Shown here piece after piece: positions 1-64,000 of a DNA stretch of 64,000 nt. Under the pieces are notes generated by a model, which worked only from the letters and a program-made list of their open reading frames with translations, was not told where the DNA came from and searched no databases. Position 1 is the stretch's first letter. Each line of letters opens with the position of its first letter. Where the stretch lies: NCBI RefSeq assembly GCF_964204865.1, contig NC_135262.1, positions 16,917,650 to 16,981,649 of the forward strand, written 5' to 3'. A program made the position numbers and the translations under genes. The DNA is from Styela clava. Taxonomy: Eukaryota > Chordata > Ascidiacea > Stolidobranchia > Styelidae.

Positions 1-1114
1 CTACTGCCGAGCAAACGTGATTTTCACGATCTGTAACTGAAGATGGCGCATAGTCTTCATCTGAGAATACGTCGCTGTTGAAAAGCATAATACCAGTGCT
101 GTGGAAGCCAGCTAGGATATTACGCGGTACAAATGCGCAGATGTGAGCTTCGTTCACCAAATGAGCTATATCGTATATAGACACAGTCTTACCCGGATTG
201 GACCTCATCCAATTATCCATCGCGCGCGCGTAGGCTCTTTTGTATGGTCCATAAACAGTCTTGTCTAAAGGCTGGATGGAGTTTGTGGGACGTGTGTGAA
301 GGGATGGTCAACACCACAACTCCGTTCGCCTTTGCCTTGTCAACAGCTGTCAGTGAAACGTGGGCCTCGTGATTGTCTAAGATGAGCAATACCTTTCTGT
401 CGGGTATACAGTGTGTATGCTCAATGAAGTGATCGAGATAGTTGACAAACGTTTCCTCGTTAATCCAACCTGATCTGGTGGCCGCACCGTCAGATCCCAG
501 TGGCGCACCTCGTATGAAATAATTACGATAATTGACACGGGGAAATATCATGTAGGGCGGAATATATCCACCAGCAGCGTTGATCGCATTGACTACGGTT
601 ACCAGCTCACCTCTTTCACCTGATGTGACAGAACCAATCTGCTTAACCCCTTTTTCCGTAACAATGCTCTCAGGCTTTTGCACCGTATGGCACCCTGTTT
701 CGTCGATGTTATATACGTCTTGTGCCTCGAATTTGTGTTGGTCCATTACTTTGGCAAGGTTTTTGTAGAACTGTCCCACTGTATGGCGAATAAACGCCGT
801 TGCTCTGGCTAATGAAGTAGCTTCTGGACTTCGAATTGCAAGGTTATTGCGTGCTTTCAATCCAAGCCAAAACCCTTGACCAGCTTTTTTGCTGATTTTC
901 TGGCACATCAACACCGTTTCTTTCTGCAAACTCATACGCCAAACATCGGCATTTATCTTTGGATAGGCCATGGTAGTTTGCTGCAAGTGTTTTGATGTGA
1001 CTAGCTAGTTCAGCTTCCATTTCAGGACTGAATATCATATTCTTGAGCTTGCAATTCTTGTATCCGCTTGTACCAAGCGGGTCATGTTTTTGTTTATCCA
1101 TGTATCGCTCACCT
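1..1114 (-). pseudogene. Tigger/pogo-type transposase, C-terminal part (broken)
   Basis: Reads on the minus strand as the middle and C-terminal part of a Tigger/pogo (Tc1/mariner superfamily, DDE_1) transposase. Visible motifs are YNIDETGC (first catalytic Asp) and LLILDNHEAH (second Asp); the third Asp (PLDKTVYGP) is present only after a one-base frame change near 275-285. A second frame change lies near 895, between the GLSKDKCR... part and the KISKKAGQGFW... part. It aligns by eye with the transposase at 53939-55921. The N-terminal part lies at 6832-6980, separated by an inserted Harbinger element. The C-terminus runs off the left window edge. With two frameshifts and an insertion it is dead. 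High confidence in the family. Confidence 0.88.
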
Positions 1115-1302
1115 TTAAGGTGCGTTTACACTGGATGCGTCGCGGCGCGGCGCGGCTTCTGGTCGCGCGGGGCAGGTGTTTACATAGCGCGCGTCATTTC
1201 TTCACCACTCAAGGGCGCTAGAGGCGGTTGCTTAGGAACATTGACGCGGGAAATTCAGCTAGAATTTCGTCTGCTTCCCACTCCGCTACAAAATTTACAA
1301 AT

Positions 1303-2757
1303 ATGCCACTTTCGAAAAGGAAAAGATTGGCAATCGCCCTTTATTTGGCAAACAATACGGAGCAAAAGCAAAGGGAACATTGGGTTCATCCCATATTAAA
1401 AAGAAGGAAAGAGCTTGGTAAGTTCAAATCATCGCCCTATGAAATTGCGTGGTCTTTCCTCAAAATACTAATATAAGATTAATTAATCATAGGCTATCTT
1501 ATACTGTTTTCTTCATCTACCTGTGTATTGAACAGACGGTAGAGCTTGAAGTTGAATAAACATTTATCTTTCATTTAATATTACTTTCTACGCAGGTGAG
1601 TACCATAGACTTGTCCAAGAAATGAGACTTGAAAGAACGGTTGCATTTCGTAACCAATACCGCCTGGACCCTGGTATGTTTGATGACCTGAGGAGTCTAG
1701 TGCCAGTGGCTCCTTACATAACTAAAACCACGACTAATTTCCGAGAACCTATATCTCCTGAAGAGAGGCTTGGAATAACATTAAGGTGAGCAATTACTGT
1801 ATATTCAAACCATGTAGCAAAATGTATGTGGAAGAAAATATTCAAATTATAACACATCCACATAGAACTATTAAAAACAAAATAAACATAACATCAAATA
1901 AAAGTGCACATATATCATATTTCAGATTTTTAGCAACAGGGGATTCTTATACCACAATAGCAGATTCATATAGGACATCGAAATCAACAGTTTCAGGAAT
2001 AGTTACAGAAACTTGTGAGGCAATTTGGACATCACTCAAAAAAGAATATTTAAGCCCGCCAACAGTTACAAAATGGAAGCAAATCGCTGAAGAGTATGAG
2101 AAAAAGTGGAATTTCCCACATTGCATAGGGAGCATAGATGGGAAACATATACAAATTCAAGCACCGGTGAATTCAGGGTCCCTTTATTACAATTACAAGC
2201 ACACCTTCAGCATTGTGCTAATGGCCCTTGTCGACGCCAATTATAATTTTGTTTTTGTCGATGTGGGAGCTTACGGAAAGCAGAGTGATGGAAGTGTTTT
2301 CTCCCACTCTGCTCTCGGTAAGCTCATGAATGAAGGGGCCCTGAATTTGCCGGATGAAACAACGCTTACTAACAGCTCAAAAAAGGCTCCCTATGTGATA
2401 GTGGGGGATGAAGCCTTCCCACTACAGAAGCACCTGATGAGACCATACCCGGGGCGAAATTTGCCAATTGATGAAAAAGTTTTCAACTACAGGCTATCCA
2501 GGGCAAGGCGAGTAGTAGAAAATGCATTTGGTATAATGAGTGCGAAGTGGAGAGTTTTTAGGAGGCCCATGGGTGTGTCGCCACAAAACGCAGAGTTGGT
2601 TGTGAAGGCAGCATGTTGTTTGCATAATTATGTAAGACGCCATACACTGATAGATGCAGGTGAAGTGGATAGGGAAGACCTGGAGGGAAACATAACAAGA
2701 GGAAGTTGGCGGGTACAACAGTTTTTTGCCCCTGCAAAGGCAAGGTCGCAGAAATAG
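1303..2757 (+). CDS. HARBI1-like PIF/Harbinger transposase, 3 exons
   Basis: Predicted join 1303-1417, 1596-1785, 1926-2757; introns are GTAAGT...CAG and GTGAGC...CAG and phases agree, giving 378 aa. Exon 1 gives a basic N-terminus (MPLSKRKRLAIALYL), exon 2 the region with RLDPGMFDDLRSL, exon 3 the DDE nuclease. Motifs: GSIDGKHI (first Asp), GAYGKQSDG (second Asp), VVENAFGIMSAKWR (Glu), plus IVGDEAFPL and LHNYVR, typical of HARBI1/DDE_4. No stop or frameshift is visible, so the enzyme could be intact. It would cut and paste the enclosing element, in this superfamily together with the accessory MADF/Myb protein. The start ATG at 1303 is the first in frame. The unspliced frame from 1786 contains intron sequence and is not the real protein. 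Confidence 0.9.
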
Positions 2758-3680
2758 TGTAGGGGCGGCGGCTGTTCGCGACAGCTTTAAAAATTATTTC
2801 ATGGTTGATGGAGCTTGCCCCTGGCAATTTCAAAGAGTCAGAAGGACATGAAAAGTTCCTTTTATCTAGCTTAGTGGTTACCATCGAAAAAACATATTAC
2901 TGAATGAGAGATTTTACATTTGACACGCTACACTAAAATATTTCAAGCTGTAATCAATTTGGAAAATAATCCAAATTTTTCATCAAAGAATATTTGAAAA
3001 TAAACGTAATTGAAAAAAGAATTTGTGCTTGATAAAAGAAAATAAACAGCAGCAGAAAGATGAAAATCATGCAAATACTCCATGAAGCTGTAATGAGAAA
3101 TAGCCAGAATGAAAAAGCATACTGCCTGAACAAATAATAAAATGGTTGAGGTAAACTAACAATAAAAAACATTAAAATTTTTTAGAAAATTGAGTTCTTG
3201 TTTAGAGAAGGTTGCTCAAGTTTGTACGGAGTCAATTAAATTTAGTAATGTACTGTAATTAAGATAAAAAAACGTTTGAATTTATTTTCTAATTTTTAAG
3301 TGGGAAATTGAATTTGAATCATTTCTCAAATTCAGCCTCATGGAGTAATTGCATGATTTTCATCTTTGTTGATGAAGCACGCTCAGGAGACAGTCTTTTC
3401 AGCTGTGGTAGAAGTGAAAGAAGGAAGAATTTGTCTGGATCATCTACAAATAAATATATATAGTATCAATATTCTATACCATTACGTGTTTATTGGACAC
3501 GTAGTGGACATAGTGAACGGTTTGTTGTTCTTAGACTTAGTCTTGTTCTTCTTTGACACGTTCAGAAGAAATCGCTTTTCTCTTTGGTAACTGAACCAAT
3601 TGTTTTGAAATTTTCATTGGTTAAAGATAAAATTTTTCCCCAGAAGGCTATTATTTTTTTTTGCCAAATATTTGAGCATA

Positions 3681-4070
3681 CCGTATATACTCGCCTATAG
3701 GTCGCACCACCGTATAGGTCGCACTATTAGTTTTGTGTTAAAAAAGTTTGATTTTGATTTGACTCGCACATAAGTCAAACTGAAAATCTACGGATTTAAA
3801 AAGCCCTTTTCCTAGATTTTTGCATAGGTATCTTCCTATTTTGTTTTTTTTGTAGGGCAAAATATAATCAAAATATGTTAATGACGCTCATAATTTTATA
3901 TGGTTAGAACCAGGTCAACTGTAATAGATGCGTGCGGCGTGTTACGATTTGTAGAAATGGCCTATATCCAAATTTTTGTAAAATCGTCTGTATGTCGAGC
4001 GGATAGGTCACACCTATATTTTTTTTTAAAAATAGGTAAAAAGTTGCGACCTATAGGCGAGTATATACGG
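3681..4070. mobile_element. TA-flanked MITE (mariner/pogo-like), 390 bp
   Basis: The left end CCGTATATACTCGCCTATAG is mirrored at the right end (CTATAGGCGAGTATATACGG), and TA dinucleotides flank both sides (3679-3680, 4071-4072). The inverted repeats are at least 26 bp. No coding capacity is seen. It sits between the transposase and the MADF gene of the Harbinger element, so it inserted later. A TA duplication points to Tc1/mariner-type mobilisation. Confidence 0.85.
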
Positions 4071-4133
4071 TAGCTGTCTTGTCTATATGAGCATGCTATG
4101 CATACGCTCCCTTTAATTCTACAACATAATAAA

Positions 4134-4931
4134 CTAATCTCGATCACACCATATCATGTGTGACCGTAGATAAAACATGAAACAAAAACGATGTTCGAAA
4201 AGGTTAAAAAAATTACCATCCTTCTCCTCCTCAAGAATTTTCAAAATCCGCATGTTCACTTCTTCCTTCCTTTTTTTTGGTGTCGGTGCGACAGAAGATG
4301 ACCCAGACACTTCTTCCCCTTCTACCACAGCTGATAGAGTGACAAGTTCTAAATTTGAGGACGTTCTGAAATATGAAATAGAAAAGGTCCTGAAATAACT
4401 TCAAATTAATAAAGAATTTAACTTGTACCAAATTGAACAGATCATTTCAAAACATGTGATAGATATATCATTGAAATAGGCACACACTTTTCATCATAGT
4501 AACATATCACAGCAGCTCAATATTTACTCTTGTGCCGATTTTATGCAAAATAACTTACTTTCGATGCTGCACGAAGGAATCTAAAAAAGTCATGTGTTCA
4601 AATAGATGCCATTTATTCGTTGAAACGCCTCGGGGTGCCCCTGACTCCATGGTACTTTCATTTTTATTTTTCATCTTGACTTCTCTTGCCTGCTGTCCTA
4701 AATAGCTATATCAGATTGTGGTGTTAGTTGAGCAAAGCAAGCTTTTATTTTCAATTTGGTGTACTTGAAAATATTTTAGACAACGTGATTTTGCCATCAA
4801 GATAAATCCAGCAATGCTCCTATCTCCGCCCAATTGTTGGATTTGATATTAACATCACGATAATGAGGACTCATGTCATACAGACATGGTCTAGATTTCA
4901 CCTCATTTATTAAAAGTTCTTCAAACGACAT
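4134..4931 (-). CDS. MADF-domain accessory protein of the Harbinger element, probably damaged
   Basis: Three minus-strand segments. 4931-4797 starts with ATG and reads MSFEELLINEVKSRPCLYD then NWAEIGALLDLS, the first half of a MADF (Myb/SANT-like) DNA-binding domain, then hits a stop with no good donor. 4697-4559 reads QQAREVKMKN ... NKWHLFEHMTFLDSFVQHR and ends at a GTAAGT donor. 4365-4134 completes the domain (KTSSNLELV) and adds a basic PTPKKRK stretch and a charged helix before a stop. The expected middle piece with the conserved W-x-x-L-R is missing, and no clear BESS motif follows, so this copy may be non-functional. In this superfamily the partner protein binds the ends and carries the transposase into the nucleus. 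Exon joins are inferred. Confidence 0.65.
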
Positions 4932-5220
4932 GACTGTGAAACAAAGTTTGTAATGAATTCAAAATACAATTGTTGTTAGAATTCATACCGGTACCGGTAT
5001 AGCAAATAGTAAAGACTACAATCCTTCACTAGTACTTGCAATCAATTTTATTCTGACCTAGATAACGGTACCTAATTTGGATATTTAACTTATAAATTAC
5101 GATAAACGGTACCTAATTTGATATTGCAGTTATAAAATGCGGTACCTTCTGATCTAAGCAGAATGTAAAACCACTTCCCACGGGAAGCAGCCGACACCGC
5201 CGCAAAAAAGCACGTGGAAT

Positions 5221-6152
5221 CAGGGTTGCCAGACCCCAGCGATCAAAAAAAGCCAAATCAAAACATAAAAAAAGCCAGAAAAAGCCAACAATTTTACTAA
5301 GTACAAAAGCCCCATGATTTGTCAGATTTTAAGCGCTTGGCAACGTACTGATGATGATGTAGAGCCATCAGTCAATTCGGTGAGGCACACAAATAGAAAG
5401 TAAAGTTTCTATAGAACGGTAGAGAGTAAAATAAATATCAAGCGGACAGCATCATTTTACCATTCATTTGAGGTGCCGCCTCAGTATGTCAGTATGTAAT
5501 ATACCTACATGCTTCTACTTAAACTTGTGATATACCTTATAAAATTCTCCCTATATCAGTATATCGTGCTTTACTATTGAAAATTTTTTCCTTTCTGAAA
5601 TTTATAAACCATCAATTTTAATAAAAAATTATCTAACTCCCTGCCGCTCACAGGTGGACCACTGATATCTAATTTAGTAATTTTAGCGTAGTTAATCACA
5701 TCGTTACTGCAATTGCAGAATTAAACTAAGTTTCACATAAACCATATTAGGCATAATAAAAATTAAGTTATATAACTATTTTTTGGAAACAGAATGTAGA
5801 ACTGACAAATAGGCAAAACTATGAAAACAAGGCAATGTTTACAACCCTGCTTGAACATCTGTCTGAGCAGCTGCAGAAACTGCAATTGTTTCTTATTGGG
5901 TAGGATATGGTTAAGAGTTAATGTAACAAACAAGAAAATCGATGCTCCAGGAAATCCTAATGTTAAGTAGCTAAGTACGTTGTTACACACTAAATATTGT
6001 ATTTCATATGATTTTAATATAAGAGACTAGAGTAGACTTGAAAAAAGCCAAAAAAACGCCAAAAAGCCAAACGGAAATTCTGACGCCAAACGCGTTTGAA
6101 AAAAGCCAAAAATGGCAAATTTGGCGTTAAAAAAGCCAATATGGCAACCCTG
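5221..6152. mobile_element. hAT-type nonautonomous element, 932 bp
   Basis: Ends are CAGGGTTGCCAG on the left and TGGCAACCCTG on the right, flanked by an exact 8-bp duplication CGTGGAAT (5213-5220 and 6153-6160), the hAT signature. Subterminal regions are rich in AAAAAGCCA/TGGC motifs on both sides (5245-5290, 6040-6140), which could be transposase-binding repeats. No transposase is encoded. It lies inside the Harbinger element. Confidence 0.9.
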
Positions 6153-6266
6153 CGTGGAATTCGAAGGTCAGTCGCGCCGAAAAACGCTCAGCGAGAGAAT
6201 CAGCAGCGGCACCGCGCGTCGTCGTTAGGTGCCGCGCTTTCAGTGTGAACGGCGTCACTTGAAACA

Positions 6267-6768
6267 ATGGACCTTTCCCCGACCTTTGACCCCCGGAAAA
6301 TTCTTCCTATACTTTACCATTGCAGAATTTTCAGGGCTATTTTAGGAGTGCTTTTGCGAGTTGGCGCCTGTAAAATGGGGTATGTGTTTCAAACCATCAT
6401 TAGGATTCATCGCACACAACAATCTGTTTTTTAAAAGTACCGGTAAAGAATTTCAGGCTAGTCTATCACAGCTATTTCTACACTAATTTTTATTACTGCA
6501 ATTAAATTAAAACTCCCAAGAAGACAGAGTGATCATTGAATTATCTGATTTTTATTCAAGTTTCCGAAGCACAACTGAAAACTAACGAATAGAGTTCAAA
6601 AATGCGAAAACGAGGTAATGTTTACAACCACGCTTGAAAATCTGTCTGAGTGAGAAAAGTGTCTGAGCGGATGCGAAAAGGGGGCATTGTTACGTCACTT
6701 TTTGCAATTTGCTGATTGGCCAACGTCACGGAATAAACAAGGAAGTCGATGCTCGGGGAAAGGTCCAT
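6267..6768. mobile_element. Foldback element, family A, copy 1
   Basis: Bounded by ATGGACCTTTCCCC on the left and GGGGAAAGGTCCAT on the right. The right arm contains the family-specific segments CTGAGCGGATGCGAAAAG and TTGGCCAACGTCACG, also seen in copies at 45241-45683 and 47006-47504. The left arm here begins GACCTTTGACCCCCGG, as in the third copy. No target duplication could be fixed because the terminal ATGG is shared by both flanks. No coding capacity. Confidence 0.75.
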
Positions 6769-6831
6769 GGAGAGCGATCTCGAGCGCACTTCGCAACGCG
6801 TCGCGACGCATCCAGTGTAAACGCACCTTTA

Positions 6832-6980
6832 ATGTCATCAGGTCATCCGGTCATCCGGTCCACATCAAATGTTCTCGCTGCCGATCTAATACTGCATCCC
6901 TCTTTTACCGCTTCTGCCGCCCTTTCGACTAATGCCGGATCACTTCCACGGGTTGATTTTCTTTTGTATGTTTGCGGCAT
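6832..6980 (-). pseudogene. Tigger/pogo transposase, N-terminal HTH part
   Basis: Minus-strand frame from ATG at 6980 reads MPQTYKRKSTRGSDPALVER then AVKEGCSIRSAARTFDVDRMT, a CENP-B/psq-type helix-turn-helix matching the start of the transposase at 53939. A splice-acceptor-like TTTCTTTATCAG precedes the ATG. The frame is lost at an 8-bp tandem repeat (GGATGACC, 6843-6860). The rest of the protein resumes at 1114 beyond the Harbinger insertion. Confidence 0.85.
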
Positions 6981-7088
6981 CGTCTGATAAAGAAAAAATG
7001 TGATGAAAAATATATCCAATGCAGGAGCGTTGAGCCACGGAGCAACCCTCCTGGTGACCGCTGGATCAACCCTCCCATGATCGGCCAT

Positions 7089-7439
7089 CTTCCCATTTGA
7101 GCTCCGCTACTGCCGAATGACTACTCGACGTGCGCTGCAATAGTCTCCATTAGAGCATCACAACATGGACTACACAATGACTTAATGTGACTAAACCACG
7201 ACCTGTAATATTATTAATAGTAAACATATTACCTGAGACCATGAAATTCACTTTTTGCTGCGATTCCGGCTTTTTCATTAACTGTTTTCCACCAGAGCTA
7301 CAGAACGTCTGCTTCTCACAGCCAAATATAAAGCAATGACACAACCTACCAACAGAGGGCGCGCGAGCATTCTATTACTAATGCATGTTGCTAATTTTGG
7401 GGGTGGAACAAGTCTCCTCGTGGCTCAAGTCACCCGCAT
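7089..7439. other. No gene seen; upstream part of the Tigger element and flank
   Basis: Sequence upstream of the Tigger N-terminal exon. I could not identify the terminal inverted repeat of this Tigger copy and see no coding signal. Confidence 0.4.
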
Positions 7440-7672
7440 CTCCCCTACGTGGGTGCAAATGTATGCTGGTGCCAATATCCGCGAATGCAAATGCCCGTGA
7501 GTGCAAATGTACAGGGTTGCAAACGTACGTGGGTGCAAATGTCCATGGGTGCAAACCTCTATGAGTGCAAATGTTCGTGGTTGCAAATGTACATGGGTGC
7601 AAATGTCCGTGGGAGCAAATGTCCCGGGTTCAGTTTACGTGTGCAAAATGTACGTGGGTGCAAATGTGCTGT
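7440..7672. repeat. Degenerate GTGGGTGCAAATGT minisatellite
   Basis: About a dozen imperfect copies of a roughly 17-bp unit around TGCAAATGTACGTGGG. The same motif occurs near the ends of two short MITEs (27416-27585 and 52801-53002). The right end GCTGTCACC resembles the reverse of their GGTGAC terminus, so this may be an expanded relative of that family. Open frames here on both strands are repeat artefacts. Confidence 0.75.
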
Positions 7673-10247
7673 CACCATAAAAATAAGTAACACGATACAA
7701 AAAAAGCATTATAAAAAGGATGACATTTGAAATGTAGATATTGGCACTGATACTCTGGAATAACAGCTGCATCTGTTTCCAAATTGTGCTCGTTATAATA
7801 GCGTCATTCGATCGGTATATTTGTTTAATATATAAAAACAAATCGATTTTTACATTAAAAACATTCAGTAACCCTTTGCAATCATGGAAACTATTCTGTT
7901 TGCATCAGATTTGCTTTTAAGTCTTGTGATGCACTGCGCACACTCTTACAGGTTTAAGTGTATAACAAAGAACAAATCCGCTTCTACGCCAAAATATAAC
8001 TTCGTGAACTATGACAACCATTGACTGAGGGCTTCATAACGAGTTATGGTATGGGATTTTGCTTATTATGTGACGTGCCTATTCAATGTCGTGAAAGTGG
8101 TTATCACCACACTCGCGAAAAAGTCCGTTTTTGGCATATGCAAGGTTTATAAGATCGATATATATCATCTTCTCTTTTTGAGTTTTAAAGCCGTACATAC
8201 GCCCTACAAGACTTTAGGTTTTATTTTCGAAAACAGGTATATATTTAAAAAGTCGGATATCTCTCATCTAAATCTTGCTCACAACCCCAGACAGAACCTA
8301 CAAAACGTCAACCCCATTGCCACATTCAAGAAATTGAGACGTAATTATTATGTCGCCAGTGGATGGGAATGGAATTAAAGAGGCTCACTTACGGCGAAGA
8401 GATTTTCAAAAACAGCCGCTGGTGAGCAGAAAAATAGAACGAAGAATTTTCGTATGGAAACTTTGTTATGAAATGTGCCCGAAATTTTTTCGAGTTTACC
8501 GTTTATTTCAGCCCTAGTATACAATTGAGTGTGTGCGCGCGTTCATGCGTTGTTCCGGCGTAACTGGTTAACGTCACCGATCTGTTTAAAGATGTGTGAC
8601 ACAATTCCACAAAATTATGTTGTGGCTCTTTGCCCTAGTGTTATGTTTAGTATTATTAGAAAGGTTTGAATTACACGTTACCTGCAAATTTTTAACAAAT
8701 TTCTTAAAATGTTAAATGGTATTATTCGTAATTGTGCTTTTGGGAATGTATTATGAATATATATTACACTACACCATATGAGAACCATGGTAATGGCACA
8801 TTTGTTGAATTTGGTCTGTAAAATGTGTCGCACTGTTCTTATATTTATCAGTGTTATCAGGTCTCAAATTGATTTATAAGCTTCCGCCAGTTTTCATATC
8901 GTGTATTTATTTCACCATCTTCTTTCACTGTTTTGTTAGGAAGACGCGTAACTTCTACAGTTTACATTTATTTTCGGTCATGCTGGTCTTCCTGGTAACT
9001 GTACATATTTTGTTTGTTCGTTTGTTGTTATTTTATGCCAAAGAGAGTAGTATAACATTGATTGATTGTAGTTTTTTATTAATGATTTGGAATAGCACAC
9101 GAGAGCGTGTCAGAAATTTGAAATTAACACCGAGTATACTACATTCTCGCATAAGACAGTTTTACGAATAGACTTTCTTTCGCTCAATGGACACTAAGTC
9201 ACACCAACGCAGCGCAATAATTCAAAAGCATCGTTTCTTTAGGGGTGTCGCGTAACTTCTGTTACATCATCAGAATATTCTGGTGCTTAAATTATGTATG
9301 CATGCGCAACACCAAGAAAAGTGTGTTTAACAGGCTACGCATATAGTGCGGTAAGAAAATTTCCCCGCCGCAACTTAAAATATACCTTCATTCTTGATTG
9401 GGATGTTAGATCATAGTCAAACTTTAAAAATTAGACGTCAAATCGAGTCTTCGGGCGCAAAAAGAATATCATTCCATACGGGTCTTTCGCGCACCTGCGT
9501 CGCCATTTATCTCTATCGATTCACTCGGTCGCTGGAACGTCTTGTAAGGCAGTCGACAAAGCATATATTCGATGCGTATTAATCCCAATTAACCTCGTTT
9601 TTCTTGTGTATATCCTCGGGCGTCAGATTTATGAAATTGTACTTCCTCACTTCGGTGTCGTTACAACAGTCTGTCAAGTACGGCACGACGGCGTCTTAAA
9701 TTATAATCGAGTCGGCGATACAAGAAAGTAACATAATCCTTTTACAAATTGAGGAATTATCTCATTTCTACACGGTCAAATGATTATCATCACACAGTAT
9801 ATAGAAAATAAAAAAGACCCGCAAAGGGCAGGTTTGAAAAACATAAAGCAGCGACAAATAAGCAATTAACAGCGAAAAACAAAAAGTTAAAAAAAACTAC
9901 AACCCAAATTACCTATAAATTCATTAAGGTACAGAAACCTTCACCAACAAGAAAATCTAGTGCACAAAAATTTCTTAAAAATAAGTTATTAAAATTGGTA
10001 AGCAATTCATAACTTCAACCATCGATGTTCAACAAACAACTGAGATACTGCACATATAAAAATGAGTAACATGGAACAAAAAATAAAAACATTGAAAAAA
10101 GGATGACATTTTGAGCAGTGAAGTAGCAATTGGATATTATTAGTTCATTGTGTAAGTATGAGAAAAATCTTCATAGCAAAGCATGAGTCCTGTATTAAAT
10201 AAACATATGTACAATTTGTGCACGTTGCATGTTTGCCCCATACCCAA
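7673..10247. other. Gene-free stretch downstream of ANKRD10
   Basis: Two short open frames (8046-8378, 110 codons; 8851-9171, 106 codons) lack any recognisable domain and look AT-driven. A segment at about 7690-7735 resembles one at about 10065-10110 (AAAAAGGATGACATTT core), indicating a dispersed repeat. The distal part presumably includes the ANKRD10 3' UTR, but I could not fix its polyadenylation site. Confidence 0.4.
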
Positions 10248-11324
10248 TTAATTCCAATGCCATCCCCTTGCTTGTATTCCTCTGGCACAGACTGGGGAAT
10301 TTTCAAGCCTCTGTCCATTTTTACTAAATGATTGTCGGTGTTTGAAACAAGAACTTTTATCAGGCGACGGCATTGTCTCTGCTGTGTCGCCATAGCCGTT
10401 TTGGTGACACCATAATTGCATATCCATTTCTTGTAGTTGAATATCCATTCCAGGGCTGGGCGCTCGTCTACATTGGTTTGGATTATTATCATGTACAATA
10501 CTGTTATTGTCCAATGAATTTTCTACTGGCATTGTAGATTCGTCCTCCATTTCCATATTAATATCATTTGAATTGGCCTGCATACCGTTATGATAACCGT
10601 TAGGAAATTCTATTCTGCTACGCTTATAAGTCGGGATACTTTCGTCGTCTAACATCCTTTTCCTGGGTCGCATATTTCCATTTACATCGGGTGGATGACG
10701 GCCGTTGTTGATGTTACCATTTAGTCTGTGAACAATAAGTCCAGATGCGCCATGCTTATTATTTCGAGAAACCTCCTGAAGGGCCGATGATTCGAGGAGG
10801 CGCACGCACTCTTGAAAGCCTTGCATTCTCGCCAAATCGCACGGCGTATGACCGTTGTTATTGCACAAATTCACTCGCGAGCCATTGGTCAGTAAAACGC
10901 CAATGGCCTCTATATTTCCAACACGCGCAGCTTTATGTATTGGAGTTTCTCCTAAATAGTCTTGTGCGTGAAAATTTGCTCCAGATCTCAGTAATTTAAC
11001 CAAGCATTTTGGGTGACCACCGAAAGAAGCAATATGACACGGTGTTTGTTTAAACTTCGTTGTGCTCAAATTTGCTCCAACACCAAACGCCAAAAGTACA
11101 TCCAGACATTGGGTCTTTCCAAAATAAGCTGCCCAATGAATTGGCGTCCAACCATAAAATTTGTCTTCGGCCCTCAGCTGATCATGAGATGTTACAGCCC
11201 ATGCTCTTCGCAAAGCATCAATATCGCCGTCGCGGCATGCCCTGTGGATTGGGAAATCTCGTTTTATTATATCTTCACTTTCTCCACCCCATAACCCGAG
11301 TGCTGATGACTCAAACGAGCTCAT
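10248..11324 (-). CDS. ANKRD10: Ankyrin repeat domain-containing protein 10-like
   Basis: Intronless frame of 358 codons from ATG at 11324. Ankyrin repeats span about residues 22-180: DFPIHRACRDGDIDAL, FYGWTPIHWAAYFGKTQCL, QTPCHIASFGGHPKCL, GETPIHKAARVGNIEAI, GHTPCDLARMQGFQECVRLL. The FYGWTPIHWAA and AxFGGHPxCL phrases are characteristic of ANKRD10. The C-terminal half is low in complexity (N/G/M rich) with a short basic patch near MRPRKRM. Vertebrate ANKRD10 is slightly longer, so the tail differs. Its molecular role is poorly known; ankyrin repeats bind proteins. It lies head to head with TELO2 across about 850 bp. No introns and no obvious poly(A) tract, so a native single-exon gene or an old retrocopy are both possible. 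Confidence 0.82.
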   Translation of the reverse strand: MSSFESSALGLWGGESEDIIKRDFPIHRACRDGDIDALRRAWAVTSHDQLRAEDKFYGWTPIHWAAYFGKTQCLDVLLAFGVGANLSTTKFKQTPCHIASFGGHPKCLVKLLRSGANFHAQDYLGETPIHKAARVGNIEAIGVLLTNGSRVNLCNNNGHTPCDLARMQGFQECVRLLESSALQEVSRNNKHGASGLIVHRLNGNINNGRHPPDVNGNMRPRKRMLDDESIPTYKRSRIEFPNGYHNGMQANSNDINMEMEDESTMPVENSLDNNSIVHDNNPNQCRRAPSPGMDIQLQEMDMQLWCHQNGYGDTAETMPSPDKSSCFKHRQSFSKNGQRLENSPVCARGIQARGWHWN

Positions 11325-12172
11325 ACTGACTTGCGAAGAAACTTAACTTTTAACAATTCCACACGAGAAAAGAACAAATCGACAGCGCGCACAACAAGAA
11401 ACAGCGCGAAATGTTGGACCTGTCGCTGATATGCGTGATTCGTTGTTGGTTGACATCGGGAAAAAAATACAATTGGCGCTTCATTCAAAATAAACCAGAC
11501 AGCAGAGCTCAAACTCAAATTATTTTGTTGTGAGTCATCTGCAGCGAGCGTGAACATGTGGCTTTTTTGTAGATTAACTCTCGCATCAAGGCAAACGTAG
11601 ATAGATACTTTATTTTGAAAAGCTTAATAATACACACAAATTAAAAATGTAGAATTTTGTAGAGCAAGCAAAATCTTCTTAAAAGTTTAAAAGATGAGAA
11701 ATATTATGTGCCTGCTCACCAGCACAAACATACACTATACAGAGAAAAATTACAATGAAACAAACTTAGACGAGGCTTGGGCACAGAATAATACAAATAG
11801 GTCAAATACAATGAACTTGATTTATTCGTAAAAACAAGTTGAAACTAGTGTAATAGGATATGAACACTACATTGCTTCATTTTCCTTTCATGTCTAATGA
11901 CAGAATGACGTTGTTCACGCATTGTGGATTAGCTGACTTGACACAATGTCTGAATGTGTACAATTGTCTCACATTGACATTAAAAATGATTGACGTAAAA
12001 CTAGATTAATCGAATATCTTGTAACTTTTTGTTTGTCATCTTATTGTCTCACAGTATAGGAATATTATAATACAGTGATATGTCATTCTTGTTTATTCAA
12101 TTATTTTTAAAGTAACTTCTGAACTTGCTGGATTGTGCCTAAATTTCTGTGGCAGTGTGATAAGATATAAAG
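11325..12172. promoter_or_regulatory. Intergenic region between divergent ANKRD10 and TELO2
   Basis: The two start codons point away from each other about 850 bp apart, so both promoters must lie here. No CpG cluster or clear TATA box is seen. The ANKRD10-proximal half (11325-11570) is more GC-rich; the TELO2-proximal half is AT-rich. Short upstream open frames are not supported. Confidence 0.4.
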
Positions 12173-15100
12173 ATGGCAACTCAATTCAACAGTGAAACAA
12201 AATGGTTATCTGCAATCCGACGATGTCATAGTGCTATTTCTAGGAATAAAATTGATAGCACATTGCTGAACAATGAGCTAATTGAGTTGACAAAGGTAAA
12301 TATTTTTTTCACCAAGGTATCCAGTCCTGCACTCTTCCGATTTTATTTTGATTCGACCTCAACTTCAGTGATCTGTATGAGCAAGAAATATGAATGGCAG
12401 GAATTGTTCTTCAGCTATTACGGTATAATGGGAATATTTGACCACACTTTAATGATTCGTAATATCAGTATGATGAAAGAGGCTGTCAAATAGGTGTTTC
12501 ACGTAACGCTGGTCGGTGGCTTCCTCCACCATCAAGTCCATGCATTCGAAAACAAATAACTAACTAATCTCATACCCGACATGGAATGATAACCGGACGA
12601 GAGGCTGTAGTTTGCCATATGGTTAAGCCGTCTTATCAGCTTCCCTCTCACCAGGCAGCCAGGGATAAATATCTTTGGATCCTTGTAGAAGCTAGAAGAA
12701 TATGGCTGTAGTGTATGTAGGTATTAAGAAGGGCCTGAAATATAGTGTTTTATGTCTGTCCACGAATCTGGGCCGAATCTCAAATCCTAGCACTCTCAGG
12801 CGAACCAGGATATATTGTGGCTCCTAATTAAAGAGTGGGGTATACTCAGTTCAGCATTTCAATTTGTATTCAATCCTGGTTTCTTACTGTTTTCTCTATC
12901 ATTTTTAGCTACTGAAAACTGAATCAATCTCTTCGAAAATACAAGCAAACTTGCAAAACTTGCTAGAGAACATCATTATAAATGCTGACATTGAATGGGT
13001 ACAAAATTCACTGGATGATATATGTGTGAAAAAGGACTCAACTTTGAATCAATTTTACAACAGTTATGCACCAAGATCTTCTTTTTTGTCATTAACGTCA
13101 GCTTTCAACAAACTGAAGTATGTTATGATTTCATATGTACTTTAGTTATTTATTGTTTCTACGCTGACTATATAAAAGTTAAAATTATAATACAATTAAG
13201 ATTTACATATTTGTCCCGGGGGAGAGGAAAGCCAATTAGTCCGCTCAATCATATAGCGTACACAACCTCTCGTCCATTTCCCAGTCCATGTCGGGCATGG
13301 GATTAGTTTTGAAGGTGCATCACCTTGATGGTGGAGAAAGTCGTAACTGACCCATGGTCATCTGAACCATCCTACGGTGGCGAGGAGTGCAGCAATTTTC
13401 TCACACATGATTATCCCTCACAGGATTCAAACCTGCACACCCACGCACGGTAATCAGAGATGCAGTGGCAAGCAAATTTCAACTGCTTAGTACGATGCGC
13501 CACACGCCAATGGATGTGACGTACTAATCTTAGAGTTTGATTTTGGGTTAGCTTCACTATGGTATATTATGAAACTTCATTTTTTTCATTGGATTGTCTT
13601 TTTTCTGCTTAAATTACCCTAGATCAATGGCTGCCAGAATTTGCCATTTTGGTCTATTAATTGTCTCTGCATTCTGCAGTGTTGGAGTGCGGCAACACTT
13701 GTGTCTCAAGCTACTAGAAGAATATTTCAAGAACCGAAGATTTTCTGCTTTTTTACTTGAAGAATCATCAAAAACTGATCGAAAACATGATTATCAGCAG
13801 CAGACTATAACGATAAATTTATTATCAGTTATCAACTCGCTACCTGGAAAAATTGCAAATAATACACATGGAAAATTCAGGTATGTCGGAAACGTACTCA
13901 TTTCTGAATTGCTATGTAGATTTATCTTCTTTCACTTGTATTGAGTTCGAATATTGTTGAAAAAATACTCCATGATAAATAGCAATGATGCGATAAGACA
14001 TATAGAAGTTCGTTTAGTAATGGATTGTACTATGTGCCTTTATTCCAGGATGATATGAGGCCCGCCCATCATAACCCATTTCATTTACTACAAACTGACT
14101 GAAGTTTGAACATTTTTGTACATTTCATTTTTTTTTTTAATTTTCAAAATAGATGAATGTTTTTGTAAATATGTCACACTGTTCGTTATTTGTTTTCATA
14201 AAGTGACATTTTTCATCATGAACAATTCTTCCAACTACTGGCAGTTCAAACTGGTGATGTGTTGGTTGCATTGGTGAACAACGTTAGAAAAGAAAAGAAT
14301 GTTTCAGTTGCATTTTTAGCACGAATGATTGGGCAGTTTTGTCTGAACGGAAAAGCTGGTAAGTTTTGGTAGGTTGGAAATTATGAGTGAGTTTCTGAGG
14401 TTATCTGTCCGAAAACAAATAACTAACTAGTCCTATAACCGACATGAAATGGTAACGGGACGAGGGCTGTGGTTCGCCATATGGTTAAATCGTCTTATCG
14501 GCTTTCCTTTCCCCCGGTATAAATATATCGACGCATGAAATCCAAATTGGGCTAAGTCCATTTTTCTAGTTTTGAGAAAAACGCAAAAAACGTTTTTTTT
14601 TTGTTCCTTTTTTTTATTTCTCTAATACCTTACATCGACGATGTCTAGTTTTTATGGTCTACCAAAGTTACAATGAAGGCCATATTTAGATGGTATAAAA
14701 AAATTTGTGCTCTGCCCCAATTTTTTTTGGGGGGGGGGGGTTTGGACTTAACCCTTTTTGGCTCTAAATTTTCTGGACCAGAAACAATTTTATTGGACTT
14801 AGGGCCCCTTTATTTGGTTATTATAGAGTCTGGTATGGACTTAGCGCTTGGTATTATATTTTTTTAGAGGAGCTATGTCCAAAAAACGGACTTAGCCCCA
14901 ACTTACAATGCAGTTATCCAGAGATAAGTCCACTATAGTAGACACAGCTCATTTTAGTTCTCAAATGTTCTAAAAAAGGCAGGGTTATGTCCATAGCTGT
15001 CTTGAGATCTAGAGCACCTAGAGATAAGGCAAATAGACCAAAATATAGAGCTAAGTCCAGGAAAATCAGCAATTGAAAAATGTCATTTTTTGGAAAAGTG

Positions 15101-18100
15101 GACTTAGCACTGTTTGGTTTTGAGGTGTCGATATGTGAATCTTTCTATCTTATATATATGAATATATTCATTTCAGCGGATGGTGTTGAATACAGTTACC
15201 AATCAGAAACTGCAATAATATACTGCATTACAGATTAATTTGCTAGTTGTTGTGGCATCTAAAGATGTTGATAGAAGTTCATTCAAGAAACTTAATTTCC
15301 TTGCACTTTCAACATACAGTTTCCTTCCATCAGTATATCTATAGTATCTCAATGATATATTTGAAATGGTTAGAGGTACCCCAAATATTTACTCATTTTT
15401 GAGTTGGAGGCAGTTTGTTCATTTGTGGTTCTGGAAAAATGAGTTTGAATTCCAAGTTTCTACTGTATCATACAGTTTTCAGTTTCTAAGTTGGATTGAC
15501 CTAAATTTATCCAGGAGTCTATATTGTTAATGATATTCTTGTTGTTATCAGATTCTAATGAACATGAAGACTCAAAATATAAATAATGCGGCAATACTTT
15601 ACTCTTAAAAATAAATCCGCAGAAGGTTATCTCAAGTTTTCAATATTCGATGGATATGAAGATTTTGTGGGGTGTAGGTAGAACCAAGACTAGTGATTGG
15701 CATTAATGTTTTTTTTTTTTTGCTACCATACGCATCTCAGGTTGGAGATATCCAGTTTGGTTCCAGTTTTATCAGCCAATTTTTTCAATAAATTCGGCCA
15801 ATTTGAAACGGTACTTGTCATTGCTATATCCTCATTTTACAGATGTATTTCTTGGAATTTTATTGCCTCTTTGTGTTGCTAATTGCAACACTGATTTTGT
15901 TTGGAGAAGAATTGTTCAAAAAATCATATATAGTATTCCTGAGAGATGTTTAGAGCCAACTGTTCTGTTCATCACTAAAAGTCTACCTTGGTTAGTAATT
16001 TGTATCACTTTTGCACAAAAACAGGAGAAAGTCAATGATGGGAGATAATATTTGAAAATTTTTTTTGTAAAAAATCGGATAAACAAAATTACTGATTTTT
16101 TCTGTCAAATTTCCTATTATAGGCAAGAAACCTAGATTTGTGTGAAATTTCATAAATTTGCTAATTTATTGATCAGTTTCTAAAACATTCAAAATTAAAA
16201 TAAATTCAAGGGAAATTCTAAAATACCAAATTACAGTATTTACATATGGGGTGGGGGGTTCTATAACAGTGAAAACGGTATTTTATGACTTTAATTAAAT
16301 GTAACTTCAGATATAGAATATGCATATGCCACAGAGGATTTAAAGCATAAATAACATGTCCTGACACTAATCGCTTAATTGTAGGCAATAACAACAATTT
16401 ATTCATGACATTGCTTTCGTTTATATTAAAACAATAATTCAAATGCTTAAAAAATCCTAATATAAATGTTTCTTTTTATTAGGTATGGATGCATGGAATG
16501 GATATATGGCGATTTGATTAAAAAAAACATGAAGTTCAAATTTTTACTATTGCACAAATTTATTCTTGTGAAATGTTTTCCTGAATCGAACATTCTGAAA
16601 AATATTATAGGATACGTTGCAGATAATATAACAACACAGAATTTGGTTTTAGAGGTAAGTGCGATGGTTAATGTGGGGTTGTTTTAATTATATATAATCC
16701 ATGGATAAATCGTTTCATCCCTTAGTATCTTACAACTTGAAGACACACTAAATACATGTAAATTGCAATAATTTTTTTTTTCATTGTAGAATCATCTGTT
16801 GATTTTGAGCCTTCCGATTGTACATAAATATATACTCACTATTATTCGTTTATACATATATAGGTTGTTATATGGCATTTTGCATGCATGAGCATGGCTT
16901 TATTCAACAATGGTTACACAAATATATCAATTTCATATTTGAATGGCTCATGTTTAGACTCGTTAAATAGATCGACCAATGTTGGTTGTGCAAATTGAAT
17001 TTCAAACCGATAAACTCTACTTCACATTATGAAAGGAGTTGTTCCAGTTTAATATAATCCCTTTTCATGCTCTGCTTAACCTGAAACTGTGTATTGTTGG
17101 GTGGTTTTCCCATTTCCTGTGCACAGAGGATTCAAATTGCAGAGTTTAAATGAAATTATTATTAAAGCAACTTAGAAACTTAAGAACTTGAACTTAAAAA
17201 ATCTTATGCTGATTATCCTAACTAAGGGTCCGTTCAAAATAACCACACCAATAATGACGGATTTGCCAGCTACAATTTGGGTAACTGACAACTACAAACA
17301 AACTGACCCATTGTGAAATGATTATACATAATACTAGAATTTTGCTTTTTTGTTATTCAGACATTGAAAAAACTTCTCTCAGTTTGGTCAGATTCAAGTT
17401 CGATCAAGCATGTATCATATGAACAACATAAATATGTAACTCAAGCAATTCTTATTTGTATTCGACATTTAGCGAAACACCAAGTGGATCAAAACCAACA
17501 TGGTATTTTGAATTTGCACTTTTTATTTTTGTTAAATTTTCACGTATTCTCATTCTATTTTATTCACATCGGTTACTACGTATGGATGATCATTCAATCG
17601 AACCAAATTAAGATTCAAGAAGTGGAAATAGCAAACGTGACCTGTATTTCAATTTCTGGTTTCAGGATTTGATCAATCAAATGAAAACGGCCTCGATATA
17701 CGTCAGTTCGGTTCAATAAAGACGTGCCAAAAATATTGACATCTGGTCAATACGACTTTTCTGACAAAAATAGTTACGCACGCACGGAATCCACTGCCAT
17801 GTTTGATCGAAGTAAACAGTTCTATATTTTACAAACCAACTGGGAATATCATTGCGATTTAATAATTACAGGCCTTGCGGTTAATAAATAACTTCATGTA
17901 TAAATTATACATAATGTCATTTGACTAATATCGCTTCTGACGCAGAAAATAAAATGTACTGAATTAAACATTAACTTTGTGATCAAGTGAAATATTGCTC
18001 TGGAATTTATTATCTGCGGCGTGATACTTGATTAAAAAATATATAATTTAGGTATGTTAGCAATTTCGTTCCGTTTTTTAAATAATTATTAATTGTCTGC

Positions 18101-21100
18101 CCGCATTTACAACTTGAAAATGACTAAACTTACTTACTTTGCAGATAGGTACAACTATGGATATCAAACATTTCATCGTAGTATGATCGTTTTTGTGCGA
18201 AAAAAAACAGGCTCACCCGTGACGCACTACTTTATAAAACTTGCCTTTGTGGTAATTTCATGTCCATACAGTAGCCAAATTTGCTTATATTGCGTCGCGA
18301 TTCGTATTACAGAAGGGCAGTAAATGTGTCGTAAAAGTCAGACATATTTAATCGTACAATCATAAGATTATGTAAACCATGAATAACATACATTTTGAAA
18401 TTGGAATATTGCCGCAGTTATAACGTCTGTAACGTTTGGTCGACGATAAAATGCTTTTAAGATATTTTATCAACCTCATACACTTGGCAGCGATATGAAA
18501 AGGGAAGTCGATTTGTCATTTGTAAACAAATGCCTACTATTTTATATCGGGGTAATACCAGTACTTTTACAAGGAACGTCTGGTGGATAGACTGCAGAGC
18601 TTGAAATCATTTTTGTCGTTGTTGACAGAACTGACTATGTGGTTAGCACCCGGGATGAGTAGTCACCTCGACTCGACAGATCCAAAAATTCGCAGACTTG
18701 GAATGATTGCAGGAGAGGTTATTTCTGAGAAAGCAAACATTAAAGGGACTAATAAGTAAGTTCATTTGTTGAACATTTTCCCAAAGTAATACATGCTTGA
18801 ATATGTGACATCATATTATTGATTTATGACGCAGGGCTGTTTCATTTTGTGGGGAATTTACATACACTTTGATATATCGTCGGTTTGGAAATCAGCAACA
18901 ATCAGTAGTTTATAATAGGAACAGATGAAAATACATTCACATATAGAAATATACACTGAATAATGTCCAAATTACACATATGCTTTTGCCTATTTCCATC
19001 ATCGAATAAAATGGCAATCGATTATTGCCACTCCTAGCAGTATTGGTAATTTGTTTCTTACATATGACTAGGATGGGATTTACATATTTATCCCGGAGGA
19101 GAGGAAAGCCTATAAAAACGGCTTAATCATATGGAAAACCACGGCCTCTGGCCTCTTATCTGGTTACGATACCAGTTCAAGTCGATTATGGGATTAGTTG
19201 CCAGTTATTTGTTTTTCGGGAGCATGGTCTTGATGTTGAAGAAAGCCATAACTCGACCAGCGGTCACGTGAACCACCTTACAGCGGCGAAGAGCCCAGCA
19301 ATCCTATCGCACATAACTATCCCCGCATGGGATTTGCATCTGCGAACCTACGCAGGGCGGCAGGCGTATTCCTAACACTTAGCATGATGCGCCATACCGA
19401 AAATATGATCAACTGTACCTATATGAACATTTTAATGCCTAATTATTACTCTTGTACTTCTAATTTTTCCATCTAAAAATTCATAATTCATTTTGTCAGA
19501 CTGGAATTTGGTTATGAAAAAGATGATGAAACAAAAGAACTAACCGATTTGCTAGCCATTGAACCTGCACCACCAGAAGAATATTATCAGTCCCTTTGCC
19601 AAGATTTCGTGACTGTAAAAGAAGCTGTTATTTCTGTTATCAATAAACCATCATGTAATATTGGGTCAGTAACAACTTTCACAACCTCAAAAGCAACTTT
19701 CTTAGAGGTGCTTTCTGGTAAAACCTCAAAAACAAAGGGAACTGAAGGTGAAAAATCCAAAAATCAAGAAATTGATGATATTTCTGAAGAATCGAGTGAT
19801 AGTGATGAGGATGATGATCTGCATCCCTACGATTTGTCCAATGATGAAGTCTATACAAAGGTAGTTTTGAACCTAACAATTTCGATTTCTTTTATTTCAA
19901 GTTTTATGAAAAGTTCATAATTCAATAGTGGATTTGTATTGGATTGATAAAATAACATTAGACGGTTAATATATCAGATAGTAACTAGTAAGTGGTATAA
20001 TACAATGAATGCAAATAAAACTTAGCTCATTTTTCGTGGCTGTTATAAAAGACTTGAAGACATTAAAAATTAGATAATTCAGGCTGCAAGTGCAACGTAT
20101 CTGGTTTCGAACTCTTGGATGCATTTGCGGATAGAAATGAATCTACATCATGTATTGAGTTTATTGATAAGCAAACATTCTCCCCATTTCAGAAGGAATC
20201 GCTTCAAAAAATTTATAATTTTGTTAAATGACCAGGTAAAAGCACCGATGTACATTAGAGATTGCATGGAAGGGTTATTACAACAAGATAACAGAGATAA
20301 AATGGAAATTTGCTTAACGAGTGCAAAAAGACTGATTGAGGAAGATCCTGTGTCAGCTGGAGAGGTGAATTCGACATGCAAATAGTGTTTAAATTGATGG
20401 AATTAAGTGTATAATCCGTATGTATATTTTCAGATTTCACTGGAGCTGTGTAAAATTCTTTTACTTCTTGAAGACACTTTTGCTCTTGATAATTTCGCAT
20501 TGCTGAGAATTTCAACCATGGCTGCTCTTGCTGCAGTGAATCCTGAAAAGGTAAGATATGAGTCCAATACCATAAATTTGATGCCCAACAAGTAACAACA
20601 GTCTACATGCCTTTACACTATTTCAATGTTGTTTTATGCACATGTCAAAAAAGATTAAATTGTCATCGCAGTTTTCAGGTGTGAACGATGTTGCTTTACA
20701 TAAATAAACCAGGGAATGCTGAATTTGAATAATATTCGAACTTTCATTTCTTGGGTTCATTCTGAAATGAGAATTGAGAATATTGGATGTTATCTGAATC
20801 TGCTCATACTTTCTAGTGAAATACTGTAGTTGAATCACCTCCAAGCCTTAATCCTGATGACCTGTATTTTCTATAATCCTCTAGCTTAATTTTTATATCC
20901 TGGCAATGTACTATCGTTAATGTGAACTGAATGACAAGTTCATTAACCCAGCCAACTTACCCACAAATCAATAGTTGAAAATACTATATTAAATATTAAT
21001 ATTGAAACTTTCATGTCGCAGCTCGGAAACTCCCTTGCAGCGACTTCCAAACAAACGCCGCGATTATAGCACTCGTTAAAAAACGTTGATAGTTGATTTT

Positions 21101-24100
21101 TCTTGTTGCCTAAAATATACAATCCACATCCGGAAATAACCTATAAACTGTAATAATTGCATTCACCATAAACGCACACGTACGTTCATTTGTAGTGTTC
21201 CAAAGAATACAAATTATTGCGAATAAAAATGGAAAATTGATTGAACATTTAGCACAATTATTAGATTCTATTTCATACAGTCCAGGAATAACATGGTGAC
21301 GCTAATTTTAATAGGGCTCGTTTGGAACTGACAATGAACAAAAGGGCACATTGTGCGCGAAATTAACAGTGCTTTTCGTCTGCAGTGGGTACTGAGCAAA
21401 ATACGTCTTCCATGCACGCGAAATTATTGTGATTACATGATTTGAAATAGCGTGGGTGATGTCAATTTTAGAATAAGGGGAAATTATGAATGTTTAATTT
21501 CGTCATTTTTTTGTCGTCGTCACGAGAATACAAATCCAGAAGTCGTTGTCGCTAGGAAAGTTCTTTCACTAGGGTAAACTAGGAAAGTTCACCCTGAAGC
21601 GTAGATAAGTCGGTGAGTCGGCACAAGATATGAGAAAATATAAAATTGACAAACTCGTAACACCTTTTTCAGACTTGGTATTCCTCCATTGGGAGTCAGA
21701 AATTTAGGCTGCGGATTCACTTTTCTAAAGTATCGTCAACTGCTCGTCGCCGATATTTGTGTAATTACGTTTTTTTTGTCATTGGAAATAGAATTTCGCC
21801 AGGAAAAATACTAATTATCGGCGTCTTCGTGGCGCAATACGTACGTTAGTACATAATACAATACATCATAGAGATGTTTCACCGCACGCGTCTTTCGAAA
21901 GTTTCAAATAGGGGGTGTCGGCCTTAAAACCTTGACTGCTGATTGGTTCCCGTGTTCCTTGTAACTAGGGTTACCATATTTTTTTGACTTCAAAGCGGGA
22001 CGCCTCCAAAGACACGACCCCTTAGCTGTGATCCTGTAATTTTACAGTTTCCAATTTTACTACATAGGTCTGAATTTAAAGCCATCCCGGCTGTTTTCAT
22101 TGACCATATTGTCATCGAGAGTTCATGCGCATATTCTTTGTCTAAATATCGGGTTCAGTTCGAAAAATAAAAAGGAATAGACGCTAACGATACAAATGAT
22201 CCTAATTTAGATTTTTTTATGTAGAGCAGAAGGAATAAAGAATAATGAAATAGTCTGCTGTTTTCGAGCATTGAGAATTAACTTTTTCGCCCAAGCATGC
22301 TTTTTTGTAGATAACAACTTCAAAACGACGTTGTTCAATGTTGCTTTCGCGTGAACATCGAAACAGGACCAATTAGAATTGATTTTACATGTGATACGTT
22401 CGCTAACAATGTTAGCGGGAAACAACGAAGCAAACAAAATGACGCATTCACCTTCAGTAAGTAGGCTAGCGTTGCGCTACACAGCAATGACGGCAACGAG
22501 AACATGTTCGTGTATTATGCTGAATGACTGAATGCCAAAGCGGGACTTTTGAATGAATTGTCGGGACAAAACGCTAAAAAGCGGGACTTTTGGCTGACTT
22601 GTCGGGACGGCGGGACAAAACGCTGAAAAGCGGGACTGTCCCGCCTAAAGCGGGAGTATGGTAAGCCTACTTTTAACCAACATACAGTTGTGAATACTGC
22701 ACTGAAAGAAGTAGCAAAATACACGTCGAGGAGTCACAGCCACACCTCTTACCCGTAAAACCCCAACTCGGTGAAACGTCGCCGTATTGTTACCCTACTG
22801 CTTTATGCAAAAGATAATACATGTTCCATATTCCTGTCGACATTTCAGGTTGCCGACTACCTCACCGGTGAATTTTATGCTGATAATTACTCACTACAGC
22901 ATCGTTTGGACATCCTTGATGTGTTGACTTCTGCAGCCGGGATTCTTTCAGCAACTGAAAAAATTGACGAAGTGAAAAATGATTCTATCCAGCTTAAAAG
23001 CAATTCTTCAGAAGTAGAACAACAGGAATCTTGGAGAGAAATCGTTGACAGACGTATTGAAAGCAAGACGAGGCGCTTTGGAAAAGTATGTTGAAATAAA
23101 CTTTCTAATTTTCAAATCATAATGATTCAAATTATAATATACAACTGGGGGAAGCTGATATGTCTGCTCAATGCAATGCAGGACTATGACCCCTGCTACC
23201 AGTCCACAATCAGTACACATATAGGCAGTTTATTTTGAGCTCTGTGTTGTGACACGGAATATAAGTTTAAAATAATCACAAGGAGATACTCTCTTTATCG
23301 GAGCATTGTCATAATGCATTGTTACGTAACGACTTAGAAACAAGACCATTTACGTTTAACTTTGGCTTTAAGTTTCCGATCATTATGATAATGCATTAAT
23401 AGGCTTTAGGCTTGTAAGAAATGTGTTAGTACATAATATTGTCTTCAAAACCAGACCAACAGCAAATGCAATTTCCCTTCAAACCTAAGCATGCAGAAAG
23501 TTGCAAATTGCAATACATGCAAAAAAAAATTTTTGTCAGTAAAAATATGTCCAACTGTACATTTATTTACTTATGGCATGTTGGTTGGAATTTTTAATAT
23601 GTTTATAAATTTGATTTGATCTTGATAATGCGAACAATGAATTATACACCATTTACCTCTTCAACTATGACTAATATTTTTATTTAGGGAAAAAAGAAGA
23701 TATCAATACCCAGAGAAAATAAATTCGGACAGGTTGCAGGATGTTTTTTCTATCCACTAATATCTGCTTACGATAAACGACTGAAAACAATGGATTTAAT
23801 GGGAAATGATTCGATCGTTCTTGGACGATTATTGTACTCTGTCGGAACTATCGTTTATTCTGCAACGAACACATTGGTAATGAGGTCCTATATTAATATA
23901 TTTAATAATACCGGCATTTGTCTCGTATAACCCAGGGGCGGGCATGGTTTTTGCACTGCGGGCCAAAAATTTTGCCCACCTTGACTGGAGGGTCATGTTA
24001 GTGTGAGGTAAAAAGTTTCCCTTTAAGAACAATATTTACAGTGTTACGGAAGCAAAAGTGGAAAACAATAAGCCTTGTGCTAAAACTAAGTTTAATTGCA

Positions 24101-24879
24101 ATCTCAACAAATTCCTTGAGCTAATTTTAAGCTGAAACATCAAAATTGGGTTTACCTTGGTTGCGGCAGCATCGGCGAGCCAAATTCAAGTACCCAATGG
24201 GCCGGATTTGGCCCGCGGGTCGTTGTTTGCCCACCCCTGTAACCCCCTGATTTGGAAGCGTTTAACGTTAGCTGTTCAGGCATAAGTACCTGATGCAAAC
24301 TGTACTTGTGACATCCACATCCTAAGTTTGCTGCACTGCTCGCTCTTTATATCTAAAGCAGTACAAGGAAATAGTCCTATAGTATTAGCATTATGATGGC
24401 CCATCGTTTTCTCGCTTGAAATTTAAAAAAAAAATTTTTTTCATTCCGTTTTGTTTTTAATTTTTATTTGGTTTCTAAAAAAAAAATTTCATTTCGCGCG
24501 TGACAAGGATGGGCCACCATATAGCATGCTCAACTTCATATATGGTATGAGACAATAATATTGGTAAGGAAATAAATAAGGCTATGTTTTATTATTCTCA
24601 CAGGCTGTCAACTCTATGGCTACTTCACTATTAGAATTTGTAATACAAGTACAATTTCACTCCGAAGCGTATGTTCGCCAAGCTGCCCTTTTCTGTGTTT
24701 CAATGGCAGTAATCAGCGCCGGTCGAAATCTAGTAAAGTTGGACATAATGGGTGAAGTTACTGACTGGATTCACGAAACTATGTATAAGGACGTGAATAC
24801 TAAAACTAGAGAATTAGCTGCTCAAACAGCTTTCATGATAAAGAACTATTTTTCTAAAGAGCTTGAAGTCAACAGATGA
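12173..24879 (+). CDS. TELO2: Telomere length regulation protein TEL2 homologue, 14 exons
   Basis: Exons: 12173-12295, 12909-13117, 13623-13880, 14204-14358, 15843-15990, 16483-16654, 17361-17502, 18629-18755, 19500-19860, 20236-20364, 20434-20550, 22849-23085, 23688-23876, 24604-24879. All introns are GT-AG and phases agree, giving 880 aa against about 837 in human. Family landmarks: IKHVSYEQHKYVTQAILICI, DPKIRRLGMIAGEVI, APMYIRDCMEGL, VADYLTGEFYADNYSLQHRL then DILDVLTSAA, WREIVDRRIESKTRRFGK, GCFFYPLISAYDK, EAYVRQAALFC. Exon 9 encodes an acidic SDSDEDDDLHPYDLSND stretch (residues about 543-560), the position of the CK2-phosphorylated PIH1D1-binding site of human TELO2. TELO2 is the scaffold of the TTT complex (with TTI1 and TTI2) that stabilises PIKK kinases (ATM, ATR, mTOR, DNA-PKcs). 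AATAAA follows the stop at 24891. Exon 8's acceptor is the least certain choice. Confidence 0.93.
12493..12685 (+). repeat. tRNA-derived SINE, 5'-truncated copy (TELO2 intron 1)
   Basis: Matches the body and tail of the full SINE at 43403-43735: TTCCTCCACCATCAAGTCCA, a GAAAACAAATAACTAA segment, ACCGGACGAGAGGCTGTAG and AAGCCGTCTTATCAGC. The tRNA-like head is missing. Confidence 0.75.
13199..13509 (-). repeat. tRNA-derived SINE, near full length (TELO2 intron 2)
   Basis: Reverse orientation of the 43403-43735 family: tail GATTTACATATTTGTCCCGG at the left, body with CCATGTCGGGCATGGGATTAG, and at the right the tRNA-like head with GGATTCAAACCTGC (B-box complement) and GATGCGCCA. Confidence 0.78.
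14395..14527 (+). repeat. tRNA-derived SINE, 3' fragment (TELO2 intron 4)
   Basis: Segment CCGAAAACAAATAACTAACT through CCCCGGTATAAATAT matches the SINE 3' half. It ends exactly where the next TA-flanked element begins, suggesting that element inserted into the SINE tail. Confidence 0.7.
14528..15131. mobile_element. TA-flanked MITE with CTAAGTCC repeats, 604 bp (TELO2 intron 4)
   Basis: Left end TCGACGCATGAAATCCAAAT... and right end (reverse complement TCGACACCTCAAAACCAAAC...) match over about 35 bp, flanked by TA (14526-14527, 15132-15133). The interior holds many GGACTTA/TAAGTCC motifs in both orientations and a run of ten or more G at about 14729-14740. No transposase. Tc1/mariner-like by its TA duplication. 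Confidence 0.8.
19074..19398 (-). repeat. tRNA-derived SINE, near full length (TELO2 intron 8)
   Basis: Reverse copy: tail GGGATTTACATATTTATCCC at the left, then GAGAGGAAAGCC..., CGAAGAGCCCAGCAATCC, and at the right the tRNA-like head with TTCCTAACACTTAGCATGAT and GCGCCATA. Confidence 0.8.
21966..22669. mobile_element. hAT-like element, 704 bp (TELO2 intron 11)
   Basis: Left TAGGGTTACCATA and right TATGGTAAGCCTA are inverted with one mismatch; flanks CTTGTAAC and CTTTTAAC agree at 7 of 8 bases. GCGGGAC(TTTT) motifs repeat near both ends (21998-22010, 22540-22655). The interior has no intact transposase. Confidence 0.78.
23933..24239. mobile_element. hAT-like MITE of the CAGGGGTGGGCA type (TELO2 intron 13)
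   Basis: Left CAGGGGCGGGCATG and right TTGCCCACCCCTG are inverted repeats, with GCGGGCCAAAAATTTTG near the left end and GGCCCGCGGGTCG near the right. The flanking 8 bp do not match clearly. Similar in structure to the element at 37758-38009. Confidence 0.7.
24392..24521. mobile_element. Short hairpin MITE with 6-bp duplication, copy 1 (TELO2 intron 13)
   Basis: Starts TATGATGGCCCATCG, ends GATGGGCCACCATA, flanked by TAGCAT on both sides (24386-24391, 24522-24527). The arms are T/A-rich with CGCGTGACAA next to the right end. Same termini as the 1.27-kb hairpin at 25804-27074. Confidence 0.85.
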
Positions 24880-25239
24880 TTGATGATGGAAATAAACGTT
24901 GTTTTAATGAAGAAAAAATAGTGTTTTATTATGCCGTCCACATCGCTTTTGGTGGTACTTGTTCGCTTGGGTCCCAATAATTGTTTTGTCCAGGTTGTTT
25001 TCAGTTTAAATGCAACATCTTTCTTGGTAGATGTTTGTTGTTGGCAAATAATATTTAACGTAAACAACGAACTACAAAGGCATCTAAACAAGGAATGATT
25101 ACACGTATTACAATGTGCTTGAATAGGCAACTGCAAAATGGACGACACGCATGGACAAGTTGATTAGAAAAGGTTTTCTTATGGATTAGAGAGAGAAAGG
25201 AAAACCTAATAAACAGGCGACACCAATTTCTCTTGTCGA
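24880..25239. other. TELO2 3' end and flank
   Basis: AATAAA at 24891-24896 lies 11 bp after the TELO2 stop and is the likely polyadenylation signal. Nothing further recognised. Confidence 0.6.
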
Positions 25240-25244
25240 GAAAC

Positions 25245-25545
25245 AGATAAACGAGAATATCGGTCGGAGACCGAAGACTTATCAATCGAAGGTTAGGGAT
25301 CCCCAAAACAGTGCTCTTACTCCATAGTGACACCGTGTGTCCTATCACTAATTAATCAATAACTCGCTAATTATACGACATAATTCATGGAAAATCAATA
25401 GGCTTCTGATCCGAGCTATGATGAATGCACATGCAAAATTTGGAGCAGATTCAACTTCGCTTTCGTGAGATATCGCGTACATCTAACAGACATACAAATA
25501 TCTATCAACATACTTACCGATCTTAAGATCGATAAGTAAAAATGA
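25245..25545 (-). repeat. Interspersed repeat family B, copy 1
   Basis: About 300 bp running from AATATCGGTCGGAGACCGAA to GATCTTAAGATCGATAAG. Other copies at 45684-45835, 56600-56800, 57208-57515 and 60940-61275. Shared landmarks are TAATTAATTAATAACTCGCT, GAGATATCGCGTGCATCTAA and a GACAGACA microsatellite. A small palindrome (ATCGATCTTAAGATCGAT-like) marks one end. No coding potential; class unassigned. Confidence 0.75.
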
Positions 25546-25803
25546 TATATAAATATTACAATATTTGAAATTTCTATCATTGTGTGAATAAACCTGACTG
25601 CTCGGGTGGGTAGACTGCCCACTTCTATGTGTCTTGGTCGGGTATTTTTCTGACCCTTGTTATCTCAAACGCTCTAAAGCCCGATTTCTTTCTAACGCGA
25701 AGGTTTTTTCTCTTTCTGTTTGACCTTCGAAGCGACGGATGTTACTTTCATTGGGGGTAATCTTTTGCTGGCTTTAGATTCGGATTTACGTTCTTCATAT
25801 ATG

Positions 25804-27074
25804 TATGGTGGCCCATCGTTGTCACGCGTAAAATTGAAAATAAAAATAAAAAATAAAATAAAAAACCGATAATAAAATTTTTTTTGTAAAAAAACATAAA
25901 AATAATTAAAAAAAAAATGAAAAAAAAAAATTAAAATTAAAAAAAAAATAAATAAATAAAAACGAAAAAATAAAAAAAAAAAAATTAAAAAAAAAAAATT
26001 AAATAAAAAGGTTGACAACGATGGTCCGCCTCGTGGCCCATCGTTGTCACGCGTTTTTATTTTTAGAAAATTTGCTTCTGCTTGGGACCAACGTTGTCAG
26101 GCATAATCCTACGCGCACAAATGTGTTCCCTGGGTTTCAAACTCACTACTGATTTTCTTGAGCAATATTCAATATGAAAATGTTCTATAAATTCTCCATG
26201 CTACAAGTTCAACAAGAAGTAATATATTTATAATAATGACAAGAGAATATAGAATTGAATACGAAAATTTGTTTTTACGTGTATAAGGTAATTTAATTGG
26301 AGAATGCTGCTTAACTACTCAGTTGTCTGGACACTCGCGATGCCGGTACCGTACCGTCTTACCAAATACCGGTAGTCGGTTATAGTCGCTTTGCGTCTGA
26401 CCGTACCGGTAGCCATACAATCACTCATCATCTCCCATTCTTTCACGAGTGATTGCATGGGTACCGGTACGGTCAGACGATACCGTACCGGCATCGCACG
26501 AGTGTCTGAGCAGTTAAGCAGCATTTTCCAATTAAATTACCTTCTACACGTAAAAACAAATTTTCGTATCCAATTCTATATTCTCTTATCCTTATTATAA
26601 ATATATTGCTTGTGGTTGAACTTGTAGCATGGAGAATTTGTAGAACATTTTCATGTTGAATTTATTGGATATTGGTCATGAAAATCAGTAGTGAGTTAGA
26701 AACACATTTGTGCGTGTAGGATTAAGTCTGACAACGTTGGTCCCAAGCAGCATCAAATTTTCTAAAAATAAAAACGCGTGACAACGATGGGCCACGAGGC
26801 GGACCATCGTTGTCAACCTTTTTATTTTCTTTTTATCCAATTTTTTTTTCAAATTTTTTTTTTTTTTTTCAATTTTTTTTTTTAATCTTAATTTTTTTTT
26901 TAATTTTTTTGTTTGTTTTATTTTTCAATTTTTTTTTTAATTTAAATTTTTTTTTATTTTTATTTTTTCAATTATTTTCATGTTTTTTCACAACTATTTT
27001 TTTATTTTCGCTTTTTCATTTTATTTTTTCATTTTTTTTTAAAATTTTACACGTGACAACGATGGGCCACCATA
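25804..27074. mobile_element. 1.27-kb near-perfect hairpin element with 6-bp duplication, copy 2
   Basis: The two halves are inverted copies over their full length: TATGGTGGCCCATCGTTGTC at the left mirrors the right end, ACGATGGTCCGCCTCGTGGC (left inner) mirrors GCCACGAGGCGGACCATCGT (right inner), and the centre near 26430 has mirrored GTACCGGTACGGTCAGAC segments. The flanks are TATATG on both sides (25798-25803, 27075-27080). Long A-rich (left) and T-rich (right) tracts give spurious Phe- or Lys-rich open frames. No transposase is encoded. Confidence 0.88.
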
Positions 27075-27415
27075 TATATGTATATCATCGTGTTTGCTAA
27101 TTTTCTCCTTCAAGCATTTCATATGTAGATGTACAGACGAGGTTGCATAGCAGGATTGTTATGTTGCACTTCTGATTTTTTGTTGTCACTTGAGTGCTGT
27201 GGTAAATTCGCAAATTGACCTCGCCGGGTCCGAATGCTGGCCTAGTTCGTATAGTCGCGATCGTTCCATCTAATGGACGCATGCCCGAACCAAGTATTAA
27301 AATTCCCTCAATACGAGTTATCCGTCGTTAGAAATGAAAGCAACGTTTAAATATCGTGAAACATGCACGTCGTTGGTTCATTTTTTAAAGGGCGAGTTTC
27401 TTATATATCAAATGT

Positions 27416-27585
27416 GGTGACCGTATATTTGCACCGGTATATCCGCGGTTTCAATCTATATGCGGGTGCTAAAATCCATGGGTTAGGGTTAGTATGGGTT
27501 CAAATATCCGTAAAACAAAAATTTCCATAGGTGCAATAGGTAAATTACGGGTGCAAATGTACGTGGGTGCAACTGTAATAGAACC
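27416..27585. mobile_element. MITE with 9-bp duplication, copy A
   Basis: Begins GGTGACCGTATATTTGCACC and ends CAACTGTAATAGAACC, flanked by ATCAAATGT on both sides (27407-27415, 27586-27594). Body shared with 52801-53002: ATCTATATGCGGGTGCTAAA, GGGTTAGGGTTAGTATGGGT. A 9-bp duplication suggests a Mutator-like transposase. Confidence 0.82.
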
Positions 27586-27936
27586 ATCAAATGTGAATCA
27601 ACTCTAGGCATTCTATCCAGTCAGGTATCCAATGTTTCGCTGACTGGAAGACCGTTGGTTTAGGCTTTCGCGACCCCACGACAACAACGAAAACAATTTT
27701 TTGGACACTAACTTGTGTTAAAAGAATATCGATCCAATTTATAGTACTTGAATCCCAACTAGTACTGAGACTCGTGATCACCGCGACCCAAGATTCGTTT
27801 TTTACGAGAAAATGCAAGCACATCGGCTCACTGAAGTTCGTGAGGGTCACGAAAAAAATGGGCCGTGACAAAAATAAAGTTCAAAAGAACACTGGTATAG
27901 GCAGGCTACTAGTACCCGCGACAATATCCTCTATGT

Positions 27937-28330
27937 CAGCAGATCCCAACCTTTTTTTCGTGCGACTCAAATTTTGTACAAAATAAATTTAGTGAAATCT
28001 CGCGACCCAGAAATATGCTTATTGCCTCTCTGGCCGCAAAATTGAATTAATAATGTAAGACTATTTTTCGCCTCACTATTGATCTCCAGATTATATATTA
28101 TTTGCTCGCATTAGCGATTTTTTGAATTAGTGGTGTTAGTATGCATGTTTTTACACTGTGACGCTTCCCACGTATACAATCACTTTGAGCAACATTTCAG
28201 TACGAAATAAACAATAAAATGTATTATAAAATGAAGAAATAACGAAAGTTTTTGTTTAAAAGACAAGCGACCCAGAAGAATTTTCAGGCGACCAAGCTTT
28301 CGGTCGTAACCCATAGGTTGAAAAACACTG
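27937..28330. mobile_element. hAT-like MITE, GCGACCC family copy 1
   Basis: Left CAGCAGATCCCAACCTTTTT and right AGGTTGAAAAACACTG are imperfect inverted repeats; the interior carries AAATCTCGCGACCCAGAAAT and CAAGCGACCCAGAAG, also seen at 51614-52031. The flanking 8-mers (CTCTATGT, CTCCATCT) match at 6 of 8, so this is an old insertion. Confidence 0.65.
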
Positions 28331-31300
28331 CTCCATCTGATCTACAAATATAGACAAATTTGGCAACGTGCTTATGACAGGTTGATGTATTGTGACTAGA
28401 ATGTTGTCGTTTGCGAAATTTGGAAATTGTAGCGGCGAGTAGCGTTCTTTCATTACGGGATGCATTTGCCTATATTTCATGTTTTTTCAATGGTTCATCA
28501 ATCACTATCGACTCGTCTACAGTTGCTAAGGTTATTTATCACTTTGTGATTTGACAAATGTTTCCGGAAAGAACGAAAGTCATCCAATAAACCATCATTC
28601 CAAACTAATGCGTTTATAAGCAGCAATTAAAAATTATGGAATGGTGCAAAAGTAAAATTATTGATTTTCGATCAATCGATACAACAGCAATTGGCATATC
28701 CTTAATATGTTTCTCACAAAGAAGTTTCTCTAATTTTTTTTTTTCTTCTAAAATCAGTTTTACTTGCTTCTCCTCCTTCATCAACGAAGGTAGTTTTTTT
28801 AAATCATAAGAATATTTTTACAAAAAAATACGTGATTCATTTCAAATATTGTTCAAACTAATTAGATCTAACTTGCTAAACAATTCGCAAGCACACTTTT
28901 TGTGAGTTTTCATCGCAAAAAATGTAAACATTAAAATAAACGTATGCCCCTTCTTCTGTGTACGGCGCATGATATTAGTATAGGAGCTGGTCGATTCGAA
29001 ACAATAAAGCTGGGGAAACCTCATGGGTAGCCTCACGATGCGATAAAGGACAAGAGATCAATTCTCAAATATATGGACACTGCTATATGTCATCTTCTAT
29101 CGGTACCGTAGTCTAACCCATTGAGCGCCCCAAACTTTTTGAAATAAATAAAATAGATAGCCTTCTATCGACAAATACAATCTTTAACCACTGAAAATTT
29201 CAAGCAATTGGTCCAGTAACAATTAATAAAAGAGAAAGGGGAGTTTTCATAATAACAAAAAAAAGAATTCTAACAACAACATGATACCAAGGGTCGATTT
29301 GTTCAATGGCTTAGGTTCAGCGCCGGATTAACCATTAAACAATATAAGCACGTGCTTGGGCACCAAGCAAAGAGGGGCATCACCGAAATTTTAGAGCAGA
29401 ATTTCATACAGTTTATCGGTGTTTATTAAAATATTATGAGTTCACCAGACGAATCAAACTTTAAAATGTTCGCTTATTTTTCGTCTTCAAGTATCATATT
29501 TACTTTCTTTATTAAAAATAAACACTGAAACTTATTTATTGGACACGAAATGAGCCTATGAGTCGTTTTCTCAAATTGTTGTTGTTTTTTCTTTCTAGTA
29601 TTCTCCTTGTTGCTTCATTTTTGTTTTAAAAAAAATTCTTTTCTTTTCAACAATTGGACCAATGAACTATTTACACTATGTGGCGGTTCCACGGTCGCAT
29701 TTCAGCGATCTAGTGGTCAGCGAAGTCGGGAGTTTTTTGATAAGGTAGACCAGGGTGGTCCAAACCCTGTCATGCTGATACATTCCGTGCGACTCACAGA
29801 ACAATTTTAGCGTATATTTGTATCTAATGGAGAAACGTTTTTGAGTTTTTTTTAGCTCTTCCAACTGGGGTTAAGATTCTGAGACTCAAACCCCTTTTTC
29901 TAACGCGTTGTGCCTTTATTTTAGTGAAAACACTCCTCTGTTTTCAAGCGTCGGCCATGTGACAGTAGTAACGAAACGCAGAGCCGACTTAACGCCGCGC
30001 CATCCATTTTTTCAGCTAGATCCCGAAATACCAACTTAGACGGACTTGGTTGGTATTTGACGATGGCACTAAGCTTGCTCACGCTGCAAGTTTTTAAATT
30101 ACTCAATATAACAATTCGTAATAAAATGAGTGTCGCAAGAAGGTAACATAAGGAAAACACGGCGGAAACGTATTTCCTTGCCCATCACACAGTGTCTGGT
30201 TTGATTTCAAGTAACTTCTGTCACGAAACGATATAATTTGAAGCCACATTAAACGCGAGATGCGCAAAATACAACGGTAGTTCTCGGGAAACTTTAAAAT
30301 AACTTTATAAGGCTTTATATATCTTCTTTAAAAGTAGGGATTTGTTCAAAAAGATTTGTTTTAAAAGAATTGTTTTAAATCAAGTTTTTTTTGCCTGTTT
30401 TGTTCAAAATGGCTGTACTATTTGATTTTTTTGTATTAAATAGGTTGAAGAAAAATGGATGTAAAAACTTGCCAAGCACTTCATATTTGCAACGAATCCA
30501 TTAAAACGCCACAAATATCGATAGAGGCTCATACACACCTTCTCAAGCTGTAGTTCAGTGGTTGGCGCAGTGAGGTGCAACCGATAAGCCATTACGTGAA
30601 CGGCCCTGCGACGAAACCACCTTGCGAAAATTGAAATGCGATCGAATAAATGAGTTTGTATAACCTTGAAAAACTCTATCACTTCAACCTTTAAAACAAA
30701 GTATGCTAAGCATAACCGGACAGTATTAGCGTAATAATGCCTTCATTTTATGAGAAAAATGTCAAAACATGAAATCGAAATCCATATTATGGCGTCATAA
30801 CAAATTAGTTGTGGCGTCTTTGCAACAGAGAACTCTTACAATTAACATAGGCTAGGCTAGGGCGTGTCGTCGTTTATATCAGTGGATTGCCACCGATTTA
30901 AGCATATTCCTCATTATTGCAACCCACTCGATTTGTCGAAGGCTGCCTTCGATCTAATTGCTTTGGTAGTAGCCAAGTGAGCTAAGTTTCATGATTTTTT
31001 TTACTCAAAACGTCTCTCTGATATCTCGGATAAACATTCCGGTTAAAATCTTATGACTTTGGTAGAGATACAAACGTGGCGATAAATGTACGCAATAAAA
31101 GTAATTCAAAATAAGAATTTGTACTTACATTTTTGAAATTATAATTCCAGCTGCGTGTGCAGCTGCCAGAATGCAACGTTTTGGCGTAGTTTCGCGGCGA
31201 AGCAAGGGGTATTTCAATAAAAACTACAAAAAATACAGAAAAAAATTGATTTAAAACAAGCCCTTGTTTTAAATCACGATGTTTTTTTCAGAATTGATAA

Positions 31301-33265
31301 AAACAAAACCCTATTTAAAAGAACGCCACCCATGCAACATAATAATAGTCTGAATATAACGGTAAACTTTCGTTGTTTGTTAAATTTAAAGTAAGTAAAC
31401 TCGTGATATTTCGATCACCCTTGGGTTTTCTCCGACTTGCAAGACCTCCTCAAAAGTTTTTGCGGTCCTTCAACCTAGCAACCTTGAACCACCCTGACCT
31501 TGAACCTAGCAACCTTGAACCACCCTGAAAAAAAATTTTCACCGTTCCAGTTTTTTCTTTTTTTTAGTTTAGCCTTTCCAACGAGACAAACCATCGTCTG
31601 ATATGATATTCTTTAGCGTCAGTCCACTGTAAAATATTCCTAACGTTAGCGATTGGCTGTGCCTTCCAAATTTTGCCGTGGGATGGTCTGAAAGTATTTG
31701 TTTCCTATGGGGAACAATGGACCGGGGTTCAGTGGGACATGCTCTACAGGGCACAATTCGACAGTGTTTGATACAATAAGTGCTTAGAGACTTAGAGATG
31801 CGTTATATTTTGTGTAATATAATGGTTTCTTTCAACCCATGGCCCAATATGGAATATATTCGAGAATCAATAATATTTCCAGATTTAGATTCGAGGAAGG
31901 AAATAATCAAATTTTTTTGCAAAATGTTTTGTCAAAATATCTGAACTATTTCAGTTGAACATTGATTTTAAAAATATACAATCTTCAAATTCGAAGTCTC
32001 CCCGTACTTTAGACGATTATGCTGATTAATTGCTTATTTTTAAGGGCATACTTCGTTGAATGTTGACAGACTGACCCATTGTGCCCCAGGGTCTGTCCGA
32101 TTGTGCCCCACAAGTGGGGTACAGTGGGACACTTGACAGACGTTTTTCAAAGCATTTTGGTAGTAAGATGTGTGTCGCAAGGGAATTTCTTTGTTGCTGA
32201 ATAAAAACTACATTTACCCCTCTATGCATTAGTCCCGCAAACTTAAGAGAATATGCAGAATTAACGGCTCAAAATATGCAAAAGAAAAAAAGTGTCCCAA
32301 CCTTCCCCACTTTCCCCTACATTTTGGTATTTCGATTCACGTTGAGACTAGAGGCATGGATCTTTAATATCACACTCCTTCAGGATTAGAGCTCAACCGA
32401 TATATCGGCCCGATATTGCGTGTTCGCCGATATATCATATCGGCAGTAAACGGCCGATATATATATATCGGCTATATATATATGACAGTTAAAAATCTAA
32501 AAATGTTCGTGAAAGTTGTTTCACTTACTGTTGGTTGTGATTATTTTTAATGGATAATACACTTATGTGGTTTATTGTTTTTATAATTAAATTACACATG
32601 AGGGTGCACCAAAGTCTTCAGTGCTTAGGGCACCAAAGGGTCTTAATCCATCCCTGCTTCGAGTCAAGCCTAAGATCGTTATGTAGCGAATTAAAAGTAA
32701 ATATTGAACACAAAATGGATATACAAATCGTTTTGTTCTTTTGGCTTTGTTGTTAGAATTCTTGTTATTTTTGTTGTGAAAAAATCGTTTTTTTTTACTT
32801 GACCAATTTCTCCGAAATTTTCAGTAGTCGTATTTTTCGCTAGAAGGCTATTACTTTTATTTAGTTTAAAAATTTGAACTATGAGATTCCATTTTTGTGT
32901 GCGATGACGTCATTAAAATTTATAACATTGCGCAACTTGTGGTGGTCTCTCTTTCGCCAGGACTGTCCGAGTAGGCCTACCTGTAGTTTACCGTACTGTT
33001 CCACAGTTTCAGCTTCGTTCAGTATACCGTACGCTTTTCGGGTATTTTATGGTGAAATATTTCGTTTTGGCCTTCATGTCCATATATTTGAGCATTGCTT
33101 TCTTGTTGAAATCGAGAAGGGTTTATTATTACATATATATATACTATACATTTTCCTGACAGATTTTCGTGAATTCGGTACGTAGAGAGCGAGAGTTTTT
33201 CTAGCCATGCACGAGAGTGGTGTTCTTCGGCTAATACCAATTATAACTGAAGATAAGTTCTAGTG
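28331..33265. other. Repeat-rich gene desert
   Basis: No credible coding exon. Visible items: a CAGCGCCGGATTAACC terminus near 29320 and a related inverted end near 32640 (unpaired hAT-like fragments); a tandem duplication of an ACCTTGAACC...CACCCTG unit at 31471-31528; a palindromic cluster of CCGATATATCGGC motifs at 32398-32480; GTGCCCCA/GTGGGAC motifs at 31720-32130. All short open frames here lack domain features. Confidence 0.45.
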
Positions 33266-34707
33266 CAGGGGTCACCAAACTACGTCCCGCGGGCCGGATC
33301 CGGCCCGCGACGTCATTTTATCCGGCCCGCGGCGTCATTTTATCCGGTCCGCAATAACACACAAAAATGGCTAAATTTTTTTCCAAGGAAGATTTTCACG
33401 AGCATCGTCGTCTTTGTTTATATCGTAACATTGCCCAATCGCAAGATGCAAAAAAGTGACGTAATAATAGGCCTTTCCGCATCCGCTCAGACACTTTTGT
33501 CACCCTGACAGATTTTCAGTCATGGTTGTAAACAAAACTTCGTTTTTGCGACTTTGAATGCTACCAGTACGTAACGTTTTCTGCGATACACTTGTACACT
33601 CGTGGCGCGTGCTTTCGACGAAACTGTATGTCTTTTTTGTGCTAAAATAAACGTCGAATGTGCATTTTGTGCTAACAGTACTGTAATCCCTCGCGTACTG
33701 CTCCCAATTTCAAAAGCCACACTAACTTTTGTACTGCTTTAATGCGGATATTCATGTAGGTATATGTTACAAAAAATTGAAGTTTATCCGATTTAAATAA
33801 AAACTATTCCAGTGGAAAGATCTGAGTAAAAATAGAAAACAATACCAAGTTTATAATAAACGGTCAAGAAATAACGAAGATATCGGAATTTTAGTACCGC
33901 CCGACAGGCCAATTTTTTCCATAATGATTGTATTACTTTTTTGATAAGAACTGAACTAAATATGGAAAAATAACACATATCAATCACTAGTCTTTCGATG
34001 TGCGTCACATCTATGGTAAATTGAGACTATTTCAGGATTTTATTCTGACAACGGTCATTGACACCGCCGAAAGATCGTCGCAAATAAACGCTGCAGTTGT
34101 GCATGATAGTTTGACAGTGGTTCATTGTGGGTAATAATTAACGGTGTTCTGATTGTACGAACTTCATAAAAATTGTATTAAGTTAGGAAAGAAATACACA
34201 CGTCCACATAAATTTTATTGGTGTCCATAGACAATATCATTAATTTGAACTACGTATAACTGGAGCGTAATTTTTAAAAGCGTCGAATGTTGGCAAATTT
34301 ATGCGCAAATGAAAAAAATCAAATACCAGATAATAGTTGTTTATTTTATCTAAATTATGTCAAGATTTCATAGAATTCCAAGCTACAGCAGTTAGTCGTT
34401 TTTATGAGCGGTATTTAAACACGGCGTAACGGTACCCAGCAGACGCGATGCCCACATTTTTGGCCGCGGATTTTGTAACATTTCTAATTCATGACAGCAA
34501 CGTTTTGATAACAGCTAAACTCAGGATAGTTGTCTAGATATAGGAATCTTGTTAATTTTTTTCATAGGATGTTCTCGATCTATATTCTGCGATATTCCCA
34601 ACATTTGTGAATTTATTGTATTGCATTGACAAAAATATTCATCCGGCCCGTTTCAACACAATTTGAGTCATACCCGGCCCGAGTTCAAAAAAGTTTGGTG
34701 ACCCCTG
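33266..34707. mobile_element. hAT-type nonautonomous element, 1.44 kb
   Basis: Ends CAGGGGTCACCAAACT and AGTTTGGTGACCCCTG are perfect inverted repeats, flanked by an exact TTCTAGTG duplication (33258-33265, 34708-34715). CCGGCCCGCG motifs repeat near both ends. A fragment of foldback family A (about 33428-33545, with CGCATCCGCTCAGACACTTT) is nested inside. No intact transposase. Confidence 0.92.
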
Positions 34708-35911
34708 TTCTAGTGGACCAAAATGCAATTTCCACATTTTAACCGTACGTCAATAAAAATTTGACCTACCAACATTTTATATTATTTAGCGATTTTTGTA
34801 TGCATGGTATTCATCTATGAACAAGTAAAATGTAAATAATATGCAAAAAATCGTGACAAAAATATTTGCTTCTTCCAATCTAATTTTCCTTTGATATTTA
34901 AGCCCTCCTGACATACGAACGAACGTCTTTCAGTTCATATTCCGTTTTCCAAAAGGGTTCGAACAGAACACCAACAGTCTTTGATCTTCTGTCAGATTTT
35001 TATATCGCCGTAATCTGGACTTCTGGCAAATCGTGGATGTACGCCGAGATCCCATTTTTCCTCAGAATAGTTTTTCGATATCATTCAAGCATCTGTTAAT
35101 TCTGAAAGCTATTTTATTATGACTTAATCCAGCAAAACGACATATTTTGCATGTATCAATTTTCCACATTTTGGGGCGCGCCTTTCACGCGTTTTCATTC
35201 AGGCAAAATATGAGAATCTAAAATTTATTAGAATTATATATAAACATTTTGTCGAAACAAGGCGTAGAGATTGAATGGTCAATTCATTTTCCAAATTGAA
35301 CAATTAATTTTGATCATAATCTGCTTGCAATGATGCAAACGTCTTTGACAGAATCTTCAATATTTCATCAAAATTGTAGTATAGGTACTCTTCATTAGGT
35401 CAAAAGTTTGTGATTTGTCACGATCAGCAAGAATTCTAAAGCAGTGGTTCCAGTACAATCAAAAACCGACAGCAAAATAAACAGAAATATATTGTTGTTT
35501 TGATAAAAATATATTTTTATCGAAGGTTCAAGAAACCTCAACGTATGCGGTTATTCGCAATTGCATAAAATCCAATCAGTAATATATAAACTCACATCAT
35601 GCTTGACCCAGGATTCGAACACTATGACATTTTGTATCAGACTGCGAAGTAGATCAGGCTGCATTGGCGCACTGCGTGGGCTAGCCTAACCTATACAGCT
35701 TTCTTTTTTGTTGGTATATATTAGGTTAGTTGCACTACCTTTACCGGTACTTTATTGTTTATTCCGTGCTTGGGTTTAGTCACTTGTGCTTAAGATTAAG
35801 CAATAATTTTGCTCCTTCCGTTTTGTTCTGTATTTATCCTATTCTCACGAAAAAGCGAAAACAACTTGTGCCTTTGGATGCATCGTGAATTTATACCATA
35901 ATACTGTACAG
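34708..35911. other. No gene seen; possible tRNA-like SINE head at 35600-35690
   Basis: On the minus strand, 35690-35600 contains TAGCCCACGCAGTGCGCC, then TGTTCGAATCCTGGG, which look like A and B boxes of a tRNA-type promoter. It does not fold convincingly as a tRNA and may be the head of another SINE. The rest is unannotated AT-rich sequence. Confidence 0.4.
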
Positions 35912-36376
35912 CAGGGGTCGGCAACCTTTTGTCGCTCGCGGGCCAAAATTAAGGTCTTTGGCGGGCCGCACAAATTTTTAGAAAGTTGAAATCCGAACGG
36001 ATGATACTTGTTATAATAAAAATCAAGCAGTGATACATCTCTCGAATACAATATAGATTTATTTCCCTATTGCCTTGCATCTCAAAAAATGCAATTTGAA
36101 TATTTTCGGCGTCATTGAACCCTTTGCACTTATCTTCTTTAAGTAGCATTACCTTTTCTGCGTTTTGTTGCCATTTGTCTAATTATAATTAAATTATAGG
36201 CTCATTAAACAAGTAATTGTAAGTTATATACTTGTTAGATTATAATATAATTTAGACTACACGTTCCTCACAATAAATTCTGTTAAGTAAAGAATATAAT
36301 CGTCAAAACAGCTGTTTTGTGACTATAATTCAGTGAAGCGTCGCGGGCCCCGCGGGCCGTAGGTTGCCGACCCCTG
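35912..36376. mobile_element. hAT-type MITE, 465 bp
   Basis: Ends CAGGGGTCGGCAACCT and AGGTTGCCGACCCCTG are perfect inverted repeats; the exact 8-bp duplication CTGTACAG is at 35904-35911 and 36377-36384. Subterminal GCGGGCC motifs on both sides. Noncoding. Confidence 0.93.
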
Positions 36377-37096
36377 CTGTACAGTATAGGTATTTTGGTT
36401 GCAAAATTGGTCAATGCGACTCATTAACATTTTGTCAGGGATTTTGTCTTTCCAGATATGGTAACCATAGTATATATACGATTCAAGACTGCAAGGCAAT
36501 TGGTTCATTTAATTGAATGTAAATGACTTTAACAGAAGGTTGTTCGGAATGAACATCATTATTAGCTATATCATGAAGACAAGGACTAAGATTGTACTTT
36601 AATTTGTAACCAATCTATTCATATGTCAGTACATTCAATATGTGCTAATGTACTATAGGTGGAATAAACGTATGTATGTGCGAATGTCTGTAGGTGCTGA
36701 ACGCTGTGTTGTGTTGAGTGTACATTGGATGGAATTCGACTCGTAATAATGTTACAATTTGTTACCGAACTTGGCTGTAAATTTCGGATAATACGGACCC
36801 TTCCTACAGTATGGCTGACGAATCAAATATTGAGTAATGATCAAACATTGAAAGAATAATGAATAATATCGGAATATTCCACAAAGAATGCATGGCTATT
36901 GCATTGCATTGACGTATTATATCTCGATACTCGATATATGCTCGCCGTCCATTCTGTTAATCTACTTACAATCAACATTTTACATAATAATATGTATGGC
37001 TGGGAATTTTTGAATATCTGATGATTCCGGTATCGAATTGAACACTTACTTATATATATATAAGTGATATATAATCGTATACGATTTTTTACAGTA
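36377..37096. other. No gene seen
   Basis: AT-rich sequence without recognised repeats, apart from a TATA microsatellite at about 37050-37075 just before the orphan open frame. Confidence 0.4.
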
Positions 37097-37435
37097 ATGG
37101 GTCCTCCAGACAGTCAAATTACTGAAACACGTGATCCATCACTCAGACAGTTTTGCATTGAATTTATTGTGCTCACACACAATAAAAAATTCTACTATTC
37201 GATTCGAAATGTCCAACCCTATAATATGTCGATTTCTCACATTAACCCAAATAAAATTGGAGCGTTAAGCGGACACAAAAATTACAAAATATTTCACTGG
37301 CTGGCACAGCGATCGGAAACGACTGCTCTAAAAAAATTACGTATACCTGGTATATTACCGGCTCTTGTTAGCGAGCAACTTATAAACAGCGTTTCAGATA
37401 AGACTGTTAAGAGCTCAAAATGGAATCGGGCTTGA
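37097..37435 (+). CDS. Orphan open frame, possible exon, function unknown
   Basis: 113 codons from ATG at 37097 (MGPPDSQITETRDPSLRQFC...) to a stop at 37435. A pyrimidine-rich acceptor (GATTTTTTACAG) ends 2 bp before the ATG, so this could equally be a terminal exon. The composition looks protein-like: charged N-terminus, aromatic middle, C-terminus with LRIPGILPALVSEQ and a basic KTVKSSKWNRA tail. No signal peptide, membrane segment or domain that I recognise, and no upstream exon identified. It lies between two hAT elements, so an element-derived frame is an alternative. Confidence 0.35.
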   Translation: MGPPDSQITETRDPSLRQFCIEFIVLTHNKKFYYSIRNVQPYNMSISHINPNKIGALSGHKNYKIFHWLAQRSETTALKKLRIPGILPALVSEQLINSVSDKTVKSSKWNRA

Positions 37436-37757
37436 CCAAATGGCATATCTTCTTAATACCCCATTCAAATCCGAGTCAATAGATCCAACCTTTTTCTATG
37501 AAAATGCAACCAAAATTTGAAAAAAAATGGAGAAATGCCTGAACGACAGCAACTGCGCATAAAAAGATGAAGAAACATTCTTTTGTTAGAGGCATCGTTA
37601 CGTTTTAAACCTATTTCGTTTGTTGCAAGTATTTAATCAATATTTCTGCCAGCATTTTTAGCATTACTTGTTCCTTTGTCGTCAATGTCGATTCGACAAA
37701 AACTTGTTCCACAGTACAAGCAAAATTATAATGATGGACACTTTCTAGAATCTAGAC

Positions 37758-38009
37758 CAGACATGGGCAAAGCACGGCCCGCAGGCCAAATCCTGCCTGT
37801 TGGGTAATTCAATATGGCCCGCCTGATGCTGCCACAACCAAACTAAAATCAAATTTTGATGTTTGAAACAAGACTCCTTGTTTTCCACTTTTGCTTTTGT
37901 AGCACTGTAAATATTGTTAATAAAATGTAATTTTTTACGTCACACTTGGCCCGCCAGTATGGGGGGGCAACATTTTTGTCCCCAGGTTTATAAACCTCGC
38001 CCACCCCTA
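37758..38009. mobile_element. hAT-type MITE, 252 bp
   Basis: Starts CAGACATGGGCAAAGCACGG, ends CTCGCCCACCCCTA; exact 8-bp duplication ATCTAGAC at 37750-37757 and 38010-38017. Interior GGCCCGCAGGCC and GGCCCGCC motifs relate it to 23933-24239. Confidence 0.88.
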
Positions 38010-38282
38010 ATCTAGACCATTGATCGTTTTGCAATTTGAATTATATTTTCGTTTGGTATGAGTGGGATTCTCCGCCCATCATTAGGCGTGTTCTGAACCT
38101 ATAAACCATTTTCAAACTTTCCAGTGCCATGGGTTTGCCTCCTCTTTAACTGTTTGGATTCTATGAGCTGACATTTAGATTGAAATCATTGCATCCGATA
38201 TAAGCAAAACTAAAAAAGGTTGATTTGTATTTGCACAATTATTTGCAAACTACAGAATATGGTAAACTATAAAACTAAGACA

Positions 38283-40103
38283 TTACAAAAACTTTTCTTC
38301 AATTGCATCAATGAAATTCTGTTTTTTCCCTGTTACATTAATGCCATTGTTTTTACAAAATTCTTTAAGGACCGATACAGTAAGTTTCGCAAGTTTACCT
38401 GTTGATGCAAGTTCTTTTATGTCAGCTATGTTCATCTGCTTGGCATTGGTACCGCCATTTGCTGCTTCCGTCTTTCGTTTTGTAGCAGTTGGCCTTGGTT
38501 TACTGACTTTTGCAGTTGGATCATAACCAGAAGGATAAACCTGTTCCTTAAATTGTGCAATCAAGTCTCCTGCTTTTTTGGTTATCCTATCAAAGTTTGG
38601 TTGTGTCAGATCATCTATTTCATCTGGTGCATCTTTTTCTAATGCCATTGCTTCAAGATTACGATAATGTGTTTGTAAAGCTGGATTGTCAAAATTCATA
38701 GGATGGTATGTGAACTTTAGTTTCCTGATAAAAGTTCCAGCAGTTTTCACTGCCTCCTCATCTGGTTCTTTAGTCTCTTTCAATTCAATATTTCTCATGT
38801 CTTCTGAAAAAGGCAAGAAGATAACATAAAACCCTGGAGATTGTTTTTGCTCTCCCGTAGTTTCATCAATAACTTCTTGTTGTGGAAGTAAAGCAACACA
38901 TCTAGGTGCGGTGTTGGAACGTGCTGATAAACTGCATATGGGAACAACATCTCTTTCAATACATTTTATTAAAAGAGCAGAAAACAGTGTTGTACTGCCT
39001 TTAACAGCTTTTTCATTAGGATATATAAATTGAGCTGCTTTTACATGTAACCATGGCTTCACTGCTTTGGCTGTTGGCTTGAATCCTAGAAGTTTCATCC
39101 CTGTACCAAAGAATTTTCTCATATCTGCTACTTCGTCATTTTCAAACATAATGTCCCGATTCCCCCACTTTTGTGATAATTTGATATCACCAGGCAGCAG
39201 AATATCCCCTGTGTCTTTCTCAACAAAGTTAGTTTTTGCAAATGCTTCTTCATTTGACGTGGAATCTATATTGACATTACTACTCTTTGTTGCCCGCCTT
39301 GCTGCAGTATAAACACCAACATACATTTCCATCCCATCAAACAATTGAAATGAAATAGTACCCATCGCTCTTTGCTTGGAGCATTTTCTGAGCAGAAAAT
39401 CATATAAATTTGTGATACCATCAACTGGATTTTGTATAATAGAAACATCCGCATCAACATCAGATATAATATCTTTGTAAAATTTCTCATAGTCGAAACT
39501 CCTGTTAAATGAAAGGACTTGGATTGTTATATCTTGTTCCATGAGGTCCTTGGCCTTCGTTCTAGCTCGCAAATGTGCATTTCTATCACCATGATGTGGA
39601 TCATCTTCCCATGTGAACAAAATCAATGTCTTCGAAGACAGACTGACTGTTGTTCGACTAAATATTGATGAACAACACCAAAGTAGATCACTGATTTGAT
39701 GATCATTGCATTGTCCATATTTCAATTTGAAATCAGCTTCTGTTGAATCTTGTAATGTTTGAAGCTCTTCAATCCTAGCAGCAGATGATGAATCCAAATC
39801 TTGTACAACATAAATATTCTTGAAATCGGACGGATTTTTAGTCTCTTCTGTACCAAAGAAAACAAGAGCTTGTAGGTCACGTTCACTGCAAATAATCTTG
39901 TTTCTCAGCATATCTTTCGCTGCCTCACATATTTTATTAAATGGGCAACTTTCATCATCATCATTTGTGAGTTGGAACATTTGCTCACAACAATCGACTG
40001 CAATCATGACGCTATCCCGACCGGAAAATGAGGCCCAAGTTCCTTGATCATCTTGGCCTTCCTCCGTCACACCCAAATCATCATAAAAATTAAAGTCAGC
40101 CAT
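38283..40103 (-). CDS. XRCC6: Ku70, ATP-dependent DNA helicase 2 subunit 1
   Basis: Intronless frame, 606 aa from ATG at 40103 (human Ku70 is 609). An acidic N-terminus (MADFNFYDDLGVTEEGQDDQ) precedes the vWA-like alpha/beta domain (about residues 30-240; SVMIAVDCCEQMF, TLILFTWEDDPH). The DNA-encircling beta-barrel follows (about 245-440; GVYTAARRATK, MKLLGFKPTAKAVKPWLHVK). Then come the C-terminal arm (FTYHPMNFDNPALQTHYRNLEAMALEK) and a terminal SAP domain (about 560-606; LTVSVLKEFCKNNGINVTGK). Ku70 pairs with Ku80 to bind DNA ends, recruits DNA-PKcs in non-homologous end joining and acts at telomeres, in the nucleus. An upstream in-frame TTG is not used. No damage is visible. Confidence 0.97.
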   Translation of the reverse strand: MADFNFYDDLGVTEEGQDDQGTWASFSGRDSVMIAVDCCEQMFQLTNDDDESCPFNKICEAAKDMLRNKIICSERDLQALVFFGTEETKNPSDFKNIYVVQDLDSSSAARIEELQTLQDSTEADFKLKYGQCNDHQISDLLWCCSSIFSRTTVSLSSKTLILFTWEDDPHHGDRNAHLRARTKAKDLMEQDITIQVLSFNRSFDYEKFYKDIISDVDADVSIIQNPVDGITNLYDFLLRKCSKQRAMGTISFQLFDGMEMYVGVYTAARRATKSSNVNIDSTSNEEAFAKTNFVEKDTGDILLPGDIKLSQKWGNRDIMFENDEVADMRKFFGTGMKLLGFKPTAKAVKPWLHVKAAQFIYPNEKAVKGSTTLFSALLIKCIERDVVPICSLSARSNTAPRCVALLPQQEVIDETTGEQKQSPGFYVIFLPFSEDMRNIELKETKEPDEEAVKTAGTFIRKLKFTYHPMNFDNPALQTHYRNLEAMALEKDAPDEIDDLTQPNFDRITKKAGDLIAQFKEQVYPSGYDPTAKVSKPRPTATKRKTEAANGGTNAKQMNIADIKELASTGKLAKLTVSVLKEFCKNNGINVTGKKQNFIDAIEEKFL

Positions 40104-41164
40104 ATGCAAAAGATCTGGCTTGTGCTTAGCTATTTATCTTTTTCAGAAAGAGAGAGAAGGAAGCATTAGAACATGCAATGGCATAAGTACACATAGAAAG
40201 GAACAATTACAATTCCTAATCAATCATAGGTCACAACAGAACACCAAAATAATATGCTCTATTCCTAGTTTACCAGAAATAAATCTCATGGGAATAAAAT
40301 GAAAACCAAGGTTTTAACAGATACATGCAAATTGAAATGAATTATATTGCCAAATGTAAAAAGTATATTATTCGTGCTTTTTCAGTTAAAATTTTTTAAA
40401 TTAGTTGCTAAAACAAATTCTTGCAAGGTTTACACAACACAGTAAATTGAGGCCCTAGAAAAAAATTTAGAAAACAACCAGACCACCCATCAAAAAACCA
40501 AAATACATTTTGTTATTAACACCATCAAAACATACGTTTACATACAATAAAATTTAAATAGGAGCAGTAGATGTCTGAAAGATAGGAAATAGTGGTTAAG
40601 AGGTGAAAATTTATCACCGAAATCACATTATTGAAAACTAAAATATCGAGCCGAAGAGAGTCAGTTTGTGTTTTCTGATGCCAAAGCAAGTATAAAATAA
40701 CCAATACCAGATATTATTATTCAATAGCTTACATTGGTGGTATTGCTAGCTAACTGTCGATACTCCTGAAGTATGCGTACCAAGATGGCAGACACCGGAA
40801 CGTAGTATGTGTAACACGTTAGGGTTAGGCCATAATTTCATTCCAATTTTTCTTATTTTAGTTCTCTTAAGAGTTCAGAGACTAGTCAAGTGACTCCCGT
40901 AGTATTTGTACCTAAAATTATAGCCTAACCGTAACCGGGTACACATACTACGTTCAGGTGTCTGCCTTCTTGGTACGCATACTTCAGGAGCGCCGCCATC
41001 TTGGTTCGCATACTTCAGGAGCCCAACTGTTATAATGAGTTTGTGATATAACAGACCAATTTAAAGCAATAAACAAGAATTTTTAATAATCTAACAATGT
41101 TTATAATGGTGATAAATTTTCACCTGGAATTCAGTTATTTTTTAAATAAAATGAGCAGTATGTA
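40104..41164. other. Ku70 upstream region with an inverted-repeat MITE
   Basis: Contains the promoter side of Ku70 and the 3' side of ZC3H15 (both minus strand). The only recognised structure is the family C element at 40763-41022. Confidence 0.5.
40763..41022. mobile_element. Inverted-repeat MITE, family C, copy 1
   Basis: Left arm CTCCTGAAGTATGCGTACCA plus AGATGGCAGACACC; the right arm is its reverse complement (GGTGTCTGCCTTCTTGGTAC...). The right terminus is duplicated: ATACTTCAGGAGC occurs at about 40979 and again at about 41010. Internal GGTTAGGCCATAATTT is mirrored by AAATTATAGCCTAACC. Related copies: 44131-44340 and a decayed one near 60462-60640. Target duplication not resolved. Confidence 0.75.
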
Positions 41165-42373
41165 TTATTCCATATCATCAATGTCATCTAAATCATCTAG
41201 ATCTTCTGTAAATAAGTCTTCATCAACAGGAACATTTTCTGCAGAGTTATTCGTATCTTCAGCATTTGTTGGCCCGGCAGCTCCAGAATTCTCAATGCCG
41301 TTTGTTAAAGGATCTGTTTTTGTTGTATTCGATACATCTTCCTCACCTCCAGTGTCTGCTACATTATCCGTAAGTGTAAATGTATTCAGCGATAATTCTT
41401 TGACGGTTTCCGATACATCGTCAATTTCTCGTTCCGATGATGCCAAAGTTGCACCCTCATCATTTTCATCATCTTCATCAATCATGTCCGGACGGAATTC
41501 AAACATTTCTCTTCCACTTATTGAAGCTTGTGCCCCAGATTTAAACTCATTTTTCCTCTTCTCTTTGCTAGCTTCTAATTCTTTTATTTTTTCTTCTCGT
41601 TTCTTTTTTTTCCAAACCAAAAATGTTGCTAACGTAATTTTTGTTACATTAGCACCAAGCGCAGCTCTTTCTTTTTCGATTAGATCTTCTATTGATATTT
41701 TTTCTTTCTGATCCTCCATTTTTTTCTGGTCAGATTTCAGTATAAAACCTGGTGGCAAAGCATGCCTGTACATGCAAGTATCTGCACCATTCGGGCATAT
41801 CCAAAACCAACCATACTTTTTCTCTTCAATTGCTTGTAAGAAAAATTTACAGACTTTATCGGTTTTAGTTTGATTATTTGCGCCATGTTTTTTTTCAACA
41901 ACTTCTTTGAGCTTGTCTTCATCCCACGAATCCATATTGTCTCCTTCACGTTCATCATCTCTCGCGTCAAAATATAAACTTCTTTTTTCACTCTTTCGTT
42001 CGATAGTAAGATCATGAGAGAATTTACATTTCGCTCCCTTTTGACACATGCCCTGTTTAAAAAAAGCACACAAAACTGATTTCGGGTCCACGCCCTTTCC
42101 AACTTTATTCTGGGCCATAACAGGACGAAACAAGTTATCCAATTCATCTTCCGTCTTTTTATCTTTCTTTTTTCTTTCTTCCTCCTTGAGTAGTTCCTGC
42201 TTTCTTGTGCTCGGTGATCCTCCATATTTCACCTGCTGAGTGACATTTTTAATAAACTTTTGTTGTTTGTTTCCTTTTTTATTTTTCAATCCAAAAGTTT
42301 TGTCCTCGATAACCTTATCCTTCTTCTTTTGCTCTGTTTTCACATTAGCCTTTTGCTGCTTCTTGGGAGGCAT
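41165..42373 (-). CDS. ZC3H15: Zinc finger CCCH domain-containing protein 15 (DRG family-regulatory protein 1)
   Basis: Intronless, 402 aa from ATG at 42373. Lys-rich N-terminus (MPPKKQQKANVKTEQKKKDK). First CCCH finger C102-x7-C110-x5-C116-x3-H120, second C175-x17-C193-x6-C200-x3-H204 followed by ALPPGF. The DFRP region follows (about 225-275; ISIEDLIEKERAAL, ATFLVWKKKKREEK), then GREMFEFRPDMI and a long acidic tail (DEDLFTEDLDDLDDIDDME). Human ZC3H15 is 426 aa with the same order. The protein binds and stabilises the GTPase DRG1 and associates with translating ribosomes in the cytoplasm. Same strand as Ku70, about 1.06 kb upstream of it. No damage visible. Confidence 0.96.
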   Translation of the reverse strand: MPPKKQQKANVKTEQKKKDKVIEDKTFGLKNKKGNKQQKFIKNVTQQVKYGGSPSTRKQELLKEEERKKKDKKTEDELDNLFRPVMAQNKVGKGVDPKSVLCAFFKQGMCQKGAKCKFSHDLTIERKSEKRSLYFDARDDEREGDNMDSWDEDKLKEVVEKKHGANNQTKTDKVCKFFLQAIEEKKYGWFWICPNGADTCMYRHALPPGFILKSDQKKMEDQKEKISIEDLIEKERAALGANVTKITLATFLVWKKKKREEKIKELEASKEKRKNEFKSGAQASISGREMFEFRPDMIDEDDENDEGATLASSEREIDDVSETVKELSLNTFTLTDNVADTGGEEDVSNTTKTDPLTNGIENSGAAGPTNAEDTNNSAENVPVDEDLFTEDLDDLDDIDDME

Positions 42374-43402
42374 TTTTAAATTTTCAACAACTACTAACGG
42401 AAAACTGTTTAGAGAAGAACAGAGATAATCAAAGGCTTCTTGTTCAAATTGTCATTCAAATTTGATCAGAAGTTGTTGTCAAATAAATTTGAACAATAGA
42501 ACCTTTATAATAGTACAATATGTAAAATTCTTAATCATATTTTAGTTATGTATAATAATACAGTTTTGTTAATTTTCACGGCGACTTGGCAACTCCCTTT
42601 GGGAACCGTTGGCATAACATGTTTATGGGCCATGAAGTATACTGGTATACATACAAGATACAACATATCAACAGATAGGACTCGTATAAATATTCCATGT
42701 TTTTATCAACCATTCCGATTATCTTTCTATATCATAATTTGTAAAGTTTCATTATTTTTAAAGTTGATAGATCAGATATGAATACAAAGTTAATTAAAGC
42801 TACAAAAGCCTACTGTGTCCCTATCATCTGGTAACTGGACCAGAGCTGATGAGACTGTGGTTCGTCCTAGGATTAAGCCGTCTTATTGCCTTTCCTCTCC
42901 CTGAGATAAATTCGTAAATCCTATCGTAATAACTTCAGAACTTGTTTCTTTGATACCATTATTACATGAAGTTCAACTCTATTATTCATCATCGAATCTT
43001 TATTTCAATTTATGTGTAGCGTGCGTTCAATATTTTACTTTTTCAATTAACTTCAGTAAAGAACTTGCATGTCAAAAAAAAAGTTTGGGCCTGACAATAC
43101 TCCAATATTCATTATAAGTATCCCCTAATGTTTGTCTCTGAGATTTTATTATTAAGCTATATTTCCGTATTTTTTATTTTTTTAGTAACTAACCCTTTCT
43201 ATTTCAAAAGCAATGAGTTCTAAAAGACTGAAGGCAGTAATCTATACATAATCCTGCATTCTAACAGTTCTAATGAACTTAATATTATGGTCTAGTCCGC
43301 AACAACATTAAACTGATTATTTATGCCTAACCTGGATATTAGTTAAGATTTTGTGAATATAATTTTTCAAATGATCGACCACCTTCGCCACTTTCTCCTA
43401 TA
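42374..43402. other. ZC3H15 upstream region; partial SINE at about 42825-42925
   Basis: Contains the ZC3H15 promoter. A decayed plus-strand SINE 3' fragment (AAGCCGTCTTATTGCCTTTC then CTCTCCCTGAGATAAATTC) lies near 42825-42925. Nothing else recognised. Confidence 0.5.
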
Positions 43403-43735
43403 TGGCCTAACGAGCTAAGCGTTAGGAATACGCTCACCACCGCACCTCTAATTACTCTGCGTGGGTTCGAAGGTTTCGAATCCCATGCAGGGATGGTTAT
43501 GTGCGAGAGGATTGCTGGACTCCTCGCCGTCATTCTGTCATTGGGTGGTTCACGTAACCGCTGGTCGGTTACGGCTTCCTCCACCACCAAGTCCATGCTT
43601 CCGAAAACAAACAATATATCTAATCCCATACCCGACTTGGAATGGTAACCGGACGAGAGGTCGTGGTTCCCCATATGGATAAGCCGTCTTATCGGCTTTC
43701 CTCTCCCCCCGGATAAATATGTAAATCCTATCCTA
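43403..43735 (+). repeat. tRNA-derived SINE, best full-length copy
   Basis: The head resembles a tRNA: TGGCCTAACGAGCTAAGCG (A-box region) and GGTTTCGAATCCCATGC (B box). The body has GCGAGAGGATTGCTGGACTC, GGTTACGGCTTCCTCCACCA and CCATACCCGACTTGGAATGG; the tail is CCCCGGATAAATATGTAAAT. At least four other copies or fragments occur in TELO2 introns, and one in the SLC35F-like gene. RNA polymerase III transcription is expected from the internal boxes; mobilisation would need a partner LINE not seen here. Confidence 0.82.
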
Positions 43736-43766
43736 TAAAGTTCTCAAATTAAGAACCTCAATCTCG

Positions 43767-44552
43767 GGACCCTACTAAAAAGGTAGGTATCATAGGTATC
43801 ACAGGTATCATAGGTATCACTCCATAAAAAGATAGGTATATAGGTATCACTCCATAAAAAGATAGGTATCAGTAGTAAATGACTAAAAAGGTAGGTATCA
43901 GTAGTAAATGACTAAAAAGGTAGGTATCAGTAGTAGATGACTAAAAAGGTAGGTATCAGTAGTAAATAACTAAAAAGGTAGGTATCAGTAGTAAATGACT
44001 AAAAAGGTAGGTATCAGTAGTAGATGACTAAAAAGGTAGGTATCAGTAGTAAATGACTAAAAAGGTACCGGTAGGTATCAGTAGTAAATAACTAAAAAGG
44101 TAGGTATCACAGTAGTAGATGACTAAAAAGGGGGCTCCCGAAGTATGCAAACCAAGATGGCGGACATCGGAATGTAATAATATGTGTACTAGGTTAGGGT
44201 TAGGCCATAATTTTAGGTATAAATACTACGGGAGGCCCTTGGCTAGTCTTAGAACTGATAATAGGACTAAAATAAGGAAAATTGGAAAAAAATTATCGCC
44301 TAACCCTAACCTGTTACCCATGTTACGTTCCGATGTCCGCTTAGTCATTTACTACTGATACCTACCTTTTTAGTCATTTACTACTGATACCTACCTTTTT
44401 AGTCATTTACTACTGATACCTACCTTTTTAGACACTGATACCTACCTTTTTAGACACTGATACCTACCTTTTTAGTCATCTACTACTGATACCTACCTTT
44501 TTAGTGAGTGATACCTATGATACCTGTGATACCTACCTTTTTAGTAGGGCCC
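43767..44552. mobile_element. Inverted tandem-array element, 786 bp, with 8-bp duplication
   Basis: Ends GGACCCTACTAAAAAGGTAG and its inverted counterpart CTACCTTTTTAGTAGGGCCC; exact flanks CAATCTCG at 43759-43766 and 44553-44560. Each arm is a tandem array of a 29-bp unit (GACTAAAAAGGTAGGTATCA plus GTAGTAAAT), about eight units in the left arm and about six in the right, in opposite orientation. The centre is occupied by a family C MITE (44131-44340). No transposase. The 8-bp duplication fits hAT or P-like enzymes, but the GGRCCCT terminus is not the usual CAGGG. Confidence 0.85.
44131..44340. mobile_element. Family C MITE, copy 2, nested, right end missing
   Basis: GGGCTCCCGAAGTATGCAAA at the left and mirrored TAACCCTAACCTGTTACCCA, GTTCCGATGTCCGC at the right. 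Compared with 40763-41022 it lacks the terminal CATCTTGG...GGAGCC at the right end; the 29-bp array resumes directly. Confidence 0.75.
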
Positions 44553-44560
44553 CAATCTCG

Positions 44561-45240
44561 CACCTATCGCCAATTGACCGCGAAATGACTATCGTCGAGT
44601 ATGACTATCGTCGCAAATTTATTACATTCCACTCCCCACATTATCTTTGCATGAGGTTGTAGGTATTGGTCATTATCAACGTAATTGTTGAAAGAATGTA
44701 CAACAGCCCGAAAGTTTATTACTATCGTGTATTTTGTTTTTTAAGTTTGGCCCAAGCCTCATTTAATTGAGCTTGTGTTTTTGTGTGCGTGCTGGTGGGC
44801 AGGCACATGAGATACTTCATGTTTTAAACTTTTTTGTAGGTTTTGCTTGCCCTCCAGAATTCTCCATTTTAAATTTAGGTTTGTTATGGAGTTTTCGAAA
44901 TAAACTATCTATCTATCTAAACTAGATCTGTAGATCGAGAAATGTGGTTATGATCAGTAGCGCCATCCCCTGGTAAAATGAACCATCGAGCCTACCCGGT
45001 TTGGGAATATTTTTGCGGTTCACGGTCCGGGATCGACACCCCATTGCTGTCTGACTCGCTTTTTTATGATATGATAGGGAACAATTGTGACAACAAATTG
45101 TCACGCATGTAGAGTTCTGTACTTTTACAATATGGTGTAAGTCCTATATATACTGGGTTCTTGGGAAAGGAATTTGGCATTACATTTTATATGTCTGAAA
45201 GAGTAATGCACGGGAAGTGAACAAATGAGAGCTCACAACT
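44561..45240. other. No gene seen
   Basis: AT-rich sequence with a short ATCTATCTATCT microsatellite near 44910. No coding or terminal-repeat signals recognised. Confidence 0.4.
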
Positions 45241-45683
45241 ATGGACCTTTCCCTGAGCATCGACTTCCTTGTTTACTCCGTGACATTGACCAATCAGCAA
45301 GATGCAAAAAGTGACGTAACAATGCTCCCTTTTCGCATCCGCTCAGACACTTTTCTCACTCAGACAGATTTTTTAGTCTAGTCTATCACAGCTATTTCTA
45401 CACTAATTTTTTAGTACTGCAATGAAATTAAAACTCCCAGGAAGACATAGTGATCATTGAATTATATGATTTAAATTTCCGAAACACAACTGAAAAGTAA
45501 CGAATAGAGTTCAAAAACGCGAAAACGAGGTAATGTTTACGACCACGCCTGAAAATCTGTCTGAGTTTGAAAAGTGTCTGAGCGGATGCGAAAAGGTAGC
45601 ATTGTTACGTTACTTTTTGCATCTTGCTGATTGGCCAATGTCACGAAGTAAACAAGGAAGTCGATTCTCGGGGAAAGGTCCAT
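45241..45683. mobile_element. Foldback element, family A, copy 2 (long arms)
   Basis: About 130-bp arms: left ATGGACCTTTCCCTGAGCAT, CGACTTCCTTGTTTACTCCG, CATCCGCTCAGACACTTTTC; the right arm is the reverse complement, ending GGGGAAAGGTCCAT. The most symmetric copy in the window. It sits against a fragment of repeat family B (45684-45835). Confidence 0.82.
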
Positions 45684-45835
45684 TGATTTTGGATGAATTA
45701 TGCCGTATAATTAGCGAGTTATTAATTAATTAGTGGTGGGACACACGGTGTCACTATGGAGTAAGAGCGCTGTTTCGGGGTATCCCCTAACTTTCGATCG
45801 ATAAGTCTTCGGTCTCCGACCGATATTCTCGCTTA
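45684..45835 (+). repeat. Interspersed repeat family B, partial copy 2
   Basis: TGATTTTGGATGAATTATGC through GTCTCCGACCGATATTCTCG matches the reverse of 25245-25400. The other half is absent, apparently lost at the junction with the foldback element. Confidence 0.7.
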
Positions 45836-46714
45836 CTTTTTGATGTCCAATTCGATCGAAACTTTTACGAATAGATGCACTGCCCTTCCCCCACTTAAAA
45901 TTTATCGTTTTAAAAGTTTAATGCTTGTTATAATATGTACATATCTTCAAATTTTGTATTCAAACCGTTGTCTCGAAAAGGTAGGCTACTGACAGCTAAG
46001 ATTAACCAGCACAGCCCACTCTATTACAGCTCAAGCGGCCTCGTCGATTTTTCTCTCACCCGATATAAATAGGAAAAACCATCTCTATTCTGAGACTTTG
46101 CCAATTTTCGTTTGAAAGGTGTAGCTGATGACAACGAAGAAAAAGTTGGTGGCTATTGGCCTCCTTGTTTTTCAGATGTGTGTCCTCATCAATCAATTAA
46201 TTAATACAACGATCAATTATTCCCTCATTAATCTCCCCTTATTATTATTACTTCGATCGTTCCATTATCCTCACTGGACTTACATTCATTTTATCGGCGT
46301 ATATGAGTAGGCCTACATTGAAATCTCTTGCACATGTTTTGTTCGTGCCCATTACACAAGGCTGCTGACACTCATATTTTTCCTTGTGTAGTGCCGCTGT
46401 ACAGACAGACATACCTTGATTGCAATGACGTTTGTAATAACTTATTGTATTTTATTGATAATACTGTCTCGATATTGCTTGAAAAACCAAAGAATATACG
46501 ATGACAGTGGCTTTTGAAATGCGGGAAACAAGTGAGCTCATGCAGTTGCGTGATACGCTAATCTTGAGCGTTGTCCTTTAATATTCTTTCGTAACTTCAA
46601 CACCACATACTCTGGATTGTTATTCGTGACTATATTTTACGTGGCGTGACAAATAAAAGGATTAAGTGTAAACATACTCCCATGAATTTTCTTCAAAAGT
46701 CTGAAATTTTAGTG
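45836..46714. other. No gene seen
   Basis: AT-rich sequence. A 60-codon open frame at 46128-46310 is rich in Ile/Leu/Asn and has no supporting features. Confidence 0.4.
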
Positions 46715-47005
46715 CAGTGATTCCAAAGTGGGCGATATCGCCCCCAGTGGGCGAAAACGATACAGAGGGTGGCGAAAAAGTCGAAGGGGGCGATTTCACG
46801 AAATCTGTTTCATGTTCGGCGCATCGTGCAATTAATTCTGTACTCTGTGTGCATTCGCAGGCTTGAATCACGTGGGCGATTATCACACGCGAAAGGATTT
46901 CTGGACTCGTCTTCGCAGTAATGTACGGTAGTTTGCGTCTCCCATATGCAGTGGTCGGCAAAATACGACAGGAGTAAAATAATCTGGCCCGGGACGATTC
47001 ACTGA

Positions 47006-47504
47006 ATGAACCTTTCCCCGACCTTTGACCGCGGAAAATTCTTCTCATACTTTACCATTTTAAAATTTTCGGTGCTTATTTTAGGAGTGGTTTCACGAGT
47101 TGTTGCCTGTAAAATGGGGTATTTGTTTCAAACTATCATTCCAATACACACCATTCAACAATCTGTTTTTTAAAAGTACCGATAAACAATTTGAGCCTAG
47201 TCTATCACAGCTATTTCTACACTAATTTTTGATTACTGTATTTAAACTGAAACTCATAGGAAGACAAAGTAATCATTGACTTATTTGATTTTCATTTAAA
47301 TTTCCGAAAAACAACTAAAAACTAACGAAAATAATAAAAAAAAAACGCGAAAATGAGGTAATGTTCACGACCACGACTGAAAATCTGTCTGAGTGAGTGT
47401 GTCTGAGCGGATGCGAAAGGGGGCATTTTTACGTTTTTTTGCATCTTGCTGATTGGCCAATGTCACGAAGTAAACAAGGAAGTCTATGCCGGGGGAAACA
47501 TCCA
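47006..47504. mobile_element. Foldback element, family A, copy 3
   Basis: ATGAACCTTTCCCCGACCTT at the left, the family arm GTCTGAGCGGATGCGAAAGG, and GCCGGGGGAAACATCC at the right. Termini are decayed relative to the other two copies. Confidence 0.7.
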
Positions 47505-47829
47505 AACGGCGGTTTTGACGATGAAATTTTTTTATTTATAATCTACGCTCGAGGAATAAACTACATTTTTTACGTGACAGAATTTATCGTGAGACACGTT
47601 TGGACTAAATTTTTTTATATCCTAAAAATTCTATTGGACAGCCACTCGTTTAACGAGCCTACAATTTAATTATATTTAAACAAATGGAAACACGAAGAAA
47701 AGTTGATGCTGAGGGCAAGGGTTCAATAGCGCAGTCAATATTCGAATATCTTGCAATGCAATATGAATATCTAATTCATATTCTATTCGAGAGATTCATC
47801 ACTGCTTAATTTTTGTAAGAATGTATCTT

Positions 47830-48005
47830 CTTGAAGAAAATCTTTATCAAAATTTCACAAATCATGCGACAATATTCACTTCGATGTTTGGAAGTACATA
47901 TTTGTGCGAACAATTATTTTCGAAAATGAACAATACGAAGAACAAGCAAAGAACATCAAGGGATTATTGATGCCCACTTAGAAAATGTTGCAATTTTGAC
48001 GTCGT
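47830..48005 (+). pseudogene. hAT transposase C-terminal (dimerisation) remnant
   Basis: Reads TSMFGSTYLCEQLFSKMNNT then KNKQRTSR, and after a frameshift DAHLENVAI. This matches the conserved C-terminal dimerisation region of hAT transposases of the ZBED/GTF2IRD2 type (FGSTYLCE...FS.M...K...R..L.DAHL). Frameshifted with stops, so inactive. It identifies the surrounding 46951-48209 element as hAT. Confidence 0.75.
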
Positions 48006-48850
48006 AAAGCTATTCAGCGTGATGCAGCAACAATACAATGTCACATTAAATATCATTGTAATATTTTTTTAATAAGACGACTGAGTTGAGTTCACGAATT
48101 GTCGCAGTTTTCGATCGCTGTTCCGTTTTTAACTTTCAAAAAATGTATGCGACCCGCAAAAGACTAGCAACCCTGAATTTTGTCCCGCGAGTGACGTAAA
48201 ATTTGCCGACCCCTGGGCCGCAGCCGATAGTGGATAGTCGGTCGCGGCTTCTTTCACATCCGAGTCCATGAATCCAAAAACAAATGGCTGATTAATTATG
48301 GACTGGAGGCCGTGGTAGGATGAGGAATCGGGGAGGAATTTTACCGAAGTATTTTGGTGCAGGTCATCAGGCTGTAGGAATGAATGAGATGTACGAAAAT
48401 CAATATTATAAGTTTGGGAAAATTAACTTGGTTTTCATTATTTTAATGTGAAGTGAGGTTAATTTAGGAAGTGAAATGCTATAAGGCAAGAGTACACGCA
48501 AGAGAGCGGTTTTTGAGGAGGTACAACCCTGGATTCTTTCATTTCCGACCTATTATAAGGTGAAAACGGGGTTTTAAGTCGTGCTACTATTGCTATCAAA
48601 ACAACGAAATCGCCTTTCCACCAGTAAACGAAGTAATTTTTGATATAATAAAAAACTCGCTGAAGAACACCAAGCTCATCTATCTCATTAAAAAAAACAC
48701 TATAAACTATGATTTGTCTTCTTATATGGTCTGCAATATATATATTCGTTTCTGACTCACCATTTTTTTGTATTGCTGGGGGGCGATGAAGTCGTATAAA
48801 CTCGTGTAGGGGGGCGATGGTCAAAAAAGTTTGGAAACCACTGTTTAGTG

Positions 48851-50645
48851 CATCTGTTCAGTGAATTTTTACCACTAAAAATGCATTAGAAATTTTATAA
48901 ACAAATTGGAAATTTGACATAACCTACCCATTCAACTTCGAAGATTTTTTCTGCGACACCATTATAGTTGGATACTACGGGTTACATATTCTAATGCCTT
49001 TTATATTGAACCTTGTAATGCCACTATGATTTCGCACTGTCTCGAGATATAGCCAGGTTCAAAATTGAACAAAAGAGAATATTTACTGATCACCGAGGCA
49101 ATAGCAAACCCGGCAGAAATAGGGCTCATGGATAGAGTCAAACTTTGCTAGATATTTTCAAAATCTTGCAATCTTGTGACTTCATTTTTAAAAAATTATG
49201 ATGATCAAATTTAAGGACGATTGAATTGTATCGTATCCGTATATTCTGTTTTCACGCCGGAAGTTAACCCCAGAACCCTTTATTTTCATAACATGGAATG
49301 TAATCTTGAAACAAGTTACTTCTCGTTATACATATTCAAAATAAATCCGCAAGATGAAATGTATTTCATACACATTGTAATTGAAACAAATAATTGGCAA
49401 GAAGAAGTGGAAAAAGTGTTACACGACATTTTTGCTAATTGAAGCTTCGAATGAACTGCTACCGTGCACATAATCAGAACTTCATTCTTATATTTGGCGA
49501 TTGACAACCGGTGCGGTGGATGACTAAGCGATTGCTATTAATTTAGTTAGTGTATGTCACCTGCTAACTGGTTTTAACGTTTGTCGTTACATAACTTAAG
49601 CAGTGACATAATAATAAAAGTATGTAAATGAATAATAAGTCGCAATAGCTCATCTATTTGATGGATCAATAATTTTATGAGTGTCAAAAACTACAAAGTA
49701 GCGACTTAACATTTATAAATCACCATGGCAACCAATATGACACGTTCCGCGATATATAGCACATCATCAGAAACATAGATGTCTCGTTTATCACAACGAT
49801 TGATTGGCATAATTGCTATTTACACTTTTTTCTCACTATTTGGAAGGATGGGCCTGAAAAGTTGTGAACTATTGTAGTTGACTATAAGACGCAACTATGA
49901 TGTGCGGGGCATGAGATGGTACTTTTAATGAGCTATCAAAACGTGAAAACTAAAAATAGTTTTGAAGCACTCCGAAATGTGACACCTGTCAATTTATTAC
50001 ATTACCACAGATATGAATATGTCACCGTAAAAGATAAATGTTTTTATGGCGCCAGGCGTACTTTGACCGCCTTGACCTATAACCTGGAGCGGAACGCAAG
50101 TACTCGCATATTACAGGAATTAATTACACATTAATATTGTGAAAGGAGGGCGTAAAATCTGGACGTGACTTTTGGTTAGGCAACTGCAAACGATCCGATC
50201 AAAATCAGTGCATTGATCAAAACCTCATGAATATATATTTATTGGAACAGTTTGCTCATGACGTTGTCACGCGCACTTACGCGGCAGATATTGTCGATTG
50301 AATGGCGACTTCACGTAAATACGATCAGAAAAACTGCTCTGCGGCACTGAGGCACTTGGAAATACTCAATATATGGGATATCAGTGATTTTTGCAAACGA
50401 AGAATGCACTCGGGGGCATATGATAATTGAATCAGAATAATACATCGTCAATCACCAAACTTCTGTTTAATTCAAAGTTTCAAACGTTTAATTCAAATGT
50501 CGATGTAACAATTTTAGAATGTTGTAATATTTTCAAAGAATAAGTCGTAAACGAATAAGAAACAAAAAATGCACATTTAACAAATTTATGCATGAGATTT
50601 TCGACAAACGCAAAAAATGAAATGAGACTGAGAGCATGTAATATA
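48851..50645. other. No convincing gene
   Basis: Open frames at 49221-49442 (begins at TTG, not ATG) and 49916-50134 lack recognisable domains. No terminal repeats were identified. Confidence 0.4.
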
Positions 50646-50697
50646 TCAAGCATGGGCCATAGATAAACTGCAAGATCTATCTATGGCCCATACTTGA
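50646..50697. other. 20-bp-stem hairpin 3' of the USP gene
   Basis: TCAAGCATGGGCCATAGATA pairs with TATCTATGGCCCATACTTGA (one mismatch) around a 12-base loop. It lies 82-133 bp beyond the stop codon of the universal stress protein gene, probably in its 3' UTR or terminator region. It could be a small foldback remnant or a structured RNA. Confidence 0.6.
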
Positions 50698-50778
50698 TTC
50701 AAATTGACATAATCCAAAGTTTTTAAGTTCCATCGCATTGTTGACATAAAATTCTGTTGATATTTGTGATCGATATAG

Positions 50779-51237
50779 TCAGGCGCTGAATGAGGGGCAG
50801 ATCAGGGTCGGTATCTTGCAGTGCTGCTTGACATAGTCGTCCACAGACCCTAAAATGATTCTTCCGATAATTCCTAAACCCCTAGACCCCATAATGATTA
50901 AATTCACGTCGGATTTATTTGCCATGGATACAATTGTCTCGCCAACGCCGTTTTTATCATCGTGAATTACAAATTTGTGGCTTATTCCGAACTCCAAGCA
51001 CATTGTTTCGTACTTCTTCTTTAATTCATCGTGTTTGGTCTTCCGATCTGACAAATACTTCTCAGCTTTGCCAGGAATATATCCAACACCTCCCGCATGA
51101 ACGTAAGCCGGGAGTCTGATTGGATCAGCTACGTGTAGTAAAACGACTTCATCTCCGGCTCTATGCAGTAGTCTCGTGTAATAGTTCACAACGAAATCGT
51201 CATTTACCCCGTTTTTTATGCATAAAAGTACTCTCAT
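50779..51237 (-). CDS. Universal stress protein (UspA-domain) family
   Basis: Single-exon frame, 152 aa from ATG at 51237. One UspA domain spans almost the whole protein: N-terminal strand MRVLLCIKNGVNDDFVVNYY, VVLLHVADP, then the C-terminal nucleotide loop G117-x2-G120-x9-G130-S131 (GSRGLGIIGRIILGS), which is the ATP-binding type, and VKQHCKIPTLIC. No signal peptide or extra domain. Usp proteins bind ATP and are linked to stress tolerance in bacteria and plants; animal members occur in many invertebrates and are generally absent from vertebrates. Native base composition and isolation among animal repeats argue against bacterial contamination. Its role here is unknown. Confidence 0.92.
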   Translation of the reverse strand: MRVLLCIKNGVNDDFVVNYYTRLLHRAGDEVVLLHVADPIRLPAYVHAGGVGYIPGKAEKYLSDRKTKHDELKKKYETMCLEFGISHKFVIHDDKNGVGETIVSMANKSDVNLIIMGSRGLGIIGRIILGSVDDYVKQHCKIPTLICPSFSA

Positions 51238-51613
51238 TTTACTCTTTTGTCAATTTTTATAACGAACTGCACACCTAAGTTCTTCAGCTGACTACAGTTG
51301 ATACTGACTATCGCTACAACCGACAGGCCTATTTCAATCTTTCGCGAGGGTATGCGATTCGTGATTGTGAAACGAGACGGTCCGTGATTGATATACGCAG
51401 CCGGCTCTAACCGGAGCAAAACTGGTGGGAACCAGCAATTGATTTCGAAAAATGATGTTTTGACGAGGCCAATAACATGATTGCTCATCACGCATATCAT
51501 GAAAATAGGCCAGTTTGATACTATAGGAAACTCAAGTAGACACAGAGTTACTACAGGTCATAATAGTTTGAAACGACATTTATATGACAAAGACAGTAAT
51601 ATATGATCTATTT
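51238..51613. promoter_or_regulatory. Upstream region of the USP gene
   Basis: Contains the presumed promoter. No TATA box or stress-element cluster stands out. Confidence 0.35.
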
Positions 51614-52031
51614 CAGTGGTCACTGCTTTTTTTTCGAGGGCCACATATTTTTGACAATAAATTTTGTAAAATCTCGCGACCCAAGGACATGATCAAATAC
51701 TAAACGGCATGTAGTACATGGCCGCAAACCTAATGACTAATATAAAATAATCATTTTTACATAACGTTTATTCCCGTAAAAAATTACTCAAAGTGAAAAG
51801 GCAGTGCTTGTTTGCTATCAGCGAGATTCCGAAATGGCGGCGTGGCGTTACTTAGCTGCCCACATATTCAATTACTATTGAGCAACACTTCAATACAAAA
51901 TACAAAATAAACAATAAAATTTACTACAAAATAATGTCAGTAACTATTAGGTTTTTGTAGAAAAAACAAGCGACCTAAAAATTTGCAGGCGACCCAGTTT
52001 GGGGTCGCAACCCATAGGTCAGGAAACACTT
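51614..52031. mobile_element. hAT-like MITE, GCGACCC family copy 2
   Basis: CAGTGGTCACTGCTTTTTTT at the left, AAATCTCGCGACCCAAGGAC, and CAAGCGACCTAAAAATTTGC, GTCGCAACCCATAGGTC, AGGAAACACTT at the right; same interior as 27937-28330. Flanks ATCTATTT and ATTCATTT match at 6 of 8. Confidence 0.65.
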
Positions 52032-52800
52032 ATTCATTTCAATTTTTCATGCAATACCATTCTTTTGGCCTTGTGTGGTCGTGACATTGGGGTTTAATAT
52101 ATATATATATGCCTATGAGTATTACTTGAGTTTCACAGTACTAAGGTTCGCTGGTAATTTGTGTATTTCTGAAACGAACCAACAATGACATTGCGATTTT
52201 TGCGTCAGAAAGTGACGACTGTATTGATTATTTATCGCAGGGAAAAGGGGGATGCAACGGCATTGCTGTCTGTTCCGTTTTGTTTTTGTTGCTACTGTTG
52301 AATGTATGTTGATTGTAAAAAGTAGCCAATCGAGGATACATAATTTTATAACGTTCCACATTAGTTAGTTTAGTGTAGAAAACCATATTTTATTTACTTC
52401 TATTTATTTATTCAATTAGTGTATGTACTGAACTTTAGTGACATGACATTTTGTATTCTTAGGCATGTATATCCTTATTACAAGTGGGTGTGGGGTGGGC
52501 GCGTTTCGAAATAGGTAAATGATGAAACCTCTTTGCAAGCAAAATTCAGTCTGTTCTGACACCTCCAAGACGATTTGTCGCAGTTCATTAGCTTCTCCAA
52601 TACAAATTTCTCAGCGGAAAATACCGGATACAACTGGTTGAAACAGAGATTGCAATATTACTCCATATCACAAATCGCTATTCAGCTCGAAGTGACACAT
52701 ACGACTCGCAGATAAGGCATTTTATTAGATCAATGCTCTTTGGATATATGATTATGACGTCACGCGAAGACATCCTCGAAATGATTGATGCATCTAAGAT
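52032..52800. other. No gene seen
   Basis: AT-rich sequence with a short TATATA run near 52080. A 79-codon minus-strand frame (52122-52361) has no recognisable features. Confidence 0.4.
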
Positions 52801-53002
52801 GGTGACCGTACATTTGAACCCACGTATATTTGAACCCATGTGTATATCCGCGGGCCAATCTATATGCGGGTGCTAAAACCCATGGTTTAGGGTTAGTATG
52901 GGTTCAAATATCAATAAAAAAAAAAAAATTCCATAGGTGCAATAGTATGCAGGTGCAATTGTCGTGGGTTCAAATGTACGTGGGTTCAAATGTAATGGAA
53001 CC
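52801..53002. mobile_element. MITE with 9-bp duplication, copy B
   Basis: Begins GGTGACCGTACATTTGAACC and ends CAAATGTAATGGAACC; exact 9-bp flanks ATCTAAGAT at 52792-52800 and 53003-53011. The interior is closely similar to 27416-27585, including CTATATGCGGGTGCTAAAAC. Confidence 0.85.
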
Positions 53003-53011
53003 ATCTAAGAT

Positions 53012-53376
53012 ACTTCTTCGAATACTTTTTATGACAATTAGGCATTAGTTATTAAAACGACATGTCACAATCGAAAGTCAGTCGTAGCATGGATCTTACG
53101 CATATTCACGTCTGATACTATATAACAAGTTTATGAACTTCATCGCAATCTATTACGTATCTCCTAAATTTTTCTTTCGTGTCGAATATTCATGTAAAGC
53201 GCGTTAATTCAAAGTCAAATGCACCCGCTGATCACAGTAACGTTTTTCGTGCTGTCGGGGCGTGACAGGCAATCTGACAAAAATAGATTAATTACACATT
53301 TCTAGTAATTGAAGTAAATATATAATATAAATACATTCGTTCAATTACAAGCATCATTTGATACATTGTAGCGGAG
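53012..53376. other. No gene seen
   Basis: AT-rich spacer between two mobile elements with no recognised features. Confidence 0.4.
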
Positions 53377-53378
53377 TA

Positions 53379-56354
53379 GGGGAGAGGCAGGTTAGTTGAT
53401 GCTGTAGTTTAGATGATACAGCGCTTCTCACGGCCGTGCAATGCACTTCAAGAAACTGATGCGCCACCTGGTGTTTGGCTAGAATATGTTCTTCCTTTCT
53501 GTTAGTCGTCTGACGATGTTGGTTGCAGCACGTTTAAAATTTTCGAAAAAAATCAATTTTTAAGATCTGGAGTGAAAACGTCAAATCAAGGTAAGTTGAT
53601 TATTTTTTCAGGCATTATAAATGAGCGATGCAAGCGAGTATTTCCTTGCAGTAGTGTATGATATCGCTTACATAACAGCCTACATGTTTCTGGATACTGA
53701 TTTGAATTCTTCCCACTACGGCCCTTTTTTTCAAAATGGCCACAGGTTGACTAGTTGATACAATAGTGGTTCCATTAGTTGATACGTGTATCGACTTACC
53801 CTGCTATTTATTCCATGTATTTTTTTAGCATATTTTTCAGCAAATATATTTTCAGACTTTCTTTTAACCGGGTTTTATGGTTTGCGGCATTGTCAATATT
53901 TTTACGCTGCCAATATTGTTTTCAACGTATTTTAGGTGATGCCTCAGTTCTATAGAAGAAAAACAAACAGAGCCATAGGAACTCCCCCGGATGTGATGTC
54001 GAGGGCGGCTGACGATGTTGTTCGCGGGCGATCATTGGGGAGTGTAGCTGAAGCATTTGGCATCGATAAAATGACTTTGTCTCGTTTTATAGTCAAGCGC
54101 AAAAATAATCCTAACGCAATTACAGGTTACGCTGCTGTTGCACATTATATTATTCCTCAGCAAATGGAAGAAGATCTGGGAAATCATGTCAAACGATTGG
54201 CCGACATGTTTTTTGGACTCTCTCTTGAACAGTGTTGTAAACTAGCTTATGAATTTGCATTTCAAAACCAGTTGTATATGCCAGTGTCTTGGAAAATCAA
54301 CAAAAAAGCGGGAAAAACTTGGTGGCTAGAGTTCAAAAAACGACAAAATCTTTCCATACGGACTCCAGAGGCAACTTCACTCGGAAGGGCGACTGCATTT
54401 AATCGTCACACGGTTGGTGAATTTTTCGACAACTTAGCACAGGTCATGGATGTGGACGATTTTCACCCTGAAGATATTTACAATCTCGATGAAACCGGGT
54501 GCACCACTGTTCAAACCCCATCTGATATTGTTACAGCCAAGGGTAAAAACAAGTGGGTGCAGCTACGTCTGCTGAGCGTGGTGAACTGGTTACGGTAGTC
54601 TACACATGGTGCCTCTGGTAATGTGCTTCCACCTATGTTTATATTTCCGCGCGTAAACTTTCACAACCACTTTATCATTGAAGGGCCACCGGGCTGCATT
54701 GGACAAGCAACAAAGTCTGGCTGGATTAATGAAGAACTTTTTCTTGTTTATCTAGAACATCTGGTGCGCCAGACTCGTTGTACTCCCGAAAGAAAAATTC
54801 TTTTGATTTTGGATAACCACGAGTCTCATATTTCTTTACGTGCTGTTGAGATGGCAAGATCCAATGGAGTAGTTATGCTTACTTTACCACCTCACACATC
54901 TCATCGATTGCAACCGCTTGATAAAACGGTGTATGGTCCTTTCAAAGCCAGTTATAACAGAGCGATGGAGAGTTGGCTACGTAGTCATGCTGGAAAAACT
55001 GTTACAATATATGATGTTCCTGGCATTGTAAAAGAGGCTCAAATGTCAGCAATGACATCGAGGAATATTCTATCTGGATTTCAAAGCACTGGTATATACC
55101 CTTCCAATCGCGATATTTTTACTGATACAGATTTTGCAGCTGCAACTTTGACGGACCGAGAAGTCGTTGATCGTGATGAACCAGGACGGTCCTCAAAATG
55201 CACGGTTCCACTGACCCCAGGCTGTAGTAATGAAAATCTTTGCACTCATAAACCGAGGGTTAATGAATCAGCATTTCAGTTACAGAAAACGGGCAACCCA
55301 GATCCCCAGATCTTGCTCATCGTACGTATCGCCAAGCGAGATTCAAAAAATCCCAAAAGCTCCACAAAGAAAGACCAAGCGCTCCCGAAAAAAGGAAAGA
55401 CAAAGATTTTAACTTCCACGCCTGTATTAAAAGAGATTTCCCTAGAGAATGAAAAAAGAAAGAAAAACAAGAAATGCAGTTCGTGAAAAAAACTTTTCGC
55501 TACAAAAAATAGGAAAGTTCGCCCCCACAATACTAGCAATAGTTCAGAAAAGGAGTGTGCTGTTGTTAGATATGATGACACGACTGATGAAGATGAATTA
55601 TCTGCAGAAGAAATCATGGGAGGTGATTACGTGGTTGTCAAAGTAGACGGGAGATCTAGAAATGTACATTACATCGCTCGTATAGATTTGCTAGAAGATA
55701 ATGAGTATGAGGGAGTTTTTCTAAAGAAAGTTTCTAGTCGAGTTTCTGTCGAAGCAGAGCACACTGGTTTTGTATTTGTTCCAAATGAAGATGATGGGGC
55801 TTCATTCTCGCATGAGGGCATAATATGCAGACTACCTCAGCCAACAATTCCTGCAGGATCAGCTCGGAGATGTGTTCGACTTAAATTTGATTGCGATTTG
55901 AGTAAATGGAATGTAAATTAGAGGTTGTCTACCACCATCCAGCAAACCATTTCGTTAAACGAGTTATTTGTATTTTTTTATTTATTTTTGCCGCCGTTCC
56001 TGGTGAAACTTTCTCTCTCGTTCTTTTGAAACAAGTTATAAGTGATATTTGTGCCTCGTTCCATTTCATTTTTAAAGTAATTGCCTGCTTTTAAAAACTT
56101 TATGCAGAGTGTATCAACAAAACTACCACTGCGCATCAAGTATCCTTACCAGGCAGGATATTTGATACGTTTGACAAGAAAACTTTAGCGACTGTAAGCG
56201 CTAAGTTAGGAAATGACTGAGAGCCCCATTTTGTGGTCATGTGTGAGGAACCTATAAATGAATAAATAGGACAAACCAGAACGGCGATTATTCGAACGGT
56301 ATTTTTTATGGATCAGTAAAACTAAATTATGTATCAACTTACCTGCCTCTCCCC
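53379..56354 (+). mobile_element. Tigger/pogo DNA transposon, complete ends, 2.98 kb
   Basis: Terminal repeats GGGGAGAGGCAGGTTAGTTG (left) and the inverted right end CAACTTACCTGCCTCTCCCC, flanked by TA at 53377-53378 and 56355-56356. Short GTTGATAC motifs recur near both ends (53754-53795, 56106-56170). Carries one transposase gene (53939-55921), disrupted by frameshifts. TA duplication and transposase type agree on the Tc1/mariner, pogo/Tigger group. Confidence 0.92.
53939..55921 (+). pseudogene. Tigger/pogo transposase, frameshifted
   Basis: Starts at ATG 53939 after an acceptor-like TATTTTAG. N-terminal CENP-B/psq-type HTH (SLGSVAEAFGIDKMTLSRF, about residues 32-50), then a second DNA-binding region, then DDE_1 with YNLDETGC, LILDNHESH and LQPLDKTVYGPFK (all three Asp present). 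Frame changes near 54545 (an A run) and 54609 break the region before the LPPMFIFPRVNF strand; a further shift near 55486-55616 separates the Lys/Ser-rich linker from a C-terminal module (MGGDYVVVKVDGRSRNVHYI...). The whole reading frame is recognisable, so decay is recent. The 1-1114 plus 6832-6980 copy is a related but distinct Tigger. Confidence 0.9.
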
Positions 56355-56599
56355 TATAGTTTTCTCCAGTGTCAGTATGAGGACTTGAAGACTAAAAAAC
56401 ACATGCGAAGTTATCTAATATAACAAACTTTCTCGTTTGGGAAAATATAACATTAGAAATAGAAAAATTCAAATTTCTGAATGTTGTATTTTATTTTTTA
56501 AGCAAAACTATCACTGACTTTATACATATCTTCATGAAATATATGTTTACTTTTACATATGGCAATGTAGCTCAAAGCAATGCCAAATTTGAGATAATT

Positions 56600-56800
56600 G
56601 TTACTTATCGATCTTGATCGGTCTGTTTGTTTGTCTGTCTGTTGGACACTTTCGTGTGTTACGCGATATCTCACGAAAGCGAGGTTGAATCTGCCCCAAA
56701 TGTTTCATGTGCATTCATCATATCTCGGACCAGAAGCCTATTGATTTTGGATGAATTATGTAGTATAATTAGCGAGTTATCAATTAGGTCCCCGATCGCT
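56600..56800 (+). repeat. Interspersed repeat family B, copy 3
   Basis: Starts TTACTTATCGATCTTGATCG, then the GTCTGTCTGT microsatellite, GCGATATCTCACGAAAGCGA and TTAGCGAGTTATCAATTAGG, the reverse orientation of the copy at 57208-57515. Confidence 0.75.
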
Positions 56801-57207
56801 ATCTCGTTTTTATATTGCACTTTGTCCTGTTGTTTGTTTTCTCGGAATACTCGGTAACATTGATTGACAAGCTCGTAAAATAACTCGACACTGAATGTCT
56901 TTTAAATAACTCATAAGTGTTAGATAAATCATTTAGAAAAATACCGCTTCAGCATGATCACGTATTGTCGATTATAACTTGATGATCTGTCAATCTTTTG
57001 AGTACTCGAAATTTGTCAATTAGGCAGACCGTGAATAGGCAGTTTTGTGGATAGTGGCGTATATCGGGGTGTGGCAGCCACAGCTCGTGCCATGGGCGCT
57101 CTTTGGACAAGGACACGAAAGAGGCGAAAATTTTAATTGTAAAATGTTTCAATAAAATTATTTCAACTCAAAAGTGCAAAGTGATTGCACAAAGAACAAT
57201 AATGTAA

Positions 57208-57515
57208 TAACAAGAATATCGGTCAGAGACCGAAGACTTATCGATCGAAAGTTAGGGGATCCCCAAAACAGCGCTCTTACTTCATAGTGCCACCTTGTGT
57301 CCCATCACTAATTAATTAATAACTCGCTAATAATACGACATAATCAATCAATGCCCAAAATCAATATGCTTCTGGCCCGACATGTGATGAATGCACATGC
57401 AAAATCTGGAGCAGATTCAATCTTGCTTCCGTGAGATATCGCGTGCATCTAACAGACAGACAGACAGACAAATACCTATCAACATACTTACCGATTAAAA
57501 TCGATAAGTAATAAT
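57208..57515 (-). repeat. Interspersed repeat family B, copy 4
   Basis: AGAATATCGGTCAGAGACCG to CCGATTAAAATCGATAAGTA, with the GACAGACAGACAGACA run. Lies about 400 bp from copy 3 in opposite orientation. Confidence 0.8.
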
Positions 57516-58608
57516 GACGGGATATAAACAAAGGATCACAAAGTGTAGCACACTGCAACATGAATAACTGAACTTAATTCTCATAACAATTATCAATTTG
57601 AGCATGAATCTGGAGCAGTTGGCGAATTTAAACAAGTGAAGAAAATGGCTAATCCGAGAAAGACATTGAAAAAGTTTCGAACATGAACGAAGAACTTGAA
57701 TCCGATGTACTCGACTTCATTTTAAAACGCGGTGTTGGACATATGAACTTTGATAAAAAATACTGGATAACATATTTTTTCAAATAAAATGAGAGCAAAA
57801 ATGACCAAGCTTGGTTCAAAATATTTTCAGAACAGTCCTAGACCTTTTTTTTATCTAAAAATAATCGTGTAATTAGCGGTTATTGTGGCCTGCAGGTATT
57901 CTTACATTCATAGTCGAATATGAAGATGAAAATATATTTCCCATTCTCCGGATGACTTTGCAAATTCTGCCATTCAAATTTTTTGTTGCTTGTTTATTGT
58001 CTATATAAAATGGCTTGTTACGTTATTATATTTCGTAATTAAGGAAATACAATTTAATTTGAACAGGAAAAAGAAACTATCAAAGTAGGGGCGCATTTTT
58101 TTAACTTTGCCATGAGCGTCATTTATGCCGATACGCCGCTGTTTTATGCGATTCCGTTTCATTATTCACCGATTGTCATATTTGATCATTAGTTGTCTAG
58201 GATATTTATTCGATCATCATTTTACCTTCAGTCTAAATTGAATATAAGATATCTTTGGCGTTCTCTTGCTGTATTATGGTTTATGGGCTAATGATTTGAC
58301 AACACACAATATTTTGCTGTGTGGGATAAACTATGAATCGATATCGAGAATGTCTTATCACTAGCCCTGATTTATTTACCGGAATTGCCATCAGATGAAG
58401 TCATTTTCCTCAATGTAGGCTAAATCCGTTCACTTAATCATATCCTAATCCGGTACGAATAATGAATGAACCAAGAGTGCTATCTCGCTGTTAATCACGC
58501 ATGTGTGGGCCCATATACAGGTGTATAAGAGGAAGCTAAAAAAAAACATTCTGGAACTTTTGTGTAAATGCAGTTCGTATATTTTAAACCTTAAAATCAG
58601 CAGGAACA
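57516..58608. promoter_or_regulatory. Upstream region of the ubiquitin-like gene
   Basis: No coding signal. A TATA-like GTGTATAAGAGG lies at about 58523-58534, about 80 bp before the start codon, and could set transcription of the downstream gene. Confidence 0.4.
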
Positions 58609-60147
58609 ATGAGATTATTTTTATTTGCGTTTATGTCTTATGGCACGTTTGCGACAGTTTTGGGATATCAGGTGTTCGTTAGGACTCTCACAGGTAAAAC
58701 CATCACTTTAGAAGTGGATGGAACTGACACAATAGAATCTTTGAAACAGCAGATTTTGGAGAAAGAAGGTACTCCAGTTCACCAACAAAGATTTATATAT
58801 GCGGGTAAACAGCTTGAGGATGGAAGAACATTGGACGATTATGGAATTCAAAACGGAGCAATCTTGCATTTAATCCTACGATTATCCGGAACGATACAGG
58901 TATAGCAACTAACCCCCAAATGTACCCCATTTCATGTTGAAATCATCAAAACAAAGTTAATTTTCCCCAAAATTCGAAAACTTTCGTAGCAAACAAATTA
59001 CACCAGTTTAAGAAACATAACATGTTCCACCCAGTCATTATCAAATTAAAATTTTTTATTCTCAAAACCTTTGGCACTGAGTGAAATAATTATATCCAAG
59101 TTCCCATCCGTACGATGTACATAATTACCCTTATTGAGATAATAGCCAATTTGGTGTAGTTTTGTAGTTACATAAGAACTAATTGGCTACACAGGTACAG
59201 TCGGTGGGTCCTTTTTGTGACCCGTAGATCAGTGGTTCGTCATACCTGCCCTAGGCTTTGCTATTTGTGAGGCCCCTCTTCAACAATGACGACATAAAAA
59301 TTGTGGCCTCATAATAGGCTTTTTTTTTTGGGGGGGGGGGGGGGGGGTTGTTATGTATATATATATATGTCGTCATAAACTAAATTTGAAATTTCGAGAA
59401 ATGCGAAATTTTATGACAAGATATTACGCTAATCATCAGAGTATATTTGATACAAAGTCGAATTTAAAAACACTGAGAAAAATTAGGGCTATAAAAAAAA
59501 ATATCATGTCACCAGAAAGCCAATACCCGTTTAATGATCGCGGACAGAGGGGGGCCCAATTACTGTTAAATAAAACATCAGTAATTTATAAAAATATCAT
59601 TTCATTTTTTGAAATAATCGGGTAAAAATGATATCAACCTAATTACAAAATTAAGCAAATACCAGTTTTTAACGTTTCACACCGGCTTTATTCTGGAACA
59701 ATCTTTTACAATTCAGAAACGACTTAAAACTGAATTAAGTTCAAAGTTGAATGTCGAGGACCCTCATGCTTCAGCCTCCCTTGCCTCCTGGTAAATACGC
59801 CTCTGCTATTCATAGAATACCCAACTTAAACCAGGGTTCAATTTCTCATATGAATATTCACTCTTGTCGAGTTCCTTTTATTCCGGAAATAATATAAAAA
59901 TTTAAGCAGTGTTATATTTTCACAGATCACGGTGGACTACTTTACTAAATCGACGTTCCAACTTATTGTTACACCATCAGACACAATTGCAGAATTGAAG
60001 ACTGAAATTTTGAACCAAGAAGGAATATCTACCGTGAACCACATATTAGTTTTTGATGATACCGTTTTGAATGATGCAGAGACCATAAATGATGCTGGCA
60101 TCGTAAATGGTTCAGTGCTCAAGCTATTTGTGAGAGTGTTGTGCTAA
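58609..60147 (+). CDS. Predicted secreted tandem ubiquitin-like protein, 2 exons
   Basis: Join 58609-58899 and 59926-60147 (GTATAG...CACAG, phase 0), 170 aa. Residues 1-19 ([19 protein letters not shown]) look like a signal peptide with a V-L-G cleavage site; cleavage would leave [17 protein letters not shown], aligned with ubiquitin residue 1. Domain 1 (20-94) matches ubiquitin at about 50 of 76 positions by hand. It keeps Leu8, Ile44, His68, Lys11, Lys27, Lys33 and Lys48, but has Arg6, Gln29, Asn63, Ser74 and Thr76, so the Gly-Gly end is lost. Domain 2 (about 98-170, exon 2) is divergent ([36 protein letters not shown]) and ends in Cys without Gly-Gly. It therefore probably cannot be conjugated like ubiquitin. 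The arrangement recalls ISG15, but with a secretory leader. Function unknown. Confidence 0.82.
58900..59925. other. Intron of the ubiquitin-like gene
   Basis: The 1,026-bp intron holds a poly-T/poly-G run of about 17 G near 59331-59347 followed by a TATATA run. A 90-codon open frame (59353-59625) lacks features. No clear terminal repeats. Confidence 0.5.
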
Positions 60148-60939
60148 AACTATTATGTATAATTGTGTCAGAAGGAATTTCACATGAATACTGTTTATCG
60201 TAAAATTTATTAAGCATGGAATATAAGCTATGGAATGAATAATTTTTCGGGTGGAACTGTAATTCTTGGCATGGAGATATATAAAGTATATATAGTTTTA
60301 AATCAACTTGCAGCGTCGCCAAGGACGTAAATCACAAAATATATTTACGTTTTCTAGAAACATCGATCAAAACATTCATTATTCAAATTAGAAATGATAA
60401 TTAACCTTATGATTTCTGCAAAACAAAGAATTCTAATAAACTCCAATATTAATTTAATTCAACGGCGCTCCAGAAGTGTGTGTACCAATACGGAGGTAAC
60501 TAATTTTTTTCGCCTACTTTACATCAAGTTGTGTAATGGGACCGAAACCTATGGGCAGGGGTATATTCACTTGGCTAACACAGACAGTGCCCGAACTCGT
60601 AATCGAACTAAAATAAGGAAAATCGCCTCAATACTAAACCCAGACTGTGTCGATTCCGCGTTTAAAAGGATGATGAATAGTTTATTAATTGATTTCGTCT
60701 CGCCGGAAAGATAGGTTTAATAAATTTTGAGAATGTATCTTCCAATATCATTCTTTACTACTATAACATCTTTCGCGAGACTCGGAAAACCCACACTACT
60801 GAATCGCATCGAAAACTATCAAGAACTGTAGGGATCCTGGGTAAGCTTAGATATTATTTGCAGGATTTTACTCTAAGAACCGTTTACTTCTTGGGGAGTC
60901 TGGGGGGCGTTTTCGCCCACTTCGACTTATAACTAGTGC
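60148..60939. other. 3' flank of the ubiquitin-like gene; decayed family C copy
   Basis: No clear AATAAA was fixed for the upstream gene. 60462-60640 (GGCGCTCCAGAAGTGTGTGT ... CTAAAATAAGGAAAATCGCC) is a decayed relative of the family C MITE. Open frames here derive from that repeat. Confidence 0.5.
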
Positions 60940-61275
60940 GAGGATATCGCTCGGAGACCGAAGACTTATCGATCGAAAGTTAGGGGATCCTCCATTCATT
61001 CACTCTGACTCTATAATGACACCGCGTGTCCCATCACTAATTAATTAATACCTCGCTAATTATACGACGTAATTCATCCAAAATCAATAGGCTTCTGGTC
61101 CGAGCTATGATGAATACACAAGCAATTTGGAGCAGATTCAACCCCGCTTTCGTGAGATATCGCGTGCATCTAACAGACAGACAAACACCTATCAACATAC
61201 TCACCGATCTTAAGATCGATAAGTAAAAATACCTATCAACACACTTACCTATCTTAAGATCGATAAGTAACAATT
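60940..61275 (-). repeat. Interspersed repeat family B, copy 5
   Basis: AGGATATCGCTCGGAGACCG to CTTAAGATCGATAAGTAACA. Its terminal hairpin unit (CTTAAGATCGATAAGTA) is duplicated (61208-61226 and 61252-61270), unlike the other copies. Confidence 0.8.
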
Positions 61276-62232
61276 TGGACTATAATTCGGCGAGTGAAGA
61301 GGTCTAGCCTACGAATTTGGCATTAGAAGACTCCATCATAAATAGCTTGGCATATCTTCTGATAAATTTATTTCTATTTCACTACCGATTATTAGTTTAC
61401 GAAACCGATCGCTTTACCAGTGAACAAGTATTGTAACGGTATGCCATTTCTTTGTCGGTGATGAGTGGTGACTAGTGAAACGGTAGTGCTGTGATTTTGT
61501 GCATGCCTTAGCTAGGACGTCTCTAAAATGTCGCGTCGCACACTTGTCCTCGCGTGTCACACAACACTTACGAGTGGAATAAACAGCACAGGGGACAAAG
61601 TGCGGGGCAAATCGCAGAAGGCAAGTGTTAAACAGTTGCGACACGACATTTTGAGACATTCATGCTTATATCTTCTTTATATTTTCTGCCTTCCGTGAGA
61701 TAATGTAGATTGTGGACAATCAAAGTCTCACCTAAAGAGACCAACGGTTAAAACTTTTCACAAACAACCAGAATAAAGTTGTTCCTGTCCACTGTATAAG
61801 TGTCGAAATGAATTTGAGTGGATTCTTATGCTTTATATTAGCATACTGGCTTTACTCAAGAAAAGAAATCTCACAGTACTCATTATCAATATAAATGCTT
61901 AAGATAAAAAACACTTGTATTTGAATTCATTCATTTAATACATGATTTATAAAGAAAAAACACTAGCGCATGAATGGCTCTGATTGCAATATATAAAAAT
62001 GTAAAATCGTTCATCAATATAAACATGTATATAATTTTCATAAAACTGGTAAAGATCTCAATGGATCAATCTCAATCAATGGAACGTAGAATGAATATTG
62101 CACTTTGAATTTAAGTACTAATGAAGAGATTCCAAAAGAAACATCCGCCGATTAATGTGACAGATGAGCGATCATACTTGATCATAAGTTGTTTTTAGGA
62201 TCAGAACTGCTATCAACATATATACGTATATA
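61276..62232. other. No gene seen; 3' flank of the transporter gene
   Basis: AT-rich sequence. The right part presumably holds the 3' UTR of the minus-strand transporter gene; no polyadenylation signal was fixed. Confidence 0.4.
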
Positions 62233-64000
62233 TCAAGTATCATTGTCAATAAGGGGTTTATTCTGTGAATCAACTTCATCAGAATTCTTTGGTATATTAT
62301 TTTTGCTAACATTCCTTTTTCTTGGGAACTTGCACAAAAACACATCATGGATTGGATTGTTGAAATGATCAGGTAACAGCATGATGGCAAATCCAAGTAA
62401 CACCAGAGAAGCAGCAAGAACACGTGTGGCATTAAACGTGACTCCTCTAACAGCAACATCTACAACTGTAAATAAAATTAAACTAGGTTGTTTGCCTGGA
62501 TTAGCATGTTAAACCGCATGTATGTATTTATTATAAGCAGCTATTTATTGCAAAAAAAACGATTAAAATGAACATTGCTTTTCGTTTAACTTCGAAGTAA
62601 CCCGCTTGTTTTTCATACTTTTTGGAACACCGATAATCGGACTCGGAAACTCTCATGCCACAGATTCTGAAAAGGTAGCCGCGATTACGCGTTCGTTAAA
62701 AGAGCCGGCATTTTTAACGTTCAATGACTTTTCCGCCGCGTAAAATATCCATCCTGCATGATTTTAAAATGTCTTTTTATATAAATTTAATTGATTTTAA
62801 CATAACTCGTGGTTGCGCCGACTTACGACAAAACATAAACATCACTAAGATATTACGCCAATCTGTGAAAATAATAATGTGCTTTGAATTGCCCGAATAT
62901 AGTTAATTTAGATAGGTATTTTTGCGTCCCAGTGAATTCGTTATGGCCGTTAAAAAAACATCTGCAATATAAAGTACATTTGTATATCGAAAATACATCT
63001 TCATCGTCCCGAAATTTTCGCGGAACGGCTTTTGAAACAGTCCTAGCAAAAGTCAGTCCATGACCGATACGGGCATATTCAAACCGTCTAGGTTTATTAA
63101 TTTAATTGTGCTTAATTTAACATGCGGTAGCGTCGTCAAAATGAAAGCATTACTACACAAATTACCACGTCAATCCGCGAACATAAAAATGTGTGCCAAA
63201 GTGCTCGATTATATCTTGATTTGATTCGAATTTGACAAATCTGCGCCAATGGTTATTTTTAAGATATCACCGTTAGAAAAATTCCTTAAGTCTGCGATAA
63301 AATTTCAGGAAGTATATTCCTAGCCTAAGTAGTTACAAATATTTATGTGGCCGAGGGGTACTGGAATACTTACATTTCACCTCACCGCTGATCAGTAACT
63401 GCTCGGCGGCTGCAAGTTGGCACATCGTGCAAAGCGTTAGGAATATTCTTGGCACCGCAACTCTGCTTAGCCTGCAGGTTTGAAGCTCATGGGGGATAAT
63501 CATGTTCAGGAGGATTGCTGGACTACTCGCTGCTGTCGGGTGGTAAACATAACCGCTGGTCGTTTACCGCTTCCTCCACCATCAAGTCCATGCATTAAAA
63601 AATAACTAATCTCATACCTGACATAGACTGATAACCAGACGGGAGAGGCTGTGACTGGTAAGTCATCTTAACCCCTTTTTCTCTCCTTCGGAAAATCCTA
63701 TACTAACTTTACCTGCATTTAGCGGAACTCCAAGCATCAAAGCAATTGATATGAAGAGAGGATAAGTATAGGCAACTCCAAAACTTAAAACATAGTTGAA
63801 AACTGAATGAAGAGCAAAACATTATGTTAAATTAATTAATTAGTGAATAAAGAACATAAATTTATATTTTATGCTAAAATTCACACTTGAAGCTGTTATC
63901 ACATTGCATTAAAGTATTGTAACTTAAGATAATATATCTTTTAAAAATTTACTAACCTAATCCTAAAAACGAAGATGCGATCAAAGGATTCCAAGGAATG
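62233..64000 (-). CDS. SLC35F-like multi-pass transporter, C-terminal exons (partial)
   Basis: Three minus-strand exons: 64000-63957 (continues past the window), 63802-63713 and 62465-62233 with TGA at 62233-62235. GT-AG splice sites and phases agree. The joined C-terminus runs IPWNPLIASSFLGL / VFNYVLSFGVAYTYPLFISI / ALMLGVPLNAVVDV..., then RVLAASLVLLGFAIMLLPD and a hydrophilic tail ending NKPLIDNDT. It has at least three hydrophobic helices. The FNYVLSFGVAYTYPLFIS and PLNAVVD pattern and the terminal LLGF.MLLP helix resemble SLC35F3/F4 members of the drug/metabolite transporter superfamily (SLC35F3 is linked to thiamine transport). The off-frame open reading frame at 62172-62459 is not the protein. 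Family fairly sure; subtype uncertain. Confidence 0.72.
62636..62760. repeat. Dispersed repeat shared with TELO2 intron 11
   Basis: CGGACTCGGAAACTCTCATG ... GCCGCGATTACGCGTTCGTT resembles 21018-21120 (CAGCTCGGAAACTCCCTTGC ... GCCGCGATTATAGCACTCGT). Class unassigned; boundaries uncertain. Confidence 0.55.
63417..63706 (+). repeat. tRNA-derived SINE in the transporter intron
   Basis: Diverged full-length copy: TTGGCACATCGTGCAAAGCG head, CTTCCTCCACCATCAAGTCC body, CTCCTTCGGAAAATCCTATA tail. It lies antisense to the transporter gene, and its tail almost touches the 5' splice site of the exon at 63713-63802. Confidence 0.78.

Follow-up and report, generated by a model that had tools for sequence, protein, structure and literature searches.

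Ubiquitin has long posed a puzzle outside cells, where it is active although it carries no signal for secretion. One locus in the ascidian Styela clava, within a window of 64,000 nucleotides (the whole stretch of DNA analysed here, part of a contig of 20 Mb in an assembly of 377 Mb), raises the question whether an animal gene may encode a ubiquitin mimic that carries a leader and lacks a conjugation tail, and what such a protein would do. We find that the locus is, very probably, a nuclear tunicate gene, with no second copy found, which encodes a fused pair of non-conjugatable ubiquitin-like domains. The gene that a first-pass annotation had described from the letters is confirmed by our analysis, and its interpretation as a secreted, ISG15-like protein of an unfamiliar family is partly supported.

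The gene is formed by two stretches of the plus strand, 58609-58899 and 59926-60147, which join in frame at phase 0 across a GT..AG intron to give 170 amino acids; both the exon coordinates and the junction had been placed correctly in the first-pass annotation. Exon 1 (58609-58899) holds a candidate signal peptide of 19 codons (58609-58665), which was assessed by translation, null tests, cleavage sites, hydropathy and start context, then a first ubiquitin-like domain, D1, of 76 codons with the tail LRLSGT (58666-58893), which was assessed by Pfam, a residue table, pN/pS and a structural model, and finally the first two codons of a second domain, D2. Exon 2 (59926-60147), covered by Pfam and a fold model, carries D2 from its residue 3 and ends in Cys and a TAA stop. 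A possible polyadenylation signal, AATAAA, lies on the same strand at 60435-60440. The splice junction reads CAG/GTATAG ... TTTTCACAG/ATC, and the 76-residue register of polyubiquitin is kept exactly across it: polyubiquitin has RLRGG-MQI where the joined exons have RLSGT-IQI, and the intron follows Q2 of the second unit. That the register continues unbroken is the strongest sign in the sequence that a true exon-exon joint lies, or once lay, at this junction.

Pfam recognizes the ubiquitin family (PF00240, cut-off 25.4 bits) in both exons, with 101.7 bits (E 1.9e-29) for exon 1 and 51.0 bits (E 1.2e-13) for exon 2. D1 is identical to ubiquitin at 50 of 76 residues, in agreement with the earlier hand count of about two-thirds. 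It retains L8, R42, I44, K48, H68 and R72, with V70 changed to I, so that the Ile44/His68 surface and Lys48 are in place as first described, and K6, K29 and K63 are replaced. Its tail is Ser-Gly-Thr and not a conjugation tail (R74 to S, G75 kept, G76 to T). D2 had been called very divergent and Cys-terminated, and the residue table bears this out: identity to ubiquitin is 28/75, R42, K48 and H68 are lost, and the C-terminus runs R72-V73-L74-C75 and then stop, the Cys at ubiquitin position 75 being the sole Cys of the protein. The two domains are identical to each other at 26 of 75 residues.

AlphaFold2 gave a confident ubiquitin fold for exon 1, with the leader at low confidence (56 and 57 for its first two blocks), and a model of D2 from its residue 3 with a mean pLDDT of 83. 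Compared with solved ubiquitins, the D2 model reached a query TM of 0.88-0.96 in 49 of the 50 listed among 1,738 matches, the exception being 5j8p_B at 0.30. Ubiquitin relatives were present in its alignment, and the model therefore confirms the fold rather than discovers it. Two ubiquitin folds in tandem, as first proposed, are thus supported by Pfam and by models of both domains. Two fused folds, as in ISG15 and FAT10, are what the locus encodes, given the predicted splice. The domain junction is GT/I and not the cleavable GG/M of a polyubiquitin precursor, and neither domain ends in the Gly-Gly of type I conjugated ubiquitin-like modifiers (SGT in D1, VLC in D2).

Selection has left its mark on both domains. 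In comparisons with all eight polyubiquitin units of the genome, pN is 0.23-0.24 and pS 0.76-0.91 for D1, and pN is 0.43-0.44 and pS 0.70-0.81 for D2. Synonymous sites have reached or nearly reached saturation, protein sites have not, and the frames have gained no stop, from which it follows that D1 and D2 have long been under selection; judged from these codon comparisons, this is purifying selection on both. When the bases of the coding sequence were shuffled, none of 20,000 shuffles kept an open reading frame. Searches of the genome with exon 1 turned up no second copy (all 46 candidates were scored in one search, 40 of 234 in another). The first-pass annotation had named, as grounds against itself, that the exons might be part of a larger polyubiquitin gene; a six-frame search of the window, covering 1,583 segments of at least 25 amino acids, found no third ubiquitin domain.

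The intron (58900-59925, plus strand, phase 0) contains pieces of at least three interspersed repeats. Its bases 1-246 (58900-59145) are a fragment of an element beginning (G)TATAGCAACTAACCCCC; a 46-bp piece of a second interspersed repeat abuts it (59146-59191), and a stretch at 59632-59809 is related to a third, with 73-85% identity. The best 40 of 504 candidate copies of the first element elsewhere in the genome were scored and are all 91-94% identical, and one fetched copy (L006) is only 70% identical. Seven same-strand pairs, ~1.7-1.95 kb apart on six contigs, occur among these 40, spaced as terminal direct repeats would be. In all six fetched copies the element runs on past base 246 (one copy has three bases missing there), the point at which the second repeat begins in the intron instead. 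An introner, in which one element makes up the whole intron, was considered and rejected, as the copies continue beyond base 246 and none of the best 40 repeat matches to its remaining part extends as far as the acceptor. The sequence shared with the element starts at the G of GTATAG in five of the six fetched copies and at the T in one, and the donor GT therefore lies within one base of the transposon edge. The element supplies or borders the splice donor.

Such a coincidence of intron start and element edge, together with the 91-94% identity of the scored copies, could mean that the gene was changed when a transposon inserted at the edge of the exon. The donor, now made with or next to the element, would then be poor or dead, and the product would be a leader and a single ubiquitin-like domain of 98 residues in all, ending SGTIQV, or else the gene would be newly dying. 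The unspliced frame does close at GTA TAG, with a stop after one more residue, and the donor CAG/GTATAG is off consensus at +4 to +6. By splice-site weights, however, this donor is among the best 6% of GT sites in the window and the acceptor among the best 9% of its AG sites, and exon 2 is fully open, keeps the ubiquitin register and has the low pN relative to pS given above. Damage by insertion is unlikely, and we infer from the sequence that splicing across the intron probably takes place today.

Because Tyr replaces Met1 at residue 1 of D1, translation must start upstream of this domain. The reading frame is open back to 58588 and has in-frame ATGs at 58609 (ggaacaATGA, A at -3) and at 58633 (T at -3). 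The apparent signal peptide of the first-pass annotation stands to the extent that a 19-codon leader is present in the sequence behind the ATG at 58609, but its hydrophobicity is modest and secretion is only probable. Its best 9-residue Kyte-Doolittle mean is 1.96, which is equalled by 16% of the 940 open 19-codon ATG stretches in the window; on a second hydrophobicity scale (dG) the same window stretches equal it in 7% of cases. The leaders of three bacterial ubiquitins, described below, have best 9-residue means of 3.48, 2.76 and 1.96. The -3,-1 rule permits cleavage before Tyr20 (VLG/YQ). The earlier statement that the mature protein begins exactly where ubiquitin starts is therefore one of three options, as cuts after residues 12 and 15 are equally permitted. 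An NGS N-glycosylation sequon at residue 158 is uninformative, since 64% of 5,000 shuffles also carry one.

The leader could be an artefact, its 19 codons being the T-rich end of an upstream intron, or initiation could occur at the ATG at 58633; the product would then be a cytosolic type-II tandem ubiquitin-like adaptor. Consistent with this, 26 of the 57 leader bases are T, the hydrophobicity is no more than moderate, and a candidate acceptor, ggatatcag/GTGTTC, would cut D1 between residues 2 and 3, which is where the real intron cuts D2. By splice-site weights, however, this acceptor ranks low, in the top 19% of AG sites in the window, and a CAG 14 bases before it scores slightly better; the ATG at 58633 has its T at -3, and the window holds no further ubiquitin exon to be spliced on. 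Chance occurrence of such a leader was estimated from 18,015 AG sites, counted on both strands in the window and in fetched stretches of the same genome of at least 8 kb, excluding one that overlaps the window (L048). Any in-frame ATG 15-35 codons upstream was found at 8% of these sites and an equally good leader at 0.2%, and a signal-peptide-like in-frame leader lay upstream of 0.2-0.4% of the better acceptors, with the gene's own site counted among them. We give an artefactual leader roughly one chance in three, and the short leader probably directs the protein to the secretory route, as far as can be predicted from its residues and context.

The closest relatives of the gene were sought in its own genome and beyond. 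Eight open frames in the same genome carry three ubiquitin-like domains by profile. Six of them share a contig with the polyubiquitin gene and come as near to it as ~6 kb, and the other two lie on a different contig; this count excludes split or decayed members in L039, L040, L042 and L051. A tandem cluster of such genes near the polyubiquitin gene spans G000:C5:20750501-20799099 (L039-L043), the two on the other contig lie at C14:7076425-7085299 (L044-L045), and a decayed one is found at C1:14460647. The third domain ends RGG in all eight frames, with a short tail behind it in three, and a leader was seen by eye in none. Three domains and RGG ends are a layout that suggests an ISG15/FAT10-like expansion. 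D1 is 68% identical to ubiquitin over 74 aligned residues and 31-47% identical to three of the four third domains with which it was aligned (BLAST found no match for the remaining one); being nearer to plain ubiquitin, it does not have its closest kin among the three-domain frames. A tree of 20 rows, drawn without ISG15, had no well-supported (starred) branch. The description of the gene as ISG15-like thus fits the two-domain layout, but descent from ISG15 is not supported, as D1 is nearest to plain ubiquitin and no branch of this tree is starred.

Searches of prokaryote genomes with short peptide patterns yielded five relatives from 332 stretches, BfUbb of Bacteroides fragilis not being among the five. 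In L053, from a Hyphomonadaceae MAG (RLRGG), and L055, from Flavobacterium notoginsengisoli (tail TPPCN), a leader recognized by eye directly precedes the ubiquitin; in L056 a hydrophobic stretch is found, but further upstream, the ubiquitin of L057 is embedded in a large protein, and L054 has no leader that we could see. The sole match in plasmid records, L059 on a Ruminococcus albus plasmid, likewise has a leader by eye directly before its ubiquitin. These three sequences suggest that putatively secreted bacterial ubiquitins are spread more widely than B. fragilis. They resemble the Styela gene in that their ubiquitins are 58-64% identical to D1 and directly follow a leader, and L055 also has a Cys near its end. 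They differ in being bacterial and in having one ubiquitin domain (L059 continues into another region), and L053 and L055 have no supported link to D1 in the tree, with L059 outside it. No relative of D1 was found among 17 stretches retrieved from viral contigs with short peptide patterns, and a search of phage records for D1 relatives gave no match. Horizontal transfer from bacteria or a virus is not supported, in view of these empty viral and phage scans, the closeness of D1 to the genome's own ubiquitin and the lack of a starred tree branch.

Published proteins show where the gene is new and where it is not. BfUbb is described as having a signal sequence, no GG and a C-terminal Cys; it inhibits ubiquitination in HeLa extract, and with human E1 it formed a covalent complex under non-reducing conditions, whose loss on reduction is stated as data not shown (PMC3352274). 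It is 63% identical to human ubiquitin, and its authors propose inter-kingdom transfer, the nearest relative being an entomopoxvirus ubiquitin. It is also described as inhibiting other, sensitive B. fragilis strains (PMC5705921). Going by this description, BfUbb and the window gene share the absence of Gly-Gly and a C-terminal Cys and, if the probable leader of the window gene is cut before Tyr20, also a signal sequence and a mature start aligned with ubiquitin residue 1; in the window gene, the Cys near position 76 that marks a BfUbb-like E1 trap is found at position 75 of D2. In contrast, BfUbb is a single-domain bacterial protein, whereas the window gene has two domains and an intron, lies on an animal chromosome and is nearest to the plain ubiquitin of its own genome. 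Cyst nematodes have secreted ubiquitin extension proteins, described as a signal sequence, one ubiquitin and a short extension that is cleaved off (PMC5705921). These too are animal genes, and a signal sequence precedes their ubiquitin as the probable leader does here, but the Styela protein has a diverged second ubiquitin fold in place of a cleaved extension, and the tail of its first domain lacks Gly-Gly. The first-pass remark that this was not a family it knew is therefore too strong, given the leader-bearing, GG-less ubiquitins in these two reports.

ISG15 and FAT10 share with the window protein the fusion of two ubiquitin folds, and ISG15 is also extracellular. Modifiers of this type end in Gly-Gly for conjugation and are not known to have a classical signal peptide. 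They differ in this from the window protein, which has no GG and a likely leader. None of the matches listed in the open-access literature, judged by titles and the starts of abstracts, concerned a tunicate protein that is secreted and has ubiquitin-like domains in tandem. The two-domain animal protein is a new variant on the published theme of secreted single ubiquitins.

As to function, the best explanation that we can offer is a non-conjugatable decoy of ubiquitin handling outside the cell, to which we give a probability of roughly one in three. To enzymes or receptors that bind ubiquitin, D1 would show a nearly intact ubiquitin face, but without a free Gly-Gly it could not be passed on; D2 might act as a spacer or a second contact. 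The single C-terminal Cys of D2 could form a disulphide with the active-site Cys of an enzyme, or with a second copy to give a dimer. A disulphide with the active-site Cys of E1 has been proposed from the complex of BfUbb with human E1 (PMC3352274). With R42, K48 and H68 gone, D2 is likely a poor E1 ligand, and this predicted weakness counts against a direct E1 trap.

A different role for a secreted product would be that of an extracellular immune effector or signal, either antimicrobial, as oyster ubiquitin is, or acting in the manner of a cytokine, as free ISG15 does. Ubiquitin-derived antimicrobials are described from Crassostrea gigas and Ruditapes philippinarum (PMC11767717), extracellular ISG15 and ubiquitin are described as acting on immune cells (PMC10892293), and the inhibition of sensitive strains by BfUbb points the same way. 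The mature Styela protein, however, is acidic (pI 4.7, charge -8). Most antimicrobial peptides are unlike an acidic protein, and we consider an immune role improbable.

For the decoy, targets outside the cell exist in at least one ascidian, since Halocynthia sperm are described as releasing a ubiquitinating enzyme complex, ubiquitin, ATP and the proteasome at fertilisation, where the sperm receptor of the egg coat is ubiquitinated (PMC9265791, PMC10341865). The same reports present ascidian fertilisation as a case of ubiquitination taking place in sea water, and the enzymes responsible are as yet little understood. A bolder form of the proposal is that tunicates evolved a dedicated, secreted, non-conjugatable di-ubiquitin mimic, which would compete for or trap the ubiquitin-proteasome machinery of fertilisation through its intact ubiquitin face and terminal Cys, as an animal counterpart of BfUbb. 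This is a long shot, and a role in fertilisation would rest on work in another ascidian species, Halocynthia. If it were true, a leader-bearing, non-conjugatable mimic encoded by a tunicate gene would open extracellular ubiquitin to genetic study, and the design of BfUbb, with its leader, ubiquitin face, missing GG and terminal Cys, would have arisen in an animal too.

Ten other open frames of the window were also scanned, and a Pfam family was recognized in seven of them: ankyrin repeats, Ku with SAP, DFRP_C with a CCCH finger, universal stress protein and three DDE transposase pieces. The transposase pieces lie at 216-1004 (minus strand), 1762-2754 (plus strand) and 54599-55483 (plus strand) and represent at least two families (DDE_1, DDE_Tnp_4). 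At 50782-51249 on the minus strand, a frame of 156 amino acids encodes a universal stress protein (Usp, PF00582). An uninterrupted frame of 616 amino acids on the minus strand at 38286-40133 contains Ku_N, Ku, Ku_C and SAP domains; since Ku domains occur here together with SAP, it is apparently Ku70, seemingly in one exon. As a marker of the taxon, mitochondrial COX1 gave no match in the assembly. Tunicate origin is supported by an exon for glycosyl hydrolase 6 elsewhere in the genome, which scores 35.4 bits (cut-off 27; none of 14 prokaryote controls matched) and lies behind stretches that look membrane-spanning by eye, a layout that we take to be that of tunicate cellulose synthase.
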